Made by a program: the position numbers and the translations under genes
Part shown: in pieces, positions 1-64,000 of the stretch
How the letters are laid out: every line of letters begins with the position of its first letter
Position numbering within the stretch: the first letter of the stretch is position 1
Notes under the pieces: generated by a model
Databases searched by the model: none
Seen by the model: the letters and a program-made list of their open reading frames with translations, nothing else
What the model was told of the DNA's origin: nothing
From: Anaeromyxobacter sp. Fw109-5
Lineage (GTDB): Bacteria > Myxococcota > Myxococcia > Myxococcales > Anaeromyxobacteraceae
Reading direction: 5' to 3'
Assembly (NCBI RefSeq): GCF_000017505.1
Contig: NC_009675.1
Span: 1,922,001 to 1,986,000, forward strand
Length of the DNA: 64,000 nucleotides

Positions 1-1
1 C

Positions 2-1435
2 ATCGCCGTCACCCGCGGCGCGCTCGAGGCGCTCACGCGCGACGAGCTGCAGGGCGTGATCGCGCACGAGCTCTCACACGTCGTCAACCTCGACACGCGG
101 CTGAACCTGCAGCTCATGGCGCTCGTCGGAGGCCTGTCCTCGCTCGCGCTCGTCGGCCGCTACGTCCTGCGGATGGGGCTCGGCGGCGAGGGGCGGCGGC
201 GGAGGCCCGCGCTCGCCCCCGGCCTCCTCGGCGCCCTCGTGTGGGCGGCGGGCTCGGTGGGCGCCTTCTTCGGGCAGCTCATCCGGCTCGCCGTGTCGCG
301 CACGCGCGAGCACCTCGCCGACGCCTCCGCGGTGCAGTTCACCCGCAACCCCGACGGCCTCGCCGGCGCGCTCGCCAAGATCGCGCGCGAGGGGTCCGCG
401 CTGCACAGCCCGGCGGCGCCGGAGGCGGCGCACCTCTTCTTCGCCGACGGGCTCGGCTCACGGCTCCTCGCGACACACCCCCCCATCGAGGAGCGGATCC
501 GGCGGATCGCGCCGCAGCTCGCGCCGCGGCTGCTCGGAGCGACGCGGACCCTCGCCGCGGCGGAGCGCGCGGGCGACGTCGCGCGGCTCGTCCCGGCGGT
601 GGCCTCCGGCCGGACCGCCGACGTGGAGCGCGCCCGCCTGCTCCTCGCGACCCTCCCGGCGGCCGCGGTCACCGCGGCGCGGGCACCCCCGACCGTGCCC
701 GCCCTCGCGCGCGCCCTCCTCGCCGATCGCGACGCGGCGGCGCGCGCGCTCCAGCTCTCCGCGATCGGCGACGGCGCGCTGCGGGCGGAGGTCGATCGGC
801 TCGGCGGGCTGCTCGCCGGCGTGGATCGCGAGGGGCGCATGGCGCTCCTCGATCTCGCCGCGCCGGCGCTCGCGCTCCTCGGCCCCGAGGGCGGCTCGCG
901 CCTCGTCGGCGACCTCCGGTCGCTCGCGGCCGCCGACGGGCGCACGACCGTGTTCGAGTGGGCGGTGGAGCGCATCGTCGCGCGGCGCGTGGCCGCCCGC
1001 GCGCCGCGACCCGGGGGCCGCGCGCGGCGCCTCGAGGACGTCGAGGTGGAGTGCCTGGAGCTGCTGTCGCTGCTCGCGTGGCTGGAGGCCCCCGACGCCG
1101 CGTCCGCCCAGGCGGCCCTCGACGCCGGCGTGGCCGCGCTGGGAGTCGGCGGCTCGTGGCGGGTCCTGCCGCGCGGCCGCGTGGGAGCGGCCAGGCTCGA
1201 GGCGGCGCTGGACGCGCTCGACGCGACGCCCCCCATCGTGAAGGCGCGGGTGCTCGCCGCGTGCGAGGCGTGCGCCGGAGCGGACGGGAGGGTGCTGCCG
1301 GCGGAGGCCGAGGTGCTCCGCGCGGTGGCGGCGTCACTCGGAGTGCCCGCGCCGCCGGTCGTCCGGGAGGACGAAGGTGGGCAGGGGAGGGCACCCGAGG
1401 AAACGCCGGCGACGGGCCGCTCGTCCCGAGCGTAG
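2..1435 (+). CDS. M48 family zinc metalloprotease with C-terminal TerB-like domain (5' truncated)
   Basis: The frame is open from the left edge, so the N-terminus, probably with membrane helices, is missing. The first visible residues (AVTRGALEAL, then QGVIAHELSH) are the HtpX-like M48 active site. HELSH gives the two zinc histidines and the catalytic Glu, and a downstream REHLAD supplies the likely third ligand. Two hydrophobic stretches follow the HELSH (around 110-170 and 220-290). The last ~110 residues are an all-helical segment (SLLAWLEAPD through ACEACAGADGRVLPAE) that resembles the TerB/DUF533 fold with its acidic ADGRVLPAE loop. I infer a membrane-associated quality-control protease with a fused TerB-like sensor domain. 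The protease call is secure; the TerB call is by pattern only. Confidence 0.85.
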   Translation: MAVTRGALEALTRDELQGVIAHELSHVVNLDTRLNLQLMALVGGLSSLALVGRYVLRMGLGGEGRRRRPALAPGLLGALVWAAGSVGAFFGQLIRLAVSRTREHLADASAVQFTRNPDGLAGALAKIAREGSALHSPAAPEAAHLFFADGLGSRLLATHPPIEERIRRIAPQLAPRLLGATRTLAAAERAGDVARLVPAVASGRTADVERARLLLATLPAAAVTAARAPPTVPALARALLADRDAAARALQLSAIGDGALRAEVDRLGGLLAGVDREGRMALLDLAAPALALLGPEGGSRLVGDLRSLAAADGRTTVFEWAVERIVARRVAARAPRPGGRARRLEDVEVECLELLSLLAWLEAPDAASAQAALDAGVAALGVGGSWRVLPRGRVGAARLEAALDALDATPPIVKARVLAACEACAGADGRVLPAEAEVLRAVAASLGVPAPPVVREDEGGQGRAPEETPATGRSSRA

Positions 1436-1449
1436 CGAACGGTCGAGGG

Positions 1450-1560
1450 TGACCCCCACCGCGACCGCGACCGCGACCGCGCCCTCGACCTCGACCTCGA
1501 CCGCGACCTCGACCGCGACCTCGATCCCAGCCCCGACCTCCGACCCTCGACCCCTGACCC
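1450..1560. repeat. Low-complexity CGACC(G/T) hexamer tract
   Basis: The spacer after the M48 gene is a run of degenerate hexamers, first GCGACC and then TCGACC/GCGACC units, decaying into CCGACCTCGACCCC-type sequence. It ends about 50 bases before the topoisomerase start. Several frames stay open across it only because it is a simple repeat. It is probably a slippage-generated tract; no coding role is supported. Confidence 0.7.
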
Positions 1561-1612
1561 GGACCCCACCGCTCCGCTGGCGCCCCGCGCCCGCAGTGCC
1601 TACGGGTGATCG

Positions 1613-2743
1613 GTGAGCGCGATCGACCGGCTCCGCCGCGGCGGCATTCGAAGGTTGGGAACCCCCGCCTCGGGGTTCCGCTACGTGCGGGCGGACGGGC
1701 GAGCCGTCGGCGCGGCCGACCTCGCGCGGATCCGGGCGCTGCGCCTGCCTCCCGCGTGGAGGGACGTCCACGTGAGCCCCGCGGCCGGCGCGAAGCTTCA
1801 GGCGATCGGGCGCGACAAGGCGGGCCGCTGGCAGTACCGCTATCACCCGGAGTTCGTGCGGCGGCGGTCCGCGGCGAAGTACCGCCGGCTCGTGCGCTTC
1901 GCGGAGGCGCTGCCGCGGGTCCGCGCCCGCGTCGAGCGCGACTTCCGGCGGCGCGGGCTGGGCCGCGAGCGGGTGCTCGCGGGGATGACGCGGATCCTCG
2001 AGGCCACGGCGATGCGTCCGGGGAGCGAGGCGTACGCCCGCGAGAACGGCAGCTTCGGGCTCGCGACGGTGCGGCCCTCCCACGTGCGCGTCCGGGGAGG
2101 CCGCGTGGTGTTCGACTACCGCGGCAAGTCGGGCCAGCAGCACGTGCGCGAGGTCCGCGACCGCCGGATCGCGAGCCTCGTCCGCGCCCTCCTCGCCGTC
2201 CCGGGTCGAGACGTCTTCAAGTTCGTCGAGGCCGGGCAGGTGATCGACGTGCGGCGGCGCCACCTCAACGCGTACCTCCGGGAGGCGGCCGGCGCGCCGT
2301 TCACCGCCAAGGACTTCCGCACCTGGGCGGGGACGCTGCTCTGCGCGAGCGAGCTCGCCCTGCGCGAGCGCGAGCTCGTCCCCGGACGCACCAGCCGCAA
2401 GCGCATGGCGCAGGCGGCGGTGAAGGCCGTGGCCGAGCGGCTCGGGAACACGCCGGCCGTCGCCCGGGGCTCGTACATCTCACCGGCAGTGCTGGAGGCG
2501 TTCGCGCGCGGCCAGGTGGTGCGCTCGTGCCTCGAGCCCGGTGACGTCCTCGGGCTCGCGCGCGGCGGCGGGCTCCATCCGGCGGAGCGCGCCCTGACCC
2601 TGCTGCTGCGCGGCCTCGCGGCCGGCGCTGACCGGGCGCCGCGGAAGGGAGCGCGGGTCGCGGCCCGCCCCGAGGACGCCCGCCCCGCCGGCGCGGTCGG
2701 CAAGCCGGTGCGGCGGGCGGCGCGCCGCCCCGAGACCGCGTGA
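1613..2743 (+). CDS. DNA topoisomerase IB (eukaryotic/poxvirus-like)
   Basis: This 376-residue protein has the bacterial TopIB architecture. A small N-terminal beta domain (FRYVRADGRAV, LPPAWRDVHV, GRWQYRYHPEF) precedes the catalytic core. Core residues visible are the first catalytic Arg in ATAMRPGSEAYAREN, the Lys in DYRGKSGQQHV, the segment KDFRTWAGT, and the nucleophilic Tyr at about residue 288 in GSYISPAVL. Members relax supercoils through a transient 3'-phosphotyrosine bond. The GTG start was chosen because the conserved IDRLRRGGIRR segment follows directly. The last ~55 residues are a basic Ala/Arg-rich tail. It stands alone, with the minus-strand aroG convergent 12 bases downstream. 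Confidence 0.93.
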   Translation: MSAIDRLRRGGIRRLGTPASGFRYVRADGRAVGAADLARIRALRLPPAWRDVHVSPAAGAKLQAIGRDKAGRWQYRYHPEFVRRRSAAKYRRLVRFAEALPRVRARVERDFRRRGLGRERVLAGMTRILEATAMRPGSEAYARENGSFGLATVRPSHVRVRGGRVVFDYRGKSGQQHVREVRDRRIASLVRALLAVPGRDVFKFVEAGQVIDVRRRHLNAYLREAAGAPFTAKDFRTWAGTLLCASELALRERELVPGRTSRKRMAQAAVKAVAERLGNTPAVARGSYISPAVLEAFARGQVVRSCLEPGDVLGLARGGGLHPAERALTLLLRGLAAGADRAPRKGARVAARPEDARPAGAVGKPVRRAARRPETA

Positions 2744-2754
2744 GCGCTCCCGGG

Positions 2755-3825
2755 TCACGGCGCCGCGCGGCGCGGCAGCACGTCCCGCAGCACGTCGTCG
2801 GCCCAGCGCAGCACCTCGACGGTGGTGTCCCAGCCGATGCAGGCGTCGGTGACGGAGCAGCCGTAGCGGAGCTGCGACCGGTCCGCCGGGATGGGCTGGC
2901 TCCCCGCCTCGAGGAAGCTCTCCAGCATGAGGCCCACCACCGAGCGGTTGCCCTCGCGGATCTGGTGGACCACGTCGCGCAGCACGAGCGGCTGCAGCTC
3001 CGGCTTCTTGCGCGAGTTCGCGTGCGAGCAGTCCACCACCACGTTCTTCGGGAGCTTCGCCTTCGCGAGCGCCTCCTCCGCGAGCGCGATGGACACCGTG
3101 TCGTAGTTGGGGCGCCCGCCGCCGCCGCGCAGGACGATGTGCCCGTAGCGGTTGCCGTTCGTGCGGACGATGGCGGAGCGGCCCTGGCCGTTGATGCCGA
3201 GGAAGGCGTGCGGGCTCCCGGCCGAGAGGATGCCGTTCACGGCGGCCTCGAGGTCGCCGTCCGTGCCGTTCTTGAAGCCCACCGGCGTGGAGAGGCCCGA
3301 CGACATCTCGCGGTGCGTCTGCGACTCGGAGGTGCGCGCGCCGATGGCGGTCCAGGCGATGAGGTCGCCGTAGTACTGCGGCGCGATCGGGTCGAGGGCC
3401 TCGGTGGCCGCGGGGAGCCCGAGCTCGTTCACGTCGAGCAGGAAGCGGCGCGCGCGCTCCATGCCCTCGTCGATCCGGAAGGAGTCGTCCATGCGCGGGT
3501 CGTTGATGAACCCCTTCCACCCGATGGACGTGCGCGGCTTCTCGAAGTAGACGCGCATCACGACGTACAGCGTCCGCGAGACCTCGTCGGCGAGCACGCG
3601 CAGCCGGCGCGCGTAGTCCAGCCCGGCGGCCGGGTCATGGATCGAGCACGGCCCGACCACCACGAAGAGCCGCGGGTCTCGCCGGTCGAGGATCGCCTCG
3701 AGCGTGCGGCGCCCCTCGACGACGGTGCGGGCGGCGGGCTCGTCGAGCGGGACGCGCGCCTTCACCTCGTCGGGCGAGGGCATCACGTCCAGTGCCGCGA
3801 CGTTCAGGTTCTCGGTCTGCTGCAT
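2755..3825 (-). CDS. aroG: 3-deoxy-7-phosphoheptulonate (DAHP) synthase, class I
   Basis: A 356-residue enzyme, close to the 350 of E. coli AroG. It condenses phosphoenolpyruvate with erythrose 4-phosphate in the first step of the shikimate pathway. Visible family motifs are VVGPCSIHDP (metal-ligand Cys at residue 60), FEKPRTSIGWKG for PEP binding, GFKNGTDGD, and VDCSHANSRKKP with a metal His. The N-terminus (residues 1-45) carries the DEVKARVPL-type segment that in AroF/G/H forms the feedback pocket, so allosteric control by an aromatic amino acid is likely; which one cannot be read. The ATG at 3825 has an AGGAG-like site upstream, and longer readings would run into a region without family similarity. 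Confidence 0.96.
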   Translation of the reverse strand: MQQTENLNVAALDVMPSPDEVKARVPLDEPAARTVVEGRRTLEAILDRRDPRLFVVVGPCSIHDPAAGLDYARRLRVLADEVSRTLYVVMRVYFEKPRTSIGWKGFINDPRMDDSFRIDEGMERARRFLLDVNELGLPAATEALDPIAPQYYGDLIAWTAIGARTSESQTHREMSSGLSTPVGFKNGTDGDLEAAVNGILSAGSPHAFLGINGQGRSAIVRTNGNRYGHIVLRGGGGRPNYDTVSIALAEEALAKAKLPKNVVVDCSHANSRKKPELQPLVLRDVVHQIREGNRSVVGLMLESFLEAGSQPIPADRSQLRYGCSVTDACIGWDTTVEVLRWADDVLRDVLPRRAAP

Positions 3826-3987
3826 GGGACGTCTCGCTCCTCGGCCTTGGAGAGTCGATCCGTACCGCATCCCGGACGGGAATGCATGGGAGGGAGCCGC
3901 TCCGCGCGGCGCCTGGCCTGGCTCGGCGCCGGCTCCGGCCTGATGAACAGACCGGCGCTTCCACGCGTCAGCACCCCCGAGTGCGAT

Positions 3988-4001
3988 TTGATCCGGATCA
4001 G
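3988..4001 (+). promoter_or_regulatory. FNR/CRP-family-like box upstream of the cytochrome c assembly operon
   Basis: TTGATCCGGATCAG matches the FNR consensus TTGAT-N4-ATCAA at 9 of 10 positions. Its centre lies about 57 bases before the start of the lipoprotein-resB-ccsA operon. A class II site centred at -41.5 would put transcription near 4036. Oxygen-responsive control of cytochrome c maturation would make biological sense, but a single site is only suggestive. Confidence 0.45.
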
Positions 4002-4051
4002 AACCGACGCTAACCTGACGCCGGGGCTCTCGAAGGCCTCCGCCCGGAAGG

Positions 4052-4735
4052 GTGCGCGTTCCCGCCAGTGAGGACTTTCTGAACCCTTCGATTTCACGCC
4101 AAGAAACGCCGGCCAGGCTCCGCGTCGGGCGGTTCATCCCGCTCGCCGGCCTCGTCGCGGTCGTCGCGCTCTCCGCCTGCCGGGGCGAGGAGATCGCCCA
4201 CTACCGTGTCCCCAAGTCCTCGACGTCGGACGGCTCCGCCGCCCCGAGTCCGGGCTCGCCGGTGATGCCAGCGAGCGGGCAGGTGCCCGCACCGCCTCCG
4301 CCGGTGGAGGGGAGCAGGCTGGCCTGGACGCTCCCCCCGCGCTGGACGGAGTCCGCCGGCGGTGGCGGCATGCGCTACGCCACGCTCGTCGCCCCCGTCG
4401 CGGGGCGCCTCGACGTCTCGGTGACGGCGCTCCCCGGCGAGGCCGGCGGCGAGCTCGCCAACGTGAACCGCTGGCGCAACCAGATCGGGCTGCCGCCGCT
4501 GGACGCGGGGGCGCTCACCGCCGCGCGCGCGGCGGTGAAGACGAAGGCCGGGACCGTGTCGGTCTACGACTTCACGAGCGAGGGCGGGACGAAGAGCCGC
4601 GTGATCGCCGGCCTCACCGTGCTCGACGGCAACACCTGGTTCGTCAAGATGACGGGCGACGCCGGCGCGGTCGGCGTCGCCCGGAAGGACTTCCTCCGCA
4701 TCGTGGAGAGCCTCCGCCGTGAAGCGAACGAATAA
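4052..4735 (+). CDS. Lipoprotein of unknown function, first gene of the resB-ccsA operon
   Basis: A 227-residue protein with a hydrophobic export segment ending in the lipobox ALSAC (Cys at about residue 43), then a Pro/Ala/Ser linker (about 50-85) and a folded domain of about 140 residues (LAWTLPPRWTES, VSVTALPGEAGG, WRNQIGLPPLD, VSVYDFTSEGG, WFVKMTGDA, FLRIVESLR). No enzymatic motif is visible. The GTG start lies just after GGAAGG and gives an unusually long pre-signal region; no other ATG/GTG/TTG fits better before the signal. Its stop overlaps the resB start by 17 bases, so it probably acts with cytochrome c maturation at the membrane, perhaps on thiols or heme. That role is inferred from position only. 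Confidence 0.8.
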   Translation: MRVPASEDFLNPSISRQETPARLRVGRFIPLAGLVAVVALSACRGEEIAHYRVPKSSTSDGSAAPSPGSPVMPASGQVPAPPPPVEGSRLAWTLPPRWTESAGGGGMRYATLVAPVAGRLDVSVTALPGEAGGELANVNRWRNQIGLPPLDAGALTAARAAVKTKAGTVSVYDFTSEGGTKSRVIAGLTVLDGNTWFVKMTGDAGAVGVARKDFLRIVESLRREANE

Positions 4736-5879
4736 CCCGGTGCTTCGCGCGGTCACGTCGCTGAAGCTCACCATCGCCTGCCTGGCGGCGCTCATGGTGC
4801 TCGTGCTCGCCTGCACCCTCGCGCAGGTGAAGCTCGGGACGTGGCCGGCGGTCGAGATCTACATGCGGCCGTGGTTCGTCTGGTGGGACGTGCCCCGGAC
4901 CGGTTGGCGCGTCCCGGTCTTCCCCGGCGGCGCGCTGGTGGGCCTCGTCCTCATCGTGAACCTGCTCGCCGCCCAGCTCTCGCGCCTCGAGCTCTCCTGG
5001 AAGAAGGCGGGCCTGTGGATCTCCCACGCCGGCCTCGTGCTGCTCGTGGCGGGCGAGTTCGTGAGCGGCGCGATGCAGGTCGAGTCGCAGCTCGCCGTCG
5101 AGGAGGGGCAGACCGTCAACTACGTCGAGAGCCCGCGCGAGCTGGAGCTCGCCGTCATCGACGTGACCGATCGGGCGGTGGACGACGTCTACTCCGTCCC
5201 CGCCCGCCGCCTCGAGCGCGGTGGCGCGATCGCGATCCCCAACACGCCGCTGACGATCCAGGTGCGGCGCTGGTTCGCGAACTCGGAGCTCGCCCCCCGC
5301 GGCCCCGCCGACCCCGCGTCCCCGGTCACCGCCGGCTTCGGCACCGGCGTGACCGTCCGCGAGCGGCCTCCCGTCTCGCGCGACGACATGGTGAACCAGG
5401 CGGCCGCCTTCGTGGAGCCGGTGGCGGGCGGCCGGAGCTACGGCACCTGGCTCGTCGCGAACGGCCTCCGGGCGGTCCAGACGTTCGTCCACGAGGGGCG
5501 CACCTACCAGCTCCAGCTGCGCAGCCGCCGCGAGTACCTCCCGTTCGCGGTGACGCTGAAGGACTTCCGTCACGACGTCTATCCGGGCACGCAGATCCCC
5601 AAGAACTTCTCCTCGCTCGTCCACATCGCGAACCCCGCGCGCGGCGAGTCGCGCGACGTCCTCATCTACATGAACCAGCCGCTGCGCTACGAGGGGAAGG
5701 CCTTCTACCAGGCGAGCTTCGGAAAGGGCGACACGCTCTCGATCCTGCAGGTGGTCGAGAACCCGGGCTGGCTGCTGCCGTACGTGTCGTGCGTGCTCGT
5801 CGCCATCGGGCTCGTCGTCCACTTCGCCATCACCCTGCGCCGGTCGAGCAAGCGGCGCCAGGCGGCCCTGGAGGCCTAG
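4719..5879 (+). CDS. resB: Cytochrome c biogenesis protein ResB (Ccs1)
   Basis: A 386-residue membrane protein of the System II cytochrome c synthase, which delivers heme to apocytochrome CxxCH sites outside the membrane. Three helices lie near residues 15-35, 70-88 and 97-114, the last containing a conserved His (GLWISHAGLVLL). A long extracytoplasmic beta-rich domain follows, with the typical QLRSRREYLPFAVTLKDF and FSSLVHIANP strands and the MNQPLRYEGKAFYQASF motif. A final helix lies at about 348-370. The GTG start overlaps the upstream lipoprotein gene by 17 bases, and ccsA begins one base after the stop. Length and motif order agree with ResB. Confidence 0.95.
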   Translation: MKRTNNPVLRAVTSLKLTIACLAALMVLVLACTLAQVKLGTWPAVEIYMRPWFVWWDVPRTGWRVPVFPGGALVGLVLIVNLLAAQLSRLELSWKKAGLWISHAGLVLLVAGEFVSGAMQVESQLAVEEGQTVNYVESPRELELAVIDVTDRAVDDVYSVPARRLERGGAIAIPNTPLTIQVRRWFANSELAPRGPADPASPVTAGFGTGVTVRERPPVSRDDMVNQAAAFVEPVAGGRSYGTWLVANGLRAVQTFVHEGRTYQLQLRSRREYLPFAVTLKDFRHDVYPGTQIPKNFSSLVHIANPARGESRDVLIYMNQPLRYEGKAFYQASFGKGDTLSILQVVENPGWLLPYVSCVLVAIGLVVHFAITLRRSSKRRQAALEA

Positions 5880-5880
5880 C

Positions 5881-7683
5881 ATGAAGCTCGAGCGCGCCGT
5901 CACCTGGTTCGCCGCCGCCCTCGCCCTCGCCGGCGCCGCGATGACCCTCCTCCCCGACGCGAAGCCGCGCGGCTTCGACGTGGAGGCCTTCGGCCACCTC
6001 CCCGTCCTCGAGGGCGGGCGCGTGAAGCCGATCGACTCCATCGCCCGCAACGCGCTGCTCATGATCCGGGGGAAGCAGACCGTCCCGTTCGAGGGGCGCA
6101 GCCTCGGCCCGGACGAGTGGCTGCTGGACGTGATGTTCCGCCCGGAGGTGGCCGACCAGCAGGAGGTCTTCGTCATCGACGACCCCGAGGTCCTGGGCCT
6201 CCTCGGCATCCAGCAGAGCAAGAACCGCTACTACGGCTTCGCGACGCTCGCCCCGCACATCGCGGAGATCCAGCGGCAGTACAACGCCGCGGAGGCCATC
6301 GAGCCGCAGCTCCGCAGCCGCTTCCAGTCGGCCGTCGTGAACCTCTTCGAGCGGATGTTCCTCTACCACCGGCTCAAGAACACCGTGCAGCTCGAGGGGA
6401 CGCCGGGGCTGGCCGCGGAGATCGCCGCGCGCGGCGCCCCGGGAGCGGCGCAGCGGCAGCAGGCCCTGGCCCAGCTCGCCCACTTCCGCCCTCTGCTCCC
6501 GGCCACGGCCGGCGGCGACGACTGGCGCTCGGTGGGGGAGGCGCTGCCGGCGGCGAACGTGGAGCCCGGGCTCGAGCAGTGGGCGCGCCTCGGCGTCGCC
6601 TACCGGGCCCAGGACCCGGCGAGCTTCAACCGCTCCGTCCGCGATCTCGAGGCGACGGCCGCCCTCGGGCGGCCGGACGCGATCTCCCACGCGCGTCACG
6701 AGTGGCTCTTCAACGCGGCGCAGCCCTTCTACTCCGGCATGGTGATCTACGTGCTCGCGCTGCTGGCGGTGTTCGTGTCCTGGGCCTGGCGTCCCGTGCT
6801 CATGCAGCGGCTCGCCTTCGGGCTGCTCGTGGCCGGCGCGCTCGTGCACACGCTCGGCCTCGCGTCGCGCGTGATCCTGCAGGGCCGGCCCCCGGTCACG
6901 AACCTCTACTCGTCCGCGGTGTTCGTCGGCTGGGCCGCCGTGCTGCTCGGCGTCCTCCTCGAGCGCATGTACCGCCGCGGCTTCGCCACCGCCGTCGCGG
7001 CCGCCGCCGGCTTCGCGTCGCTCATCGTGGCGCACCACCTCTCCTCCGACGGCGACACGATGGAGATGATGCGCGCCGTGCTGGACTCGAACTTCTGGCT
7101 GGCCACGCACGTCATCACCATCACCATCGGTTACAGCGGGACGTTCCTCGCGGGCGCGATGGCGATCGCCTGGGTGATCCGACGGCACGTGGCGCGCCGC
7201 GAGGATCCGGCGGCGACCAAGGCCATCGGCGCGATGACCTACGGGGTCATCTGCTTCGCGCTCTTCTTCAGCTTCGTGGGGACGGTGCTCGGCGGCATCT
7301 GGGCCGATCAGTCGTGGGGCCGGTTCTGGGGCTGGGATCCGAAGGAGAACGGCGCGCTGCTCATCGTCCTGTGGAACGCCATCATCCTGCACGCCCGCTG
7401 GGCGGGCTACGCGCGCGAGCGCGGGATCATGACGATGGCGATCTTCGGCAACGTCATCACGAGCTTCTCGTGGTTCGGCGTGAACATGCTCGGCGTCGGG
7501 CTCCACTCGTACGGCTTCATGGACGAGGCGTTCTGGGCGCTCTCCGCGTTCGTCGGCTCTCAGCTCGTGTTCATGGCGTTCGCGCTGCTGCCGGCGCGCT
7601 TCTGGAGCGCGCGCCGCGCCGAGCGGCCCGCGCCGGCCTCCGGCACGAAGGGTGGGTCTGAGGGCGCGTCGCAGCCCGTCTAG
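5881..7683 (+). CDS. ccsA: Cytochrome c biogenesis protein CcsA/ResC with long N-terminal extracytoplasmic domain
   Basis: A 600-residue protein. One N-terminal helix (7-24) is followed by about 250 mostly soluble residues, starting with FGHLPVLEGGRVKPIDSIARN, and then the multi-helix CcsA core (about 285-590). The core carries the tryptophan-rich heme-handling motif WGRFWGWDPKE (about residue 479), followed by ILHARWAG and GVGLHSYGF, whose histidines are the expected heme ligands. With ResB it forms the System II heme exporter and cytochrome c synthase. The extended N-terminus resembles CcsA of bacteria that carry many multiheme cytochromes. It ends the operon; the next gene starts 243 bases downstream. 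Confidence 0.95.
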   Translation: MKLERAVTWFAAALALAGAAMTLLPDAKPRGFDVEAFGHLPVLEGGRVKPIDSIARNALLMIRGKQTVPFEGRSLGPDEWLLDVMFRPEVADQQEVFVIDDPEVLGLLGIQQSKNRYYGFATLAPHIAEIQRQYNAAEAIEPQLRSRFQSAVVNLFERMFLYHRLKNTVQLEGTPGLAAEIAARGAPGAAQRQQALAQLAHFRPLLPATAGGDDWRSVGEALPAANVEPGLEQWARLGVAYRAQDPASFNRSVRDLEATAALGRPDAISHARHEWLFNAAQPFYSGMVIYVLALLAVFVSWAWRPVLMQRLAFGLLVAGALVHTLGLASRVILQGRPPVTNLYSSAVFVGWAAVLLGVLLERMYRRGFATAVAAAAGFASLIVAHHLSSDGDTMEMMRAVLDSNFWLATHVITITIGYSGTFLAGAMAIAWVIRRHVARREDPAATKAIGAMTYGVICFALFFSFVGTVLGGIWADQSWGRFWGWDPKENGALLIVLWNAIILHARWAGYARERGIMTMAIFGNVITSFSWFGVNMLGVGLHSYGFMDEAFWALSAFVGSQLVFMAFALLPARFWSARRAERPAPASGTKGGSEGASQPV

Positions 7684-7926
7684 CCGCGCCCTCGTGGGCG
7701 CACGCGGCGCCCTCCCCGGAGCGCCGCGTAGCGCCCGCTTCCGCGAGCCTCGCCCGCCGCCCGCCGCGTCGCGCCCTGGGCGTCCACACGCCGCGCTTCC
7801 CCCTCGCCGCGCGCGAGGCCGGTCCGCGGCCGCCCCTCGCCGCCTCCGCGGGTGGCTAGATTTCCTCTCGCAGCGAAGCCGACGGTGGGTTCGGCCGCGC
7901 GAACCGCGCGGCGGAGAGGGGGACAC

Positions 7927-8994
7927 ATGGGACGCTGGGGCGAGGAGCGGGGGAGCTGGGAGGGTGGTCGGGAGCACGAGGGCGAGCGCGGCTGGCGGGG
8001 CCGCGAGGATCGGGGCGGCTGGCGGGGCCGCGAGGATCGGGGCGGCTGGCGCAGCGAGGACAGCTGGCGCGGCGGCGGCTGGCGTGAGGGCGAGGGGCGC
8101 GAGGGCCGGGAGGCCAGCGAGGACTGGCGCCGAGGCGGCGAGGGCCGCTCCGAGGGGCTCGGCCGGGAGTTCGGCGGCCGCGCGGAGTGGGACCGGATGC
8201 GCGGGCGCGACACGCGCTGGGGCCAGGGCGGCGCGAGGTACGGCGCCGGCTCCGAGCACGCCGAGCGGGGATGGGAGGGCTCCGAGGGCGGCGGCTGGCG
8301 GCGCTCCACGCAGCACGAGATGTCGGGCGAGGATCGCGGCTCCTGGGGGCCGGGCGGCCGGTACGGCGAGCGGGAGGAGTACGGCGGCTTCATGGGCGGC
8401 ATGGCGGGCCGGTACGGCGAGGGGGAGGGGCGCTGGGAGGCGCGCAGCGACTTCGGCCGGGGCGAGTACGGCCGCGGGGAGTACGGCCGCGGGGAGTACG
8501 GCGGAGAGTACGGGCGCGGCCGCGAGTATTACGGACGGAGCGACTGGGGCCGCGGCGGCGAGGAGCGCGGCCCGATGGAGCGCCTCGGCGAGCGCATGCG
8601 GGAAGGCTGGCGGAAGATGACCGGCCGCGGCCCGAAGGGCTACAAGCGCTCCGACGAGCGCATCCGCGAGGACGTCTCCGAGCGGATCGCGCGCAGCAAC
8701 GTCGACGCGGACGAGGTCGAGGTGAAGGTCGAGCGCGCCGAGGTGACGCTCACCGGGTTCGTCGGGAGCCGCTGGGACAAGCGGATGCTCGAGGACATCG
8801 CGGAGGACGTGTTCGGGGTGGACGAGGTGCACAACCACCTGCGCCTGCGCCGCGAGACGGGCGCGCTGACGGGGCAGGGGACCGCGGAGACCACCGCGCA
8901 GACCGGCACGTCGGGTCAGACGATGTCCGGCCAGACCAAGACGCAGCAGACGGGCACGGTCCAGTCGGACCTCGGCGCGCGCGGCCGGCACTAG
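7927..8994 (+). CDS. BON-domain protein with long Gly/Arg/Glu-rich low-complexity N-terminus
   Basis: A 355-residue protein. Residues 1-235 are low complexity, rich in Gly, Arg, Glu and Trp/Tyr, with tandem GWRGREDRG and GEYGRGEYG repeats. Residues 238-311 form a BON domain (KRSDERIREDVSERI, VEVKVERAEVTLTGFVGS, MLEDIAEDVFGVDEVHNHL), a fold found in OsmY and other envelope stress proteins that bind lipids or membranes. A Thr/Gln/Gly-rich tail follows. The ATG at 7927 has a strong GGAGAGGGGG ribosome site; an earlier in-frame GTG lacks one. No signal peptide is visible, so location is unclear. The next gene encodes a second BON domain sharing the GPKGxxRSDERI lead-in, indicating local duplication. 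Confidence 0.85.
   Translation: MGRWGEERGSWEGGREHEGERGWRGREDRGGWRGREDRGGWRSEDSWRGGGWREGEGREGREASEDWRRGGEGRSEGLGREFGGRAEWDRMRGRDTRWGQGGARYGAGSEHAERGWEGSEGGGWRRSTQHEMSGEDRGSWGPGGRYGEREEYGGFMGGMAGRYGEGEGRWEARSDFGRGEYGRGEYGRGEYGGEYGRGREYYGRSDWGRGGEERGPMERLGERMREGWRKMTGRGPKGYKRSDERIREDVSERIARSNVDADEVEVKVERAEVTLTGFVGSRWDKRMLEDIAEDVFGVDEVHNHLRLRRETGALTGQGTAETTAQTGTSGQTMSGQTKTQQTGTVQSDLGARGRH
7990..8043 (+). repeat. Two perfect 27-bp tandem units in the BON gene
   Basis: Two identical 27-base units (7990-8016 and 8017-8043) encode GWRGREDRG twice, and the first eight bases of a third copy follow. The unit length is a multiple of three, so copy number can change without breaking the frame. Confidence 0.85.
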
Positions 8995-9008
8995 CGGGAG
9001 GGCGGGCC

Positions 9009-9281
9009 GTGGCGCGAGGCCCGAAGGGCTGGCGCCGCTCCGACGAGCGGATCCTCGACGAGCTGTGCGAGCGCATCGTCCGGAGCGGCGTCGACGCCTC
9101 GGACGTGGAGGTGGCGGTCGAGCGCGGCGTGCTGCGGCTCCGCGGGATCGTGCCGCACCCCGACGACCGCCGCCTCCTCGTCGAGCTCGCGAGCGCCGTG
9201 CTCGGCGTCGAGGAGATCGAGGACGAGGTGACGACGGCGCGGGACGCGGCCCTCGAGCCGGATCCGGAGACGGTGCACTGA
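9009..9281 (+). CDS. Small single-BON-domain protein
   Basis: A 90-residue protein that is essentially one BON domain (RRSDERILDELCERIV, VEVAVERGVLRLRGIV, LLVELASAVLGVEEIEDEV) with a short acidic tail. It lacks a signal peptide. The GTG start follows GGAGGGCGGGCC, 14 bases after the stop of the larger BON gene, so the two are almost certainly co-transcribed. The lead-in GPKGWRRSDERI matches the neighbour's GPKGYKRSDERI, supporting duplication followed by loss of the low-complexity arm. BON domains generally bind phospholipid surfaces; the specific function here is unknown. Confidence 0.85.
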   Translation: MARGPKGWRRSDERILDELCERIVRSGVDASDVEVAVERGVLRLRGIVPHPDDRRLLVELASAVLGVEEIEDEVTTARDAALEPDPETVH

Positions 9282-9374
9282 AGGCGACTACGCCTCGCCG
9301 GCGTGAGCTGCACGTCGGGTGGAGGCGCCGGCGGCGGCTCGCGCGTCACGGCGAAGCCGTGACGCGCGGCTCCG

Positions 9375-9450
9375 GCTCGCTGGTTCGACGGGCTCACCGC
9401 GAGCGGCATCCCCGGATCCGCTCGCCCTGAGCCCGTCGAAGGGCGAGCGG
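9375..9450. repeat. Paired REP-like palindromes (copy A)
   Basis: Two hairpins lie head to head. The first (9375-9404) has GCTCGC-(T)-GGT and ACCGCGAGC arms around loop TCGACGGGCTC. The second (9418-9450) has a perfect 11-bp stem, CCGCTCGCCCT/AGGGCGAGCGG, around loop GAGCCCGTCGA, the reverse complement of TCGACGGGCTC. Related palindromes recur at 36964-36994 and 39984-40060. The element lies in the gap between the BON operon and the convergent lipoprotein gene. Confidence 0.8.
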
Positions 9451-9479
9451 GAACGCCTCGACCCGAGTGATCGCGGCCA

Positions 9480-10325
9480 TCAGCGCAGCGGCAGCACGCT
9501 CGCGGCGCTCGAGCCGGCGACGACGCCGCTGCCGATGAACAGGTTCGACGACAGGTTCGAGCCGCCCACCTTGTTCACCGCCGTCAGCAGGAGGCCGTAC
9601 CCGTACTGCGGCGCGGGCGTGGGGAAGCAGTCCGCCTTCGCGAGCGAGAAGGTCGGCGCGCGCCACGCGCCGTCGTCGAGAAACAGCCGGAGCACCGCCA
9701 TCGGATCCGCCACGTCCGGCGCGTTGGTGCAGGTCGCCGCGGACGCGTCCACCGCGCCGCTCCGGGACGAGAGCTGCGTCACGGCGTAGAAGGCGACGCT
9801 GTCCCCTTCGCGGCGGAGGACGTACGGGCCGGGGATCTGGGCGTGCGCGACCGGAGGCTGGACGATCGGCAGCTCCGCGCCGTCGGCGTCCAGCAGCGTC
9901 GGCCTCGCCGGCGCGACGACCGTGCCCGAGTACGTCTCTCCGTCGTGGTCCACCCGGAACGTGTAGGCGGTGCCCGGCTCGTAGGTGAGATCGCCCGCCA
10001 GCGCGTACTGGCCTGCCACGCCGGGGACGGGTTCGAGGGTCGCGCTCCCGCCCGCCCACGTGAGCCTCACCGTCGCGCCGTCGAGCCCGGTCGTGCTCCA
10101 GGAGCCGGCGTCCACCGGGTTCGCCCCCCTCTCCATCTCCCCGAAGAACACCGTCGCGACGACCGCGCCGGAGAGCTCCACGCCCTGCGCCGGCTGGCTC
10201 ACGCCCGGCGACTCGATGAGCACGCCCGCGAGGACGCGGTCGTTCTGGATGCGCTCGAGCCAGTCGCAGCCGGACAGGGCGATCAGGGCCGCGAGGAGGG
10301 CAGGGGAGGAGGCGAGGGATCGCAT
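9480..10325 (-). CDS. Hypothetical lipoprotein
   Basis: A 281-residue secreted lipoprotein. The signal sequence RSLASSPALLAALIALSGC ends in lipobox ALSGC (Cys near residue 20). The mature part is beta-rich with a repeated strand-and-turn character (GVELSGAVVATVFFG, ATVRLTWAGGSATLE, AYTFRVDHDGETYSGTV), suggesting one or two Ig-like or carbohydrate-binding-type modules, followed by a C-terminal half with two spaced cysteines (TCTNAPDV and ADCFPTPAP) that may form a disulphide. I do not recognise a family. The ATG at 10325 was chosen because it sits directly before the signal peptide; longer readings have no homology-like features. It is convergent with the BON operon. Confidence 0.8.
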   Translation of the reverse strand: MRSLASSPALLAALIALSGCDWLERIQNDRVLAGVLIESPGVSQPAQGVELSGAVVATVFFGEMERGANPVDAGSWSTTGLDGATVRLTWAGGSATLEPVPGVAGQYALAGDLTYEPGTAYTFRVDHDGETYSGTVVAPARPTLLDADGAELPIVQPPVAHAQIPGPYVLRREGDSVAFYAVTQLSSRSGAVDASAATCTNAPDVADPMAVLRLFLDDGAWRAPTFSLAKADCFPTPAPQYGYGLLLTAVNKVGGSNLSSNLFIGSGVVAGSSAASVLPLR

Positions 10326-10657
10326 GGGCTCTTGCCTAGCGCGTTCCGCGGCAGGTCGCCAGCCCGTGCCGTCCCACACCTGCGCCACCGCCCGCACCCG
10401 ACGCACCACCGACGGCGGGGCGGCGCGCCGCCCGCTCGCGAGCGTCACGCTGGCCGCGCCGCACCCCTCGTTCACGTTGCCGCGGAGTGAACCCGGTGCC
10501 CCGCGAACACGGGACACGACGCGCTCCGCGCCGCGCGTGAAGGCGCGCTGGCGCTTGATCCCCTACAGGGGCGCGAGCTAGCACTCCGCCCGCTGGCCGA
10601 TCCCTCGTGAAGCGAGAGAGCGGTCGAGGGTTCGAATCCTCACAGGGAGAAACGACA
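10326..10657. other. 332-bp divergent gap with a tRNA T-arm-like sequence
   Basis: The gap separates the minus-strand lipoprotein and the plus-strand barrel gene and should hold both promoters. At 10624-10648 it carries GGTTCGAATCC plus CACAGGGAGA, which resembles a tRNA T-arm and 3' acceptor. The T-stem is one C short and no matching 5' acceptor, D-arm or anticodon arm lies upstream. A small CCCC-TACA-GGGG palindrome lies near 10559-10570. I see no further gene here. Confidence 0.5.
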
Positions 10658-11500
10658 ATGAACGTGGTTCGCAAGCTCGCAGTCGTCGTCGCCGCCGCCG
10701 CGCTCCTCGCGCCCATCGGTCGCGCCGTCGCGCAGGACGCCGTGCCGCTTCCGCCGCCTCCTCAGGCCGCGCAGCCGATGGCGCAGCAGCCGATGGACCA
10801 GCAGCCGATGGCCCAGCAGTCGATCTCGGGCGCGAGCGACGCCGGCTGGAACACGCAGTACGGCATGCTCTTCAGCCTGCAGAACATCTTCACGCGCCAG
10901 AACATCCTCGAGGGCTACGGCGGCGGCGTCGGCCTCCAGTACAACCTCGGGCCGACGACGGCGCTCCGCTTCGCCCTCGACGCGTCGCGCACCTCGAACC
11001 CTGCCTTCGAGCGCGAGAGCAGCTACACGACGCCCACCGGCAGCTTCACGAGCAAGACGCTGCAGGTCCCGAACGGCCCGACCTCGACGCTCGACGTCGG
11101 CGTGAGCGGCTCGTACCTCGTCCGCCTGGGCACGTCCGCGCTGGCGCCGTACCTCGGCGGCGGGCTGTCCCTCGGCTACGCCACCTCGAACGTCGACTAC
11201 GAGGACAACACCGTCCCGACGAGCCGTGAGGTGGTGGACGACGTGAACCGCACGTTCGACGTCGGCCTCCTCGGTCAGCTCGGCCTCGAGTGGCGCGTGC
11301 ACCGCAGCCTCTCCCTGTTCGCGGAGTACGGCGCGGGCGTGACGGCGTTCAGCTACACCTCGAGCAGCTCTGACCACCGCGAGTACAACGGCGGCACGCT
11401 CGTGCAGTCGTCGAAGTCCGAGGGCACCCAGACGAAGCTCTTCAACTTCGACACCGGGCTCACGCAGGGCGGGGCGCTCGGCGTGGTCGCGTTCTTCTGA
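10658..11500 (+). CDS. Outer-membrane beta-barrel protein
   Basis: A 280-residue protein with a clear Sec signal peptide (NVVRKLAVVVAAAALLAPIG, cleavage after AVAQ) and a Pro/Gln/Met-rich linker with repeated QQPM units (about 28-50). Then come alternating beta strands typical of an 8-stranded OmpA/OprF-like barrel (GGGVGLQYNLGPTTALRFAL, VGVSGSYLVRLGT, APYLGGGLSLGYAT, LLGQLGLEWRVHRSLSLFAE). It ends in GVVAFF, the C-terminal Phe used for BAM recognition. The ATG at 10658 is preceded by GGGAG. It is probably a structural or adhesion barrel; nothing shows transport specificity. A strong terminator follows. Confidence 0.87.
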   Translation: MNVVRKLAVVVAAAALLAPIGRAVAQDAVPLPPPPQAAQPMAQQPMDQQPMAQQSISGASDAGWNTQYGMLFSLQNIFTRQNILEGYGGGVGLQYNLGPTTALRFALDASRTSNPAFERESSYTTPTGSFTSKTLQVPNGPTSTLDVGVSGSYLVRLGTSALAPYLGGGLSLGYATSNVDYEDNTVPTSREVVDDVNRTFDVGLLGQLGLEWRVHRSLSLFAEYGAGVTAFSYTSSSSDHREYNGGTLVQSSKSEGTQTKLFNFDTGLTQGGALGVVAFF

Positions 11501-11523
11501 CGGTCGTCCGAGTGACGTGGTCC

Positions 11524-11565
11524 GGGCCCCGGCGCCGCGAGGCGACCGGGGCCCTTCTTCTCGTT
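11524..11565 (+). terminator. Rho-independent terminator after the barrel gene
   Basis: A perfect 9-bp stem, GGGCCCCGG (11524-11532) with CCGGGGCCC (11546-11554), is closed by a 13-base loop and followed by TTCTTCTCGTT. It lies 24 bases after the barrel stop codon. Confidence 0.8.
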
Positions 11566-11649
11566 CGCTGTCGCGGCCGGTGGCCCCTTGCGGGGGTTTC
11601 CCTCGCCGAAGTTGTCCCCGCGCCCTCGGAGCGACAAGATGAAGATGGA

Positions 11650-11946
11650 ATGTCGCACGCCACCGTTCGACGCCGCCGGCGGGATGGCCTCACCGAGGTC
11701 GTCCCGAACACCGTCTCCCTCACGCGCGGCGAGCGGTATCTCGTGAACTTCGGCGTGTTGTTCGCTGCGAAGGCCCTGTACCTGTCGACGCTCATCCCCG
11801 CCCAGGCGTTCGCGATCGTGCTCGGGTGCTGCATGGCCGCGGAGCTCGCGAGCGTGCTGCGCGAGGTGGGGGTGATGCAGCCACCGAAGGCGCCCGTGCA
11901 CGTCCTCACGCGATGGAGGACGTCGGGGCCGGGCCGCATCGGCTGA
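11650..11946 (+). CDS. Small hypothetical membrane protein
   Basis: A 98-residue protein with an Arg-rich N-terminus (SHATVRRRRRDG), a hydrophobic central part (about 33-70: FGVLFAAKALYLSTLIPAQ, FAIVLGCCMAAELASVL) that could form one or two helices, and a basic Pro-containing tail. I do not recognise a family. The ATG at 11650 has only a weak GAAGATGGA upstream, and the frame remains open further upstream to a GTG inside the terminator, which I reject. Codon choice is GC-rich like its neighbours. It may be real but is unsupported by context: serC lies convergent 63 bases away. Confidence 0.45.
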   Translation: MSHATVRRRRRDGLTEVVPNTVSLTRGERYLVNFGVLFAAKALYLSTLIPAQAFAIVLGCCMAAELASVLREVGVMQPPKAPVHVLTRWRTSGPGRIG

Positions 11947-12009
11947 GACCGACTGGTACCGCCGAGCGGGGCCGCCCGCGGCGCGCGGCGGCCCCGGCCC
12001 CGGACCCGC

Positions 12010-13137
12010 TCAGCCGCGCCGCGCGAACTCGGTCATGAAGTCGACGAGCGCGTCCACCCAGGCCGGCTCGACGGCGTTGTAGGTCGAGACCCGGATCCCG
12101 CCCACGGAGCGGTGGCCCTTCAGCCCGACCATCCCCTGCTTCTTCGCCTCCGAGACGAAGCGCTCCTCGTCCTTCTCCGTCGGGAGGCGGAACACCACGT
12201 TCATGACGGAGCGGCTCTCCTTCTCGACCGGGCACCGGTAGAAGCCGGCGTTCGCGTCGATGGCGCCGTAGAGCAGCCCCGCCTTGGTCCGGTTGCGGCC
12301 CTCGATCGAGGTCAGCCCGCCGAGCTCCTTCAACCACGCGAGCACGTTGCGGATCATGTAGATGCCGAACGTCGGCGGCGTGTTGTAGAGCGACTTGTTC
12401 TCGGCCGGTGTGCGGAGCTGGAAGATCTTCGGGATGTCCTTGCGGCCCCGCTCGACGAGCTCCTTCGAGACGATCACCACCACGACGCCCGACGGGCCGA
12501 TGTTCTTCTGGGCGCCCGCGTAGGCGAGGCCGAAGCGGGAGACGTCGAACCTCCGCCAGAGGAAGTCGCTCGACATGTCGGCGACGAGCGGCGCGCCGCC
12601 CGCGCTCGGGAACGGGCGCGACGGCGAGACCTCGTACTGCACGCCGTGGATGGTCTCGTTCGAGGTCACGTGCAGGTAAGCGGCCGCGGGGTCGACCTTC
12701 ACCTCGTCGGGCCCCGGCACGCGGACGTAGCTCTTGTCCTTCCCGTCGCCGGCGCCGGTCGAGGCGGCGACGCGCACCGCGCCGCCCAGCATGGCGGTCG
12801 CGACCTTCGCCTCGGCGAGCGCCTTCTCGCCCCAGGCGCCGTTCACGACGTAGTCCGCCGTCTGCCCCTTCTGCACGAGGTTCATCGGGATCTGCGCGAA
12901 GAGCTGCGAGGCCCCGCCCTGCACGAAGAGGATCTCGTGGGTCGCGGGCACCTCGAGCAGCTCGCGCAGCAGCGCGATCGCCTCGTCGTGCACCGCCTCG
13001 TACTCCTTGCCGCGGTGCGAGTGCTCCATCACCGACATGCCGCTGTTCGCGAAGTCGAGGAGCTCGTCCCGGGCGCGCTCCAGCGCTGGGAGCGGGAGGG
13101 CGGCGGGACCGGCGTTGAAGTTCATCTTTCGGCTCAT
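12010..13137 (-). CDS. serC: Phosphoserine aminotransferase
   Basis: A 375-residue class V PLP aminotransferase, slightly longer than E. coli SerC (362). It converts 3-phosphohydroxypyruvate and glutamate to phosphoserine in serine synthesis, and acts on the analogous step of pyridoxal phosphate synthesis in some bacteria. Motifs are FNAGPAALP at the N-terminus, [74 protein letters not shown] and the PLP lysine at about residue 211 in [12 protein letters not shown]. The C-terminus has the [18 protein letters not shown] phosphate-binding segment. The ATG at 13137 directly precedes the conserved start. No serA lies in the window. An MFS gene lies upstream on the same strand, 222 bases away. Confidence 0.96.
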
Positions 13138-13359
13138 GGGCTCCTCGCGGACCGGTGCGGTCGGTGATCGGGACCGGATTCTGCGCGAAATGGGCCGTCG
13201 CGGAAACTCCCGTCGCGAGCCTCCCGCGCGAGCGCGAGCGAGGCGGCGAGGGGTCTCGACGGGGGTGGCTTTCAGGCCTCCGAAGGAACGCCCCGGTTGG
13301 GGCCGGGTAGCCGCGCCTTCGCGTGCGCGGCGAGCGGGGCCTGGACCGCTCCTCGCCGC

Positions 13360-14724
13360 CTATCCCGGCTGCTCCGGCGCGTCCGCGGCCGCGCGTGCCT
13401 CGGCGGCACGCGCCACGCGGCGCCCCTGCTCGACGTCCACCCGCAGGAGCAGCGCCGCGCCCGCCACGAAGAAGCCGATGACCGACAGCACCGCCCCGCG
13501 GCTCGAGCCGGTGAGCGCGATGGCCGCGGCGAACACCGCCGGCCCGAAGATCCCGGCGAACTTCTCCGAGATGGCGAAGAAACCGAAGAACTCTCCCGAG
13601 AGGTGGCGCGGCACCATGCTCGCGAAGAGCGACCGCGAGAGGGCCTGCGTCCCGCCCTGCACGAGCCCCACGAGGATCGCGAGCGCGAAGAAGTGTGCCG
13701 CGGTGCGGGTGAAGTAGCCGAGCACGGCGATGCCCGTGTAGACGGCGAGGCCGACGAGGATGGCGCGCTTGGGGCCCAGGCGACCGGCCACGGCCGCGAA
13801 GAGGTAGGCGCACGGGACGCCGACGAGCTGCACGAGCAGGATCGCGCCGATGAGCGCGCCGCGCGGGAGACCGAGCTCGCTCCCGTAGATCGCGGCCATC
13901 CGGATGATGGTGCCGATCCCGTCGTTGTAGACGAGGAAGGCCGCGAGGAGCAGGGCGGCGTCGGGGTGGCGCCGCAGCTGGCGGAACGTCCGCGCGAGGC
14001 GCGCGCGCGTGCCCTCGCGCGTGCCCTCGCGCCCCGCGCCGGCAGGGGCGCGCACCGCGGGCTCGCGCACGCCGAGCAGGAGGGGGAGGGTGAAGGCGAG
14101 CCACCAGATCGCCACGGAGACGAACGCGAGCCGCGCCGGCAGCGTCCCTCCGCGCGGGAGCCCGAGCAGCTCGGGCCGGGCGATCCAGGCGAGCTGCGCC
14201 GCGAGGAGGAGGCCGCCGCCGAGATAGCCCGCGGCGTAGCCCGCGGAGGAGACGCGGTTCAGCTCGTCCTCGCGGGCGACGTGGGGGAGGAGCGCGTCGT
14301 AGAAGACGAGGCTCCCGTTCAGGCCGACGTTGAGGAGGACGAGGAGCGCCGTGGCGAGCACCCAGTCGCCCGGGCCGACGGCGGCGAGCGCCGCGGTGGC
14401 GGCCGCTCCGGCGAGCGCGAACGCCGCGAGCATGCGCTTCTTCACCGGCCGGACGTCGGCGAGCGTCCCGAGGACCGGCGCCAGCACCGCGACCACCGCG
14501 AGGCCGGCGGTGGTCGCGAGGGCGAAGCGCTGCGTCGCGACGGCGGGCGGCAGCTCCGCCCCGGCCACCCGCGCGAAGTAGATGGGCAGGATCGCCGTGA
14601 GGACGGAGGTGACCGCGGCCGAGTTCGCGACGTCGTAGAGGACCCACGCGCGGAGCTCGGGACGATCGAGGCCGAGCCGCTCGAGGAGCGTCCGGCGCGG
14701 GCGCGGTGGCCTGGACCCGCTCAC
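13360..14724 (-). CDS. MFS transporter, UMF1/Atg22-like family
   Basis: A 454-residue integral membrane protein with about 12 predicted helices. Recognisable segments are the first helix with WVLYDVANSAAVTSVL, the family-typical DxANS start, the loop GTLADVRPVKKRML between helices 2 and 3, and FVYNDGIGTIIRMAAIYG-type sequence (LVYNDGIGTII) in the second half. These match the UMF1/Atg22 subgroup, whose members export amino acids or other small solutes; the substrate cannot be predicted. The GTG start at 14724 overlaps the TGA of the upstream lipoprotein gene (GTGA arrangement), indicating translational coupling. Longer readings upstream are frame artefacts. Confidence 0.88.
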   Translation of the reverse strand: MSGSRPPRPRRTLLERLGLDRPELRAWVLYDVANSAAVTSVLTAILPIYFARVAGAELPPAVATQRFALATTAGLAVVAVLAPVLGTLADVRPVKKRMLAAFALAGAAATAALAAVGPGDWVLATALLVLLNVGLNGSLVFYDALLPHVAREDELNRVSSAGYAAGYLGGGLLLAAQLAWIARPELLGLPRGGTLPARLAFVSVAIWWLAFTLPLLLGVREPAVRAPAGAGREGTREGTRARLARTFRQLRRHPDAALLLAAFLVYNDGIGTIIRMAAIYGSELGLPRGALIGAILLVQLVGVPCAYLFAAVAGRLGPKRAILVGLAVYTGIAVLGYFTRTAAHFFALAILVGLVQGGTQALSRSLFASMVPRHLSGEFFGFFAISEKFAGIFGPAVFAAAIALTGSSRGAVLSVIGFFVAGAALLLRVDVEQGRRVARAAEARAAADAPEQPG

Positions 14725-15161
14725 CTCCGGGCCTGGACCTCGCGCTCGAGGGCCGCGATGTCCGCCTCGATGCGCGCGGCGTCGCGGCAGCCGCGCAGGT
14801 TCCCGGCGTCTTCCAGGAAGGACTCGAGGCGGTCCGAGAGCAGGAATGGCCGCTCCCCGCGTCCGACCGCGAGGCAGCTCTCCTCGAAGTGCGATCGCTC
14901 CAGCCCCTTCACGAACCGGCCGACGACGCCGCCGGACGGGCGCACCTCGTCGCCCCCTCGCGCGCGCTCGTCCGGTCCGTCGCCTGCGTCCGCCTCGCGC
15001 GCCCGGCCGCCCTCGCGCGCGGGGTCGCCGGTCCCGTAGTCCTCGTACAGGCGGTCGAGCGCGTCGCGCAGATCGCGGCGGCGATCCGCGAGCTTCTCCT
15101 CGGGCGTGCGGCACGCGAGCGCGAGGGAGACGGCGAGGAGGGCGAGGAAGAGACGGCGCAT
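14721..15161 (-). CDS. Hypothetical lipoprotein coupled to the MFS gene
   Basis: A 146-residue protein with a lipoprotein signal (MRRLFLALLAVSLALAC, Cys at residue 17) and then a very charged, helical mature part. An early amphipathic segment (EEKLADRRRDLRDALDRLYE) may be a coiled coil, a Gly/Asp/Glu-rich linker covers about 45-80, and the C-terminal helix ends in ALEREVQARR. Two further cysteines (SCLAVGRG and LRGCRD) might form a disulphide. The stop overlaps the MFS start by four bases, so the two are translated together. It may be a periplasmic accessory or an envelope spacer; nothing proves this. Confidence 0.75.
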   Translation of the reverse strand: MRRLFLALLAVSLALACRTPEEKLADRRRDLRDALDRLYEDYGTGDPAREGGRAREADAGDGPDERARGGDEVRPSGGVVGRFVKGLERSHFEESCLAVGRGERPFLLSDRLESFLEDAGNLRGCRDAARIEADIAALEREVQARR

Positions 15162-15224
15162 CGGTGGATTCCTCCGGGCGGGTCATCATGACACGTCCGG
15201 GCCGCCGCGCGTCCCGCGGGTCCA

Positions 15225-17516
15225 TCAGGCAGGCGCGGCGGGGGTCAGGCCGGGCTCCTGCGGCGCGGCCGCGTGCACGCGGCGCGGCAGCTCCACGGTG
15301 AACGTGGCGCCCTCGCCGGGCGCGCTCTCCACCCGCACGGTCCCCCCGAGCGACTCCACGATCTCGCGCACGATCCAGAGGCCGAGGCCGAACCCGCCGT
15401 AGCTCCGCTTGGACACCGCGCGCTCGAAGCGCCCGAAGATGCGCGCCTGATCCTCGGGCGAGATCCCGATCCCGCGGTCCCGCACCGACGCGATCGCGCG
15501 CTCGCCGTGGCCCTCCACCCGCACCTCGACCGGCTGGTTCGGCCCGTACTTGATGGCGTTCGACACGAGGTTCGTGAGCACCTGGTCGAGCCGGAGCCGG
15601 TCCCACGACCCCGGCACCGGCTCGGGCGCGGAGAGCACGAGCTCGCACCCCGCGCGGCGCGCCTCGTCCTCGAACCGGCCGACGACGTCGCGGGCGAGCT
15701 CGGCGAGATCGAACGACTCGATCTCCAGCTCGAGCCGGCCGGCGGTGATCCGCGAGAGATCGAGCAGGCTCGCCACGAGGCGCGCGAGCCGGTCGACGTT
15801 GCGGCGGATGACCTCGGCCTTGCGCGCCACGTCCTCGACCCCGAGCCGCGTGGCCCGCGCGCGCAGGCTCTCCGACTGGAGCGCCAGCGAGGTGAGCGGG
15901 GTGCGCAGCTCGTGAGAGGCGATGGAGAGGAACTCGTCGCGCTCGCGGATGGCGTTCTGCGCCGCTGCGTACAGGCGCGACGTGTCCACCGCCGCGCCGA
16001 CGAGCCGGGCGAGATCCGTGGCGAGCCGAACGTCGCCCCGCCCGAAGCGGCGGCTGGACGCGCCGAGCAGCGTGATCGCGCCCAGCCGCTCGCCGCGCGA
16101 GGACAGCGCGACGGTGAGGGAGGACCCGACGCCCGCCTCCCGCAGCGCCGCCGCGAGCGCGGGGGCTCGCGCCGCGAGGGCGATCCGCTCCGGGTCGAAG
16201 CCGTTCCGCGCCCGCGGGTGACCCCCCGCGAGCGTGGCGCCGGGGCCGATCTCGGCGTCGCGCTCGAACCCGGCGCCGTCGAGCGCGGACCCCAGGCGGG
16301 CGGCGAGCCGGGGATCGCGGTGCCCCACGCTCCAGCGCGGGCCCTCCGGCTCTTCCAGGTAGACGATGCAGGTCTCCGCGGCGCGCTCGGCAGCGAGGTC
16401 CGCGACCGCCGCGACCGTGGTGGAGTAGTCGAGGGACGAGGAGAGCACCTTCCCCGCCTCGGCGAGGAACGCCGCGCGGCGCGCCGACAGCTCCGCTCGG
16501 CTGCGGGCCTTCACCTCGTCGCGCGTCACCCAGAACAGCAGGAGCGTCAGCGCCAGGCCGGCGACCGCCACGCCGAGGGGCAGGAATCGCTCCGTCGCGG
16601 TCGCGAAGCGCGGACCCGCCTGGTAGTGAAGCGTCCACGGGCGGCCGGCGATCTCGACGCGCCGCACGAGGGTGAGCGCGGTCCGCTCGCCGGGAGCCCT
16701 CGCGTCGAAGAGGATCGCCGCGGGGCCGAGCTCTCCGCCGTCGTAGACCGAGAGCCCGACCTCCTTCGCCGTCGTCTCTCCCACCGCCCCGCGCAGCAGG
16801 TCGCCGGCGCGAAAGGGCGCGTAGATCCAGCCCCGCAGCTGCTCCCGGCGCTCCTCCAGCGTCCGGGGAGCGCCCGAGTACACCGGAACGTAGACGAGGA
16901 AGCCGGCCTGGCGCTCGGCCCCGGCCTCCTGCACGAGCTCCACGCGCCGCGTGGCGGAGGGCTCGCCGGTGTCGCGGGCCCGGGCCATCGCCGCCCGCCG
17001 GATCGGCTCGGAGAACATGTCGTAGCCGATCGCCCGCTGGTTCCTCCAGTCGAGCGGCTCGAGCAGGACGATGCTCGAGTAGAGCTCGCGCGCTCCGGGG
17101 GGCCAGATCCGGTAATCCGGCCGCCCTGCGGCGCGCTGTTCCCCCTCGTGCGCCTCGAGCTCGTCGGGGAGCACCAGCTTGCTCCAGCCGATACCCTGGA
17201 TCCCGGGGTATCGCCGGCCGAGCTCGAGGCTCGCGACGAAGTCGCGGAACGCGAGCGCCGACGGGTCTCCCCCGACCGCGATGACGAAGCCGCGTCCGGC
17301 GCGGAGCATGGCCTCGTAGGCGCTCATCCGCTCGGTCAAGGCGGTGGTCGTCCGCTCCGCCTCGTCCATGAAGCGGTTGGTCGACTGGGCGCCGATCGCC
17401 GTGCGGGTGAGCTGCCAGGCGGCCACCGTGGCGAGCAGCCCAAGGACGAGCACGACCACCGGCGTCAGGTGATGGCGGAGCGCCGCGCGCGCCGATGAGA
17501 GGATCCGCCTCGGCAT
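15225..17516 (-). CDS. CHASE-GAF hybrid-free sensor histidine kinase
   Basis: A 763-residue membrane sensor kinase. Helix 1 lies at about 17-37. A CHASE domain (about 75-270) is marked by YPGIQGIGWSKLV and GYDMFSEPIRRAAMARARDTG, and helix 2 lies at about 300-322. A GAF domain (about 345-505) leads to HisKA with the phosphorylated His at residue 535 in SIASHELRTPL, then HATPase_c with LVSNAIKYG, DRGIGISPEDQ and GFGLGLWIV. CHASE domains bind small extracellular ligands. No response regulator is adjacent, so it is an orphan kinase whose partner lies elsewhere. It sits upstream of the lipoprotein-MFS pair on the same strand with a 63-base gap. Confidence 0.93.
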   Translation of the reverse strand: MPRRILSSARAALRHHLTPVVVLVLGLLATVAAWQLTRTAIGAQSTNRFMDEAERTTTALTERMSAYEAMLRAGRGFVIAVGGDPSALAFRDFVASLELGRRYPGIQGIGWSKLVLPDELEAHEGEQRAAGRPDYRIWPPGARELYSSIVLLEPLDWRNQRAIGYDMFSEPIRRAAMARARDTGEPSATRRVELVQEAGAERQAGFLVYVPVYSGAPRTLEERREQLRGWIYAPFRAGDLLRGAVGETTAKEVGLSVYDGGELGPAAILFDARAPGERTALTLVRRVEIAGRPWTLHYQAGPRFATATERFLPLGVAVAGLALTLLLFWVTRDEVKARSRAELSARRAAFLAEAGKVLSSSLDYSTTVAAVADLAAERAAETCIVYLEEPEGPRWSVGHRDPRLAARLGSALDGAGFERDAEIGPGATLAGGHPRARNGFDPERIALAARAPALAAALREAGVGSSLTVALSSRGERLGAITLLGASSRRFGRGDVRLATDLARLVGAAVDTSRLYAAAQNAIRERDEFLSIASHELRTPLTSLALQSESLRARATRLGVEDVARKAEVIRRNVDRLARLVASLLDLSRITAGRLELEIESFDLAELARDVVGRFEDEARRAGCELVLSAPEPVPGSWDRLRLDQVLTNLVSNAIKYGPNQPVEVRVEGHGERAIASVRDRGIGISPEDQARIFGRFERAVSKRSYGGFGLGLWIVREIVESLGGTVRVESAPGEGATFTVELPRRVHAAAPQEPGLTPAAPA

Positions 17517-17762
17517 TTCGCAAATGGAGAGCGCCGCCGTACGAGCGGACGTACCTCAGGGTAAGTCCGGCGTCAGGCTGCGGGCATCTCGGAAGGGACG
17601 GGTGCTCGTGCGGTCCCTGCGTGGTCGGTCTTCGCGCGCTGACCCCCGTGCATCGGGCTGAGCCTCGGTCGCAGCCATACGCTTGCCTGGCCGCCTGCCA
17701 TCCGGCGCGGACGTCGGGCGAGTTTCCGGGTGAATCGGGACATTCCGCGAGGACGGGCCGAC

Positions 17763-17776
17763 CTGATCTGGATCAA
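17763..17776 (+). promoter_or_regulatory. FNR-like box upstream of Fur-fragment/bfd operon
   Basis: CTGATCTGGATCAA matches TTGAT-N4-ATCAA at 9 of 10 positions. If activation is class II (-41.5), transcription would start near 17811, inside the Fur-like palindrome immediately downstream. Confidence 0.45.
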
Positions 17777-17801
17777 CATGCGCTCTTCGGCGGCGTGTTA
17801 C

Positions 17802-17816
17802 TGAGATTGCGTCTCA
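17802..17816 (+). promoter_or_regulatory. Fur-like operator
   Basis: TGAGATTGCGTCTCA is a perfect 5-5-5 inverted repeat (TGAGA-N5-TCTCA) resembling the 7-1-7 Fur box in outer half-sites. It lies 26 bases before the start of the operon encoding a Fur C-terminal domain and a Bfd-like ferredoxin, an appropriate place for an iron-responsive repressor. Confidence 0.4.
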
Positions 17817-17841
17817 TGCACTCGCAGCCCTCGAGCCCCGC

Positions 17842-18066
17842 GTGAACCATCGGACCGACCCAGCCTCTGCTCCAGCCCCTGACGCCCTCCGCTGCGCCGA
17901 CCAGCTCGTCTGCACGCGATGTGGCGGAGTGACGCGGCTCGACCTGTCCGAGGCGCTCACGGGCGCGCGGGCTCGCGCCGCCGCGCAGGGGCTCGCGGTG
18001 GAGTCCCATTCGCTGACCGTGTACGGCCGCTGCTGGCTCTGCCGGGCGCCGGAGGTGCGGGCGTGA
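17842..18066 (+). CDS. Stand-alone Fur-family C-terminal (dimerisation/zinc) domain
   Basis: A 74-residue protein resembling the C-terminal half of Fur. LVCTRCGGVTRLD has the first CxxC, followed by a helix of about 22 residues (LSEALTGARARAAAQGLAVE), then SHSLTVYGRCWLCR with the second CxxC. In Fur these four cysteines bind structural zinc and the domain forms the dimer. The N-terminal winged helix (about 80 residues) is absent, and none is encoded in the 325 bases upstream in any frame. The GTG start was chosen because the frame closes shortly before. The stop overlaps the start of the Bfd-like gene. It could titrate Fur by heterodimer formation, bind zinc, or be a decaying remnant; its intact cysteines argue against decay. 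Confidence 0.75.
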   Translation: MNHRTDPASAPAPDALRCADQLVCTRCGGVTRLDLSEALTGARARAAAQGLAVESHSLTVYGRCWLCRAPEVRA

Positions 18067-18266
18067 AGATCTGCGTCTGCCGGGACGTGTCGGACGGGCT
18101 GCTGCGCGACGCGGTGCGGTGCGGGCGGTCGGTCGAGGACGTCATCGAGGCGACCGGCGCCGGCTCGGACTGCGGCGCCTGCGCCGGAGCGCTCGCGCGC
18201 ATCGCGGAGGCGGCGCGGGCGGAGCGCGTCGTCCTCCGGACGCCGGCGCCCGCGAAGGCCGCGTGA
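18063..18266 (+). CDS. bfd: Bacterioferritin-associated ferredoxin-like (2Fe-2S) protein
   Basis: A 67-residue Bfd-like protein with cysteines in the BFD arrangement: KICVCRDVSD (CxC) and, about 30 residues later, GSDCGACAGALARI (CxxC). This set holds a [2Fe-2S] cluster. Bfd donates electrons to bacterioferritin to release stored iron and is classically Fur-repressed. The GTG start at 18063 overlaps the TGA of the Fur-domain gene (GTGA), so the two are translationally coupled behind a Fur-like operator. No bacterioferritin gene is adjacent. The domain is also found in NirB and NifU-type proteins, but the free-standing length supports Bfd. Confidence 0.88.
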   Translation: MKICVCRDVSDGLLRDAVRCGRSVEDVIEATGAGSDCGACAGALARIAEAARAERVVLRTPAPAKAA

Positions 18267-18303
18267 GGTGAGCGCGTCCCCCGTCCCCGGTTAGACTCCA
18301 GGG

Positions 18304-22965
<4,662 letters not shown>

Positions 22966-22979
22966 CGAGGGGGCGGGAC

Positions 22980-23828
22980 GTGCCCGAGGGCGACACCATC
23001 CACCGCGCCGCGCGCAACCTGCACGGCGCGCTCGCGGGCGAGGTGGTGATCCGGTTCGAGACCGTGCTGCCGCGGCTCGCGCGGGTGGACGAGGATCGAC
23101 CGGTCGCCGGGCGCACCGTCGAGTCCGTCACCGCGCGCGGCAAGCACCTCCTCCTGCGGTTCTCCGGCGACCTCGTGCTGCGCACCCACCTGCGCATGAA
23201 CGGGAGCTGGCACCTGTACCGCCCCGGCGAGCGCTGGTTCCGGCCGCGAGACGCGATGCGCGTCCTCGTGGAGACGCGCCCCTGGATCGCGGTCGGGTTC
23301 GATCTGCCAGTGGCGGAGCTCCTCGACGCGCGCGGCCTCGCGCGGCAGCGAGACCTGGCGCGCCTCGGGCCGGACCTCCTCTCCCCGGCCTTCGACCCGC
23401 CCGAGGCGGAGCGGCGCCTCCGCGCCCGGGCCGACCGGGAGCTCGGCGAGGCGCTCCTCGATCAGCGCGCGCTGGCGGGCGTCGGGAACGAGCTCAAGTC
23501 GGAGATCCTGTTCCTCGCCGGGCTCGATCCCTGGCGCACCGTGGCGTCGCTCTCCGGCCCGGAGCTGTCCGCGCTCGTCGCGACCGCCCGCCGCGTCCTC
23601 CTCGCCGCGGTCGCTCCCTTCGAGGGGGGCAGCACGACGTGGCTCGGCGGCCGGCGCACGACCGGCCGCAGCAACCCCGGCGAGCGGCTCTTCGTGTACG
23701 GCCGCGCGGGCCAGCCGTGCCGCCGCTGCGGCGGGCCGGTGCGGGTCGGGCGCCAGGGCGCCGGCGCACGCCTCACCTACCACTGCCCGCGGTGCCAGCC
23801 CGGGACGGGCCCGTGGGCGGGTGGCTGA
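22980..23828 (+). CDS. nei: Fpg/Nei-family DNA glycosylase-AP lyase (endonuclease VIII, Nei2-like)
   Basis: A 282-residue protein beginning PEGDTIHRAARNLHGAL; after removal of the initiator, Pro2 is the catalytic nucleophile and Glu3 the acid, as in Nei. The helix-two-turn-helix region ALLDQRALAGVGNELKSEIL and the C-terminal zinc finger (QPCRRCGGPV with YHCPRCQPG, four cysteines) are intact. The family removes oxidised pyrimidines and cleaves the abasic site. The GTG start at 22980 fits because Pro must be the second residue. It lies 15 bases after lhr, an arrangement known in Mycobacterium (lhr next to nei), so it is probably a single repair operon. Confidence 0.95.
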   Translation: MPEGDTIHRAARNLHGALAGEVVIRFETVLPRLARVDEDRPVAGRTVESVTARGKHLLLRFSGDLVLRTHLRMNGSWHLYRPGERWFRPRDAMRVLVETRPWIAVGFDLPVAELLDARGLARQRDLARLGPDLLSPAFDPPEAERRLRARADRELGEALLDQRALAGVGNELKSEILFLAGLDPWRTVASLSGPELSALVATARRVLLAAVAPFEGGSTTWLGGRRTTGRSNPGERLFVYGRAGQPCRRCGGPVRVGRQGAGARLTYHCPRCQPGTGPWAGG

Positions 23829-23869
23829 GGTATGGTCGCGCGCTAGCGGCACTCACAGGAAGGAAGGAC

Positions 23870-24247
23870 ATGGCGGGCCAGGACCTCTTCGAGGCGGCGC
23901 GACACCTCGCGGCGAGCGTCGCGATGGCGAAGCTGCCGCGCGCGGGCGGCAAGCGGTACGAGACCGTGTTCCGGCACGGCTCGCTGCAGATCGAGATCTT
24001 CGCCCCTCGCGGCCGCGACACCCAGCGCCCGCACGATCGCGACGAGGTCTACGTGGTCGTCCGAGGGAGCGGCTTCTACGTGAACGGGACGCAGCGCTTC
24101 GCCTTCCGCGCGGGAGACGTGATGTTCGCCGCCGCCGGCGAGGTCCACCGGTTCGAGGAGTTCAGCGAGGACTTCTTCACGTGGGTGCTGTTCTACGGGC
24201 CGCAGGGCGGCGAGCGCGCGCCGGAGCCCCCGGCGGAGCCGCGCTGA
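23870..24247 (+). CDS. Small cupin-domain protein
   Basis: A 125-residue single cupin. The metal-site motifs are RPHDRDEVYVVVRGSGFYV (motif 1, normally G(X)5HxH(X)3-4E(X)6G) and AGDVMFAAAGEVHRFEE (motif 2). Motif 1 has one clear His (RPHDRDE), with Asp in place of the second His, while motif 2 keeps its His. The site may therefore bind metal differently or serve as a binding protein. An AGGAAGGA ribosome site sits immediately before the ATG at 23870. It follows nei by 41 bases and may belong to that operon, but nothing connects it to DNA repair. Confidence 0.85.
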   Translation: MAGQDLFEAARHLAASVAMAKLPRAGGKRYETVFRHGSLQIEIFAPRGRDTQRPHDRDEVYVVVRGSGFYVNGTQRFAFRAGDVMFAAAGEVHRFEEFSEDFFTWVLFYGPQGGERAPEPPAEPR

Positions 24248-24263
24248 TCCGGGCGCCGCTCCG

Positions 24264-25807
24264 TCACGCCGGCGGCCCCTCGTCCGCCGCGCGCGCGCCC
24301 GGCGCTTCCTCCTCCTCGAGCGGCCGCGTCGTGGGCCCGTTCAGCACCGCGCCCGCCGCGTCGTAGCGGCTGCCGTGGCAGGGACAGTCCCAGCTCCCCT
24401 CGGCGTCGTTCCACTGCACGTGGCAACCCAGGTGGCGGCACACCGCCGAGCGGATCCGGAGCGCTCCGCTCAGGTCGCGCGACACCGCCAGCATCCTGCC
24501 GCCGCTCCGCACGAGCCGGCCTTCGCCGGCGGGAACGTCGTCGATCGACGCGACGTCGCCGCGCGAGAGCCGGTCGCGCGCGAGCGCTGCCGCCACGTCC
24601 GCGTTCTCCGCGAGGAAGCGCCGCGCCTGCGCGAGCGGGCGGACCCGCCCCGCCTCGTACAGCGACGCGAAGGGGCTGGGGGCGCCCAGCACCTCCTGCG
24701 CGAGCAGCTCGCCCGCGAGCGAACCGAACGTGATGCCGTTGCCGGAGAAGCCGGTCGCGGTGAAGACGCGATCCGCGCCCGGGCTCCTCCCGATGAACGG
24801 CAGCCCGTCCGCGGACTCGACGATCTGCCCGGACCAGCGGTGGGCCACCGGCGCGTCCGGCGCCAGGTGGCGGGCCCACGCCTCGAGGGCGGAGAAGCGC
24901 GCCCTCGCGTGTCGCTCGTGTCCGGTCTTGTGGTCCTCGCCGCCCACGACGAGGAACGTGCCGTCCGCGGTCTCCTGGGTACGGACGTAGTGGTAGGGTC
25001 GGCCATGTCGTAGACGAGGGCACGCGGGAAGCGCTCGCGCGCGATGGGCCCGAGGGCGATCGCGTAGGTGCGGTACGCGGCGACCTTCGCGTGGATCGCG
25101 AACCGGCTCGAGACGGGCTGGTTCGTGAGGACGAGCGCGTGCCTCGCGCGGAGGGTGGCGCGCTCGGCCTCGATCCGGCACCCGCCCGCGTCGTCGTGGA
25201 TCTCCGTGGCGCGCGTCTGCTCGTGGATGCGCCCGCCGGCGGCGACGAGGAGCCGCGCCAGGCCGGCCGTGTACGAGACCGGGTGGAGCTGCGCCTGGCG
25301 CTCGACGCGGAGAGCGCGAACGAACTCGAGGGGGTAGGGCAGCGAGTCGGACCAGGCCGCCTCCACGCCCGCCCGCCGCATCGCGTCCAGCTCCTGCTCG
25401 AGCTCGCGCCGCTGATCCGGGGTCGCCGCCGCCAGGTAGCCAGGCACGCGCGCGAACCCGCACGCGGCGGCGCCGATCTCGTCCGCGAGCGCCTCGATGC
25501 GGGCGAGCGCCGCGCGCGACGAGGCGGCGGCGCGGGCGGCGCCGTCGCGTCCGAAGCTGGACTCGAGCGCGTGGTAGCGCGCGTCGAGGAGCTCCGTCAG
25601 GTGGGCGGTCGAGTGGCCGGTCTCGCGGCTCGCGAGCCGCCACGCCTCCACTAGCACCGTCCGCTTGCCCGCGCGCTGGAGGAGCAGGGCGGCGGTGAGG
25701 CCGGCGACCCCGCCGCCGACGATCACGACGTCGGCGTCGGTGTCGCCCTCGAGCGGCGGGAAGCTGGGGAGGGACGCGGTGGCCTGCCAGAGCGAAGGGA
25801 GATCCAT
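24264..25807 (-). pseudogene. FAD-dependent oxidoreductase with C-terminal Rieske domain, frameshifted
   Basis: Together two frames encode one protein of about 515 residues. The N-terminal frame (start 25807) has the Rossmann motif [19 protein letters not shown], typical DAO-family FAD binding, up to ALVYDMADP. The rest ([25 protein letters not shown] onward, including [32 protein letters not shown] and a C-terminal Rieske [2Fe-2S] site, CRHLGCHV with CPCHGSRYD) is in another frame. One base is missing from the G run at 24996-24998 (C run on the coding strand); restoring it joins both halves exactly. It could be a real pseudogene or an assembly error. As read, translation would end in a frameshifted tail before the Rieske domain. 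Confidence 0.85.
24996..24998 (-). other. Apparent 1-base deletion site
   Basis: The coding strand reads GACCCTACCACTACG. An additional C would give GAC CCC TAC CAC TAC and continue the conserved [10 protein letters not shown] sequence. It lies in a three-base homopolymer. Confidence 0.75.
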
Positions 25808-26001
25808 GCAGAGAAGCTGCGCCCCCGCGCGCCGGGCGGCACGCGCACCATCGGTGGAGCCCCGGCGAGCTGCCGGTTCGTCGAGCTCGCGGCGAGGTGC
25901 TCCTCGATCCCCGCGAGGCGGAGCGCGTCCGGGTCCGGGTGTCCGGGTCCGGAGCGACGCGCGCGCCTGCGGCGCGGCGCCGAACGCGGTAAAACAGGGC
26001 C

Positions 26002-26514
26002 ATGTCCATCCTGCAGTGGCTCGGCCTCGTCCCCCGCTCGGAGCCCTCCGCCGACGCCGGCGTGGTCCGGCGCGTCGCGCGCGCCCTCGAGGCGCTCCCG
26101 CCCGAGCGGGCGGAGTACCTGGGGCTGTTCGCGTTCCTCCTCGCGCGCGTCGCCAACGTCGACCTGCACATCGCCGATACGGAGACGGAGGCGATGGCCC
26201 GCATCGTCGAGACCGCCGGGCACCTCCCGCCGGACCAGGCGGCGCTGGTGGTGGAGATCGCCAAGGCGGAGCACCGCGCGAGCGGCGAGACGCAGAACTA
26301 CCTCGCGGCGCGGGCGCTCCGCGACCAGTCGAGCGACGCGGAGCGGATGGACCTCGTCCACTGCCTGTTCGCGGTGGCGGCCTCCGACGGCGTCATCTCC
26401 GTCGCCGAGGAGGAGGCGATCCGCGGGATCTGCGGCGAGCTCCGGCTCACCGACCGCGACTACCTCGACATCCGCAGCGCGTACTCCGAGCACCGCTCGG
26501 TGAACAAGGCGTGA
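26002..26514 (+). CDS. TerB-like domain protein
   Basis: A 170-residue helical protein with a TerB/DUF533-like core (about 35-150): [28 protein letters not shown], a first acidic pair-loop, then [21 protein letters not shown] as the second. TerB binds divalent metal through such acidic loops and takes part in stress and tellurite-related systems. No ter operon is near. The ATG has no strong ribosome site. The stop overlaps the following methyltransferase-fold gene by four bases (GTGA), so the two are one translational unit. A related helical domain is fused to the M48 protease at the left edge of the window. Confidence 0.82.
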
Positions 26515-27203
26515 TCCCCTGGCAGACGGTGGACCGCGCTCGCGCCCCCGACGGCGCCGAGCTCGTGCTCGCGCGCCGGGGTGAGGAGTGGGCCGTCCGC
26601 GCCGCGGGCCGGGTGCTCATGACGAGCCGGGCCCACGGCTCCGAGGAGGCGCTCGCGGCGGAGGCGCTCGGGCGCGTCGCCGCGCCCCGCGACGTGCTCG
26701 TCGGCGGGCTCGGCCTGGGGTTCACGCTGCGCGCCGCGCTCGATCGGCTGCCGCGCGGTGCGCGCGTGGTCGTCGCCGAGCTGGTCCCTGCGCTCGTCGC
26801 CTGGAACCGCGGCCTCATCGGGCACCTCGCCGGCCGCCCCCTCGACGACCCGCGCGTGCAGGTCGCTGAGGGTGACGTCCTCGGACGCCTCGCCGCCGAC
26901 GCGGCCTGGGACGCGATCCTGCTCGACGTCGACAACGGCCCCGCCGCGCTGGCCCACCCCGCGAACGACCGGCTCTACGGCGAGGCGGGGGTCCGCGCCT
27001 GTCACCGGGCGCTGCGGCCAGGCGGCGCGCTCGCGGTCTGGTCGGCGGGGCAGGACCCGCGCTACCTCGCCCGGCTGGAGCGGGCCGGCTTCGCCGCGGA
27101 GGCGGTCGTGGCGCCCGCGCGCGGGCCTTCGGGCGGCATGCGCCACGCCGTCTTCGTGGGCGTGCGCGGCGCGGCGAGCGGGTCCGGCGCCGGCCGCCGG
27201 TGA
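26511..27203 (+). CDS. Spermidine-synthase-like methyltransferase-fold protein
   Basis: A 230-residue protein with the spermidine-synthase fold. DVLVGGLGLGFTLRAAL is the nucleotide-binding Gly loop, RVVVAELVPALVAWNRG has the acidic residue after beta 2, and WDAILLDVDNGPAAL follows at beta 4. The N-terminal strands ELVLARRGEEWAVRAAGRVLMTSRAHGSEE match the spermidine-synthase tetramer domain. It is shorter than true SpeE (about 280-290) and lacks an obvious full polyamine pocket, so substrate and reaction are open. The GTG start at 26511 overlaps the TerB gene stop. A GAAGCGGCCGCTTC palindrome follows its stop. Confidence 0.8.
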   Translation: MIPWQTVDRARAPDGAELVLARRGEEWAVRAAGRVLMTSRAHGSEEALAAEALGRVAAPRDVLVGGLGLGFTLRAALDRLPRGARVVVAELVPALVAWNRGLIGHLAGRPLDDPRVQVAEGDVLGRLAADAAWDAILLDVDNGPAALAHPANDRLYGEAGVRACHRALRPGGALAVWSAGQDPRYLARLERAGFAAEAVVAPARGPSGGMRHAVFVGVRGAASGSGAGRR

Positions 27204-27212
27204 CCTCGCGCC

Positions 27213-27226
27213 GAAGCGGCCGCTTC
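27213..27226. terminator. Palindrome between convergent genes
   Basis: GAAGCGGCCGCTTC is a perfect 14-base palindrome flanked by a further GCGCC/GGCGC pair, in the 21-base gap between the convergent spermidine-synthase-like and CDF genes. There is no T tract, so it is at best a weak bidirectional terminator. Confidence 0.3.
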
Positions 27227-28172
27227 AGCGGCGCCGGCCGGTGGGATCCCCCGCGGTCGGCGCGGCGCGATCGAGCCCCTGATCCTCGAACGAGACCGGC
27301 TCCTCTATGGGCTCGAGGTGCGTCGTCACCGTCGCGTTCGGGATCACCGCGCGGACGTCGCGCTCGATCTCCTCGAGCAGCGCGTGCCCGCGGCGCACGC
27401 TCCAGGCGCCCGGCACGAGCACGTGCATGGAGACGAACCGGCGCGCCCCGGCCTGGCGGGTGCGCACGGCGTGGAACCGTACGTGATCGGCGGTGTGGCG
27501 GGCGAGGACCTCGTCGACCGCGCGCCGCTCGGCGTCCGGGAGCGCGGTGTCGAGCAGCCCCAGCGCGGAGCGCCGAACGAGCTGGATCCCCGTCCAGACG
27601 ATGTTCAGCGCCACGCCGAGGGCGAGGAGCGGGTCGAGCCGCAGCCAGCCCGTGAGGCCCACCGCTGCGATGCCGACCAGCACGCCCGCGCTCGTCCAGA
27701 CGTCCGTCATGAGGTGGTGCCCGTCCGCCTCCAGCGCGATGGAGTGGTGGCGCCGTCCGGCGCGGAGGAGGACACGGGCCACCGCGAGGTTCACGAGCGA
27801 GGCCACGACGGAGACGCCGAGCCCGAGCCCGAGCTGCTCCAGCGGGCGCGGTTGCACGAGCCGGCCGGCGGCCGCCCAGACGATCCCTCCCGCGGCCACC
27901 AGGATGAGGATGCCCTCGGTCGCGCTCGCGAAGTACTCGGCCTTGCCGTGGCCGTAGGCGTGCTCGTGGTCCGGCGGGCGGGCCGCCACGGTGACCATGA
28001 CGAGGGTCATCACCGCCGCGGCGAGGTTCACGAGCGACTCCATCGCGTCGGAGAGCAGGCCGACGGAGCCGGTCATGCGCCAGGCGAGCGTCTTCAGGGC
28101 GATCGTGGCGATCGCGGCGCCGATGGAGAGCCAGGCGAAGCGCGCCAGGGCGGGTGGGGTGGGGTGGGTCAT
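27225..28172 (-). CDS. Cation diffusion facilitator (CDF) metal transporter
   Basis: A 315-residue inner-membrane exporter with about six helices. [32 protein letters not shown] holds the helix 2 metal site (D and the ES/N positions), and [19 protein letters not shown] the helix 5 HxxxD site. The His-rich [11 protein letters not shown] loop lies between helices 2 and 3, and the last ~90 residues are the cytosolic ferredoxin-like dimer domain. Zn2+ or Fe2+/Mn2+ export by proton exchange is likely; the DD/HD pattern does not fix the metal. The ATG at 28172 was selected over an earlier in-frame ATG because it begins close to the first helix. Confidence 0.9.
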
Positions 28173-28296
28173 CGGCTGCGGCCCCCGTCGGGACGAGGGC
28201 CGGGGGCGGTTGTGCACCGACGGCGCGGGCTCCGCAAGCGCCGCGGAGCCGCAGGGCGGCGGGGGCGAGAGCGCGAGGGCTCGCCGGGCGCGGGCC

Positions 28297-29481
28297 TCAC
28301 GCGCGATTCAGGAACACGGGGAGGCCGCGCTTGTTCGCGTAGATCGGGCGCAGCCGGTCGGTGTTGTACATCGACGCGACGTCGATCTTGCGGGGCCCGA
28401 GCTTCGGATCGGGGATCGGCACGAGGTCGTACTTGCCGTCGACGATGGCGGACATGAGGCCGCTCTTGCCCTCGAGCAGGGCGTCGAACGCCATCGTGCC
28501 GAAGGTGTTCGCGACGAGCTTGTCCACGAAGTCGGGATCGCCGGAGCGCAGGTCGTAGGTCAGGTCGGAGACGATCGTCTCCTCGCCGGCGACCCGCTTG
28601 ATGGCGTCCGAGAGCGACTCGGCGACGCTCGCCTTCTTGCGGTGCCCGAACGCGTCCGGCTCACCGTACTCCTGGACCTTGTAGCCCTCCCACTCCGCGC
28701 CCTCGGAGAGCACCACCAGGGCGTAGCTCGAGGGGTTCTGCTGCTTGTCGGTCACCAGCAGATCGATGAGGTGCTCGAGCTTGGGCTTGTGCTCGGGGAT
28801 GACGCACCGGATGGAGGTCACGTACGCGGTGTAGAAGGCGGTGAACCCCGCGTCGCGCCCGAAGATGCGGAAGACGCCGATGCGCTCGTGCGAGCCGACG
28901 GTGGTGCGCTGCCGCTCGATGGCGCCGATGGCGCGGGTGATCGCCGTCGAGAAGCCGATGCAGTACTCGGTGTTGCGGACGTCGTTGTCCATCGTCTTCG
29001 GGATCGCGATCACCTTCGCCCCGAGGTCGTGCAGCCGCGCGGCGTAGGAGAGCGTGTCGTCGCCGCCGATGGGGAGGAGGTAGTCGATCTTCAGGGCCTC
29101 CAGGTTCGCGAGCACCGCGCTGGAGACGTCGAAGGTGGTGGAGGTGATGCCCTTCTTCGTGGTCTCCGCCGCCGGGAAGCTCTTCCCCTCGAGGTGCGGC
29201 GGCAGCTTCTTCATGCGCGCCGGGTTGGTGCGGCTCGAGTGCAGGAAGGTGCCGCCCGTGCGGTCGATCGTGCGGGTGTTGTCGCGCGTGAGCGCCCGCA
29301 CGTACCGGCCGCGGCTCGCGGGATCGTCCAGGTCGAGGTGGGTGAGCCCTTCCCACCCGCGCCGGATGCCGAGGACCTCCACGTCGTGGTCCGCGGCCCG
29401 GTAGACGACGCTCTTGATGACGGAGTTGAGGCCGGGGACGTCGCCCCCGCCCGTGAGGATCCCGACGCGCATTCGTGCCAT
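28297..29481 (-). CDS. pfp: 6-phosphofructokinase, probably pyrophosphate-dependent
   Basis: A 394-residue group A phosphofructokinase. [16 protein letters not shown] is the phosphate-binding loop. Residues 139-143 read GGDDT, where ATP enzymes have GGDGS; the Asp blocks ATP's alpha-phosphate. Residues 161-167 read PKTMDND with Lys at the position that is Gly (PGTIDND) in ATP enzymes. Both substitutions are the accepted signature of PPi-dependent PFK. The length also exceeds the 320 of E. coli PfkA. It catalyses the reversible phosphorylation of fructose 6-phosphate in glycolysis and gluconeogenesis. Two start choices (MARMRV or MRV) differ by three residues. The gene stands alone. Confidence 0.92.
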
Positions 29482-29548
29482 GCGCGTAATCCTATGCGCA
29501 CTCCGCTCGAGGCGCCGCTAAGAACCCGCGGTCGGCCCCCCCGCGGAG

Positions 29549-31327
29549 GTGCCCTTGTCGTTCCTGCGCTCGGCGTTCGTGTACCTGGCGGCGGCGGTGG
29601 TGGTCGTGCCGCTCGCGTCGCACCTCGGCCTGGGCTCCGTCCTGGGCTACCTCGTCGCGGGCGCGCTCGTGGGCCCCCACGGGCTGGCACTCTCCGGCAA
29701 CCCTGAGGCCGTCCTCCACGTGGCCGAGCTCGGCGTGGTGCTGCTCCTGTTCCTCGTCGGGCTCGAGCTCGATCCCCGCCGGCTGGTCGAGCTGCGCCGC
29801 GACGTCTTCGGGTTCGGCGGGCTCCAGGTCGCGCTCACCACCGTCGCGCTCGCCGGGGTGGCGCTCCTCGCCGGGCTCCCGTGGCGCGCCGCCGCCGTGG
29901 CGGGGATGGGCCTGTCCTTGTCCTCCACCGCGCTCGTGGTGCCGCTGCTGCAGGAGCGGCGCGAGCTCGGGACGCGCCACGGGCAGGGGGCGTTCGCGAT
30001 CCTGCTCTTCCAGGACCTCGCGGTCGTCCTCATGCTCGCGCTGCTCCACGCGCTCGGGGCGCCCGCGCGGTCGCCCGAGCCCGCCTGGCTCGCGCTGGCG
30101 CGCGCGGCCGCCGTGATCGCGGGGGTGGTGCTCGCGAGCCGCTTCGTGGCGCGCCCGGTGTTCCGCTTCGTCGCGAAGCAGGGGAACCCGGAGCTGTTCA
30201 CCGCGACGGCGCTCCTCCTCGTGGCCGGGACCGCGCTGGCGGTGTCGGCGGCGGGGCTCTCCATGGCGCTCGGCGCCTTCCTCGCCGGGGTCCTGCTCGC
30301 CACGTCCGAGTTCCGGCACGAGCTGGAGGCGGACGTGGCGCCGTTCAAGGGGCTGCTCCTCGGCTTGTTCTTCCTGGCGATCGGCATGACCGCCGACCTG
30401 GGGGTGCTCGCCGAGCGGCCGCTCGTGGTGCTCGGCCTGGTGGCGGGTCTCGTCGCGCTCAAGGTGCTGGTGGGCGTCGCCGTCGGCCGCGCGGCCCTCG
30501 GCCAGGCGGAGCCCGCGCTCGCGCTCGCCGTGCTCCTCTCCCAGGGCGGCGAGTTCGCGTTCGTGCTGTTCAGGCTGGCCGCGGCGGACGCGGTGATGGA
30601 CGGGGAGCTCGCGTCGCTGCTCGTCGTGGCGGTGACCCTCTCGATGGCGACCACGCCCGCGCTGTTCGCGCTGCACCGGCGGGTGGTCCGGCCGCTCCTG
30701 CGCACCCGCCAGGCGCGGGCGTTCGACGTGCGTCCGGACGGCGAGCCGCCGGTGGTGATCGCGGGCTTCGGCCGGGTGGGCCAGGTCGTGGCGCGGGTGC
30801 TGGCGGCGAAGCGCATCCCCTTCACCGCCATCGACGCGAGCCCCGAGCACATCGACTTCGTGCGGCGCTTCGGGAACGAGGTCTTCTACGGCGACGTCTC
30901 GCGCCTGGACCTCCTCCGAGCGGCGCGGGTGGGGCGAGCGCGGCTGTTCGTGCTCGCGATCGACGACGTCGAGGCGTCGGTGCGCACGGCCGAGGTGGTG
31001 AAGGAGCACTTCCCGCACGTGACCATCCTCGCGCGGGCCAGGAACCGGCAGCACGCGTACCGCCTGCGCCGGCTCGGGGTGCGGCGCATCGTGCGAGAGA
31101 CGCTCCACTCGTCGCTCGAGATGACCGTCGACGTGCTGCAGGCGATGGGGATCGACTACGTCGCGGCGCGCACCGCGGTGGACCGCTTCCGCGACCACGA
31201 CGCCGCGCAGTTCGAGGCTTCCTGGCAGCACCAGGACGACCTCGACAAGCTCACCGACATCGCGCGGCGCGGCCGGGAAGAGCTGGAGCGGCTGTTCGAG
31301 GAGGACGCGCGGTCCAGGTCTGCATGA
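29549..31327 (+). CDS. CPA2 cation/proton antiporter with RCK (TrkA-N) domain, KefB-like
   Basis: A 592-residue membrane protein. About 12-13 helices span 1-385 (for example GLGSVLGYLVAGALVGP, VLLLFLVGLELDPRRL, SLSSTALVVPLLQ, ILLFQDLAVVLML), ending in the cytosolic RCK Rossmann domain from about residue 398 (PVVIAGFGRVGQVVARVL, GDVSRLDLLRAARV). This is the KefB/KefC/YbaL layout for K+/H+ antiport gated by nucleotide or glutathione adducts. The N-terminus could be GTG 29549, or TTG 29555, which has a better spaced GGAGG (29544-29548). No KefF/G ancillary gene is nearby. Confidence 0.9.
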   Translation: MPLSFLRSAFVYLAAAVVVVPLASHLGLGSVLGYLVAGALVGPHGLALSGNPEAVLHVAELGVVLLLFLVGLELDPRRLVELRRDVFGFGGLQVALTTVALAGVALLAGLPWRAAAVAGMGLSLSSTALVVPLLQERRELGTRHGQGAFAILLFQDLAVVLMLALLHALGAPARSPEPAWLALARAAAVIAGVVLASRFVARPVFRFVAKQGNPELFTATALLLVAGTALAVSAAGLSMALGAFLAGVLLATSEFRHELEADVAPFKGLLLGLFFLAIGMTADLGVLAERPLVVLGLVAGLVALKVLVGVAVGRAALGQAEPALALAVLLSQGGEFAFVLFRLAAADAVMDGELASLLVVAVTLSMATTPALFALHRRVVRPLLRTRQARAFDVRPDGEPPVVIAGFGRVGQVVARVLAAKRIPFTAIDASPEHIDFVRRFGNEVFYGDVSRLDLLRAARVGRARLFVLAIDDVEASVRTAEVVKEHFPHVTILARARNRQHAYRLRRLGVRRIVRETLHSSLEMTVDVLQAMGIDYVAARTAVDRFRDHDAAQFEASWQHQDDLDKLTDIARRGREELERLFEEDARSRSA

Positions 31328-31392
31328 TCGGAGAGCATCGAGCGGGGGCCGCCCATCGGCCACCGGCTCGAGGCGCACGAAACCGGAGCCGA

Positions 31393-31478
31393 GGCTGGCA
31401 CCCGCAGCGACGAACGCCGAGGCGTACTGCTTCCGTACGCCGCAGGCCCGAAGGAGCGAGGACGCCAGCCGCAGGCCC
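31393..31478. ncRNA. Candidate folded element or intergenic repeat between convergent genes
   Basis: In the 179-base gap after kefB-like and before the NYN gene, GGCTGGC (31393-31399) can pair with GCCAGCC (31464-31470). It encloses a 7-bp hairpin, GGCGTAC/GTACGCC, with a 7-base loop (31421-31441). GCCGCAGGCCCG occurs twice (31440 and 31469). Neither strand shows a T tract. The call is based on complementarity only. Confidence 0.3.
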
Positions 31479-31506
31479 GGGATCTTGCGCCGCGACGGTA
31501 CTCAGG

Positions 31507-32256
31507 TCAGGCAGCTGGAACGACGTACCACTGGCCCTTCGCCCCCTGCTCCAGCTTGAGCAGCCCCTCCTTCTCCATGGCCTCGAGGAGGCGGCTGAAC
31601 GAGGAGAAGCCGTGGTCCCGCTCGTCGAAGTCCGGCTCGCGCCGGACGATGGCGGCCTTGATGGCGGAGGGGTTCACGGGCGAGGTGGCGCGCCCCAGCA
31701 TGGCGGCCGCCGCCTCGCGCGCGACTTCGGGGACCACCTTCTCCTTCGCGGGCCGCTCCTTCTCCTTCGCGTCGGCGCGCTTCTTCCCGCCGGGCCGCAG
31801 GTAGATGAACTGGTCGCAGGCCTTCACGAAGAGCGGGCTCGTGGCCTCGCGGACCGCCATCCCGATGACGTTGCGGTCGTTCTCGCGCAGCTTGTAGGCG
31901 AGCGGGCAGAAGTCGGAGTCGCCGGAGGCGATCACGAACGTGTCGATGTGCTCGCGCAGGTAGGCGAGCTCGAGGGCGTCGATGACGAGCCGGACGTCGG
32001 CGCCGTTCTTGCCGGCCCGGGTGGAGGGGGGCACGTCCACGAGCTCGACGCCCTTGTCGTGGAGACGCTGGGTCGCCTCGGCGAAGCGGGTCCAGTCGGC
32101 GTACGCGCGGCGGAACACCACCTTGCCCTTCTCGAGCAGCGCGTCGAGCGCGGGCTGCAGGTCGAAGGTCTCGGCCGAGAGTCCGGTGCGGGTGACGAGG
32201 TTCTCGAAGTCGATGAACAGGGCGATGCGCTGGTCGTGGCTGGGGTCGCGCTTCAT
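31507..32256 (-). CDS. NYN-domain ribonuclease-like protein with C-terminal OST-HTH/LOTUS domain
   Basis: A 249-residue protein. Residues 10-150 are a NYN (PIN-like) domain: RIALFIDFENLV (Asp16), GKNGADVRLVIDALELAYL and IASGDSDFCPLAYKLREN, which give the acidic metal cluster for RNA cleavage, in the LabA/DUF88 style. A charged Lys/Glu linker (about 155-175) leads to residues 175-249, resembling an OST-HTH/LOTUS domain (IKAAIVRREPDFDERDHGFSSFSRLLEAMEKEGLLKLEQG), which in eukaryotes and bacteria binds RNA. The function in bacteria is poorly known, probably RNA turnover. The ATG at 32256 is a clean start; the gene is monocistronic. Confidence 0.88.
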   Translation of the reverse strand: MKRDPSHDQRIALFIDFENLVTRTGLSAETFDLQPALDALLEKGKVVFRRAYADWTRFAEATQRLHDKGVELVDVPPSTRAGKNGADVRLVIDALELAYLREHIDTFVIASGDSDFCPLAYKLRENDRNVIGMAVREATSPLFVKACDQFIYLRPGGKKRADAKEKERPAKEKVVPEVAREAAAAMLGRATSPVNPSAIKAAIVRREPDFDERDHGFSSFSRLLEAMEKEGLLKLEQGAKGQWYVVPAA

Positions 32257-32323
32257 GGAGTCTCCCGGGCCCGGCGCGGACCCGCGCGCGCACCCTCGCA
32301 GGGAAGGCCTGCCGGCGCAAGCG

Positions 32324-34234
32324 TCAAGGGCACGCGAGCCCCGCGCGCGCGAGCCCCGCGACGACCCACTCCCGGTCCTCGGGACGCCGCAGCGGGTTGA
32401 CGTGCAGCACCCAGCGGACCGGCTCGTCGGCGGCGAACGGCCGCCCCCGCACGATCCCCGCCCGGAACCGCTCGACGAACCGGCGCGCGTCGTCGCGGGC
32501 GCCTGCGTCGTCCCCGAGGTGCGCGCGGGCGACCGCGAGGAAGGCGCGCGTGTCCACGTGGCCGTCCGGCGCGCGCGCGAGGAGGTCGAGCGCCTCGCCC
32601 GGGCGGCGGGCGACGAGGTGGTTCGCGGCGACGCACGGCAGGTACCAGTCCGCGTGGAACGGGTTGAGCCGCCGCGCCGCCTCGCCCAGCGCGAGCCCGC
32701 GCTCGGGCTCGCCGAGGTAGGCGTACCCGACGGCGAGGTGCGCGAGCACGTCCGGCTCGTTCGGGTTGAGGGCGTGCGCGCGCGAGAGGTGCTCGGCGGC
32801 GCGTTCGAACTCCCTGCGGTACAGGAGGATCCGTCCGAGGATGCACTGGGTGACGGGGTCGTGGGGATCGCGGCGGATGGCCTCCGCCGCGTACTCGAAC
32901 GCCCTCCGCTCGGTCTCGTCCCAGCGATCCCACGCGGCGCAGCTCCAGTCGTTGAAGTGCGAGAGCGACAGCCCTGCCCACGCGCGCGCGTAGTCGCGAT
33001 CGCGCGCGAGCGCCTGCTCGAACAGCCGGCGCGCCTCGAGATCGCTCTCCGGGGACCCGCGCTTCAGGCACTGCATGCCGCGCAGCCAGAGGGCGTGCGC
33101 CTCCAGCGACTCGGGCGGGAGGCGCGCCGCGGCCCGCAGCTCGGCCTCGTCGATGCGGAGCGCCAGGGCGCCGGCCACGGCCTCGGCGACGCGGTCCTGC
33201 AGCGCGAACGCGTCCGCGAGGTCTCCCTCGAAGCGCTCCGACCAGAGCTGCGCGTCGCCCTGCGCCACGGCGAGCCGCGCCGCGACGCGCAGCCTGCCGC
33301 AGGCGGCGCGCACCGTCGCGACGAGGAGGTAGTCCACGCCCGCCGGGGCTTCCCGGCGGCCGGCGGCAGGCGCCACCACCCGCAGGGTTCGAAACCGGGA
33401 GAGGGCGCCGATCACGTCCTCCTGGAGGCCACGCGCGAACGCCTCGTGGGCGGGGTCGGCGGACAGGAGCTCGAACGGGAGCACCGCCAGCCCCGGCGTG
33501 CGGGTCGGCGACGGCTCGGCGCGCGGGGTCTCCCCCGCCAGCTCGCGGCGCAGCGTCTCGGTCTCCGGCGCGGGCGCGACCGACAGCTCGCGGCGCAGCG
33601 TCTCGCGGCAGCGCTCGTACTCGCGGAGCGCGCCGGCGCGATCGCCCCGGGCCGCGAGGGCGCGCATGCGCGCGCGCCAGCCTTCCTCGAAGGCGGGATC
33701 GATCGCCAGCGCGACCTCGGCGAGGGCGAGGACCTCGTCCCCCGCGACGCCGCGGGCGAGCGCCGCGCGGATCGCGGTGAGCATCCTCCGCTCGAGCACC
33801 GCGCGCTCCGACTCCACCCACGCGTCAAAGGTGTCCTCGACCGGGGGGAAGCCGGCGAGGAGCGGGCCGCGGTGAAGCGCGATCGCCTCCGCGAGGTCGC
33901 CCGTCCCCGCGATCGCCGCGCCGAGGCGCGCGACGTCCACCGAGACGCCGCGGGCGTCGAGCGACACGGCGTCGCCGCCCGCCGACGGGCCCGGCGCGCC
34001 GGCCTCCTCGAACGCCCGCCGGATGGCGGCCAGCGCCTGGCGGAGGCTCCCGCGTCCCTGCGCGTCGGGGCGATCCGGCCACAGCAGTCCGGCGAGCTGC
34101 GCGCGCGAGACCGGCTCGCCCGGCCGGAGGGCGAGGCGGGCGAGGAGCGCCTCGGTCTTGCGCGTGGGGAGCGATACACGACGGCCGTCCGCCGCGATCT
34201 CGAGCCCTCCGAGCAGCCGGATCTCGATCGCCAT
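32324..34234 (-). CDS. SARP/BTAD-type transcriptional regulator with TPR tail
   Basis: A 636-residue regulator. Residues 1-95 form an OmpR-type winged helix (EIRLLGGLEIAADGRRV, LPTRKTEALLARLAL, LWPDRPDAQGRGSLRQAL). Residues 100-245 are a bacterial activation (BTAD) domain (HRGPLLAGFPPVEDTFDAWV, REYERCRETLRREL). Residues 265-370 hold a TolB/FlgO-like segment (GLAVLPFELLSADPAHEAFARGLQED), and the remainder is TPR repeats to 600. The arrangement is typical of SARP-like activators and adenylate-cyclase-associated regulators. It is divergent from the TTC38-like gene 136 bases away, which it may control. The ligand or signal is unknown. Confidence 0.88.
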   Translation of the reverse strand: MAIEIRLLGGLEIAADGRRVSLPTRKTEALLARLALRPGEPVSRAQLAGLLWPDRPDAQGRGSLRQALAAIRRAFEEAGAPGPSAGGDAVSLDARGVSVDVARLGAAIAGTGDLAEAIALHRGPLLAGFPPVEDTFDAWVESERAVLERRMLTAIRAALARGVAGDEVLALAEVALAIDPAFEEGWRARMRALAARGDRAGALREYERCRETLRRELSVAPAPETETLRRELAGETPRAEPSPTRTPGLAVLPFELLSADPAHEAFARGLQEDVIGALSRFRTLRVVAPAAGRREAPAGVDYLLVATVRAACGRLRVAARLAVAQGDAQLWSERFEGDLADAFALQDRVAEAVAGALALRIDEAELRAAARLPPESLEAHALWLRGMQCLKRGSPESDLEARRLFEQALARDRDYARAWAGLSLSHFNDWSCAAWDRWDETERRAFEYAAEAIRRDPHDPVTQCILGRILLYRREFERAAEHLSRAHALNPNEPDVLAHLAVGYAYLGEPERGLALGEAARRLNPFHADWYLPCVAANHLVARRPGEALDLLARAPDGHVDTRAFLAVARAHLGDDAGARDDARRFVERFRAGIVRGRPFAADEPVRWVLHVNPLRRPEDREWVVAGLARAGLACP

Positions 34235-34370
34235 CTCCGTCTCCAGAGGGCAAGCCCATAACGCGGCGCGGTCGCGCGCCGATTTCCCGGCCGGGTCGCG
34301 CGCCGTTCACGCCGGCTTCACGGAGGCGCGCCATCCTCCGCTCGTACCCGCCGCCCGAAGGAGCCGAGCC

Positions 34371-35768
34371 ATGCCGATGCTGCGCGACACCCGAGGCCTC
34401 GAGGTCTCCACCCGCAACCCCAGGTCCCTGGAGGCGTACGAGCGCGCCTCCGACGAGCTCCACCGCTACTCCGGCAACCCGCTCGCCACGATCGACGCCG
34501 CCCTGGCCGAGGACCCGGGGTTCGCGCTCGGGCACTGCCTGAAGGCCGCGCTCGCCGTCGGGGCGACCGAGCGGCCGCTCGAGCCGATGCTCCGCGCGGC
34601 GGTGGAGGCCGCGGAGGCGCTCGCGGCGGGGGCGACGGAGCGTGAGCGCGCCCACGCCGCCGCGGCGCGGGCGTGGCTGGAGCGCGACTTCGACGGCGCG
34701 CTCGACCGGTACGCGCGCCTCGCCATCGACCACCCGCGCGACGCCCTCGCCGTCCAGATCGCGCACGTCCTCGCGTTCTACCTCGGCCGTCAGCTCGCCC
34801 TGCGGGACGTGGTCGCGCGCGCCCTGCACGCGTGGGACGAGCGGGTGCCCGGCTACGGCTACCTGCTGGGCATGTACGCGTTCGGCCTCGAGGAGAACGG
34901 CGACTACGCCCGCGCGGAGGAGGTCGGGCGCCGCGCCGTCGAGCTCGACCCGCGCGACGGCTGGGCCAGCCACGCCGTCGCGCACGTCATGGAGATGCAG
35001 ACGCGCCTGCCCGAGGGCATCGCCTGGCTGGAGCAGGGGAGCCGGGGCTGGGACCCGGACAACGCGTTCGCCTACCACAACATCTGGCACCTCGCGCTCT
35101 ACCACCTCGACCTGGGCGACGTGGGGCGCGTGCTCGACCTCTACGACACGCGCGTGCGCCCGCACCGCAGCGACGTGGTGCTGGAGCTCGTCGACGCGTC
35201 GGCGCTGCTCTGGCGGCTGCACCTCGGCGGCCACGGCGTGGGCGCGCGGTTCGAGGCGCTCGCCGACGACTGGCGGTCGCGGCTCGCCGACGACTACTAC
35301 GTGTTCAACGACGTCCACGCGCTCATGGCGTTCCTCGGCGCGCACCGCGAGGCCGACGCCGGAGCGCTCCTGGCCGCGGTCGAGCGGCGCGCCGGAGAGG
35401 CCGGGTCCAACGGCCGGATGGCGCGCGAGGTCGGGCTCCCCGCCTGCCGGGCCCTGGTCGCGTTCGACCGCGGTGATTTCCGGACGTGCGTGGACTTGCT
35501 CCTCCCGCTGCGCGACACGGCCGTCCGCTTCGGCGGCTCGAACGCGCAGCGCGACGTGCTCGCGCAGACGCTCATCGAGGCGGCCATGCGCGGCGGCGAC
35601 GCGGCGCTGGCGCGGGCGCTCGCCTCCGAGCGGGCGCGCCTGCGCCCGGGGAGCCCCGCGACCTGGGTGGTGCAGGCGCGGGCGCTCGATCTCGCGGGTG
35701 CGCCGGAGGAGGCGGCGAGCGCGCGCGACCGCGCGCTGCGGCTCCGGGCGCGGCTGCTCGCGGCGTAG
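34371..35768 (+). CDS. TTC38-like tetratricopeptide repeat protein
   Basis: A 465-residue all-helical protein of TPR type with the TTC38-family signatures SHAVAHVMEMQTRLPEGIAWL and AFAYHNIWHLALYHLDLG, normally shared by bacterial and eukaryotic TTC38 proteins. No signal peptide or catalytic motif is seen. The ATG at 34371 is preceded by AAGGAG. It is divergent from the SARP/TPR regulator, and both have TPR segments, so a regulated module is likely, but its biochemical role is unknown. The next gene lies 39 bases downstream. Confidence 0.85.
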   Translation: MPMLRDTRGLEVSTRNPRSLEAYERASDELHRYSGNPLATIDAALAEDPGFALGHCLKAALAVGATERPLEPMLRAAVEAAEALAAGATERERAHAAAARAWLERDFDGALDRYARLAIDHPRDALAVQIAHVLAFYLGRQLALRDVVARALHAWDERVPGYGYLLGMYAFGLEENGDYARAEEVGRRAVELDPRDGWASHAVAHVMEMQTRLPEGIAWLEQGSRGWDPDNAFAYHNIWHLALYHLDLGDVGRVLDLYDTRVRPHRSDVVLELVDASALLWRLHLGGHGVGARFEALADDWRSRLADDYYVFNDVHALMAFLGAHREADAGALLAAVERRAGEAGSNGRMAREVGLPACRALVAFDRGDFRTCVDLLLPLRDTAVRFGGSNAQRDVLAQTLIEAAMRGGDAALARALASERARLRPGSPATWVVQARALDLAGAPEEAASARDRALRLRARLLAA

Positions 35769-35807
35769 GGCTTGCCCGGGGGAGGGTGCGGACGGAGGAT
35801 GCGCCGC

Positions 35808-36890
35808 ATGGCCACGGACCTCACCCTCCGCCCGGACACCCTCGCCCTCCACGCCGACGCCGGTGTCGAGCGCACCTCCGACGTCGCGCCGCCCATCCAC
35901 GTCTCGACGACCTTCGCCGCCGGCGACGACGAGGGGCTCGTCTACGCCAGGCAGGACCAGCCGACGAGGCGCCGCCTCGAGGCGGTGCTCGGCGCGCTCG
36001 ACGGCGGCCACGCGGTGACGTTCGCGTCGGGGCAGGCCGCCGCCACGGCGGCGCTGCTGCACCTGCGGCCGCGCCGCGTCGCCATCGCGCCGGGCGGCTA
36101 CCACCTGACGCACGCCGCGATCGACGCGCTCGCGCCGTGCGGGATCGAGGAGGTCCCGCTCGACGCCGAGGTCGGCGCGGGCGACGTGGTCTGGCTGGAG
36201 ACGCCGAAGAACCCCACCTGCGAGCTGCAGGACATCGCGAGCCACGCCGCCCGGGCGCGCGCGGCCGGGGCCCGGCTCGTGGTGGACGGCACGTTCGCGA
36301 CGCCGGTGCTGCAGCAGCCCCTCGCGCTCGGCGCGGACCTCGTCTACCACTCGATGACGAAGTTCCTCGCCGGCCACTCCGACGCCCTCGGCGGCGTGCT
36401 GGTGGCGCGGGACCAGGCGCTCGCGGAGGGGCTCCGCGCGACGCGCACCGTGACCGGCGGCGTGCCCGGCGCGCTCGAGACCTGGCTCGTGCTGCGCGGC
36501 GTGCGCACCCTCGGCCTGCGCGTCCGCCAGCAGACCGCGAACGCCACCCGGCTCGCCGCGTTCCTCGAGCGTCGCGTCGCGCGCGTGTGGCACCCCTCGC
36601 TCCCGTCGCACCCCGGCCACGAGCTCGCGAAGCGGCAGATGCGCGGGCCGGGCCCGATCCTCTCGATCGAGCTCGGGAGCGAGGCGGCGGCCCGCGCCCT
36701 CCCGAGGGCGCTGCGGATCTTCCGGGACGCGACGTCGCTCGGCGGGGTGGAGTCCCTCGTCGAGTGGAGGCGGAAGCAGGACCCGCACGCCCCGCCTGCG
36801 CTCCTGCGGCTCGCCGTCGGGATAGAGGATCCGGACGACCTCGAGGGGGACCTCGCGCGGGCGCTCGAGGAGGTGGGCGGGGGCAGGTGA
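35808..36890 (+). CDS. Cys/Met metabolism PLP-dependent enzyme (cystathionine gamma-synthase/lyase family)
   Basis: A 360-residue fold-type I PLP enzyme. ALHADAGVERTSDVAPPIHVSTTF is the family N-terminus; YARQDQPTRRRLEAVLGALDGG follows, then TFASGQAAATAALL, the EVVWLETPKNPT-like motif (VVWLETPKNPTCEL), VVDGTFATPVLQQPLALGAD and the PLP Lys in VYHSMTKFLAGHSDALGG. It could be cystathionine gamma-synthase, gamma-lyase or methionine gamma-lyase; the few substrate-specific residues I can judge do not decide. It is slightly short (usual 380-400). ATG 35808 (MATDLTL) is preferred over ATG 35799 because GGAGG would abut the latter. It closely follows the TTC38-like gene (39 bases) and may be co-transcribed. 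Confidence 0.88.
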   Translation: MATDLTLRPDTLALHADAGVERTSDVAPPIHVSTTFAAGDDEGLVYARQDQPTRRRLEAVLGALDGGHAVTFASGQAAATAALLHLRPRRVAIAPGGYHLTHAAIDALAPCGIEEVPLDAEVGAGDVVWLETPKNPTCELQDIASHAARARAAGARLVVDGTFATPVLQQPLALGADLVYHSMTKFLAGHSDALGGVLVARDQALAEGLRATRTVTGGVPGALETWLVLRGVRTLGLRVRQQTANATRLAAFLERRVARVWHPSLPSHPGHELAKRQMRGPGPILSIELGSEAAARALPRALRIFRDATSLGGVESLVEWRRKQDPHAPPALLRLAVGIEDPDDLEGDLARALEEVGGGR

Positions 36891-36963
36891 GGGGTTCCTC
36901 GGAAACCGCCCGGCGCATGACAGGCCCCGGGGAGCGGCCATTCCCGGACGAGGGGCTGCTCCC

Positions 36964-36994
36964 CGCTCGTGGTGAGCCTGTCGAACCACGAGCG
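36964..36994. repeat. REP-like palindrome (copy B)
   Basis: A perfect 10-bp stem, CGCTCGTGGT/ACCACGAGCG, encloses loop GAGCCTGTCGA. It is the same family as copies A (9375-9450) and C (39984-40060), here as a single hairpin in the 256-base gap between the PLP enzyme and the Ig-like lipoprotein. Confidence 0.8.
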
Positions 36995-37146
36995 AGGTGG
37001 CCGTCGAGGTCCCGTCGCGATCCGGCGCTCTTCCACCGCCGGACGTCACGCAGCGTGTCCGTCGTTCCCGCGACTCGCGCGCTGGCTGGTGCGCACCTAC
37101 CTCTGCGAGCGAGCAGCCGTCCGTTCGCTCGCCCAGGGAGCAGCGC

Positions 37147-38097
37147 ATGTACCTCCAGCCCCGCCTCATCCGGGATGTCGCCTTCCTCACCCTCGCCGTC
37201 GCGACGCTGTCTGCGTGCAGTGGCGAGAACAGCCCCTCCTCGCAGGCGCGCCTCGCCGGGATCCAGGTCCTCCCGGCCAGCGCCGAGCCGATCCCGGTCC
37301 CGACGGGGCTCACGGTCCGCTTCACCGCGCTCGGCACGTTCTCGGACGGTACGAAGCGCGACGTGACCGGCGACGTGATCTGGAGCTCCTCGTCACCCGC
37401 CGTCGCGACCGTCTCGAACGCGCCGGGCGACTCCGGGACGGCCACCGCGGTCGCGCCGGGCACGGCGGAGATCGCGGCCGCCGATCCGAAGAGCGGCGTC
37501 ACCTCCTACGCGACGGTGCAGGTGCTGGAGGCGCAGGTGCAGGAGCTCGCGGTGGCGCCCGTCGCCCCGACGCTCCTCGTCGGGAGCACCCTGCAGATGC
37601 AAGCGAACGCGATCCTGACCGACGACACGGGAGCCGACCTCGCGGCGAGCGTGACCTGGACGTCGTCGGACCCGGCGGTCGCGACCGTGACCCCGAATGG
37701 GCTCGTCACGGCCGTGGCGGTCGGCACCGCCACCATCACCGCGGCCGACGCCATGACGGGGCTGTCGGACGGCACGCCCGTCTCGGTGACGGCGCTGCCC
37801 GCCGCCCTGTCGTTCCTCTCGCTCAGCCGGGGATCCGTGGTCGGCGGCGGGCCCGTGCAGATCACCGGGACGGTGATGCTGACCTCTCCCGCCACGGAGC
37901 TCGTGGTCGTGTCCCTGGCGAGCAGCGACGCGGCGGTCGTCTCGGTGCCCGACTCCGTCGTCCTGCCCGCCGGCGCGCAGAGCGCGAGCTTCGCGGTGAC
38001 CACCTCGGCCGTCGCTCGAAAGACCGCGGTGTTCCTCAGCGCTACGCGCGAGGACGTGAGCAAGACCGCGAAGCTGAACGTCCGCGTCGCCCGGTAG
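37147..38097 (+). CDS. Lipoprotein with bacterial Ig-like (BID_2) domains
   Basis: A 316-residue surface lipoprotein. The signal ends LAVATLSAC (Cys near residue 24). Two BID_2-like domains follow (about 35-125 and 128-215), each with TWTSSDPAVATVTPNGLVTAVAVGTATITA-type sequence (for example WSSSSPAVATVS, then VTWTSSDPAVATVTPNG). The third part (about 215-316) is another beta sandwich lacking the Ser-Asp-Pro motif. Ig-like repeats support adhesion, cell-surface binding or polysaccharide attachment. The ATG at 37147 has GGGAG upstream. It is a monocistronic gene between palindrome copy B and the convergent DTW gene. Confidence 0.85.
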   Translation: MYLQPRLIRDVAFLTLAVATLSACSGENSPSSQARLAGIQVLPASAEPIPVPTGLTVRFTALGTFSDGTKRDVTGDVIWSSSSPAVATVSNAPGDSGTATAVAPGTAEIAAADPKSGVTSYATVQVLEAQVQELAVAPVAPTLLVGSTLQMQANAILTDDTGADLAASVTWTSSDPAVATVTPNGLVTAVAVGTATITAADAMTGLSDGTPVSVTALPAALSFLSLSRGSVVGGGPVQITGTVMLTSPATELVVVSLASSDAAVVSVPDSVVLPAGAQSASFAVTTSAVARKTAVFLSATREDVSKTAKLNVRVAR

Positions 38098-38120
38098 CCG
38101 CGGGGTTCCGGCGGCTTCGG

Positions 38121-38735
38121 CTACTCGCTCGCGGCGAAGCGGCTCCCCGGCCGGTGGCGGGGGTTCCGCCGCTCCCCGCGCGCGCAGGCGAGCTGCTTCG
38201 CGACGCTCGCGCGGAACGCGTCGCCGAGCGGCGCGAACCGCTCCGGATCCCGCTCGAGCGCGCCGAGCGCGAGCGCGACCGCCTCGGCGGTGGAGAGGTG
38301 CTCCGGCCCCGGCTCGCGCCGCAGCGCGCCGTAGCCGCTCGCTGCTCCGGCGATCCCGACGCGCGGCAGCGCCGCGAGGGTCGGCGACGCGCGGAGCATC
38401 TTCTCGGCCTGCGCCCAGGTGCCATCCACGACGAGCAGGATCGGGGGCGGCGTCTCCCACGCCGTCGCGGGGACGGAGCCCTCGCCCGGGAACAGGAGGG
38501 CGGCGCCCGGGACGGCCGCCGCGGCGCGCACCGCGGGGTGCGCCTCGAAGGCGACGCCCCGGTGCAGCTCGCAGTTCTCGAGCGCGAGGCGGGTGAGCCA
38601 CGCGCTGCAGATGGCGAGCCGCGCCTCCCGCGGGTGCTGGAGCAGCACGACGCGGGTCCGCGAGGGGATGACCGGGAGCTCCGCGCAGACGCAGAAGTCG
38701 GTCGGGCGGAGGCAGCGGCGGCAGGAGGGACGCAT
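38121..38735 (-). CDS. DTW-domain protein (tRNA-uridine aminocarboxypropyltransferase family)
   Basis: A 204-residue protein with the hallmark DxTW motif as DGTWAQAEKML (about residues 105-115). The N-terminal cysteines PSCRRCLRPTDFCVCAELP suggest a zinc site, and RTRVVLLQHPREA is the typical DTW strand. Family members TapT/DTWD1/2 transfer the 3-amino-3-carboxypropyl group of SAM to uridine 47 or similar in tRNA. The ATG at 38735 was chosen next to the conserved Cys cluster. The gene is divergent from the nucleosidase by 156 bases. Confidence 0.9.
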   Translation of the reverse strand: MRPSCRRCLRPTDFCVCAELPVIPSRTRVVLLQHPREARLAICSAWLTRLALENCELHRGVAFEAHPAVRAAAAVPGAALLFPGEGSVPATAWETPPPILLVVDGTWAQAEKMLRASPTLAALPRVGIAGAASGYGALRREPGPEHLSTAEAVALALGALERDPERFAPLGDAFRASVAKQLACARGERRNPRHRPGSRFAASE

Positions 38736-38891
38736 CCGGGCGCGGGAGGAGACCACGAACGACCGCGCCGCGTCGAGCGCGGCGGGGAGGCGAGAGCGGC
38801 TACGGGCTCGAGGCTCCAGGGTTCGGAAACGGCGGACTGGTGAGCCTCTCCCGTGGCCCGTGGCCCGCACCCCGTCGTACCATGCGCGCCG

Positions 38892-39494
38892 ATGTCCGCT
38901 CGACGTCTGCTGCTCGCCGCCTTCCCGCCGGAGCTCGCCGGCCTCGACGCCGCCCCTCCCGACGGGTGGACGGTCGCCTGCACCGGCGTGGGGGCGATCG
39001 CCGCCGCGGTCGAGACGGCGCGGCTCCTCGCCCTGCACGGCCCGGAGCGCGTCCTCTTCGTCGGAACCTGCGGGGCGTACGACGCGCGGCTCGCGCCGGG
39101 CGACCTCCTCGCCGCCTCGGAGGCGATCGCGACCTCGCTCGAGGAGCGCGCCGGGCGCGCCTACCGGCCCGCGCTCGAGCGCACCCGTTGGCCGGCCACC
39201 TGGACGCTGCCGCTCCCCGCGCACGCCGTCGCCGCGCCGCCGGCGATCACCGTCACCGACGAGGGTGCGCGCGCCCTCGCGGAGCTCGCCGCGGCGGAGC
39301 ACCTCGAGCTCACCGGTGTCTTCGCCGCGTGCGCGGCCGCGTCCGTTCCGGTCGCCGCGGCGCTCGCGGTCGCGAACCGCGTCGGTCCCGCCGCGCACGC
39401 CGAATGGAAGGCGCGTCACGGCGAGGTGAGCCGCGCGCTGGTCGAGGCGCTGCGCGCGCGCGGCGTCCTCGGCGCCGAGGAGCTCCTCGAATGA
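38892..39494 (+). CDS. Phosphorylase-superfamily nucleosidase, possibly futalosine hydrolase
   Basis: A 200-residue member of the purine nucleoside phosphorylase/MTA-SAH nucleosidase superfamily: VACTGVGAIAAAVETARLL, then VLFVGTCGAYDARLAPGDLLAA, VTDEGARALAE and FAACAAASVPVAAALAVANRVGPAAHAEW. The last portion resembles futalosine hydrolase (MqnB) more than Pfs, and the organism type would need menaquinone, but no other mqn gene is in view. It could equally act on another nucleoside. The ATG at 38892 is preceded by no strong ribosome site. The stop overlaps the ybaK start by four bases (ATGA). Confidence 0.7.
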   Translation: MSARRLLLAAFPPELAGLDAAPPDGWTVACTGVGAIAAAVETARLLALHGPERVLFVGTCGAYDARLAPGDLLAASEAIATSLEERAGRAYRPALERTRWPATWTLPLPAHAVAAPPAITVTDEGARALAELAAAEHLELTGVFAACAAASVPVAAALAVANRVGPAAHAEWKARHGEVSRALVEALRARGVLGAEELLE

Positions 39495-39973
39495 GCAAGA
39501 CCCCGTCCACCCCCGCCACGCGCCTGCTGCGCCAGCACAAGGTGCCCTACACCGAGCACCCGTACCGCTACGAGGAGCACGGCGGGACGGCGGTGTCGGC
39601 GCGCGAGCTGGGCGTCGACGAGCACGCCGTGGTGAAGACGCTCGTCATGGAGGACGACGCCGGCGCCCCGCTCGTCGTGCTCATGCACGGCGATCGGGAG
39701 GTCTCCACGAAGGCCCTCGCGCGCCAGCTCGGCAGGAAGACCGTCCAGATCTGCAAGCCGGACGCCGCGCAGCGCCACAGCGGCTACCTCGTCGGCGGCA
39801 CGAGCCCGTTCGGCACGCGCAAGGCGATGCCGGTGCACGTCGAGCGGACCATCCTCGACCTGCCGAAGATTTACGTGAACGGCGGATCGCGCGGCTTCCT
39901 CGTGGGGATCGCGCCCGCCGATCTCGTGCGCGTCCTCTCGCCGGTGGCGGTGGACGTGGCGATCGAGGGGTGA
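39491..39973 (+). CDS. ybaK: Cys-tRNA(Pro)/Cys-tRNA(Cys) deacylase, YbaK/EbsC family
   Basis: A 160-residue free-standing editing domain. VVKTLVMEDDAGAPLVVLMHGDREVSTK holds the conserved catalytic Lys and Gly-Asp pocket, and GYLVGGTSPFGTRKAMPVHVERTILDLPKIYVNGGSRGFLVGI is the family core. YbaK removes cysteine misattached to prolyl-tRNA. It starts at ATG 39491 overlapping the nucleosidase stop. Length (E. coli 159) and pattern agree. Palindrome copy C and an insertion sequence follow. Confidence 0.94.
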   Translation: MSKTPSTPATRLLRQHKVPYTEHPYRYEEHGGTAVSARELGVDEHAVVKTLVMEDDAGAPLVVLMHGDREVSTKALARQLGRKTVQICKPDAAQRHSGYLVGGTSPFGTRKAMPVHVERTILDLPKIYVNGGSRGFLVGIAPADLVRVLSPVAVDVAIEG

Positions 39974-39983
39974 GGCCGATTCT

Positions 39984-40060
39984 GCTCGTGGTTCGACAGG
40001 CTCACCACGAGCGGGCAGGAGGTGCCGCTCGCCCTGAGTCGGCCACCACGTCGTCGAAGG
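39984..40060. repeat. REP-like palindromes (copy C), second one interrupted
   Basis: The first hairpin, GCTCGTGGT/ACCACGAGC around TCGACAGGCTC (39984-40012), is perfect. The following partner matches copy A's second hairpin on the left (CCGCTCGCCCTGAG, 40025-40038) and again at GTCGAAGG (40053-40060), with about 14 unrelated bases between. Confidence 0.75.
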
Positions 40061-40096
40061 CCCGCTTCAGCGGTCCGGGCCGACTCCCGCCTGTCG

Positions 40097-40123
40097 GGGG
40101 CCGGCCCAGACCTGATTGGTGAC
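40097..40123 (+). repeat. Left arm of outer inverted repeat flanking the IS
   Basis: GGGGCCGGCCCAGACCTGAT and the following TGGTGAC match the reverse complement of 41794-41821 (GTGACCGATCAGGTCTGG then GGGGCCGGCC), allowing two or three extra C residues and two mismatches. About 1.7 kb separates the arms. Confidence 0.6.
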
Positions 40124-40238
40124 CAGTCGGGCGGCCGCCGGCGTCCCTGAGCAGCGCCGCAGGGTTGAGGTCCAAGCCGATCCACGACCCGGCGTGCGCA
40201 AGTTCGCACGCTGATCTCACCGAGGGTACGAAGAAAGA

Positions 40239-40270
40239 GCGGCGGGTGATCCTAGCCGATCACCCGCCGC
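40239..40270 (-). terminator. Strong 13-bp hairpin, minus-strand terminator-like
   Basis: GCGGCGGGTGATC (40239-40251) and GATCACCCGCCGC (40258-40270) pair perfectly around CTAGCC. Read on the minus strand it is followed by TCTTTCTTCG, so it looks like a terminator there. No minus-strand gene feeds it now; it may have insulated the IS or be a regulatory hairpin. Confidence 0.55.
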
Positions 40271-40285
40271 GAACGGCCTGTCGCT

Positions 40286-40301
40286 GGGTAGGAGCCCGGC
40301 G
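40286..40301 (+). repeat. Left terminal inverted repeat of the IS
   Basis: Perfect 16-base match (as inverse complement) to 41638-41653. Confidence 0.85.
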
Positions 40302-40338
40302 TGAGCCAACGACCCCGAGATCTTACGGGAGGAGATCG

Positions 40339-41634
40339 GTGAGGGAAAGACGAGTTCGCCGGGTGGCCGGGCTGCTGCGTGCCCGCCTCCCGGAGCTGGA
40401 CCTTGAGGCGGTGCCCGACGTCCGCGCCAGGGAGGGACGCTGGTCGCTGGCGGAGATCCTCACGGGGGTCCTTCTCGGCATCGTGGCCGGGGCGCGGAGC
40501 TTGGCCGAGGCCGAGGAGCTGACCGACGGGATGAGCCCCGCGGCACGCCGGCTCGCCAGCGTGCCACGACGGCTTCCGGACACCACGGCGCGCGACGCGC
40601 TCTGCGCCGTGCCGCTCGACGGGCTTCGCGCGGCGCTGCACCGGCTCGTGCGGGCCGCGTGGCGCCGCAAAGCGCTCACGCCGGTGGACCTGCCGGTCGG
40701 GGTGGTCGCGCTCGACGGCAAGGTCACGGCGTTGCCGACGCTGAACCATCCGCTCATCCAGAACCAGCACCCCGACGTCGGGCTGCCCTACGGCCTCGCC
40801 CGCACGGTCACCTGCGCGCTCGTCTCGGCGCCGGGGCGGCCGTGCATCGACGCGGTCCCGATCCCGGCGGAGACAAACGAGGCGGGTCACTTCCAGCACG
40901 TCCTCGCGGGCCTCGTTGAGACCTACGGCGCGTTGTTCCAGGTGGTGACCTACGACGCGGGCGCGCTGTCCGAAGCCAACGGCGCTGCGGTAGTCGCGGC
41001 GGGCAAGGACTACGTGTTCGCCCTAAAGAACGATCACTTCACGATGGTGAAGCTCGCGACCGAGCTGCTCGACCCGCACGAGATCGCGGCGCGGCGCGAG
41101 GACGTCCTCGACAACGCGACGACGGCAACGCGCGAGATCCAGATCCTCGCCGTGGACCCGAGCCACGGATACGGCGCGGGCAAAGGGCCCGAGGAGTCGG
41201 TCTGGTCGCATGCGAGGACCTTCCTGCGCGTGACCTCGACGGTGCGCCGCTCCGGCGTCGTGATCGAGCGTGACAGTCGGCTCTTCGTGTCGAGCCGAGC
41301 GGCCGACCAGCTCACGCCGGACCAGTGGCTCCAGGTCGTCCGCGCGCACTGGGGTGTCGAGAACAACAACCACCACACGCTCGACACCGCCTTCGCCGAG
41401 GACGAGCGGCCGTGGATCGCCGCCGACGCGAACGGCATGCTGGCGGTGCTCCTGCTCCGCCGCATCGCGTACACGCTGCTCGCGCTCTTCCGGGCGGTGA
41501 CGCTCCGCTCGGACGACCACCGCGCGATGCGCTGGCTCGCCCTGCTGCGCTGGGTGCGCGACGCGCTCATCGTCCTCTCCGCGGAGCACGTCGAGAACCT
41601 GCGTCTTCGCTCGCTCGCCGTCGCCACACGCTGA
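40339..41634 (+). CDS. ISAs1-family-like DDE transposase
   Basis: A 431-residue IS4-type DDE transposase. The N-terminal segment (LPELDLEAVPDVRAREGRWSLAEILTGVLLG) resembles ISAs1 helix repeats. Candidate catalytic residues are the first Asp in VVALDGKVTALP, the second in VVTYDAGALSEANG, and the Glu in the C-terminal WGVENNNHHTLDTAFAEDE motif. The GTG at 40339 has GGAGGAG upstream (40328-40334) and lies inside the IS, so earlier starts are rejected. The frame is intact, so the element could still be active. Confidence 0.85.
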   Translation: MRERRVRRVAGLLRARLPELDLEAVPDVRAREGRWSLAEILTGVLLGIVAGARSLAEAEELTDGMSPAARRLASVPRRLPDTTARDALCAVPLDGLRAALHRLVRAAWRRKALTPVDLPVGVVALDGKVTALPTLNHPLIQNQHPDVGLPYGLARTVTCALVSAPGRPCIDAVPIPAETNEAGHFQHVLAGLVETYGALFQVVTYDAGALSEANGAAVVAAGKDYVFALKNDHFTMVKLATELLDPHEIAARREDVLDNATTATREIQILAVDPSHGYGAGKGPEESVWSHARTFLRVTSTVRRSGVVIERDSRLFVSSRAADQLTPDQWLQVVRAHWGVENNNHHTLDTAFAEDERPWIAADANGMLAVLLLRRIAYTLLALFRAVTLRSDDHRAMRWLALLRWVRDALIVLSAEHVENLRLRSLAVATR

Positions 41635-41637
41635 CAT

Positions 41638-41653
41638 CGCCGGGCTCCTACCC
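41638..41653 (-). repeat. Right terminal inverted repeat of the IS
   Basis: CGCCGGGCTCCTACCC, the exact complement of 40286-40301; it begins three bases after the transposase stop. Confidence 0.85.
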
Positions 41654-41793
41654 GCGGCGAGCGAACATCGAAGGGACCTGAGGGCGGGCGGCGGGCGCGT
41701 CGGCGCCGGCCGGCTGCGGCCGCTGCTTGCCTCGACGTCCAGGCCGACCGCCGGCCCGGCACCCCGGAACGAGAGCCTAACCCTGGGATCGGC

Positions 41794-41821
41794 GTGACCG
41801 ATCAGGTCTGGGGGGCCGGCC
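41794..41821 (-). repeat. Right arm of outer inverted repeat
   Basis: Complements 40097-40123 over about 25 bases with small indels; see the left arm. Confidence 0.6.
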
Positions 41822-41869
41822 GCGCTGGGCGCGGGGGCGTCAGAGCGGGCGGTTAGCTTGCCCGCGCCC

Positions 41870-42397
41870 ATGCCTGCAGACACCCCCGCCCGCTACCTCG
41901 CCTTCGCCGACGGTTCCTCGCTCTCGAACCCCGGCGGTCCCGGCGGGACCGGCTTCGTGGTGGTGGACCGGGCGCGGCCCGCGCTGCGCTTCGGCGCGAC
42001 CCGCTGGGTGACCGACGGGACCTACGCCGTCACGAACAACCGCATGGAGCTGCGCGCCGTCCTGGAGGCGCTCGACGGCCTGCCGGAGGGCGAGGCCGTG
42101 GACGTCGTGTCGGACTCGCGCTACGTGGTGGACGCGCTGTCGAAGTGGATCCACGGCTGGCGGAAGAAGGGCTGGAGGACCGCGGCCGGCGAGCCGGTGC
42201 TGAACCGCGATCTCATCGAGGCGCTCGACGCGCGCGGCCGCGAGCTGCGCGTCCGCTACTCCTGGGTGCGCGGCCACGACGGCCATCCCGTGAACGAGGT
42301 CGTGGACGCCCTCGCTCAGTCCGCGGCCCGGGGCGCGACGGGGCCCTCGGAGGCGAACGTGATCGAGGCGCTGCGCGCCGCGGCGGTGATCGGCTAG
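41870..42397 (+). CDS. rnhA: Ribonuclease HI
   Basis: A 175-residue enzyme that cuts RNA in RNA-DNA hybrids, including R-loops and primers. Catalytic residues are [12 protein letters not shown] (Asp), [13 protein letters not shown] (Glu), [13 protein letters not shown] (Asp) and [19 protein letters not shown] (His and final Asp), so all four are present. The ATG at 41870 is used; an earlier in-frame TTG lacks a ribosome site. It is somewhat longer than E. coli RNase HI (155) through a C-terminal extension. The gene lies downstream of the IS with the outer inverted repeat in between. Confidence 0.95.
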
Positions 42398-42416
42398 ACG
42401 GTCTCTGCCCGGGCCG

Positions 42417-42680
42417 TCACCACGCGGCGAGCCGGCAGTCCTCGCAGGCGTGCATGTAGTGGCCGTAGGGCTTCAGGCAGCGCAGGCACGCGCGCCGGCC
42501 GCAGACGGCGCAGGTGCGCGAGTCCTGCGGTCGCACCGGCTCCTCGCACGAGGCGCAGCGGAGGTCTTCTTCCCGCGGTCGGTCGGGCGCTCCGGGCTCC
42601 ACGCCGCTAAGTTCGCACGCCCCGCCGGCCCGAGCAGCCCCCGGACGGAGGGCGGTCCAGCCCCGCCGGGCGACCCCCAC
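42417..42680 (-). CDS. Small zinc-ribbon-like protein
   Basis: An 87-residue protein whose last ~48 residues hold four Cys pairs: RCASCEEP, RTCAVCGRRACLRCLKPYG and HACEDCRLAAW, consistent with one or two zinc ribbons. The N-terminal half is Arg/Gly/Ala-rich and overlaps the promoter area of pepD, so the true start may be internal (for example near the DLRCASCEE segment). I do not recognise a family and have no functional context. Cys spacing favours a real gene over a chance frame. It is convergent with rnhA (19 bases). Confidence 0.55.
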   Translation of the reverse strand: MGVARRGWTALRPGAARAGGACELSGVEPGAPDRPREEDLRCASCEEPVRPQDSRTCAVCGRRACLRCLKPYGHYMHACEDCRLAAW

Positions 42681-42746
42681 CGCCGAGCGCCGGAACCGCT
42701 CGTGTTACCCTGCGCGCCCATTTCCAACCGGCACCGGAGGCCCATC

Positions 42747-44195
42747 GTGAGCGATCTCCTGAACGACCTCGAGCCCAGGCTCCTCTGGCGGTACTTCCTC
42801 GAGCTCTCCCGGATCCCGCGCGGCTCGAAGCGCGAGGCGGAGGCGGCCCGCTGGGTCGCGGACCAGGGCCGCGCGCTCGGCTGCGAGGTCCTGACCGACG
42901 CGCTCGGGAACGTGCTCATCCGCAAGCCCGGCACGAAGGGGCGCGAGGATCGCCCCGGCGTGTGCCTGCAGGGCCACGTCGACATGGTCTGCGAGAAGAA
43001 CGAGGGGACGGCGCACGACTTCGCGCGCGATCCCATCGCCGTCCACCGGGAAGGAGACGTGGTCCGGGCGCGCGGGACGACGCTCGGCGCGGACAACGGC
43101 ATCGGCGTCGCCGCCGGCCTCGCCGTGCTCGCGAGCCAGGACGTGCGCCACGGGCCGGTGGAGGTGCTCGTCACGATCGACGAGGAGACCGGGCTGACGG
43201 GCGCGAAGGGGCTCGCGCCCGGCTGGTTCCGCTCGCCCTTCCTCCTCAACCTCGACAGCGAGGAGGAGGGCGAGCTCACCATCGGGTGCGCCGGCGGCGT
43301 GGACACGGTCGCGACGCGCCGGGTCTCGTTCGCCGCGCCGGCGCCGGGCACCGTCGCGCTGCGCCTCAAGGTCTCGGGCCTCAAGGGAGGCCACTCCGGC
43401 ATCGACATCTCGGCCGGGCGCGGAAACTCGCTCCGCATCCTGGCCCAGGTGCTCGATGCGCTCGTCGCGCGGCACGGCGTCGCCATCGCGGCGGTGAACG
43501 GCGGCAACAAGCGCAACGCCATCCCCCGCGAGGCCTCCGCGATGCTGCGCGTCGAGGCCGGGCGCGAGGGGGCGCTGCGCGAGGACGTGGCGCGGCTCGC
43601 GCGCGAGTGGCGCGCGGCGCTCGGCGCCTTCGACCCGAACCTCGCCATCGACGTCGAGCCGGGCGCGGCCGACCGTGTGCTGGCCCCCGCCGACGCGCAG
43701 GCGGTCGTGGGCCTGCTCCTCGCGGGGCCGCACGGGGTGGAGGCGATGAGCCCGGACATCGCCGGCCTCGTCCAGACCTCGACGAACCTCGGGCTCGCGC
43801 AGACGCAGGACGACGCGGTGCTCGTCACCTTCCTCACCCGGAGCGCGATCGACGCCTCCCGGCAGGCGCTCGCGGCGCGCATCGCGGCGACCTGCGCGCT
43901 CGCGGGCTTCGACGCGCGCCAGGAGGGCGGCTACCCCGGCTGGAAGCCCGAGCCCGGCTCCTCGCTCGTGAGGCTCGTGGACCGGGTGCACGCGGAGGTC
44001 TTCGGCAAGCCGATGGTGGTGAAGGCGATCCACGCCGGCCTCGAGTGCGGCCTCATCGGCGAGAAGTACCCCGGGGTCGAGATGGCCTCCATCGGCCCGG
44101 ACATCAAGGACGCCCACACGCCCGACGAGCACGCCAGCATCTCCTCCGTCGCGGCGTTCTGGCGGCTCCTCGTGGCGGTGCTCGAGCGCGTCTGA
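42747..44195 (+). CDS. pepD: Aminoacyl-histidine dipeptidase (carnosinase), M20/PepD family
   Basis: A 482-residue metallopeptidase, length as E. coli PepD (485). Metal and catalytic sites are LQGHVDMVCEK (His/Asp), TLGADNGIGVAAGLAVL (bridging Asp) and VTIDEETGLTGAKGL (Glu pair), with LLNLDSEEEGELTIGCAGG completing the pocket. Substrate is usually Xaa-His dipeptides and other unblocked dipeptides. The GTG at 42747 follows CCGGAGG. The dimer domain (about 200-375) contains SGLKGGHSGIDISAGRGNS. It lies alone, with the membrane-anchored AsmA-like gene 119 bases downstream. Confidence 0.94.
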   Translation: MSDLLNDLEPRLLWRYFLELSRIPRGSKREAEAARWVADQGRALGCEVLTDALGNVLIRKPGTKGREDRPGVCLQGHVDMVCEKNEGTAHDFARDPIAVHREGDVVRARGTTLGADNGIGVAAGLAVLASQDVRHGPVEVLVTIDEETGLTGAKGLAPGWFRSPFLLNLDSEEEGELTIGCAGGVDTVATRRVSFAAPAPGTVALRLKVSGLKGGHSGIDISAGRGNSLRILAQVLDALVARHGVAIAAVNGGNKRNAIPREASAMLRVEAGREGALREDVARLAREWRAALGAFDPNLAIDVEPGAADRVLAPADAQAVVGLLLAGPHGVEAMSPDIAGLVQTSTNLGLAQTQDDAVLVTFLTRSAIDASRQALAARIAATCALAGFDARQEGGYPGWKPEPGSSLVRLVDRVHAEVFGKPMVVKAIHAGLECGLIGEKYPGVEMASIGPDIKDAHTPDEHASISSVAAFWRLLVAVLERV

Positions 44196-44314
44196 TCGAG
44201 GCGGCCTCGCCCCGCGCGCGCCCCGCGCGGCGAGCGGGCGTGCCCCCGGGCACCGGCCGGCGGCCGCGGCCCTCGCGCATGCGCGCGCCGTGGGGCAGGC
44301 CCTAGGTTCTCGAC

Positions 44315-45469
44315 ATGCGCCGCGGTCCGAAGCGCCTCCTCGTCGCGCTCGGCGTCCTCGCGCTGCTGCTCGTCGCGGCGCGCGCGGCGCTGGATCCGCT
44401 CGTCACCTGGCGGACGCGGAAGGTCCTCGCCGGGATGGAGGGCATGCGCGGGCGCTTCCAGGACGTGGAGGTGAGCGTCCACGACCTCTCCTACGCGATC
44501 ACCGGGCTTCGCATCGAGAAGCTGGGCCCCGAGGGCGAGGCGCTGCCGTACTTCCAGGTGGAGCGCGCCCGGTTCGGCCTGTACTTCAAGGAGCTCCTGG
44601 GCGGGCACGTGGTCGCGGCGGTCGATCTCGAGGCACCCAAGCTCACGCTCGTCAGCGCGAAGGCGCCGTCGAGGGAGCAGGGAGTCGAGGAGGCGCCGGA
44701 GGTCGGGCGCGGGCTCGAGGAGCTGACGCCGTTCCTGCTCGACCGGCTGCAGGTGAAGGACGGCGAGCTGCTCTGGGTGGACGAGTCGGAGCCGGAGAAG
44801 CCGGAGCTCTGGCTGCACCGGCTCGAGGGGACGCTGGAGAACTTCGCGACGCGCAAGGCGCTCGCGAAGAACGAGCCGACGGTGCTGGCCGCGCGCGGGG
44901 TGCTGCAGCGCTCCGGGGCGGTCTCGGTGTTCGCCACGGCCGATCCCCTCGCGAAGAAGCTCACCTTCGCGGGCCAGGGTCGGCTCGAGGGGCTGAAGCT
45001 CGCCGAGCTCGCGACGCTGGTGGGCTCGAAGGCCGGGATCGCGCCGGATCGGGGCGAGCTGGACATGTCGGTGCGGTTCCGCGCCGAGGACGGCCGCATC
45101 TCGGGAGGCGTCCGCCCGATCGTGAAGGACGGGGGGATGCGGCCCGCGAAGGACGGGCTGGGCGCGAAGCTCAAGGCGCTCCTCGCGGACGCCTCGCTGG
45201 AGCTCTTCAGCGACGACGTCGCCGGGCGCGACGCCGTGGCGACCACCATTCCGCTCGAGGGCACCGTCCACGACCCGAAGGCGCAGGCGGTGCCCACCGT
45301 GCTCGGGATCCTGCGGAACGCCTTCGTGCGGGGGCTGCAGGACGGGCTCTCGGGGCTCCCGCCGCCGAAGGCGAGGGAGAAGGAGGGCGTCCTGAAGCAG
45401 GCCCGCCGCGCGCTGTCGCCCAAACGCGAGGCGCAGCCGCGGGCGCAGCCGGAAGGGAAGGGCGAGTGA
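44315..45469 (+). CDS. AsmA/DUF748-like envelope protein
   Basis: A 384-residue protein with one N-terminal helix (RLLVALGVLALLLVAARAAL) followed by beta-rich sequence typical of AsmA/TAM-like proteins (DVEVSVHDLSYAITGLRIEKL, PYFQVERARFGLYFKELLGGHVVAAVDLEAPKLTLV, LLDRLQVKDGELLWVDESEP, LTFAGQGRLEGLKLAELA, DMSVRFRAEDGRISGG). DUF748 and AsmA repeats bridge the envelope and are linked to lipid trafficking. A basic Lys/Arg/Pro tail closes it. The GTG of the next lipoprotein overlaps its stop by four bases. The family assignment rests on architecture and is moderate. Confidence 0.75.
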   Translation: MRRGPKRLLVALGVLALLLVAARAALDPLVTWRTRKVLAGMEGMRGRFQDVEVSVHDLSYAITGLRIEKLGPEGEALPYFQVERARFGLYFKELLGGHVVAAVDLEAPKLTLVSAKAPSREQGVEEAPEVGRGLEELTPFLLDRLQVKDGELLWVDESEPEKPELWLHRLEGTLENFATRKALAKNEPTVLAARGVLQRSGAVSVFATADPLAKKLTFAGQGRLEGLKLAELATLVGSKAGIAPDRGELDMSVRFRAEDGRISGGVRPIVKDGGMRPAKDGLGAKLKALLADASLELFSDDVAGRDAVATTIPLEGTVHDPKAQAVPTVLGILRNAFVRGLQDGLSGLPPPKAREKEGVLKQARRALSPKREAQPRAQPEGKGE

Positions 45470-45906
45470 CTGCCGGCGTGACGCGGCGCCGGGCCGGGCT
45501 GGCGCTGCTCGGAGCGATGGCGCTCGCGGCGTGCCGTCACCCGCAGCAGACGACGTCCCCGGAGGCCGAGCCGGAGGAGGCGCAGGAGCAGAAGCCCGAG
45601 GCGCCCGACCAGCCGGAGGAGAAGGGGGTGCCGCCGGAGGCGGGCCGGCCGCGCATCCCCGCGAGCCCGGAGGCGCTCCTCGCGCCGGGGGCGGTGAAGG
45701 ACCTCCAGCGCGCCCTCACCGACCGCGGCCTCCTCGGCACCCATCGGGCGGGGGAGCTCGACGACGCGACCTCCCGCGCCATCCGCCGCTTCCAGGAGTC
45801 GGAGCAGCTCGCCGCGACGGGCTTCCCCGACCGCGAGACGCTGCAGCGGCTCGGCCTCGATCCCGATCGCGCCTACGGGCGCGAGGGCGGGGGCGAGGGT
45901 GACTGA
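45466..45906 (+). CDS. Lipoprotein with peptidoglycan-binding domain
   Basis: A 146-residue lipoprotein. The hydrophobic signal ends GAMALAAC (Cys near residue 23). A Pro/Glu/Gln-rich spacer (about 28-68) reaches residues 75-135, a PG_binding_1 domain (AVKDLQRALTDRGLLG, ELDDATSRAIRRFQESEQLAATGFPDRETLQRLGL) that holds to the cell wall. The GTG at 45466 overlaps the upstream stop; a later in-frame GTG at 45478 is possible. It therefore links the outer membrane or lipoprotein layer to peptidoglycan. It is co-translated with the AsmA-like gene. Confidence 0.87.
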   Translation: MTAGVTRRRAGLALLGAMALAACRHPQQTTSPEAEPEEAQEQKPEAPDQPEEKGVPPEAGRPRIPASPEALLAPGAVKDLQRALTDRGLLGTHRAGELDDATSRAIRRFQESEQLAATGFPDRETLQRLGLDPDRAYGREGGGEGD

Positions 45907-46013
45907 ACCGAGCGGCCGCCCGCGCTAGACTGGAATCCCACGAGCGCGCAGGGGAGGCGGCCATCGAGTTCTTCCTGGATCGCGGGAACCCGCTTCACTG
46001 GATCGCCGCCGCG

Positions 46014-46199
46014 GTGCTGCTCGCGTCGGGGGTCGCCTGTGCCTGGCTGGGCGTGCGCGATGGGTTCATCCGCCGGACCATGAGGACGACCTCCGGCGTA
46101 TTGACCGGCGGCAAGGCCGTGACCGCCGGGGTCCTCTACGTCGCGACCGGCGTCGCCGGCATCTGGGGCGCGGTCCAGTTCCTGCTGCGCGCGCGCTGA
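46014..46199 (+). CDS. Small membrane protein (possibly longer, with a noncanonical start)
   Basis: A 61-residue protein when the first conventional start (GTG 46014) is used. It then starts inside a hydrophobic helix: LLASGVACAWLGVRDGFI, then MRTTSGVLTGGKAVTAGVLYVATGVAGIWGAVQFLLRAR. An in-frame reading begins earlier (IEFFLDRGNPLHWIAAAV) with a good GGGGAGG site at 45951-45957 followed by ATC at 45963, but no ATG/GTG/TTG before the preceding stop. Two helices are predicted. Function is unknown; it lies between the PG-binding lipoprotein and an 84-residue hypothetical. Confidence 0.55.
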   Translation: MLLASGVACAWLGVRDGFIRRTMRTTSGVLTGGKAVTAGVLYVATGVAGIWGAVQFLLRAR

Positions 46200-46287
46200 C
46201 GCGCGTCCCCGGTTCGGTCGAACACAAGCAGGACGTCTCCTCGGAGCCACGACCGCTGCTAGGTTGGGCGAGCACGCGGAGGTGAAC

Positions 46288-46542
46288 ATGGCCCTGTTGC
46301 CGACCGCCCCGGAGCCGGACTGCTGGCAGCTCGTGGGGGAGGACGACGCGTCGACGCCGCCGACCGTCGCCCGGGTGCTGAACACCGTGGGGACCCGCCG
46401 GGAGTGGCGCCGCGCCGGGTTCCCGATCCTCTTCGACGAAGGGGGGGAGGTGAAGCACGTGCTGCGCTGCGGCCGGCTCTACCGCTTCCAGCTCGTCGAC
46501 GAGGCGCGCGCGTCTGCGCTCCCGCACTGCGCGCCGCTCTAG
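46288..46542 (+). CDS. Hypothetical protein, 84 residues
   Basis: A compact soluble protein with mixed charges: PDCWQLVGEDDASTPPTVARVLNTVGTRREWRRAGFPILF and VKHVLRCGRLYRFQLVDEARAS. The ATG at 46288 follows GGAGG (46278-46282), so this start is well supported; an earlier in-frame TTG is not needed. No motif or family is recognised. It has three cysteines with no metal-binding spacing. It is close to and convergent with the FKBP gene. Confidence 0.55.
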   Translation: MALLPTAPEPDCWQLVGEDDASTPPTVARVLNTVGTRREWRRAGFPILFDEGGEVKHVLRCGRLYRFQLVDEARASALPHCAPL

Positions 46543-46609
46543 CCTCTGCTCGCCGGCGTCCGGGTCGCGGAGCGGCGGCGGAGCCCGCCGTGGCAGGTCC
46601 GGCCGCGCG

Positions 46610-46933
46610 TCAATAGACGGCGAGCAGCTCGACCTCGAACACGAGGGTGGCGTTCGGCGGGATCGCCGGGGGCGCGCCGCGGGCCCCGTAGCCGAGCTCG
46701 GGAGGCAGCGTGAGCTTGCGCTTGCCGCCGACGCGCATCCCGGCGACGCCGCGATCCCAGCCTTCGATCACCTCGCCGGCGCCCAGCCGGAACGAGAACG
46801 GCTCCCCGCCCACCGACGAGTCGAACTGGGTCCCGTCGGTCAGCCAGCCCGTGTAGTGCACCTGCACGGTCTTGCCGCGCTCCGCCTCCAGGCCCTTCCC
46901 CTTCACCAGCTCCTCGATCTTGGGCTTCGCCAT
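46610..46933 (-). CDS. FKBP-type peptidyl-prolyl cis-trans isomerase
   Basis: A 107-residue, single-domain FKBP. Active-site and fold markers are [74 protein letters not shown], as in human FKBP12. It accelerates proline isomerisation during folding and is inhibited by FK506 in typical members. It has no signal peptide, so it is cytosolic. The ATG at 46933 precedes the conserved fold. A ferritin-like gene lies upstream on the same strand, 191 bases away. Confidence 0.95.
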
Positions 46934-47124
46934 CCGGTCGTCCTCCCGAGGGGCTGCGAGATAGCAGGAAGCGCCGGCGAGCGCGACACCGTTCGACGAC
47001 GTCACCGTTTCCGAGCCGCGGTCCCTCGGCCCATTCTCCTCCGACACGGCACCTCCGCCGCCGCGGCCGCGGGACCTCCCGCCGCCCCCGGCGGACGTCC
47101 TGCGCAGTGCTCGTCCCGGTTCCC

Positions 47125-47652
47125 TCAGTTCCCCGGATCCGACCCCGGCTCGTCCGCCTCGTCCTCCTCGACGTCCGGCCCCGGCGGCAGCTTCTCGAGC
47201 CGGGCGCGCACGAGCTCCTGGTGCTTCCGCTCCTCGCCTCGCAGCTCCTCGAAGAGCGCCCGCACCTCCGCGTCCTTCACGTGGGGCAGCGCCGACGAGA
47301 AGAACTCGAACGCCTTCTCCTCCGACGAGAGCGCCACCTCGAGCGCCTGGCGAGCCGACATGAACACCCGCGGCTTGCCCGGATCGGGCGCCTCCACGTC
47401 GTACAGCTGCTCGCGCGACACGCGGCTGGGCGCGTCGCCGAACCGGGCGCGGCGCCGCTCGGCGAGCTCGGCGCCGTGGCGCGTCTCGTACGAGGCCATG
47501 AGCCGGAACATGTCCGAGGCGTCGCCTGCGTAGCGACCTCCCACGACGCGGGTGAACTCCTGGTACCGGTCGCGAGCCTCCTCCTCGATCAGGATCGCGA
47601 GGTCGAGCGCGTCCTGCAGCGTGAGCGAGGCGTAGTCCAGCGCAGCGGTCAT
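47125..47652 (-). CDS. Ferritin-like/rubrerythrin-type diiron protein
   Basis: A 175-residue four-helix protein of the ferritin-like family. Helix A carries [14 protein letters not shown] (Glu ligands), helix [17 protein letters not shown] (ExxH), helix [17 protein letters not shown] and helix [24 protein letters not shown] (Glu, ExxH). All helices keep acidic ligands. Two ExxH motifs indicate a complete diiron site, as in rubrerythrin, but there is no rubredoxin-type CxxC tail. It probably handles peroxide or iron. The acidic C-terminus ([10 protein letters not shown]) has no clear role. Confidence 0.88.
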
Positions 47653-47868
47653 CGTTCCTCCGGGTGCGGCGCGGCGCGCCGGGACAGCGGGGTCCTGGGA
47701 CGTCTCACTTACGCCGCACCTGCGGCTCGCGCACGCCCGGACGCGGGCTCCGTGAGGGGGACTGTCCGTCCTGGCTTCAGGAGCGCAGCCTTGCCGTGGC
47801 TCGCGCGGGGGAGGCGGACGTGCAGGCGACGCACGTCCGGCCGCGGCCGCCGGGCCGGGGGCAAGCCG

Positions 47869-48822
47869 ATGTGGTTCTGGCGTCGCACGCCGGTCACGCA
47901 ACAGGCCGCACCGGCCATCGATCGCGCGCTCGTGGACGGGACGCTCGTGCCGCTCGTCGAGCGTCTCGTCCGGCTCGGCTGGTTCTCGTTCGAGGTGGAG
48001 GGCGTGGAGCACGTGCCGCGCGCCGGGCGGGTCGTGTTCGCGCCCAACCACGCGGGCTGGTTCCCGCTGGATGCGTTCTTCCTCGCGCTCGCCGTGCGCC
48101 GCGCCCTCGGCGCCGAGGCGACGCCGTACTTCGCCGCCGCGGACGCCGCGCTCGCGGCGCCGGTGCTGGGGAGGTTCCTGAGCCGCGTGGGCGCCCTCCC
48201 GGCCTCGTCCTTCCGGCGCCCGGAGCGGCTTCCCCCCGAGATCCGTACCGTGGGGGTGTTCCCGGAGGGCGTCGACGGCAACACCAAGCCGTTCTGGGAG
48301 GCGTACCGGATGCGCCCGTGGAAACGCGGGTTCGTGCGGGTCGCCGCCGCGCTCGACGCGCCCATCGTCCCGGTCGCGATCCTCGGCGGCGAGGAGAGCC
48401 TGCCGGTCGCCTGGACCGTGCGCTTCCTCGAGCCGCTCCTCGGCTCGAGCGTCGGCCTGCCGGTGTTCGCGCTGCCGCTGCCGGCTCGCTGGAAGGTGGT
48501 GTTTCACCCTCCGGTGACGGTGGGGGCGCGCGGGCGCGCGGCCCTCGTCGACTCCGAGTACAGCAGCGCAGTCGCCCGCGCCGTGCAGGGCACCGTGCAG
48601 GACACGCTCGATCGCGCCGCGGCGAACCGGACGCTCGCGCAGGTGGCCTCGCTGGTCGCGATCGCGCGCGGCGCTCACCTGCCGGCGCGCGAGAGCGAGG
48701 CGCCGGTCGAGAGCGTCCCGCAGCGCCGGCCGGCGGCGCGCGACCGGCGCGCGCGCGCGGCCACCGGGCGGGCGCGCGCGCCGTCGCGACACGCCGGTCA
48801 CCCGGCGCGCAGCTCTCCGTAG
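47869..48822 (+). CDS. 1-acyl-sn-glycerol-3-phosphate acyltransferase-like (PlsC) protein
   Basis: A 317-residue acyltransferase: [16 protein letters not shown] is the NHxxxxD catalytic motif, [23 protein letters not shown] the FPEG motif, and [19 protein letters not shown] the substrate region. PlsC-like enzymes attach acyl chains to lysophosphatidate or other alcohols. The C-terminal ~60 residues are a basic Arg/Ala-rich tail. ATG 47869 (MWFWRRTPV) was used; the upstream frame holds no family sequence. The actual acceptor is uncertain, since many bacterial members act on other lipids. It is convergent with DUF4112. Confidence 0.85.
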
Positions 48823-49364
48823 GCCCACGCCGCGAGGCGCCACGCGACGAACGCGACCGACGCGACGACGACGAGCGCTCCGAGCAGCACCGCCGCGACG
48901 AGCAGGCCACTCGCCCGCCGCGCCTCGCCCGGCGCGGCGACCCACTCCTCGAGCAGCCGCGCGTTGCGCAGGTTCGCCTTGAACCCTGCGTCGAACAGAT
49001 CGCCGAGCAGCGGGACCGCGCCCACGAGCGCGTCCAGCGCGAGGTTCAGCCCCATCCGCGCGACGAGCACGGCGGGCGCGCCGAGCCGCCAGGCCGCGAC
49101 GAGCACGTAGGCGCTCGCGAGCGACGTGACGACGTCGCCGACGCCCGGGAGCAGGCCCACGAGCGGATCGAGGCCGATGCGCAGCTCCGTGCCGGGGACG
49201 CGGAACGCCTCGTCGAGCCAGCGCGCGATGAGCCGGACCTCGCGCAGCCGCGGGCCGGTCGCCCGGCCGGCGCCGCCGCCGATTCTAGAATCGACGTGAG
49301 CGGTGGCCAGGGACGCGCGCCCCTGCCGTGTATACTCGCCCTTCTCTCTCGACGGACGGGCCAT
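48798..49364 (-). CDS. DUF4112 membrane protein
   Basis: A 188-residue protein of the DUF4112 family. [42 protein letters not shown] is the recognisable core, [27 protein letters not shown] follows, and two helices (about 140-180) end it. The family has no assigned function. In this frame no GTG/TTG lies between 49364 and the core, so the ATG at 49364 is the only conventional start. It overlaps, on the opposite strand, the ATG of cimA (49363). The N-terminal ~38 residues are therefore unsupported and may be untranslated if a rare start is used. Confidence 0.75.
49331..49336 (+). promoter_or_regulatory. -10-like TATACT before cimA
   Basis: TATACT lies 27 bases before the cimA ATG; no -35 match is visible at 17 bases upstream. 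TATA-like motifs are rare in this GC-rich DNA. A weak call. Confidence 0.3.
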
Positions 49365-50931
49365 GATCCAGATCTACGACACGACGCTGCGCGACGGCAC
49401 CCAGCGCGAGGGCATCTCGCTCTCGTGCGAGGACAAGCTCCGGATCGCGCGCCGCCTCGACGAGCTCGGCGTCGCGTTCATCGAGGGCGGATGGCCGGGC
49501 TCGAACCCGAAGGACGCCGAGTTCTTCGAGCGCGCCCGCGAGCTGCCGTGGCGCCGCGCCGCCATCGCCGCCTTCGGCTCCACGTGCCGGGTGGGCGGCG
49601 TCCCCGAGGACGACGCCAACCTGCGCGCGCTCGTCGACTCCGGCGCGCCGGTCTGCACCGTCGTGGGGAAGACCTGGACGCTGCACGTGACCGACGTGCT
49701 GCGCGCGAGCCTCGACGAGAACCTGCGCATCATCGAGCAGAGCCTCGCCTGGCTGCGCGAGCGGGGTCGCCGCGTGGTGTACGACGCGGAGCACTTCTTC
49801 GACGGCTGGCGGGCCGACCCGGCGTACGCGCTCGCCACGCTCGAGGCGGCCGCCCGCGGCGGCGCCGAGACGCTCGTGCTGTGCGACACCAACGGCGGCT
49901 CGCTCCCCTGGCAGATCGCGGAGACCGTCCGCGCGGTGCGGGCCAAGGTGAAGACCCCGCTCGGAATCCACGCGCACAACGACTCCGAGACCGCGGTCGC
50001 GAACTCGCTCGCCGCCGTCCACGAGGGCGCGGCCCACGTGCAGGGCACCATCAACGGGTACGGCGAGCGCTGCGGCAACGCGAACCTGTGCTCGGTGATG
50101 CCCGCGATCGAGCTGAAGCTCGGGCTGCGCTGCCTGCCGGAGGGCCACCTCCAGTCGCTCGCGGAGCTCTCGCACTTCGTGGCGGAGGTCGCGAACCTCG
50201 CGCCGGACGAGCACCTGCCCTACGTCGGCCGATCCGCCTTCGCCCACAAGGGCGGCATCCACGTCGCGGCCATGCGGCGCAACGCCGCCTCGTACCAGCA
50301 CGTCGTGCCGGAGCTCGTCGGGAACCAGATGCGCGTCGTCGTCTCCGAGCTCTCCGGCCGCGGCAACCTGCTCTCGAAGGCCGAGGAGCTGGGGCTCGCC
50401 GCGGGCGCCGGCGTCGCCGACGTGCTCGAGGAGATCAAGGCCCTCGAGGCGCGGGGCTTCTCGTTCGAGGCGGCCGAGGCGTCCGTGGCGTTGATGATGA
50501 AGCGGCAGGATCCGAAGTACCGCCCGCCCTTCCACCTCGTGGACTTCCTCGTGAACGTGGAGCACCGCGAGGGCCGGGGGCTCTTCTCCGAGGCGATGGT
50601 GAAGGTCCGCGTGGACGGGGAGGTCCTGCACACCGCCGCCGAGGGCGACGGCCCGGTCGACGCGCTCGACGCCGCCTTGCGCAAGGCGCTCCTGCCGCGC
50701 TACCCGCGCGTCGCCGAGCTGCACCTCATCGACTACAAGGTCCGCATCCTGGACGGGAAGAACGGCACCGCGGCGGTCACGCGCGTGCTCGTGGACACGC
50801 AGGACGGCACGCGCCGCTGGAGCACGGTGGGCGCGTCGCCGAACATCATCGAGGCGAGCTGGCGCGCCATCGTGGACGCCCTGGAGTACGGGCTCACGGT
50901 CGCCGCCGAGAACGGAGGGAGCGAAGCGTGA
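49363..50931 (+). CDS. cimA: (R)-citramalate synthase CimA
   Basis: A 522-residue member of the isopropylmalate/citramalate synthase family. [18 protein letters not shown] is the metal-binding start, [13 protein letters not shown] fits CimA's characteristic [28 protein letters not shown] gives the HxH metal site, and [16 protein letters not shown] with a C-terminal LeuA-dimer allosteric domain (about 400-510) completes it. [10 protein letters not shown] is more typical of citramalate synthase than of LeuA. It condenses pyruvate and acetyl-CoA to begin isoleucine synthesis from pyruvate, bypassing threonine. It is translationally coupled to leuB (overlap GTGA). Confidence 0.92.
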
Positions 50932-51992
50932 GAGCGAAGATCGTGGTGCTGCCCGGTGACGGCATCGGGCCGGAGGTGACCGCGGAGGCCATCCGCGTGC
51001 TGCAGGCGGTGGCGAAGAAGGGCGGCCACACCTTCGAGCTCTCGGAGCACCTCATGGGAGGGTGCTCCATCGACCGGCACGGGACGGCGCTCACGCCGGA
51101 GGTGCTCGCCGCCTGCCAGGCGTCGAGCGCGGTGCTGCTGGGCGCGGTGGGCGGGCCGAAGTGGGACGACCCCGCGGCGAAGGTCCGCCCGGAGCAGGGC
51201 CTCCTCGCGCTGCGCAAGGGGCTCGGCGTCTTCGCGAACCTCCGCCCGGTGCGCGTGCACCCGGCGCTCGTGGACGCCTCCCCGCTGAAGCCCGACCGGC
51301 TCGCCGGCGTGGATCTGCTGGTCATCCGCGAGCTCACGGGCGGCCTCTACTTCGGCCAGCCGAAGGGGCGCGAGGAGAAGGACGGCCACGTGCGCGCGGT
51401 GGACACGCTCGAGTACCACGACTACGAGGTCCGCCGCGTCGTCGAGCTCGCGTTCAAGCTCGCGCGCGGGCGGCGTCGCAAGGTCACCTCGGTCGACAAG
51501 GCCAACGTGCTCGAGTCCTCGCGGCTGTGGCGGCAGGTGACGACCGCGATCGGCGCGGCGAACCCCGACGTCGCGCTCGACCACATGCTGGTGGACACCG
51601 CGGCGATGCGCCTCGTGACCAGCCCGGCGTCGCTCGACGTCGTCGTCACCGAGAACATGTTCGGCGACATCCTCACGGACGAGGCGTCCGTGCTCGCGGG
51701 CTCGATGGGCATGCTCCCGTCGGCCTCGGTGGGCGCCGGCGGCCCGGGGCTCTACGAGCCGATCCACGGCTCCGCCCCGGACATCGCCGGGCAGGGGATC
51801 GCGAACCCGCTCGGCACCATCCTCTCCGCCGCGATGATGCTCCGTCACTCGCTCGGCCTCGAGGCCGAGGCGGCGGCGATCGAGAAGGCGGCCGACGCCG
51901 CGGTCACCGAGGGTGCGCGCACCCGCGACCTCGGCGGGTCCCTGTCCACCGGCGCCATGGCGGACGAGGTGCTGCGGCGGCTGGGGACGTAG
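50928..51992 (+). CDS. leuB: 3-isopropylmalate dehydrogenase (also methylmalate dehydrogenase)
   Basis: A 354-residue decarboxylating dehydrogenase. [76 protein letters not shown] and [26 protein letters not shown] hold the substrate Arg/Lys/Asp set and Tyr. [20 protein letters not shown] is the NAD-binding end. It oxidises 3-isopropylmalate in leucine synthesis and may also oxidise citramalate-derived methylmalate in the CimA route, which fits its coupling to cimA. The GTG at 50928 overlaps the cimA stop. leuC and leuD are not adjacent here. Confidence 0.95.
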
Positions 51993-52114
51993 CCCCGCGG
52001 GGCGGCGGGCGGGGGCCTCCCCGCGCTCACCCCCCACGGCGCCCTTTCGCCCGCCTCCCTCGGGGACGGCCGGGCGATGGGGCGGCGCGGTGGCGTGACC
52101 CACCGTAAACTGAA

Positions 52115-52161
52115 TGCGGGGCGGCTCCCGCGCGTGATCATGCCCAGGCGGGCGCCCCGCA
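52115..52161. other. Bulged hairpin in leuB-M48 gap
   Basis: TGCGGGGCG (52115-52123) pairs with CGCCCCGCA (52153-52161), and inner CCCGC/GCGGG extends the stem. It lies 24 bases before the M48 ATG, so it is either a leuB terminator without T tract or a 5' leader structure. Confidence 0.4.
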
Positions 52162-52184
52162 CGTAACGTCCGCCAGGAGAGCCC

Positions 52185-53666
52185 ATGATCCCTCGCTCGC
52201 CCGCTCGCCCGCTGCTCGCCCTCCCACTCGTCGCCCTCGCGCTCGCCGCCTGCGCGCGCAACCCGGTCACCGGGAAGCGCGAGCTCTCCTTCGTCTCCGA
52301 GGACCAGGAGATCGCCCTCGGCAAGCAGTCCGCCGAGCAGATCAAGGCGCAGATGGGCGTCTATCCGGACGAGAAGGTCCAGGCGTACGTGCGGGACATC
52401 GGCACGCGCATGGCGAAGGGGTCGGAGCGGCCGGACCTGCCGTGGCAGTTCACCGTGCTGGACGATCCGACGGTGAACGCCTTCGCCCTGCCGGGCGGCC
52501 CGGTGTTCATCACCCGCGGCATCCTCACGCACTTCAACTCGGAGGCGGAGCTCGCGAGCGTGCTCGGCCACGAGATCGGCCACATCACGGCGCGTCACTC
52601 GGTCGAGCAGATCTCGAAGCAGCAGCTCGCCCAGCTCGGCCTGGGCGTCGGCATGATCCTGTCGCCGGAGGTCGCACAGCTCGGCCAGGCCGCCGCGGCC
52701 GGGCTGCAGCTCCTCTTCCTCAAGTACGGGCGCGACGCCGAGCGGCAGTCGGATCAGCTCGGCTTCAAGTACATGGGGCAGCAAGGGTACGACGTGCGCG
52801 AGATGGCGAACGTGTTCGTCACCCTCGAGCGGGCGAGCGCGGCGCAGGGCGCGGGGCGCGTGCCGGAGTGGGCCTCCACGCACCCCGACCCCGGGAACCG
52901 CGCCGAGACCGCGCGCGAGCGGGCCGCGAAGGCGAGCATCCCCGCGAACGCCAAGGTCGAGCACGAGCGCTACCTCCAGATGCTCGGCGGCATGGTGTTC
53001 GGGGACGACCCGCGGCAGGGGTTCTTCAAGGGCGACCTGTTCCTCCACCCCGCCATGAAGTTCCAGATGCGGTTCCCCCAGGGCTGGAAGGCGCAGAACA
53101 CCCCGAGCGCGGTGATCGCCGTGAGCCCGAAGGAGGACGGGGCGCTCCAGCTCGCGAGCGCCGGCAAGCTCTCGCCGGAGGAGGCGACGAAGAAGTTCTT
53201 CCAGCAGGAAGGGGTGAAGCCCCTCCAGGCGCCGCAGACCGGGACCGTGGGCGGCCAGCCCGCGTCGGCCGCCTACTTCCAGGCGCAGACCGAGCAGGGG
53301 GTGCTGAACGGCATCGTGTCGTTCGTCTCCCACGGCGGCCTCACGTTCCAGCTGGTCGGCTTCGCGCCCGCCCAGGCCTTCTCCTCCCACGACGCCGCCT
53401 TCAAGCAGGCCATCTCGAGCTTCGGCCCGCTCACCGACAAGGCCGCCGAGGGCGTCCAGCCTGCGAAGATCGAGCTCGTGCGCGTCCCGCGCGACATGAC
53501 CGTCACCGAGTTCAACGCGCAGTTCCCGTCCACGGTCCCGGTCGAGCAGGTCGCCATCGTGAACGGCGTCGACAAGGACGGGCGGCTCCGCGGTGGCCAG
53601 ACCGCGAAGCGGATCACGGGCGGCGTGCCGACGAAGCTGCTGCAGCAGCAGCAGCCGCGCTCGTGA
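52185..53666 (+). CDS. BepA-like M48 metalloprotease lipoprotein
   Basis: A 493-residue lipoprotein: the signal ends ALALAAC (Cys near 22) and NPVTGKRELSFVSEDQEIALG is the typical BepA/YfgC lead. Zinc site LGHEIGHITARHS (about residue 128) with downstream Glu in ERQSDQLGFKYM is complete. Residues 215-300 (WASTHPDPGNRAETAR) close the protease. The last ~230 residues are a separate domain (FQMRFPQGWKAQNTPSAVIAV) unlike BepA's TPRs. It acts in outer-membrane protein quality control at the periplasmic face. The ATG at 52185 is clear. The window's left edge has another M48. Confidence 0.92.
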   Translation: MIPRSPARPLLALPLVALALAACARNPVTGKRELSFVSEDQEIALGKQSAEQIKAQMGVYPDEKVQAYVRDIGTRMAKGSERPDLPWQFTVLDDPTVNAFALPGGPVFITRGILTHFNSEAELASVLGHEIGHITARHSVEQISKQQLAQLGLGVGMILSPEVAQLGQAAAAGLQLLFLKYGRDAERQSDQLGFKYMGQQGYDVREMANVFVTLERASAAQGAGRVPEWASTHPDPGNRAETARERAAKASIPANAKVEHERYLQMLGGMVFGDDPRQGFFKGDLFLHPAMKFQMRFPQGWKAQNTPSAVIAVSPKEDGALQLASAGKLSPEEATKKFFQQEGVKPLQAPQTGTVGGQPASAAYFQAQTEQGVLNGIVSFVSHGGLTFQLVGFAPAQAFSSHDAAFKQAISSFGPLTDKAAEGVQPAKIELVRVPRDMTVTEFNAQFPSTVPVEQVAIVNGVDKDGRLRGGQTAKRITGGVPTKLLQQQQPRS

Positions 53667-53685
53667 CGCCGCCGCGCACGCCGGC

Positions 53686-54663
53686 ATGAGCCCCGAGCGC
53701 GTCGCCCCGGCTCCCGTCCTCCGCCTCGCCGTCGGCACCGCGGCGATCGGCCGCCCCGCGTACATCACCCCCGGGCGCGCGGAGGATCTCGCCGGCGCTC
53801 GCAGCCCCGAGGGGCTCCGCGCGCGCGCGCACGCGATCCTCGACGCGGCCTGGGAGGCGGGGATCCGCTGGATCGACGCCGCGCGCTCGTACGGCGACGC
53901 CGAGGCGTTCGTGCGGTCGTGGCTCGACGCGCGCGGCCGGGCGCCGGGCGAGGTGATCGTGTCCTCGAAGTGGGGCTACCGCTACGTGGGCGGCTGGCGC
54001 CTCGACGCCGAGCGGCACGAGGTGAAGGACCACTCGCTCGCCGCTCTCGAGGCCCAGCTCGCCGAGTCCCGCGCCCTCCTCGGGCCCCACCTCGCCCTGT
54101 ACCAGCTCCACTCCGCCACGCTCGAGACCGGCGTGCTCGAGGACGCCGCCGTGCTCGACGCGCTGGCGCGCCTGCGCGACGGGGGCGTGCGGGTGGGCGT
54201 CACCGTCAGCGGCGCCGAGCAGCCGGAGGTCGTCCGGCGGGCGCTCGCCGTGACGCGCGGCGGCGCGCCGCTCTTCGCCAGCGTCCAGGCCACCTGGAAC
54301 CTGCTGGAGCGCGGCTGCGAGGACGCGCTCCGCGAGGCGCACGCCGCCGGCAGGACGGTGATGGTGAAGGAGGCGCTCGCGAACGGGCGGCTCGCCGCCC
54401 GCGGAGACGCCGCGCGCTCCGGCCCGCTCGGCGAGGTCGCGCGCGCCCGCGGTGCCACGCCCGACGCCGTGGCGCTGTCCGCGGCGCTGGCCCAGCCCTT
54501 CGCAGACGTCGTGCTGCTCGGCCCTGCGACGGTGGCGCAGCTCCGCTCGAACCTGGCGGCGGCGAGCCTCGCCCTCGCGCCCGACGAGCTCGCCACCCTC
54601 GCTCCGCTCGTGGAGCCCAGCGAGGCTTACTGGCGGCGGCGCGCGCGACTCGCCTGGACCTGA
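53686..54663 (+). CDS. Aldo/keto reductase
   Basis: A 325-residue TIM-barrel oxidoreductase: WIDAARSYGDAEAFVRSWL has the catalytic Asp and Tyr, VIVSSKWGYRYVGGW the Lys, LYQLHSATLETG the His, and C-terminal LLGPATVAQLRSNLAAA the NADPH-binding end. Substrate is unknown; aldehyde or ketone detoxification is the usual role. The ATG at 53686 follows the M48 stop by 19 bases, so the two may be one transcription unit, though functionally unlinked. Confidence 0.92.
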   Translation: MSPERVAPAPVLRLAVGTAAIGRPAYITPGRAEDLAGARSPEGLRARAHAILDAAWEAGIRWIDAARSYGDAEAFVRSWLDARGRAPGEVIVSSKWGYRYVGGWRLDAERHEVKDHSLAALEAQLAESRALLGPHLALYQLHSATLETGVLEDAAVLDALARLRDGGVRVGVTVSGAEQPEVVRRALAVTRGGAPLFASVQATWNLLERGCEDALREAHAAGRTVMVKEALANGRLAARGDAARSGPLGEVARARGATPDAVALSAALAQPFADVVLLGPATVAQLRSNLAAASLALAPDELATLAPLVEPSEAYWRRRARLAWT

Positions 54664-54959
54664 TCCCGAGACCGCGAATCGAGCAGGAGCCCCGCCGCGC
54701 CCGTTCCTCATGGGTTGCCTCACCCCTGCCGCCCTCCGCTGAACGCGGCACATGGACCGATGTAGTCGATATTGACCGAACAAGTCCACGTTCGCGATAC
54801 GCGCCGGGAACTCGCGATCGCGGCCAGGGGTGCAACGTGATCCGTATCAAATCGGCTGCCGCAAGTACGCGAATTAACAGGACCTCGCGACAAGTTGCCG
54901 CATCGCGCGGGTGCGCGTGAACCCGTATTCGAAGACGCAACGGTTCATCGGGAGGCGCC
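54664..54959. other. 296-bp gap holding an FNR-like box
   Basis: There is no gene. Between 54725 and 54910 the sequence is less GC-rich than the surroundings and contains the box at 54837-54850. I see no further site or terminator. Confidence 0.5.
54837..54850 (+). promoter_or_regulatory. FNR-like box upstream of small membrane protein
   Basis: GTGATCCGTATCAA matches TTGAT-N4-ATCAA at 9 of 10. Its centre is about 117 bases before the ATG, leaving a long leader of about 75 bases if it is a class II site. Confidence 0.4.
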
Positions 54960-55229
54960 ATGAACGACTCCGAGTCCGAAGCGCTGAGCATCGCGGCAGA
55001 GATCGCTGCAGTCCCACCCGCACCTGCCACCGTCGCGAGGCGCATCCGCGCGGTCGGAGACTTCCTCTCGCAGGCCATCGCGGTCGCGTTCATCACCGCG
55101 CTCGGCGCAGTGACGGCGCTCGCCGCGGTGGTCGTCGTGACGGCCCTCGCGCCGCTGTTCTTCGTGCTGTTCGTCCGCGCGATGCGGCAGCACGATCGCC
55201 GCCTGCCCGTCGCGCGCGCCGCGGCCTGA
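54960..55229 (+). CDS. Small membrane protein
   Basis: An 89-residue protein with an acidic/neutral N-terminus (NDSESEALSIAAEIAAVPPAPATVARRIRAVGDFL) and a 38-residue hydrophobic segment (AIAVAFITALGAVTALAAVVVV then LAPLFFVLFVRAM) enough for one long or two short helices, then a basic tail. No family is recognised. The ATG at 54960 follows GGGAGG (54951-54956), a good ribosome site. An FNR-like box lies upstream, making it a possible oxygen-controlled small protein. It is convergent with EF-G. Confidence 0.65.
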   Translation: MNDSESEALSIAAEIAAVPPAPATVARRIRAVGDFLSQAIAVAFITALGAVTALAAVVVVTALAPLFFVLFVRAMRQHDRRLPVARAAA

Positions 55230-55267
55230 CGCGCCCGACGGCCGCCGCGTCGACGGCGGGGCGTCGG

Positions 55268-57337
55268 TCACGCCACCGCGTCGAAGCGGTCGAAGCGCAT
55301 GGTGAACACGGCTCGCCCCTGAGTGAGCGAGCGCAGCTCCGTCGCGTAACCGAACATCCGCCGCAGCGGCGCCTCGGCCTGGATGGCCTTCGTCGCCGCG
55401 CCGCGCTCCGCCACGTCGAGGATGGTGCCCTTGCGCTGGTCGAGGCTCCCGATGAGCGCGCCGAGGTGCTCGCCGGGCGCCACGATCTCGACGCGCATCA
55501 CCGGCTCGAGCATCACCGGCCGGGCGCGCGCCGCGGCCTCGCGGACCGCGTCGGCCGCGGCCACCTTGTACGCCATGGGCTTCGAGCTGCCCTCCCGCCA
55601 GCTCGCGCCGGCGAGCACCACCTCGACGTCCTGCAGCGGATAGCCCTCGAGCACGCCGGCCTCGCCCGCCTCGCGCGCCCCCTGCTCCACGGCGGCGCGG
55701 AGCTCGGGCCTGAGGAACGGGAGGGCCTCGGCGGCAGGATCGACGCGGAAGCGGAACCCGCCGCCGCGCGGCAGCGGCCCGACGCGCACCGTCACCTCTC
55801 CGAACAGCTCCAGCTCCTCGGTCTTGCGCTCGAACGCGGCCGTCGCCTCGGCGGCGGCGGTGAGCGTCTCGCGCATGAGCACCTGCGGCTGCCCGGTGCG
55901 CACCTGGAGGCCGAACTCCCGCCGCAGGCGCTCGGCCACCACCTCGAGGTGCAGCTCGCCCATCCCCGAGACGATGAGCTGGCCCGTGTCGGGGTCCTCG
56001 CCCGAGCGGAAGCTCGGGTCCTCGTCCGCGATGCGCGCGAGCGCCTCGAGCAGCGCGTCGCGATCCGAGAGCGAGGCGGCCTCGATCGCCTGGGAGATGA
56101 CCGGCTCGTAGGCGGAGAGCCGCTCCAGCACGACCGGGTGGCCCGGGTCCGAGAGCGTGTCGCCGGTGCGCGTCTCCTTCAGCCCGGTGACGGCGAAGAT
56201 CTGGCCGGCGCCCAGGGCCGGCACGCGCTTCTTCTGCACGGCGTGCATGAGCAGCACGCGCGCGACCTTCTCGTGCTTGCGCAGGTTGGCGTTCCAGACC
56301 GTGTCGCCCTCGGCGATCCTGCCTGAGTACACGCGCAGGAAGACGTGGCGCCGCCGCTCGTCGAGGAGCGACACCTTGAAGGCGAGCGCCACGAGCGGCG
56401 CCCCCTCGTCCGCGGCGCGGACCACCTCCTCGCCGCTGCGCGGGTCCTCGCCGCGCACCGGCGGCACGTCCAGCGGGGAGGGCAGGTAGTCGCAGACGGC
56501 GTCGAGCACCTGGGGGATGCCCTTGTTGCGCAGCGCGGAGCCGCACAGCACGGGCACGAAGCGGCCGGTGAGCGTCGCGCGCCGGATCGCGGCCCGGAGC
56601 GCCTCCTCGTCCACCGGGGCGTCGGCCAGCACCGCCTCGGCCATGGCGTCGTCGACGTCGGCGAGGCGCTCGACGAGCGCCTGCCGCTCGGCCTCGCCCT
56701 CGGGCGAGAGCCCCTGCGTCTCCGCGATCGCGCGGGGATCGTCCGGATCCGTGAAGCGCAGCGTGCGGCGGCCCACGAGGTCCTCGAACCCCACGAACTC
56801 CGCCTCGGCGCCCAGCGGGCGCTGCACCGCCGCGATCACCTGGTCCGGGAAGCGCCGGTGCATCGACGCGAGCGTGAGGCCGAGGTCGGCGCCGACGCGG
56901 TCCATCTTGTTCGCGAAGGCGATGCGCGGGACGCGGTAGCGATCCGCCTGCCGCCAGACCGTCTCGCTCTGCGGCTCGACGCCGTGCGCGGCGTCGAACA
57001 CCGCCACCGCGCCGTCGAGGACGCGCAGGCTGCGCTCCACCTCGATGGTGAAGTCCACGTGGCCGGGCGTGTCGATGAGGTGCAGCTCGTGACCGCGCCA
57101 CTCGAAGCTGGTCACCGCGGAGGTGATGGTGATCCCGCGCTCGCGCTCGAGCTCCATCCAGTCCATCACGGCCAGGCCGTCGTGCACCTCGCCCATCTTG
57201 TGCGTGCGGCCCGCGACGAACAGGAGCCGCTCGGTGAGGGTCGTCTTGCCCGCGTCGATGTGGGCCATGATGCCGATGTTGCGGATGGCGCGGATGCGCC
57301 GCTCCCCCGCCGCCGGTCTCGGCCCCGCGCTCGTCAT
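55268..57337 (-). CDS. fusA: Elongation factor G (paralogue outside the str operon)
   Basis: A 689-residue translational GTPase with all G motifs: G1 [10 protein letters not shown]2 RERGITI, G3 DTPGHVDF, G4 [10 protein letters not shown]5 GSALRNKG. Domains II-V follow ([59 protein letters not shown] with GSLDQRKG). EF-G moves tRNA and mRNA on the ribosome and with RRF splits the ribosome. The str operon partners rpsL, rpsG and tuf are not beside it, so it is probably a second EF-G with a specialised or recycling role. ATG 57337 precedes the conserved N-terminus. A -10-like TATACT lies upstream. Confidence 0.94.
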
Positions 57338-57373
57338 TGCGCCCCCACCGCCGCATCCAGCGGCGTGCGCGAG

Positions 57374-57379
57374 AGTATA
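57374..57379 (-). promoter_or_regulatory. -10-like TATACT before the EF-G gene
   Basis: Read on the minus strand, TATACT lies about 37 bases before the EF-G ATG. No -35 match is apparent. Weak support. Confidence 0.3.
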
Positions 57380-57585
57380 CGGCGCGCCGCCTCGGGCGCC
57401 GCGATCGCGGCCTCCGCGCGAGCGGGTGCCGCGCATCCCACCCGGCCGGGCCGGCGCGCGCTACGTGCGTCGGCGGGCGTGGCTCGCCGTGAAGGGCCTC
57501 GACGGGGGTTTCCCCGCGCGCGCCGCGGTCGGAGCGTAGAGGCTGCAGCCGTGGCCGGTGCGGGAGGGGGCCGGCCGGAGGACAC

Positions 57586-58185
57586 ATGAGAGGACGCGGT
57601 TCGCGCGTCGCCGGCCTGACGGTGGTGCTCCTCGCCTGCGCGCAGTCCGCGCGGGCGCAGGAGGTGCCGCGCACGGTAGCGACGGACGAGGTCTCAGCCC
57701 AGGGGCTGCGGGTCGGAGGACTCGCCGGCTTCGATCTCACGGACGGCGAGACGGGCCTCGGCCTCCGCGTCGACGGCGAGCTGCCGATCCAGGCGCTCGG
57801 TCCGAGGATCGATCTGAGCGCCGTCGGCTCGGTCGGCTACACGCGCTTCTCCGAGTCGGCCTCGACCGGCGTCGGGGACTACTCCCAGTCCACGAACATC
57901 CTGAGGCTCGTCCCGGCGGCCCGCTTCTCGATGCCGCTCGCGCCCCGCCTCGGCGTCTACGGCGACGCGGGGCTCGGACTGTACTGGGCGCGCACCTCCG
58001 TCGAGACGCCGTTCGGCGACGCCTCGGCCGACGGGGTGGGGGTGACGATGCGCTTCGCCGCCGGCAGCGGCTACGACGTGACCGAGGCGCTGCGCCTCGG
58101 AGGCGAGCTCGCCTGGAACCCGTACCTCGGCGACTTCTCCAGCGACACCTTCTCCGTGCTCGCGTCGCTCACGTACCGGCTGTAG
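57586..58185 (+). CDS. Outer-membrane beta-barrel-like protein
   Basis: A 199-residue protein with signal peptide (RGSRVAGLTVVLLACAQSARA, cleavage after ARA) and an eight-strand barrel pattern: GLRVGGLAGFDLT, GLGLRVDGELPIQAL, LSAVGSVGYTRFS, GVYGDAGLGLYWART, GVTMRFAAGSGYDV, LRLGGELAWNPYL and the closing SVLASLTYRL. The terminal residue is Leu, not the usual Phe, but preceded by Tyr. Function is not predictable. The ATG at 57586 follows GGAGG (57574-57578). The minus-strand symporter is convergent 10 bases downstream. Confidence 0.82.
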   Translation: MRGRGSRVAGLTVVLLACAQSARAQEVPRTVATDEVSAQGLRVGGLAGFDLTDGETGLGLRVDGELPIQALGPRIDLSAVGSVGYTRFSESASTGVGDYSQSTNILRLVPAARFSMPLAPRLGVYGDAGLGLYWARTSVETPFGDASADGVGVTMRFAAGSGYDVTEALRLGGELAWNPYLGDFSSDTFSVLASLTYRL

Positions 58186-58195
58186 CAGGCACGGG

Positions 58196-59791
58196 TCACC
58201 CCGCCACCCGCCGTCCGCCCTCCGCGTCGCGATCGCTGGCCGCGGCCGCCGCGGGGTCGGCGTCGCCGAACGCACGGGCGACGCGCGACGCCTCGGGCGC
58301 GCCGGTGAGGAGGCTCACCGCGGGGAGGACGGCGAGCGGCAGCAGCGTCGCGATCGCGCCGGCGAGCGGGACGCCGTCTCCGCCCCACGCCGGGAAGAGC
58401 ACGAGGGCCGTGGCGAGCCCCGCGACGATGGCCGCCCACGCGCCGGCGCGGTTCGCGCGCCGCCAGAAGAGCCCGTACACGAACGGCGCGAGGAACACCG
58501 CCGAGAGCGTGCCCCAGCTCATCACCATGAGGTTCACGATCACCGCGGGCTTCGCGAGCGCGATCACCAGCGAGAGGCCGACGAACACCGCGCAGAGCGC
58601 GCGGAGGACCGCCATCTGGTGCCGCGGCGTCCGGCCCTGGCCCGCGAGCGCGCCGTACAGGTCGATGCCGAGGGCGGAGGACGAGACGAGCACGAGGGAC
58701 GAGAGGCTCGACATCGACGCGGAGAAGACCATCAGCACGATCACGAGCACGAGCGCCTCGGGCAGCCCGGACGTCGTGATGAAGTGCGGCATGATCTTGT
58801 CCCAGATCGGGCCGGACGGACCGACGAGCTCGGGCGGGAGGCGCGCGCCGTAGCGGAGGTGGGTGAGGGCGCCGCTGTAGTACGCGCCGAACGCCATGAA
58901 GAGCGCGAAGACTCCGGCGATGACGAGCGCGCGCGTCACGTCGGCGCGGGAGCGGATCGAGTAGAACTTCTGGACCATCTGCGGGAGGGCCCACGGCCCG
59001 AGGCTGGTGATGAGGACCAGCGCCGCGAGCGTGAGCCACCCCGGCACCGCGACGCCGAGGGGCGTGCCCGCCCCCACCTGCTTCACCGCCACGAGCCCCG
59101 GCGCCATGGTGGCGGGGTCGCCCAGCAGCCGCCGCGTCGCCTCCAAGAAGCCGCCCGCCTCCGGCCGGTGCGCGAGCAGCCACACCATCGCCATCACGCC
59201 CGCGAACTCCACGATGCCGCGCACGAAGTCGCTCACCGCGACCGCGAAGTAGCCGCCCATCACCAGGTACACGGCGGTGATGGCGGTGAGGAGGTAGAGC
59301 GCGGTCTCGTAGCGGATGTGGAGGGTCATCTCGAACAGGTACGAGAGCCCCATGAGCACGGACGCGGAGTACGGGACGAGGAACACGAACACCACCAGCG
59401 CGGCCGCGATCTGGAGTCCGCGACAGCCGTACCGGGCGGCGAGGAACTGCGGCATGGTGATGGCGTCGAGGCGCGCCGTCATCTCGCGGGTGCGCCCGGC
59501 GAGCACCTTCCAGGCGAGGATGGTCCCGACCACCGTGTTGCCGAGGACGATCCAGAGCGTGTGGATCCCGAACGCCCAGCCCAGCTTCCCCGCGTAGCCG
59601 ATGAAGAGGACGGCCGAGAAGTACGTCGTGCCGTAGGCGAACGCGCTCATCCACGGCCCGAGGCTGCGTCCCCCGATGAAGAAGTCGTGGACGTCCCGGG
59701 TCCGGCGCATGGCGAGCCAGCCCACGCCGATCATGACGGCCACGTACGCGACGACGATCCCCACGTAGACCCACGAAGTCATGGCGGACAT
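58196..59791 (-). CDS. Sodium:solute symporter (SSS family)
   Basis: A 531-residue protein with about 13 helices. DVHDFFIGGRSLGPWMSAFAYGTTYFSAVLFIGYAGKLGWAFG carries the SSS core, followed by ARYGCRGLQIAAALV, MGGYFAVAVSDFVRGIVEFAG and the DxxSSLVL-type SMSSLSSLVLVSSSALGIDLYGAL sodium site. The substrate (amino acid, acid or sugar) is not readable. Starts at 59791 (MSAMTSWVYV) and 59782 (MTSWVYV) are both possible. It is divergent from tryptophanase with only about 37 bases between, so they share a promoter region and the symporter may import a substrate of that pathway. Confidence 0.88.
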   Translation of the reverse strand: MSAMTSWVYVGIVVAYVAVMIGVGWLAMRRTRDVHDFFIGGRSLGPWMSAFAYGTTYFSAVLFIGYAGKLGWAFGIHTLWIVLGNTVVGTILAWKVLAGRTREMTARLDAITMPQFLAARYGCRGLQIAAALVVFVFLVPYSASVLMGLSYLFEMTLHIRYETALYLLTAITAVYLVMGGYFAVAVSDFVRGIVEFAGVMAMVWLLAHRPEAGGFLEATRRLLGDPATMAPGLVAVKQVGAGTPLGVAVPGWLTLAALVLITSLGPWALPQMVQKFYSIRSRADVTRALVIAGVFALFMAFGAYYSGALTHLRYGARLPPELVGPSGPIWDKIMPHFITTSGLPEALVLVIVLMVFSASMSSLSSLVLVSSSALGIDLYGALAGQGRTPRHQMAVLRALCAVFVGLSLVIALAKPAVIVNLMVMSWGTLSAVFLAPFVYGLFWRRANRAGAWAAIVAGLATALVLFPAWGGDGVPLAGAIATLLPLAVLPAVSLLTGAPEASRVARAFGDADPAAAAASDRDAEGGRRVAG

Positions 59792-59828
59792 GCTAGCTCG
59801 CCTGCACACCCCGGCGGGAGACCACTTC

Positions 59829-61199
59829 ATGCCATCCACCATCTTCGAGCCGTTTCGGATCAAGTCGGTCGAGCCGATCCGCATGACCACGCGGGAGGAG
59901 CGGGCGCGCCTCCTGGAGCAGGCGAAGCTCAACCCGTTCCACCTGCGCGCCGAGGACGTCCTCCTCGACTTCCTCACCGACTCGGGAACCGGCGCGATGT
60001 CCGCTCGCCAGTGGGCCGCCCTCATCGAAGGGGACGAGAGCTACGCCGGGGCGCGGAGCTTCTTCCGCTTCGAGGAGGCCGTGCGGGACCTCACCGGCTA
60101 CCCGCACGTCATCCCGACGCATCAGGGGCGGGCGGCGGAGCGGATCCTGTTCTCCGTCGCGACGAAGCCCGGCGACGTCGTCCCGTCGAACACGCACTTC
60201 GACACCACCCGGGCGAACCTCGAGTACGACGGCGTCGAGCCGCTCGACCTCGTCATCCCGGAGGGCCTCGAGCCGCGCACCCGCCATCCGTTCAAGGGAA
60301 ACATCGACCTCGGCCGCGTGGAGCGCCTCCTGGCGGAGAAGGGCGAGCGGGTGCCGTTCGGCATGATCACGCTCACGAACAACTCCGGGGGCGGGCAGCC
60401 GGTGTCGCTGGAGAACGTGCGCGCCTACGCCGCGCTGCTCCGAGCGCACGGCAAGCCCCTCGTCCTCGACGCCTGCCGCTTCGCGGAGAACGCGATGTTC
60501 GTGAAGCTGCGCGAGCCCGGCCAGTCGGAGCGCACGCCCCGCGAGATCGCCCGGGAGCTCTTCTCGCTCGCGGACGGCTGCCTCGTCTCGGCGAAGAAGG
60601 ATGGCCTCGCCAACATCGGCGGGTTCATCGCGCTGCGCGACGAGCGCTGGGTGGAGGCGGCGCGGAACCTGCTCATCCTCACCGAGGGCTTCCCGACGTA
60701 CGGCGGCCTGGCCGGGCGGGATCTCGAGGCGATCGCGGTCGGGCTGGAGGAGGTCCTGCACGAGGACTACCTGCGCTACCGGCTGCGCACCGCCGAGTAC
60801 CTCGGCGAGAAGCTCCTCCGGGGCGGCGTGGCCATCGTGGAGCCCACCGGCGGCCACGCGGTGTACCTCGACGCGCGGAGCTTCCTCCCCCACCTCGCCG
60901 CCGCGGACTATCCGGCCTGGGCGCTCTCGCTGGCGCTCTACCTGGAGGGCGGCATCCGCGGCGTGGAGATCGGGTCGGTGATGTTCGGCAAGCGGCTCGA
61001 CGACGGCACCGAGACCTACCACCCGCTCGAGCTGGTGCGCCTCGCCTTCCCGCGCCGCGTATACACGCAGAGCCACTTCGACTACGCCGCCGAGGTGATC
61101 CTGGAGCTCAAGGCCAGGGCGCGGGACGTGCGAGGGGTGCGCTTCGCCCGCCAGGCGAGGTATCTCCGTCACTTCACGGCGGAGTTTCGCTGGGCGTGA
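59829..61199 (+). CDS. tnaA: Tryptophanase
   Basis: A 456-residue PLP beta-eliminating lyase (FEPFRIKSVEPIRMTTREER, LTDSGTGAMSARQWAALIEGDESYAG, PTHQGRAAERIL, TSNSGGGQPVS-like TNNSGGGQPVSLENV, VLDACRFAENAMF, SAKKDGLANIGG with the PLP Lys near 257). Three positions separate tryptophanase from tyrosine phenol-lyase: Asp (in FDTTRAN) not Thr, Ile (in VEIGS) not Arg, and His (in YLRHFTAEF) not Phe; all are of the tryptophanase type. It makes indole, pyruvate and ammonia from tryptophan. The ATG at 59829 has GGGAG upstream. No tnaC leader or tnaB is present. Confidence 0.93.
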   Translation: MPSTIFEPFRIKSVEPIRMTTREERARLLEQAKLNPFHLRAEDVLLDFLTDSGTGAMSARQWAALIEGDESYAGARSFFRFEEAVRDLTGYPHVIPTHQGRAAERILFSVATKPGDVVPSNTHFDTTRANLEYDGVEPLDLVIPEGLEPRTRHPFKGNIDLGRVERLLAEKGERVPFGMITLTNNSGGGQPVSLENVRAYAALLRAHGKPLVLDACRFAENAMFVKLREPGQSERTPREIARELFSLADGCLVSAKKDGLANIGGFIALRDERWVEAARNLLILTEGFPTYGGLAGRDLEAIAVGLEEVLHEDYLRYRLRTAEYLGEKLLRGGVAIVEPTGGHAVYLDARSFLPHLAAADYPAWALSLALYLEGGIRGVEIGSVMFGKRLDDGTETYHPLELVRLAFPRRVYTQSHFDYAAEVILELKARARDVRGVRFARQARYLRHFTAEFRWA

Positions 61200-61230
61200 G
61201 CGGCGAAGCCGTCGAAGGCGCACGAGACCG

Positions 61231-61278
61231 TCCCTCGACTCCGCTCCGCCGCTTGCGCGGCGGGGCGAGGTCGAGGGA
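61231..61278. terminator. Long hairpin after tryptophanase
   Basis: TCCCTCGAC (61231-61239) pairs with GTCGAGGGA (61270-61278), and inner CCGCCGC/GCGGCGG closes on TTGC (61253-61256). The total stem is about 22 positions with few mismatches. No T tract follows. It lies 31 bases after the stop, so it probably serves as a terminator or dispersed palindrome. Confidence 0.5.
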
Positions 61279-61320
61279 CGCAGCCGGAAGGAGCGAGCTC
61301 CCCCGTCGCAGGAGCCGAGA

Positions 61321-61554
61321 CTACTTCGGCACTGCCCGCTCGAACTCCTTCACCTCCTCCGCGGACGGCGCGGGGTCGGTCTCGGGCGCCGGCGCGGCGG
61401 CGACGAGCGGCTTCGCCGGCTCCTGCGCCGCGGCGAGCGGGAGCGCGGGCGGGATGAGGCGCGTGTCGGGCTCGCGCGGGCTCGAGCAGGCGGATGCCGC
61501 CGCGATCGCGGCGGCGAGGGTGACGGGGACGAGCGGCAGGTACAGGCGGGGCAT
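61321..61554 (-). CDS. Small hypothetical lipoprotein
   Basis: A 77-residue protein with a lipoprotein signal (PRLYLPLVPVTLAAAIAAASAC, Cys near 23) and an Ala/Pro-rich mature part of about 54 residues, ending PSAEEVKEFERAVPK. There is no further fold. The short length and composition resemble a spacer lipoprotein. It is convergent with tryptophanase, and the hairpin 61231-61278 lies between them. The start at ATG 61554 is set by the signal. Confidence 0.65.
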   Translation of the reverse strand: MPRLYLPLVPVTLAAAIAAASACSSPREPDTRLIPPALPLAAAQEPAKPLVAAAPAPETDPAPSAEEVKEFERAVPK

Positions 61555-61777
61555 CGGGGCTCCTCGGGCTGCGGGTTCGAGGAGGGCGGTTGCAGCCGGC
61601 GTGCCCGTCGCGCGAGCGCGCGCGGACGGGCGATTCGTGGGAGTGGTGGACGGCGGGACACGGCAGGCGTGGCCGTACGCCCACGGCGCCGCTCCCCGGC
61701 GAGGGCCGCGCGACGACACCGCCGATCGGGTATCCATCGAGGCCGGTGGCCTCGGCGGTCCGCCAGGAGGGGTCGTC

Positions 61778-62512
61778 ATGAGGGTCGGCTGGATCGTCGC
61801 CGCGCTCGCGGTCGCGGCTCCGGGCGTGGCGCGCGCCGTCGAGCCGTTCGTCGACGTCGAGATCGGCGTGGCCTGGGCGGGATATGACGACGTGCGCATC
61901 CCCGGCGACGGGGGGACGCTCATCTCGCTCACCGACGATCTCGACGCCTCGGCGGCGCCGTACTTCCGCGTGCGGCTCGGCGCGACGTTCGCCCGCCGGC
62001 ACACGCTCTTCGCGTTCTTCACCCCCCTCCGGCTCGAGTCGCGCGGCACGCTGCCGTCCGAGGTCGCGTTCGCGGGCGAGACGTTCGCGGCGGGTGACGA
62101 GGTCCTCGCGCGCTTCCGCTTCGACTCGCCGCGGCTCACCTATCGCTACGGCCTGCTCCGCCGCGAGCGGCTCGACCTCGACGTCGGCGTCACCGCCAAG
62201 ATCCGCGAGGCGGCCATCTCCCTCCAGGGCGATCGTTACGCGGAGCGGACCGACACCGGCTTCGTGCCGCTCCTGTCGTTCCGCGTGGCCTGGCGCCTCA
62301 CGCCGGCGCTCGCGCTCGTCCTCGACGGCGACGCGCTCGCCGCGCCGCAGGGACGCGCCGAGGACGTCGTGGGCGCGCTCGAGGTGACGCTGCGGGAGGG
62401 GGTGCGGGCGCGCGTCGGGTACCGCCTTCTCGAGGGCGGCGCCGACAACGACGAGGTCTACACCTTCTCCCTCGTGCACCACCTCGGCGCCGGGATCACC
62501 GTCGCGCTGTAG
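61778..62512 (+). CDS. Outer-membrane beta-barrel-like protein
   Basis: A 244-residue protein with a signal peptide (RVGWIVAALAVAAPGVARA) and beta-strand alternation through its length: VDVEIGVAWAGYDDVRI, PYFRVRLGATFARRHTLFAF, LTYRYGLLRRERLDLDVGVTAKI, LLSFRVAWRLTPALALVLDGD, VTLREGVRARVGYRLLEGG, VYTFSLVHHLGAGITVAL. It ends in Leu. No family is recognised. The ATG at 61778 follows AGGAGGGG (61765-61772), an excellent ribosome site. DUF218 follows 10 bases downstream and may be co-transcribed. Confidence 0.82.
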   Translation: MRVGWIVAALAVAAPGVARAVEPFVDVEIGVAWAGYDDVRIPGDGGTLISLTDDLDASAAPYFRVRLGATFARRHTLFAFFTPLRLESRGTLPSEVAFAGETFAAGDEVLARFRFDSPRLTYRYGLLRRERLDLDVGVTAKIREAAISLQGDRYAERTDTGFVPLLSFRVAWRLTPALALVLDGDALAAPQGRAEDVVGALEVTLREGVRARVGYRLLEGGADNDEVYTFSLVHHLGAGITVAL

Positions 62513-62522
62513 GCCACCTGGC

Positions 62523-63281
62523 GTGTTCCTCGCCCTCTCGAAGACCCTCGACCTCGCGGTGGCGCCGCTCACCTGGGCGCTCGCGCTGCTCCTCTGCGCC
62601 GCGCTCCTCCACCGGCGCGCGCGGGCGGCGTGGACGCTCGGGCTCGCCGCGGCGGGCGTGCTCGTCGTGTTCTCCCTCGCGCCGGTCGCCAACGGCCTGC
62701 AGCGTTTCGTCGAGAGGGGCGCGGAGCGCACCTTCCGGCCGGGCGCGGTCTACGACGCGGCGATCGTCCTGTCGGGCCAGGTGGACGAGGCAGCCTCGCG
62801 GGCCAGCGGAGAGCTGGAGCTCGACGCCGCGGCCGATCGCGTCGTGCGCGGGCTCGAGCTGTGGCGGGCCGGGCGAGTCCGCCGCCTGCTGCTCTCCGGA
62901 GGGCCGCCCGCGGCGGTGCCGGGTGAGCCGTCCGAGGCGGAGCGGCTGCGCGACGCGCTCGTCCGCTGGGGCGTCCCCGCCGCGGCGATCCTGGTGGACC
63001 CGCAGAGCCGCAACACGCGCGAGAACGCGATCGCCTCCGCGCACCTCGCCGCCGAGCACGGGCTCCGCTCGCTGCTGCTCGTGACGAGCGCCGCGCATGC
63101 GCCGCGCGCGCTGGGCTGCTTCCGCGCGGTGGGCCTCTCGCCCGACGTGCTGCCGGTCGACCGGCGCACGGGGCCGAGTGGGAGCTGGCTGCCGCGGGCG
63201 GGCGCGCTCGAGCAGAGCACGGCGGTGCTGCGCGAGCTGGCGGGGCGGGTGGTGTACCGGCTCGCCGGCTACACGCGATGA
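62523..63281 (+). CDS. DUF218/YdcF-ElyC family protein
   Basis: A 252-residue protein with two N-terminal helices (about 8-25 and 35-55), then the DUF218 domain: YDAAIVLSGQVDEA, ADRVVRGLELWRAGRVRRLLLSGG, VDPQSRNTRENAIASAHL, LLLVTSAAHAPRALGCFRAVGL. The SGG and NTRENA motifs are characteristic. ElyC is needed for peptidoglycan precursor handling at low temperature in E. coli; SanA/YdcF relatives act at the envelope. The GTG start at 62523 was chosen just before the first helix. It is preceded by a barrel gene, with 10 bases between. Confidence 0.88.
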   Translation: MFLALSKTLDLAVAPLTWALALLLCAALLHRRARAAWTLGLAAAGVLVVFSLAPVANGLQRFVERGAERTFRPGAVYDAAIVLSGQVDEAASRASGELELDAAADRVVRGLELWRAGRVRRLLLSGGPPAAVPGEPSEAERLRDALVRWGVPAAAILVDPQSRNTRENAIASAHLAAEHGLRSLLLVTSAAHAPRALGCFRAVGLSPDVLPVDRRTGPSGSWLPRAGALEQSTAVLRELAGRVVYRLAGYTR

Positions 63282-63314
63282 CTCGCGCGGGCCGGCGGGA
63301 CCAGGGGCGGAGGT

Positions 63315-63758
63315 CTAGAGCGCGCGATCGGCCGCGACGCGCGCCGTGAGCGCGGGCGCGGCGCGCGAGCTGCCCAGCGACGCGAGGTCGCTGTGCGTCC
63401 GCGCGACGTGGATGTCGATCCAGCGCGGGAGCCAGGAGGTGAACCGGACCTCCTGCAGCGCGACGATGCCACGCCGCGTCACGCCGTCCACCAGCTCGTC
63501 GAGGTCGGAGAGGAAGCGCTCGTGCTCGTGCGCGTGGCGGGCCAGGCTGCGCGACCCGGCGTCGCGGAGCCGGGCCTCCTCGTCGCGGAACTGCGCCTCG
63601 GCGGCGACGCGCAGCAGCTCGAGCCGTGTCACCGCCTCGTCCGTGCGGCCGGCGCGGACGGTCTCTACGAGGCGGTTGGTGCGGTGCAGGAGGTCACGCT
63701 GCTTCGCGTCGACCGATTCGATCCCGACCGCGTGACCCGAGTGCCACTGAATCCACAT
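63315..63758 (-). CDS. Hemerythrin-like protein with altered iron-site residues
   Basis: A 147-residue protein with the bacteriohemerythrin outline: WIQWHSGHAVGIESVDAKQ, then QFRDEEARL, RHAHEHERFLSDL and WIDIHVARTHSDLA. Where the family has QH in IDxQH and HF in HFxxEE, this protein has KQ and QF: two of five His ligands become Gln. HxxxEH and the HV histidine remain. It may be a non-oxygen-binding or one-iron version. The ATG at 63758 precedes the WxxxHS start. It would act in the cytosol as an oxygen or redox sensor, if functional. Confidence 0.75.
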   Translation of the reverse strand: MWIQWHSGHAVGIESVDAKQRDLLHRTNRLVETVRAGRTDEAVTRLELLRVAAEAQFRDEEARLRDAGSRSLARHAHEHERFLSDLDELVDGVTRRGIVALQEVRFTSWLPRWIDIHVARTHSDLASLGSSRAAPALTARVAADRAL

Positions 63759-64000
63759 GAGGCGCGCCTCCTGCTGGTGGTGGGCTCCGGTCGCTTCGGA
63801 GCCTTCCGAGTGCGAAAGGGATCGTCGGCTTACCACGCGGTGTTCGCGATGCGCGAGGGCGCCCCGTGCGATTTTGACGTCCTGGCCCCGAAGCCCCGTC
63901 ATCCCGCGGACCTCGCGATCTCGACCGGACGACTCTGCGAATTGATCGATTGTCGAGTCGGAGATGAAGACCGCTCCGCTCGATCTCGTCGATTGTGGCG
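63759..64000. other. 242-bp right-edge gap
   Basis: No gene is recognised. The last 60 bases are less GC-rich, with GAATTGATCGATTGTCGAG. I see no supported site. Confidence 0.4.

Follow-up and report, generated by a model that had tools for sequence, protein, structure and literature searches.

A Fur C-terminal domain lacking the DNA-binding part, coupled to a Bfd-like ferredoxin behind FNR-type and Fur boxes in Anaeromyxobacter

A protein of 74 residues that is, by sequence and predicted fold, a homologue of the C-terminal domain of Fur is encoded immediately before a Bfd-like [2Fe-2S] ferredoxin in Anaeromyxobacter sp. Fw109-5, and this pair of overlapping genes is conserved in six Anaeromyxobacter genomes. 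The window, that is, the whole stretch of 64,000 nucleotides analysed here, corresponds to bases 1922001-1986000 of the genome, which is a single contig of 5,277,990 bases. Judged from its sequence, the locus combines known parts, namely a Fur domain, Bfd, a Fur box and an FNR-type box, in a new way. With a confidence that falls somewhat short of even, we read it as a conserved two-gene iron-mobilisation unit in which the Fur fragment would act as a Cys4 partner of Bfd.

The gene of the fragment occupies positions 17842-18066 on the plus strand and starts with GTG. As the initial annotation had described, it carries the dimer/zinc domain of Fur with both CxxC pairs (CTRC and CWLC) and without the winged helix. 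Residues 20-61 align to positions 80-121 of the 121-position FUR profile of Pfam (PF01475), i.e., to its last third, with a score of 16.1 bits that is under the curated cut-off of 23.1, so that the family threshold is missed. When the fragment is compared with chains of solved structures by phmmer, matches to Zur and Fur appear from E 0.0027 (XcZur). An AlphaFold2 model has a mean pLDDT of 70.5, with core blocks at 70-90, and a predicted topology of strand-strand-helix-strand-short helix; a Foldseek search of the PDB with this model ranks Fur/Zur/PerR proteins at the top (probability 1.00, E 8e-4), and all 50 of the 50 matches listed are Fur, Zur, Nur or PerR entries or complexes.

Which parts of the Fur domain are retained in the fragment? 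The four cysteines of the structural (S1) site, C24, C27, C64 and C67, are unchanged in all six genomes, conservation within the protein peaks at the Cys4 knuckles, and the best-kept stretches over both clades of the genus that carry it are LVCTRCG and CxxCRA. In E. coli Fur, dimerization is driven by the equivalent cysteines, which take up Zn or [2Fe-2S] (PMC12538065). The full-length Furs of the family retain the HHDH, two Glu and His ligands, whereas the fragments have lost HHDH and both Glu residues (Glu101 and Glu108 in E. coli numbering), except for an Asp89-equivalent in the clade of the window. A His125-equivalent persists only in the fragments of that clade, and those of the other clade are without any sensing ligand. 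Judged by its residues, the fragment is devoid of the DNA-binding domain of a Fur regulator and has lost most of the two His/Glu sensing sites. Position 26 is Arg in all the fragments, in comparison with G, S, V or A in the cognate Furs. The retention of LVCTRCG and CRA as fragment-specific motifs, together with the disappearance of HHDH and the E108-type ligands, supports a role beside Bfd. On the other side, the strand VESHSLTVYGRC of the fragment resembles the dimer strand VESHKLELYGRC of the cognate Fur, and such a Fur-like strand would equally be retained by a protein that binds Fur.

Conserved cysteines in two CxxC knuckles and a ferredoxin as the neighbour might also suggest a rubredoxin-like protein, whose Cys4 site would bind one Fe and pass electrons to Bfd or bacterioferritin, the Fur fold being reused as a carrier. 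There is only a slim chance of this: in Fur proteins, the S1 site is usually occupied by Zn, or by [2Fe-2S] in the case of E. coli (PMC12538065), and the fragment has no match to the rubredoxin models in Pfam and NCBIfam.

A small piece of Fur in a genome sequence also raises the prosaic possibility of a truncated or frameshifted fur gene, caused by an assembly error or by pseudogene formation, and the sub-threshold Pfam score is compatible with it. A frameshift restoring the N-terminus of Fur, which had been named as the refutation of the initial reading, is not present upstream in any frame: an N-terminal profile of Fur gave no match in six frames over the 900 bp preceding the fragment in the six genomes, while the same profile detects the full-length Furs of the genus, used as a positive control, at E 1e-45. 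Six independent assemblies give fragments of much the same length (73-79 aa), and a conserved promoter stands directly 5′ of them. Frameshift and pseudogene were ruled out by the conservation over six genomes and the lack of an upstream Fur N-terminus, and a broken fur is hardly credible. A search of the genome for full-length Fur, as the initial annotation had proposed, found two full-length genes of the Fur family.

The bfd gene at 18063-18266 (plus strand, GTG start) encodes 67 aa with the cysteines C4, C6, C37 and C40 in the C-x-C...C-x2-C arrangement, and its product matches PF04324 with 42.5 bits, above the cut-off of 26. Bfd is an electron carrier for iron release (PMC12363616). The overlap between the stop of the fragment and the free-standing ferredoxin, already pointed out from the sequence, lies at 18063-18066, where the TGA within GTGA is common to both genes; it measures 4 bp in all six loci and suggests translational coupling. 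In the window, A. soli and A. terrae, the order is a divergent histidine kinase, the fragment, bfd and an lhr helicase. In the window, the neighbours outside the module are a CHASE-GAF histidine kinase (15225-17516, minus strand; Pfam), which is also the neighbour in the L004 and L005 relatives, and an Lhr-type helicase (18304-22965, plus strand; Pfam Lhr domains). In the other clade (G001, G002 and G006), the fragment and bfd are followed by bacterioferritin, confirmed by TIGR00754 with 203.7 bits. This maintenance of the pair with an invariant overlap in two neighbourhoods, and the running on of the operon into bacterioferritin in three genomes, support the reading of the fragment as a partner of Bfd, while the fact that bacterioferritin is not adjacent to the pair in the genome of the window counts against it. 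The same genome has a second stand-alone bfd together with a gene of the ferritin family near the main fur (L041, G000:C1:2548000-2562000).

How widely is the short form distributed? The pair is thus conserved in related genomes, the absence of which would have spoken against the initial reading, and in a survey confined to 195 genomes of Myxococcota the short form occurs in these six alone; the other matches listed there are longer frames fitting a full-length Fur, except one that is cut by a contig end. Two genomes of the same genus (G003 and G004) have no fragment and carry a Fur box, bfd and bfr instead. A scan of genome contigs with the single fragment sequence gave no match, and one with an alignment recovered A. 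soli and A. terrae plus matches in Chloroflexota; the latter were rejected as fragments, since they are full-length genes of the Fur family beside a ZnuA-like gene (named by eye). A tblastn search of plasmids for the fragment found nothing. A tree of 52 residues separates the fragments from the Furs, and it is too short for dating the origin of the fragment.

Upstream of the pair, an FNR-like box and a palindrome had been noticed in the initial annotation, and both were found at their places. The former, CTGATCTGGATCAA at 17763-17776 on the plus strand, agrees with TTGAT-N4-ATCAA of the FNR/CRP family at 9 of 10 positions, and equivalent boxes are seen at the same place in the five other genomes (TTGATCCGGATCAC, TTGATCCAGGTCAT and TTGA(T/C)GGGCGTCAT); the six boxes score 7-9/10. 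The window has 3 sites with one mismatch, a significant excess over the 0.03 expected, and the whole genome has 23 against 4 in a control with the reversed pattern; exact boxes are absent from the genome, and 'FNR-like' therefore denotes the one-mismatch class. Some of the genome-wide sites precede cytochrome-biogenesis or multihaem-like genes. The distance from the box to the palindrome is 39 nt in the clade of the window and 38 nt in the other. In six promoters of bfd genes without the fragment, the FNR-type box is missing (6/6; best score 5-6/10), and at least three of the six carry a TTGACC element resembling a -35. A plain -35 was considered for TTGATC in the pair's own promoter and rejected, as there is no -10 at the usual spacing downstream in the three loci of the window clade. 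With a box at about -41.5 and conserved spacing in six genomes, the arrangement appears to be that of a class II FNR-type promoter. A candidate reader of the box is a regulator of the CRP/FNR family (L099, G000:C1:2826026). Its recognition helix reads ETLSR and CxxC-x9-C stands close to its N-terminus; no curated model classifies it as FNR. Two further FNR-type sites of the window are TTGATCCGGATCAG at 3988-4001 and GTGATCCGTATCAA at 54837-54850. The former lies some 50 bp upstream of a lipoprotein-like gene, after which come ResB/CcsA-like genes for cytochrome c biogenesis (named by eye), and the latter lies 110 bp upstream of a membrane-like ORF of 90 aa. At the former, TAACCT lies 17 bp after TTGATC, which could also be a -35.

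The palindrome of the form TGAGA-N5-TCTCA, TGAGATTGCGTCTCA at 17802-17816, looks like a diverged Fur box of the 7-1-7 type. Its occurrence in the window is not significant alone (one found with one mismatch allowed, against 0.83 expected), but in the genome it is rare, with two places in 5.28 Mb. It is taken for a Fur box because classical Fur boxes (TGATAATGATTCTCA and relatives) precede the bfd genes that lack the fragment, and because a similar box, TGAGAATCGTTATCA, is located near fur, which seems to carry a Fur box of its own. Aligned palindromes are present at all six fragment loci, and this putative Fur box lies over the promoter core, as in a Fur-regulated promoter. A class II start had been predicted to fall inside the palindrome, and the count agrees: the centre of the FNR-type box at 17769.5 plus 41.5 gives 17811. 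At the matching -10 position stands TGTTACTGA (17796-17804, plus strand), an element with an upstream, extended TG whose hexamer is itself a poor match; its consensus TGnTA(C/G)TGA is invariant in the six genomes. When 110 bp upstream are aligned over the six genomes, the invariant columns fall on the TGA and TCA of the FNR-type box, TGnTA, TGAGA.T...TCTCA and the vicinity of the start codon, a few others being dispersed, and TGnTAxTGAGA between the two boxes is invariant in 6/6. The predicted promoter is thus a strong phylogenetic footprint. At three loci (L029, L031 and L028), an alternative upstream ATG (MIVRVILNI...) beside the Fur box is tempting as the start of the fragment; it is probably wrong, as the footprint points to the GTG at VHPPRDP.

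What would such a unit do? With ample iron, Fur would block the -10/start region; at low oxygen, an FNR-type regulator sitting at about -41.5 would activate transcription. The pair would thus be produced under iron shortage and anoxia. Bfd might then deliver electrons into bacterioferritin and cause the release of Fe2+. Most likely, the fragment would form a small homodimer with a Cys4 site holding Zn or [2Fe-2S], and this homodimer may work together with Bfd, not in regulation but as its partner for docking or for a cluster or metal. An iron- and oxygen-switched module coupled to Bfd had been proposed in the initial annotation: conservation gives good support to the module with a Fur domain devoid of DNA binding, and the oxygen part rests on the FNR-type site plus a plausible regulator.

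Another possibility, of lower but still considerable weight and in line with the trans-dominant role suggested in the initial annotation, is that the fragment is a natural anti-repressor, which pairs with full-length Fur to give one-armed dimers unable to hold the Fur box; the Fur box in its own promoter would then create a positive feedback sharpening the response to iron starvation. The predicted fold of the Fur dimerization domain, the similarity of the dimer strand to that of the cognate Fur, the Fur box in the promoter and the presence of Fur in the same genome are in favour of it, as is the retention of the Cys4 site needed for dimerization of Fur (PMC12538065), and small partners of Fur are known in principle (YdiV, PMC7515728; the YlaN-Fur model 9a4a). 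On the other hand, the translational coupling is to bfd and not to a regulator, and the fragment is just 33-41% identical to the Fur C-terminal domain. In addition, the fragment and Bfd diverge in step between species (73/74, 71/68, 39/43 and 87/83% identity), while the Fur C-terminal domain is 94, 90, 81 and 96% identical in the same comparisons; between the clades, the values are 39-46% for the fragment, 36-45% for Bfd and 81-85% for the Fur domain. Such co-divergence against a steady Fur domain is unlike what a strict constraint by Fur binding predicts, and speaks mildly for the fragment and Bfd being under a common constraint, as opposed to one imposed by Fur; the evidence is weak, since genes linked at a single locus may have a common history. 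The fuller form of the idea, a dominant-negative Fur which is repressed by Fur, induced anaerobically, disarms Fur by pairing and is made in lockstep with Bfd, so that the change from iron storage to iron use would reinforce itself, is slightly less probable still.

Finally, the fragment might be a remnant, a decaying or leader-like ORF that mainly couples the translation of bfd and whose sequence matters little. It is short and fast evolving, and dN/dS reaches 0.85 in one pair: in the clade of the window, the fragment has ratios of 0.47-0.85 and bfd of 0.55-1.0, calculated from few sites, so that constraint there seems not strong, which also counts against the reading as a Bfd partner. Against a remnant, the Cys4 site, the core residues and the predicted fold are kept despite 39% identity, the gene is maintained in six species and two contexts, and dN/dS in the second clade, a trio of the A. 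dehalogenans type, is low (0.11-0.41 for the fragment, and 0.04 for its core domain in the single pair computed), as under purifying selection. A remnant is thus improbable.

How does the locus compare with known systems? The fragment is like the Fur/Zur/PerR family in its C-terminal sequence, its predicted fold, its Cys4 S1 site and the dimer-strand motif VESH-L--YG-C, and unlike it in having no winged helix and no HHDH/Glu ligands, in scoring under the family cut-off and in its operon coupling to Bfd. With the Fur-controlled bfd-bfr operons, the locus shares the C-x-C...C-x2-C ferredoxin (PF04324), a Fur box and, in three genomes, the adjoining bacterioferritin; the extra upstream gene, the 4-bp overlap, the added FNR-type box and the lack of a clear -35 set it apart. 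The Fur antirepressors YdiV of E. coli and YlaN of Bacillus, whose folds are unrelated to Fur, are also small proteins that might alter Fur activity under iron starvation, whereas the fragment is a piece of Fur itself and its antirepressor activity is putative. Natural truncated, dominant-negative regulators exist, e.g., TrlR, which acts against TraR. Like the fragment, TrlR keeps a dimerization part without the DNA-binding part, but it belongs to a different family, in quorum sensing, and its dominant-negative action was shown by experiment, in contrast to a reading from sequence here. The truncated Fur of H. pylori was rejected as a precedent, as it lacks the opposite domain, and neither a stand-alone Fur dimerization domain nor a truncated or DNA-binding-less Fur paralogue was found in the open-licence literature.

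If the fragment works with Bfd, iron release in bacteria would gain a component. Should it bind Fur, the cell would possess an intrinsic brake on its principal iron regulator, built from a domain of that very protein. In both cases, the fragment may serve as a natural test of the disputed Cys4 site of Fur, Zn or [2Fe-2S], without DNA binding or other metal sites.
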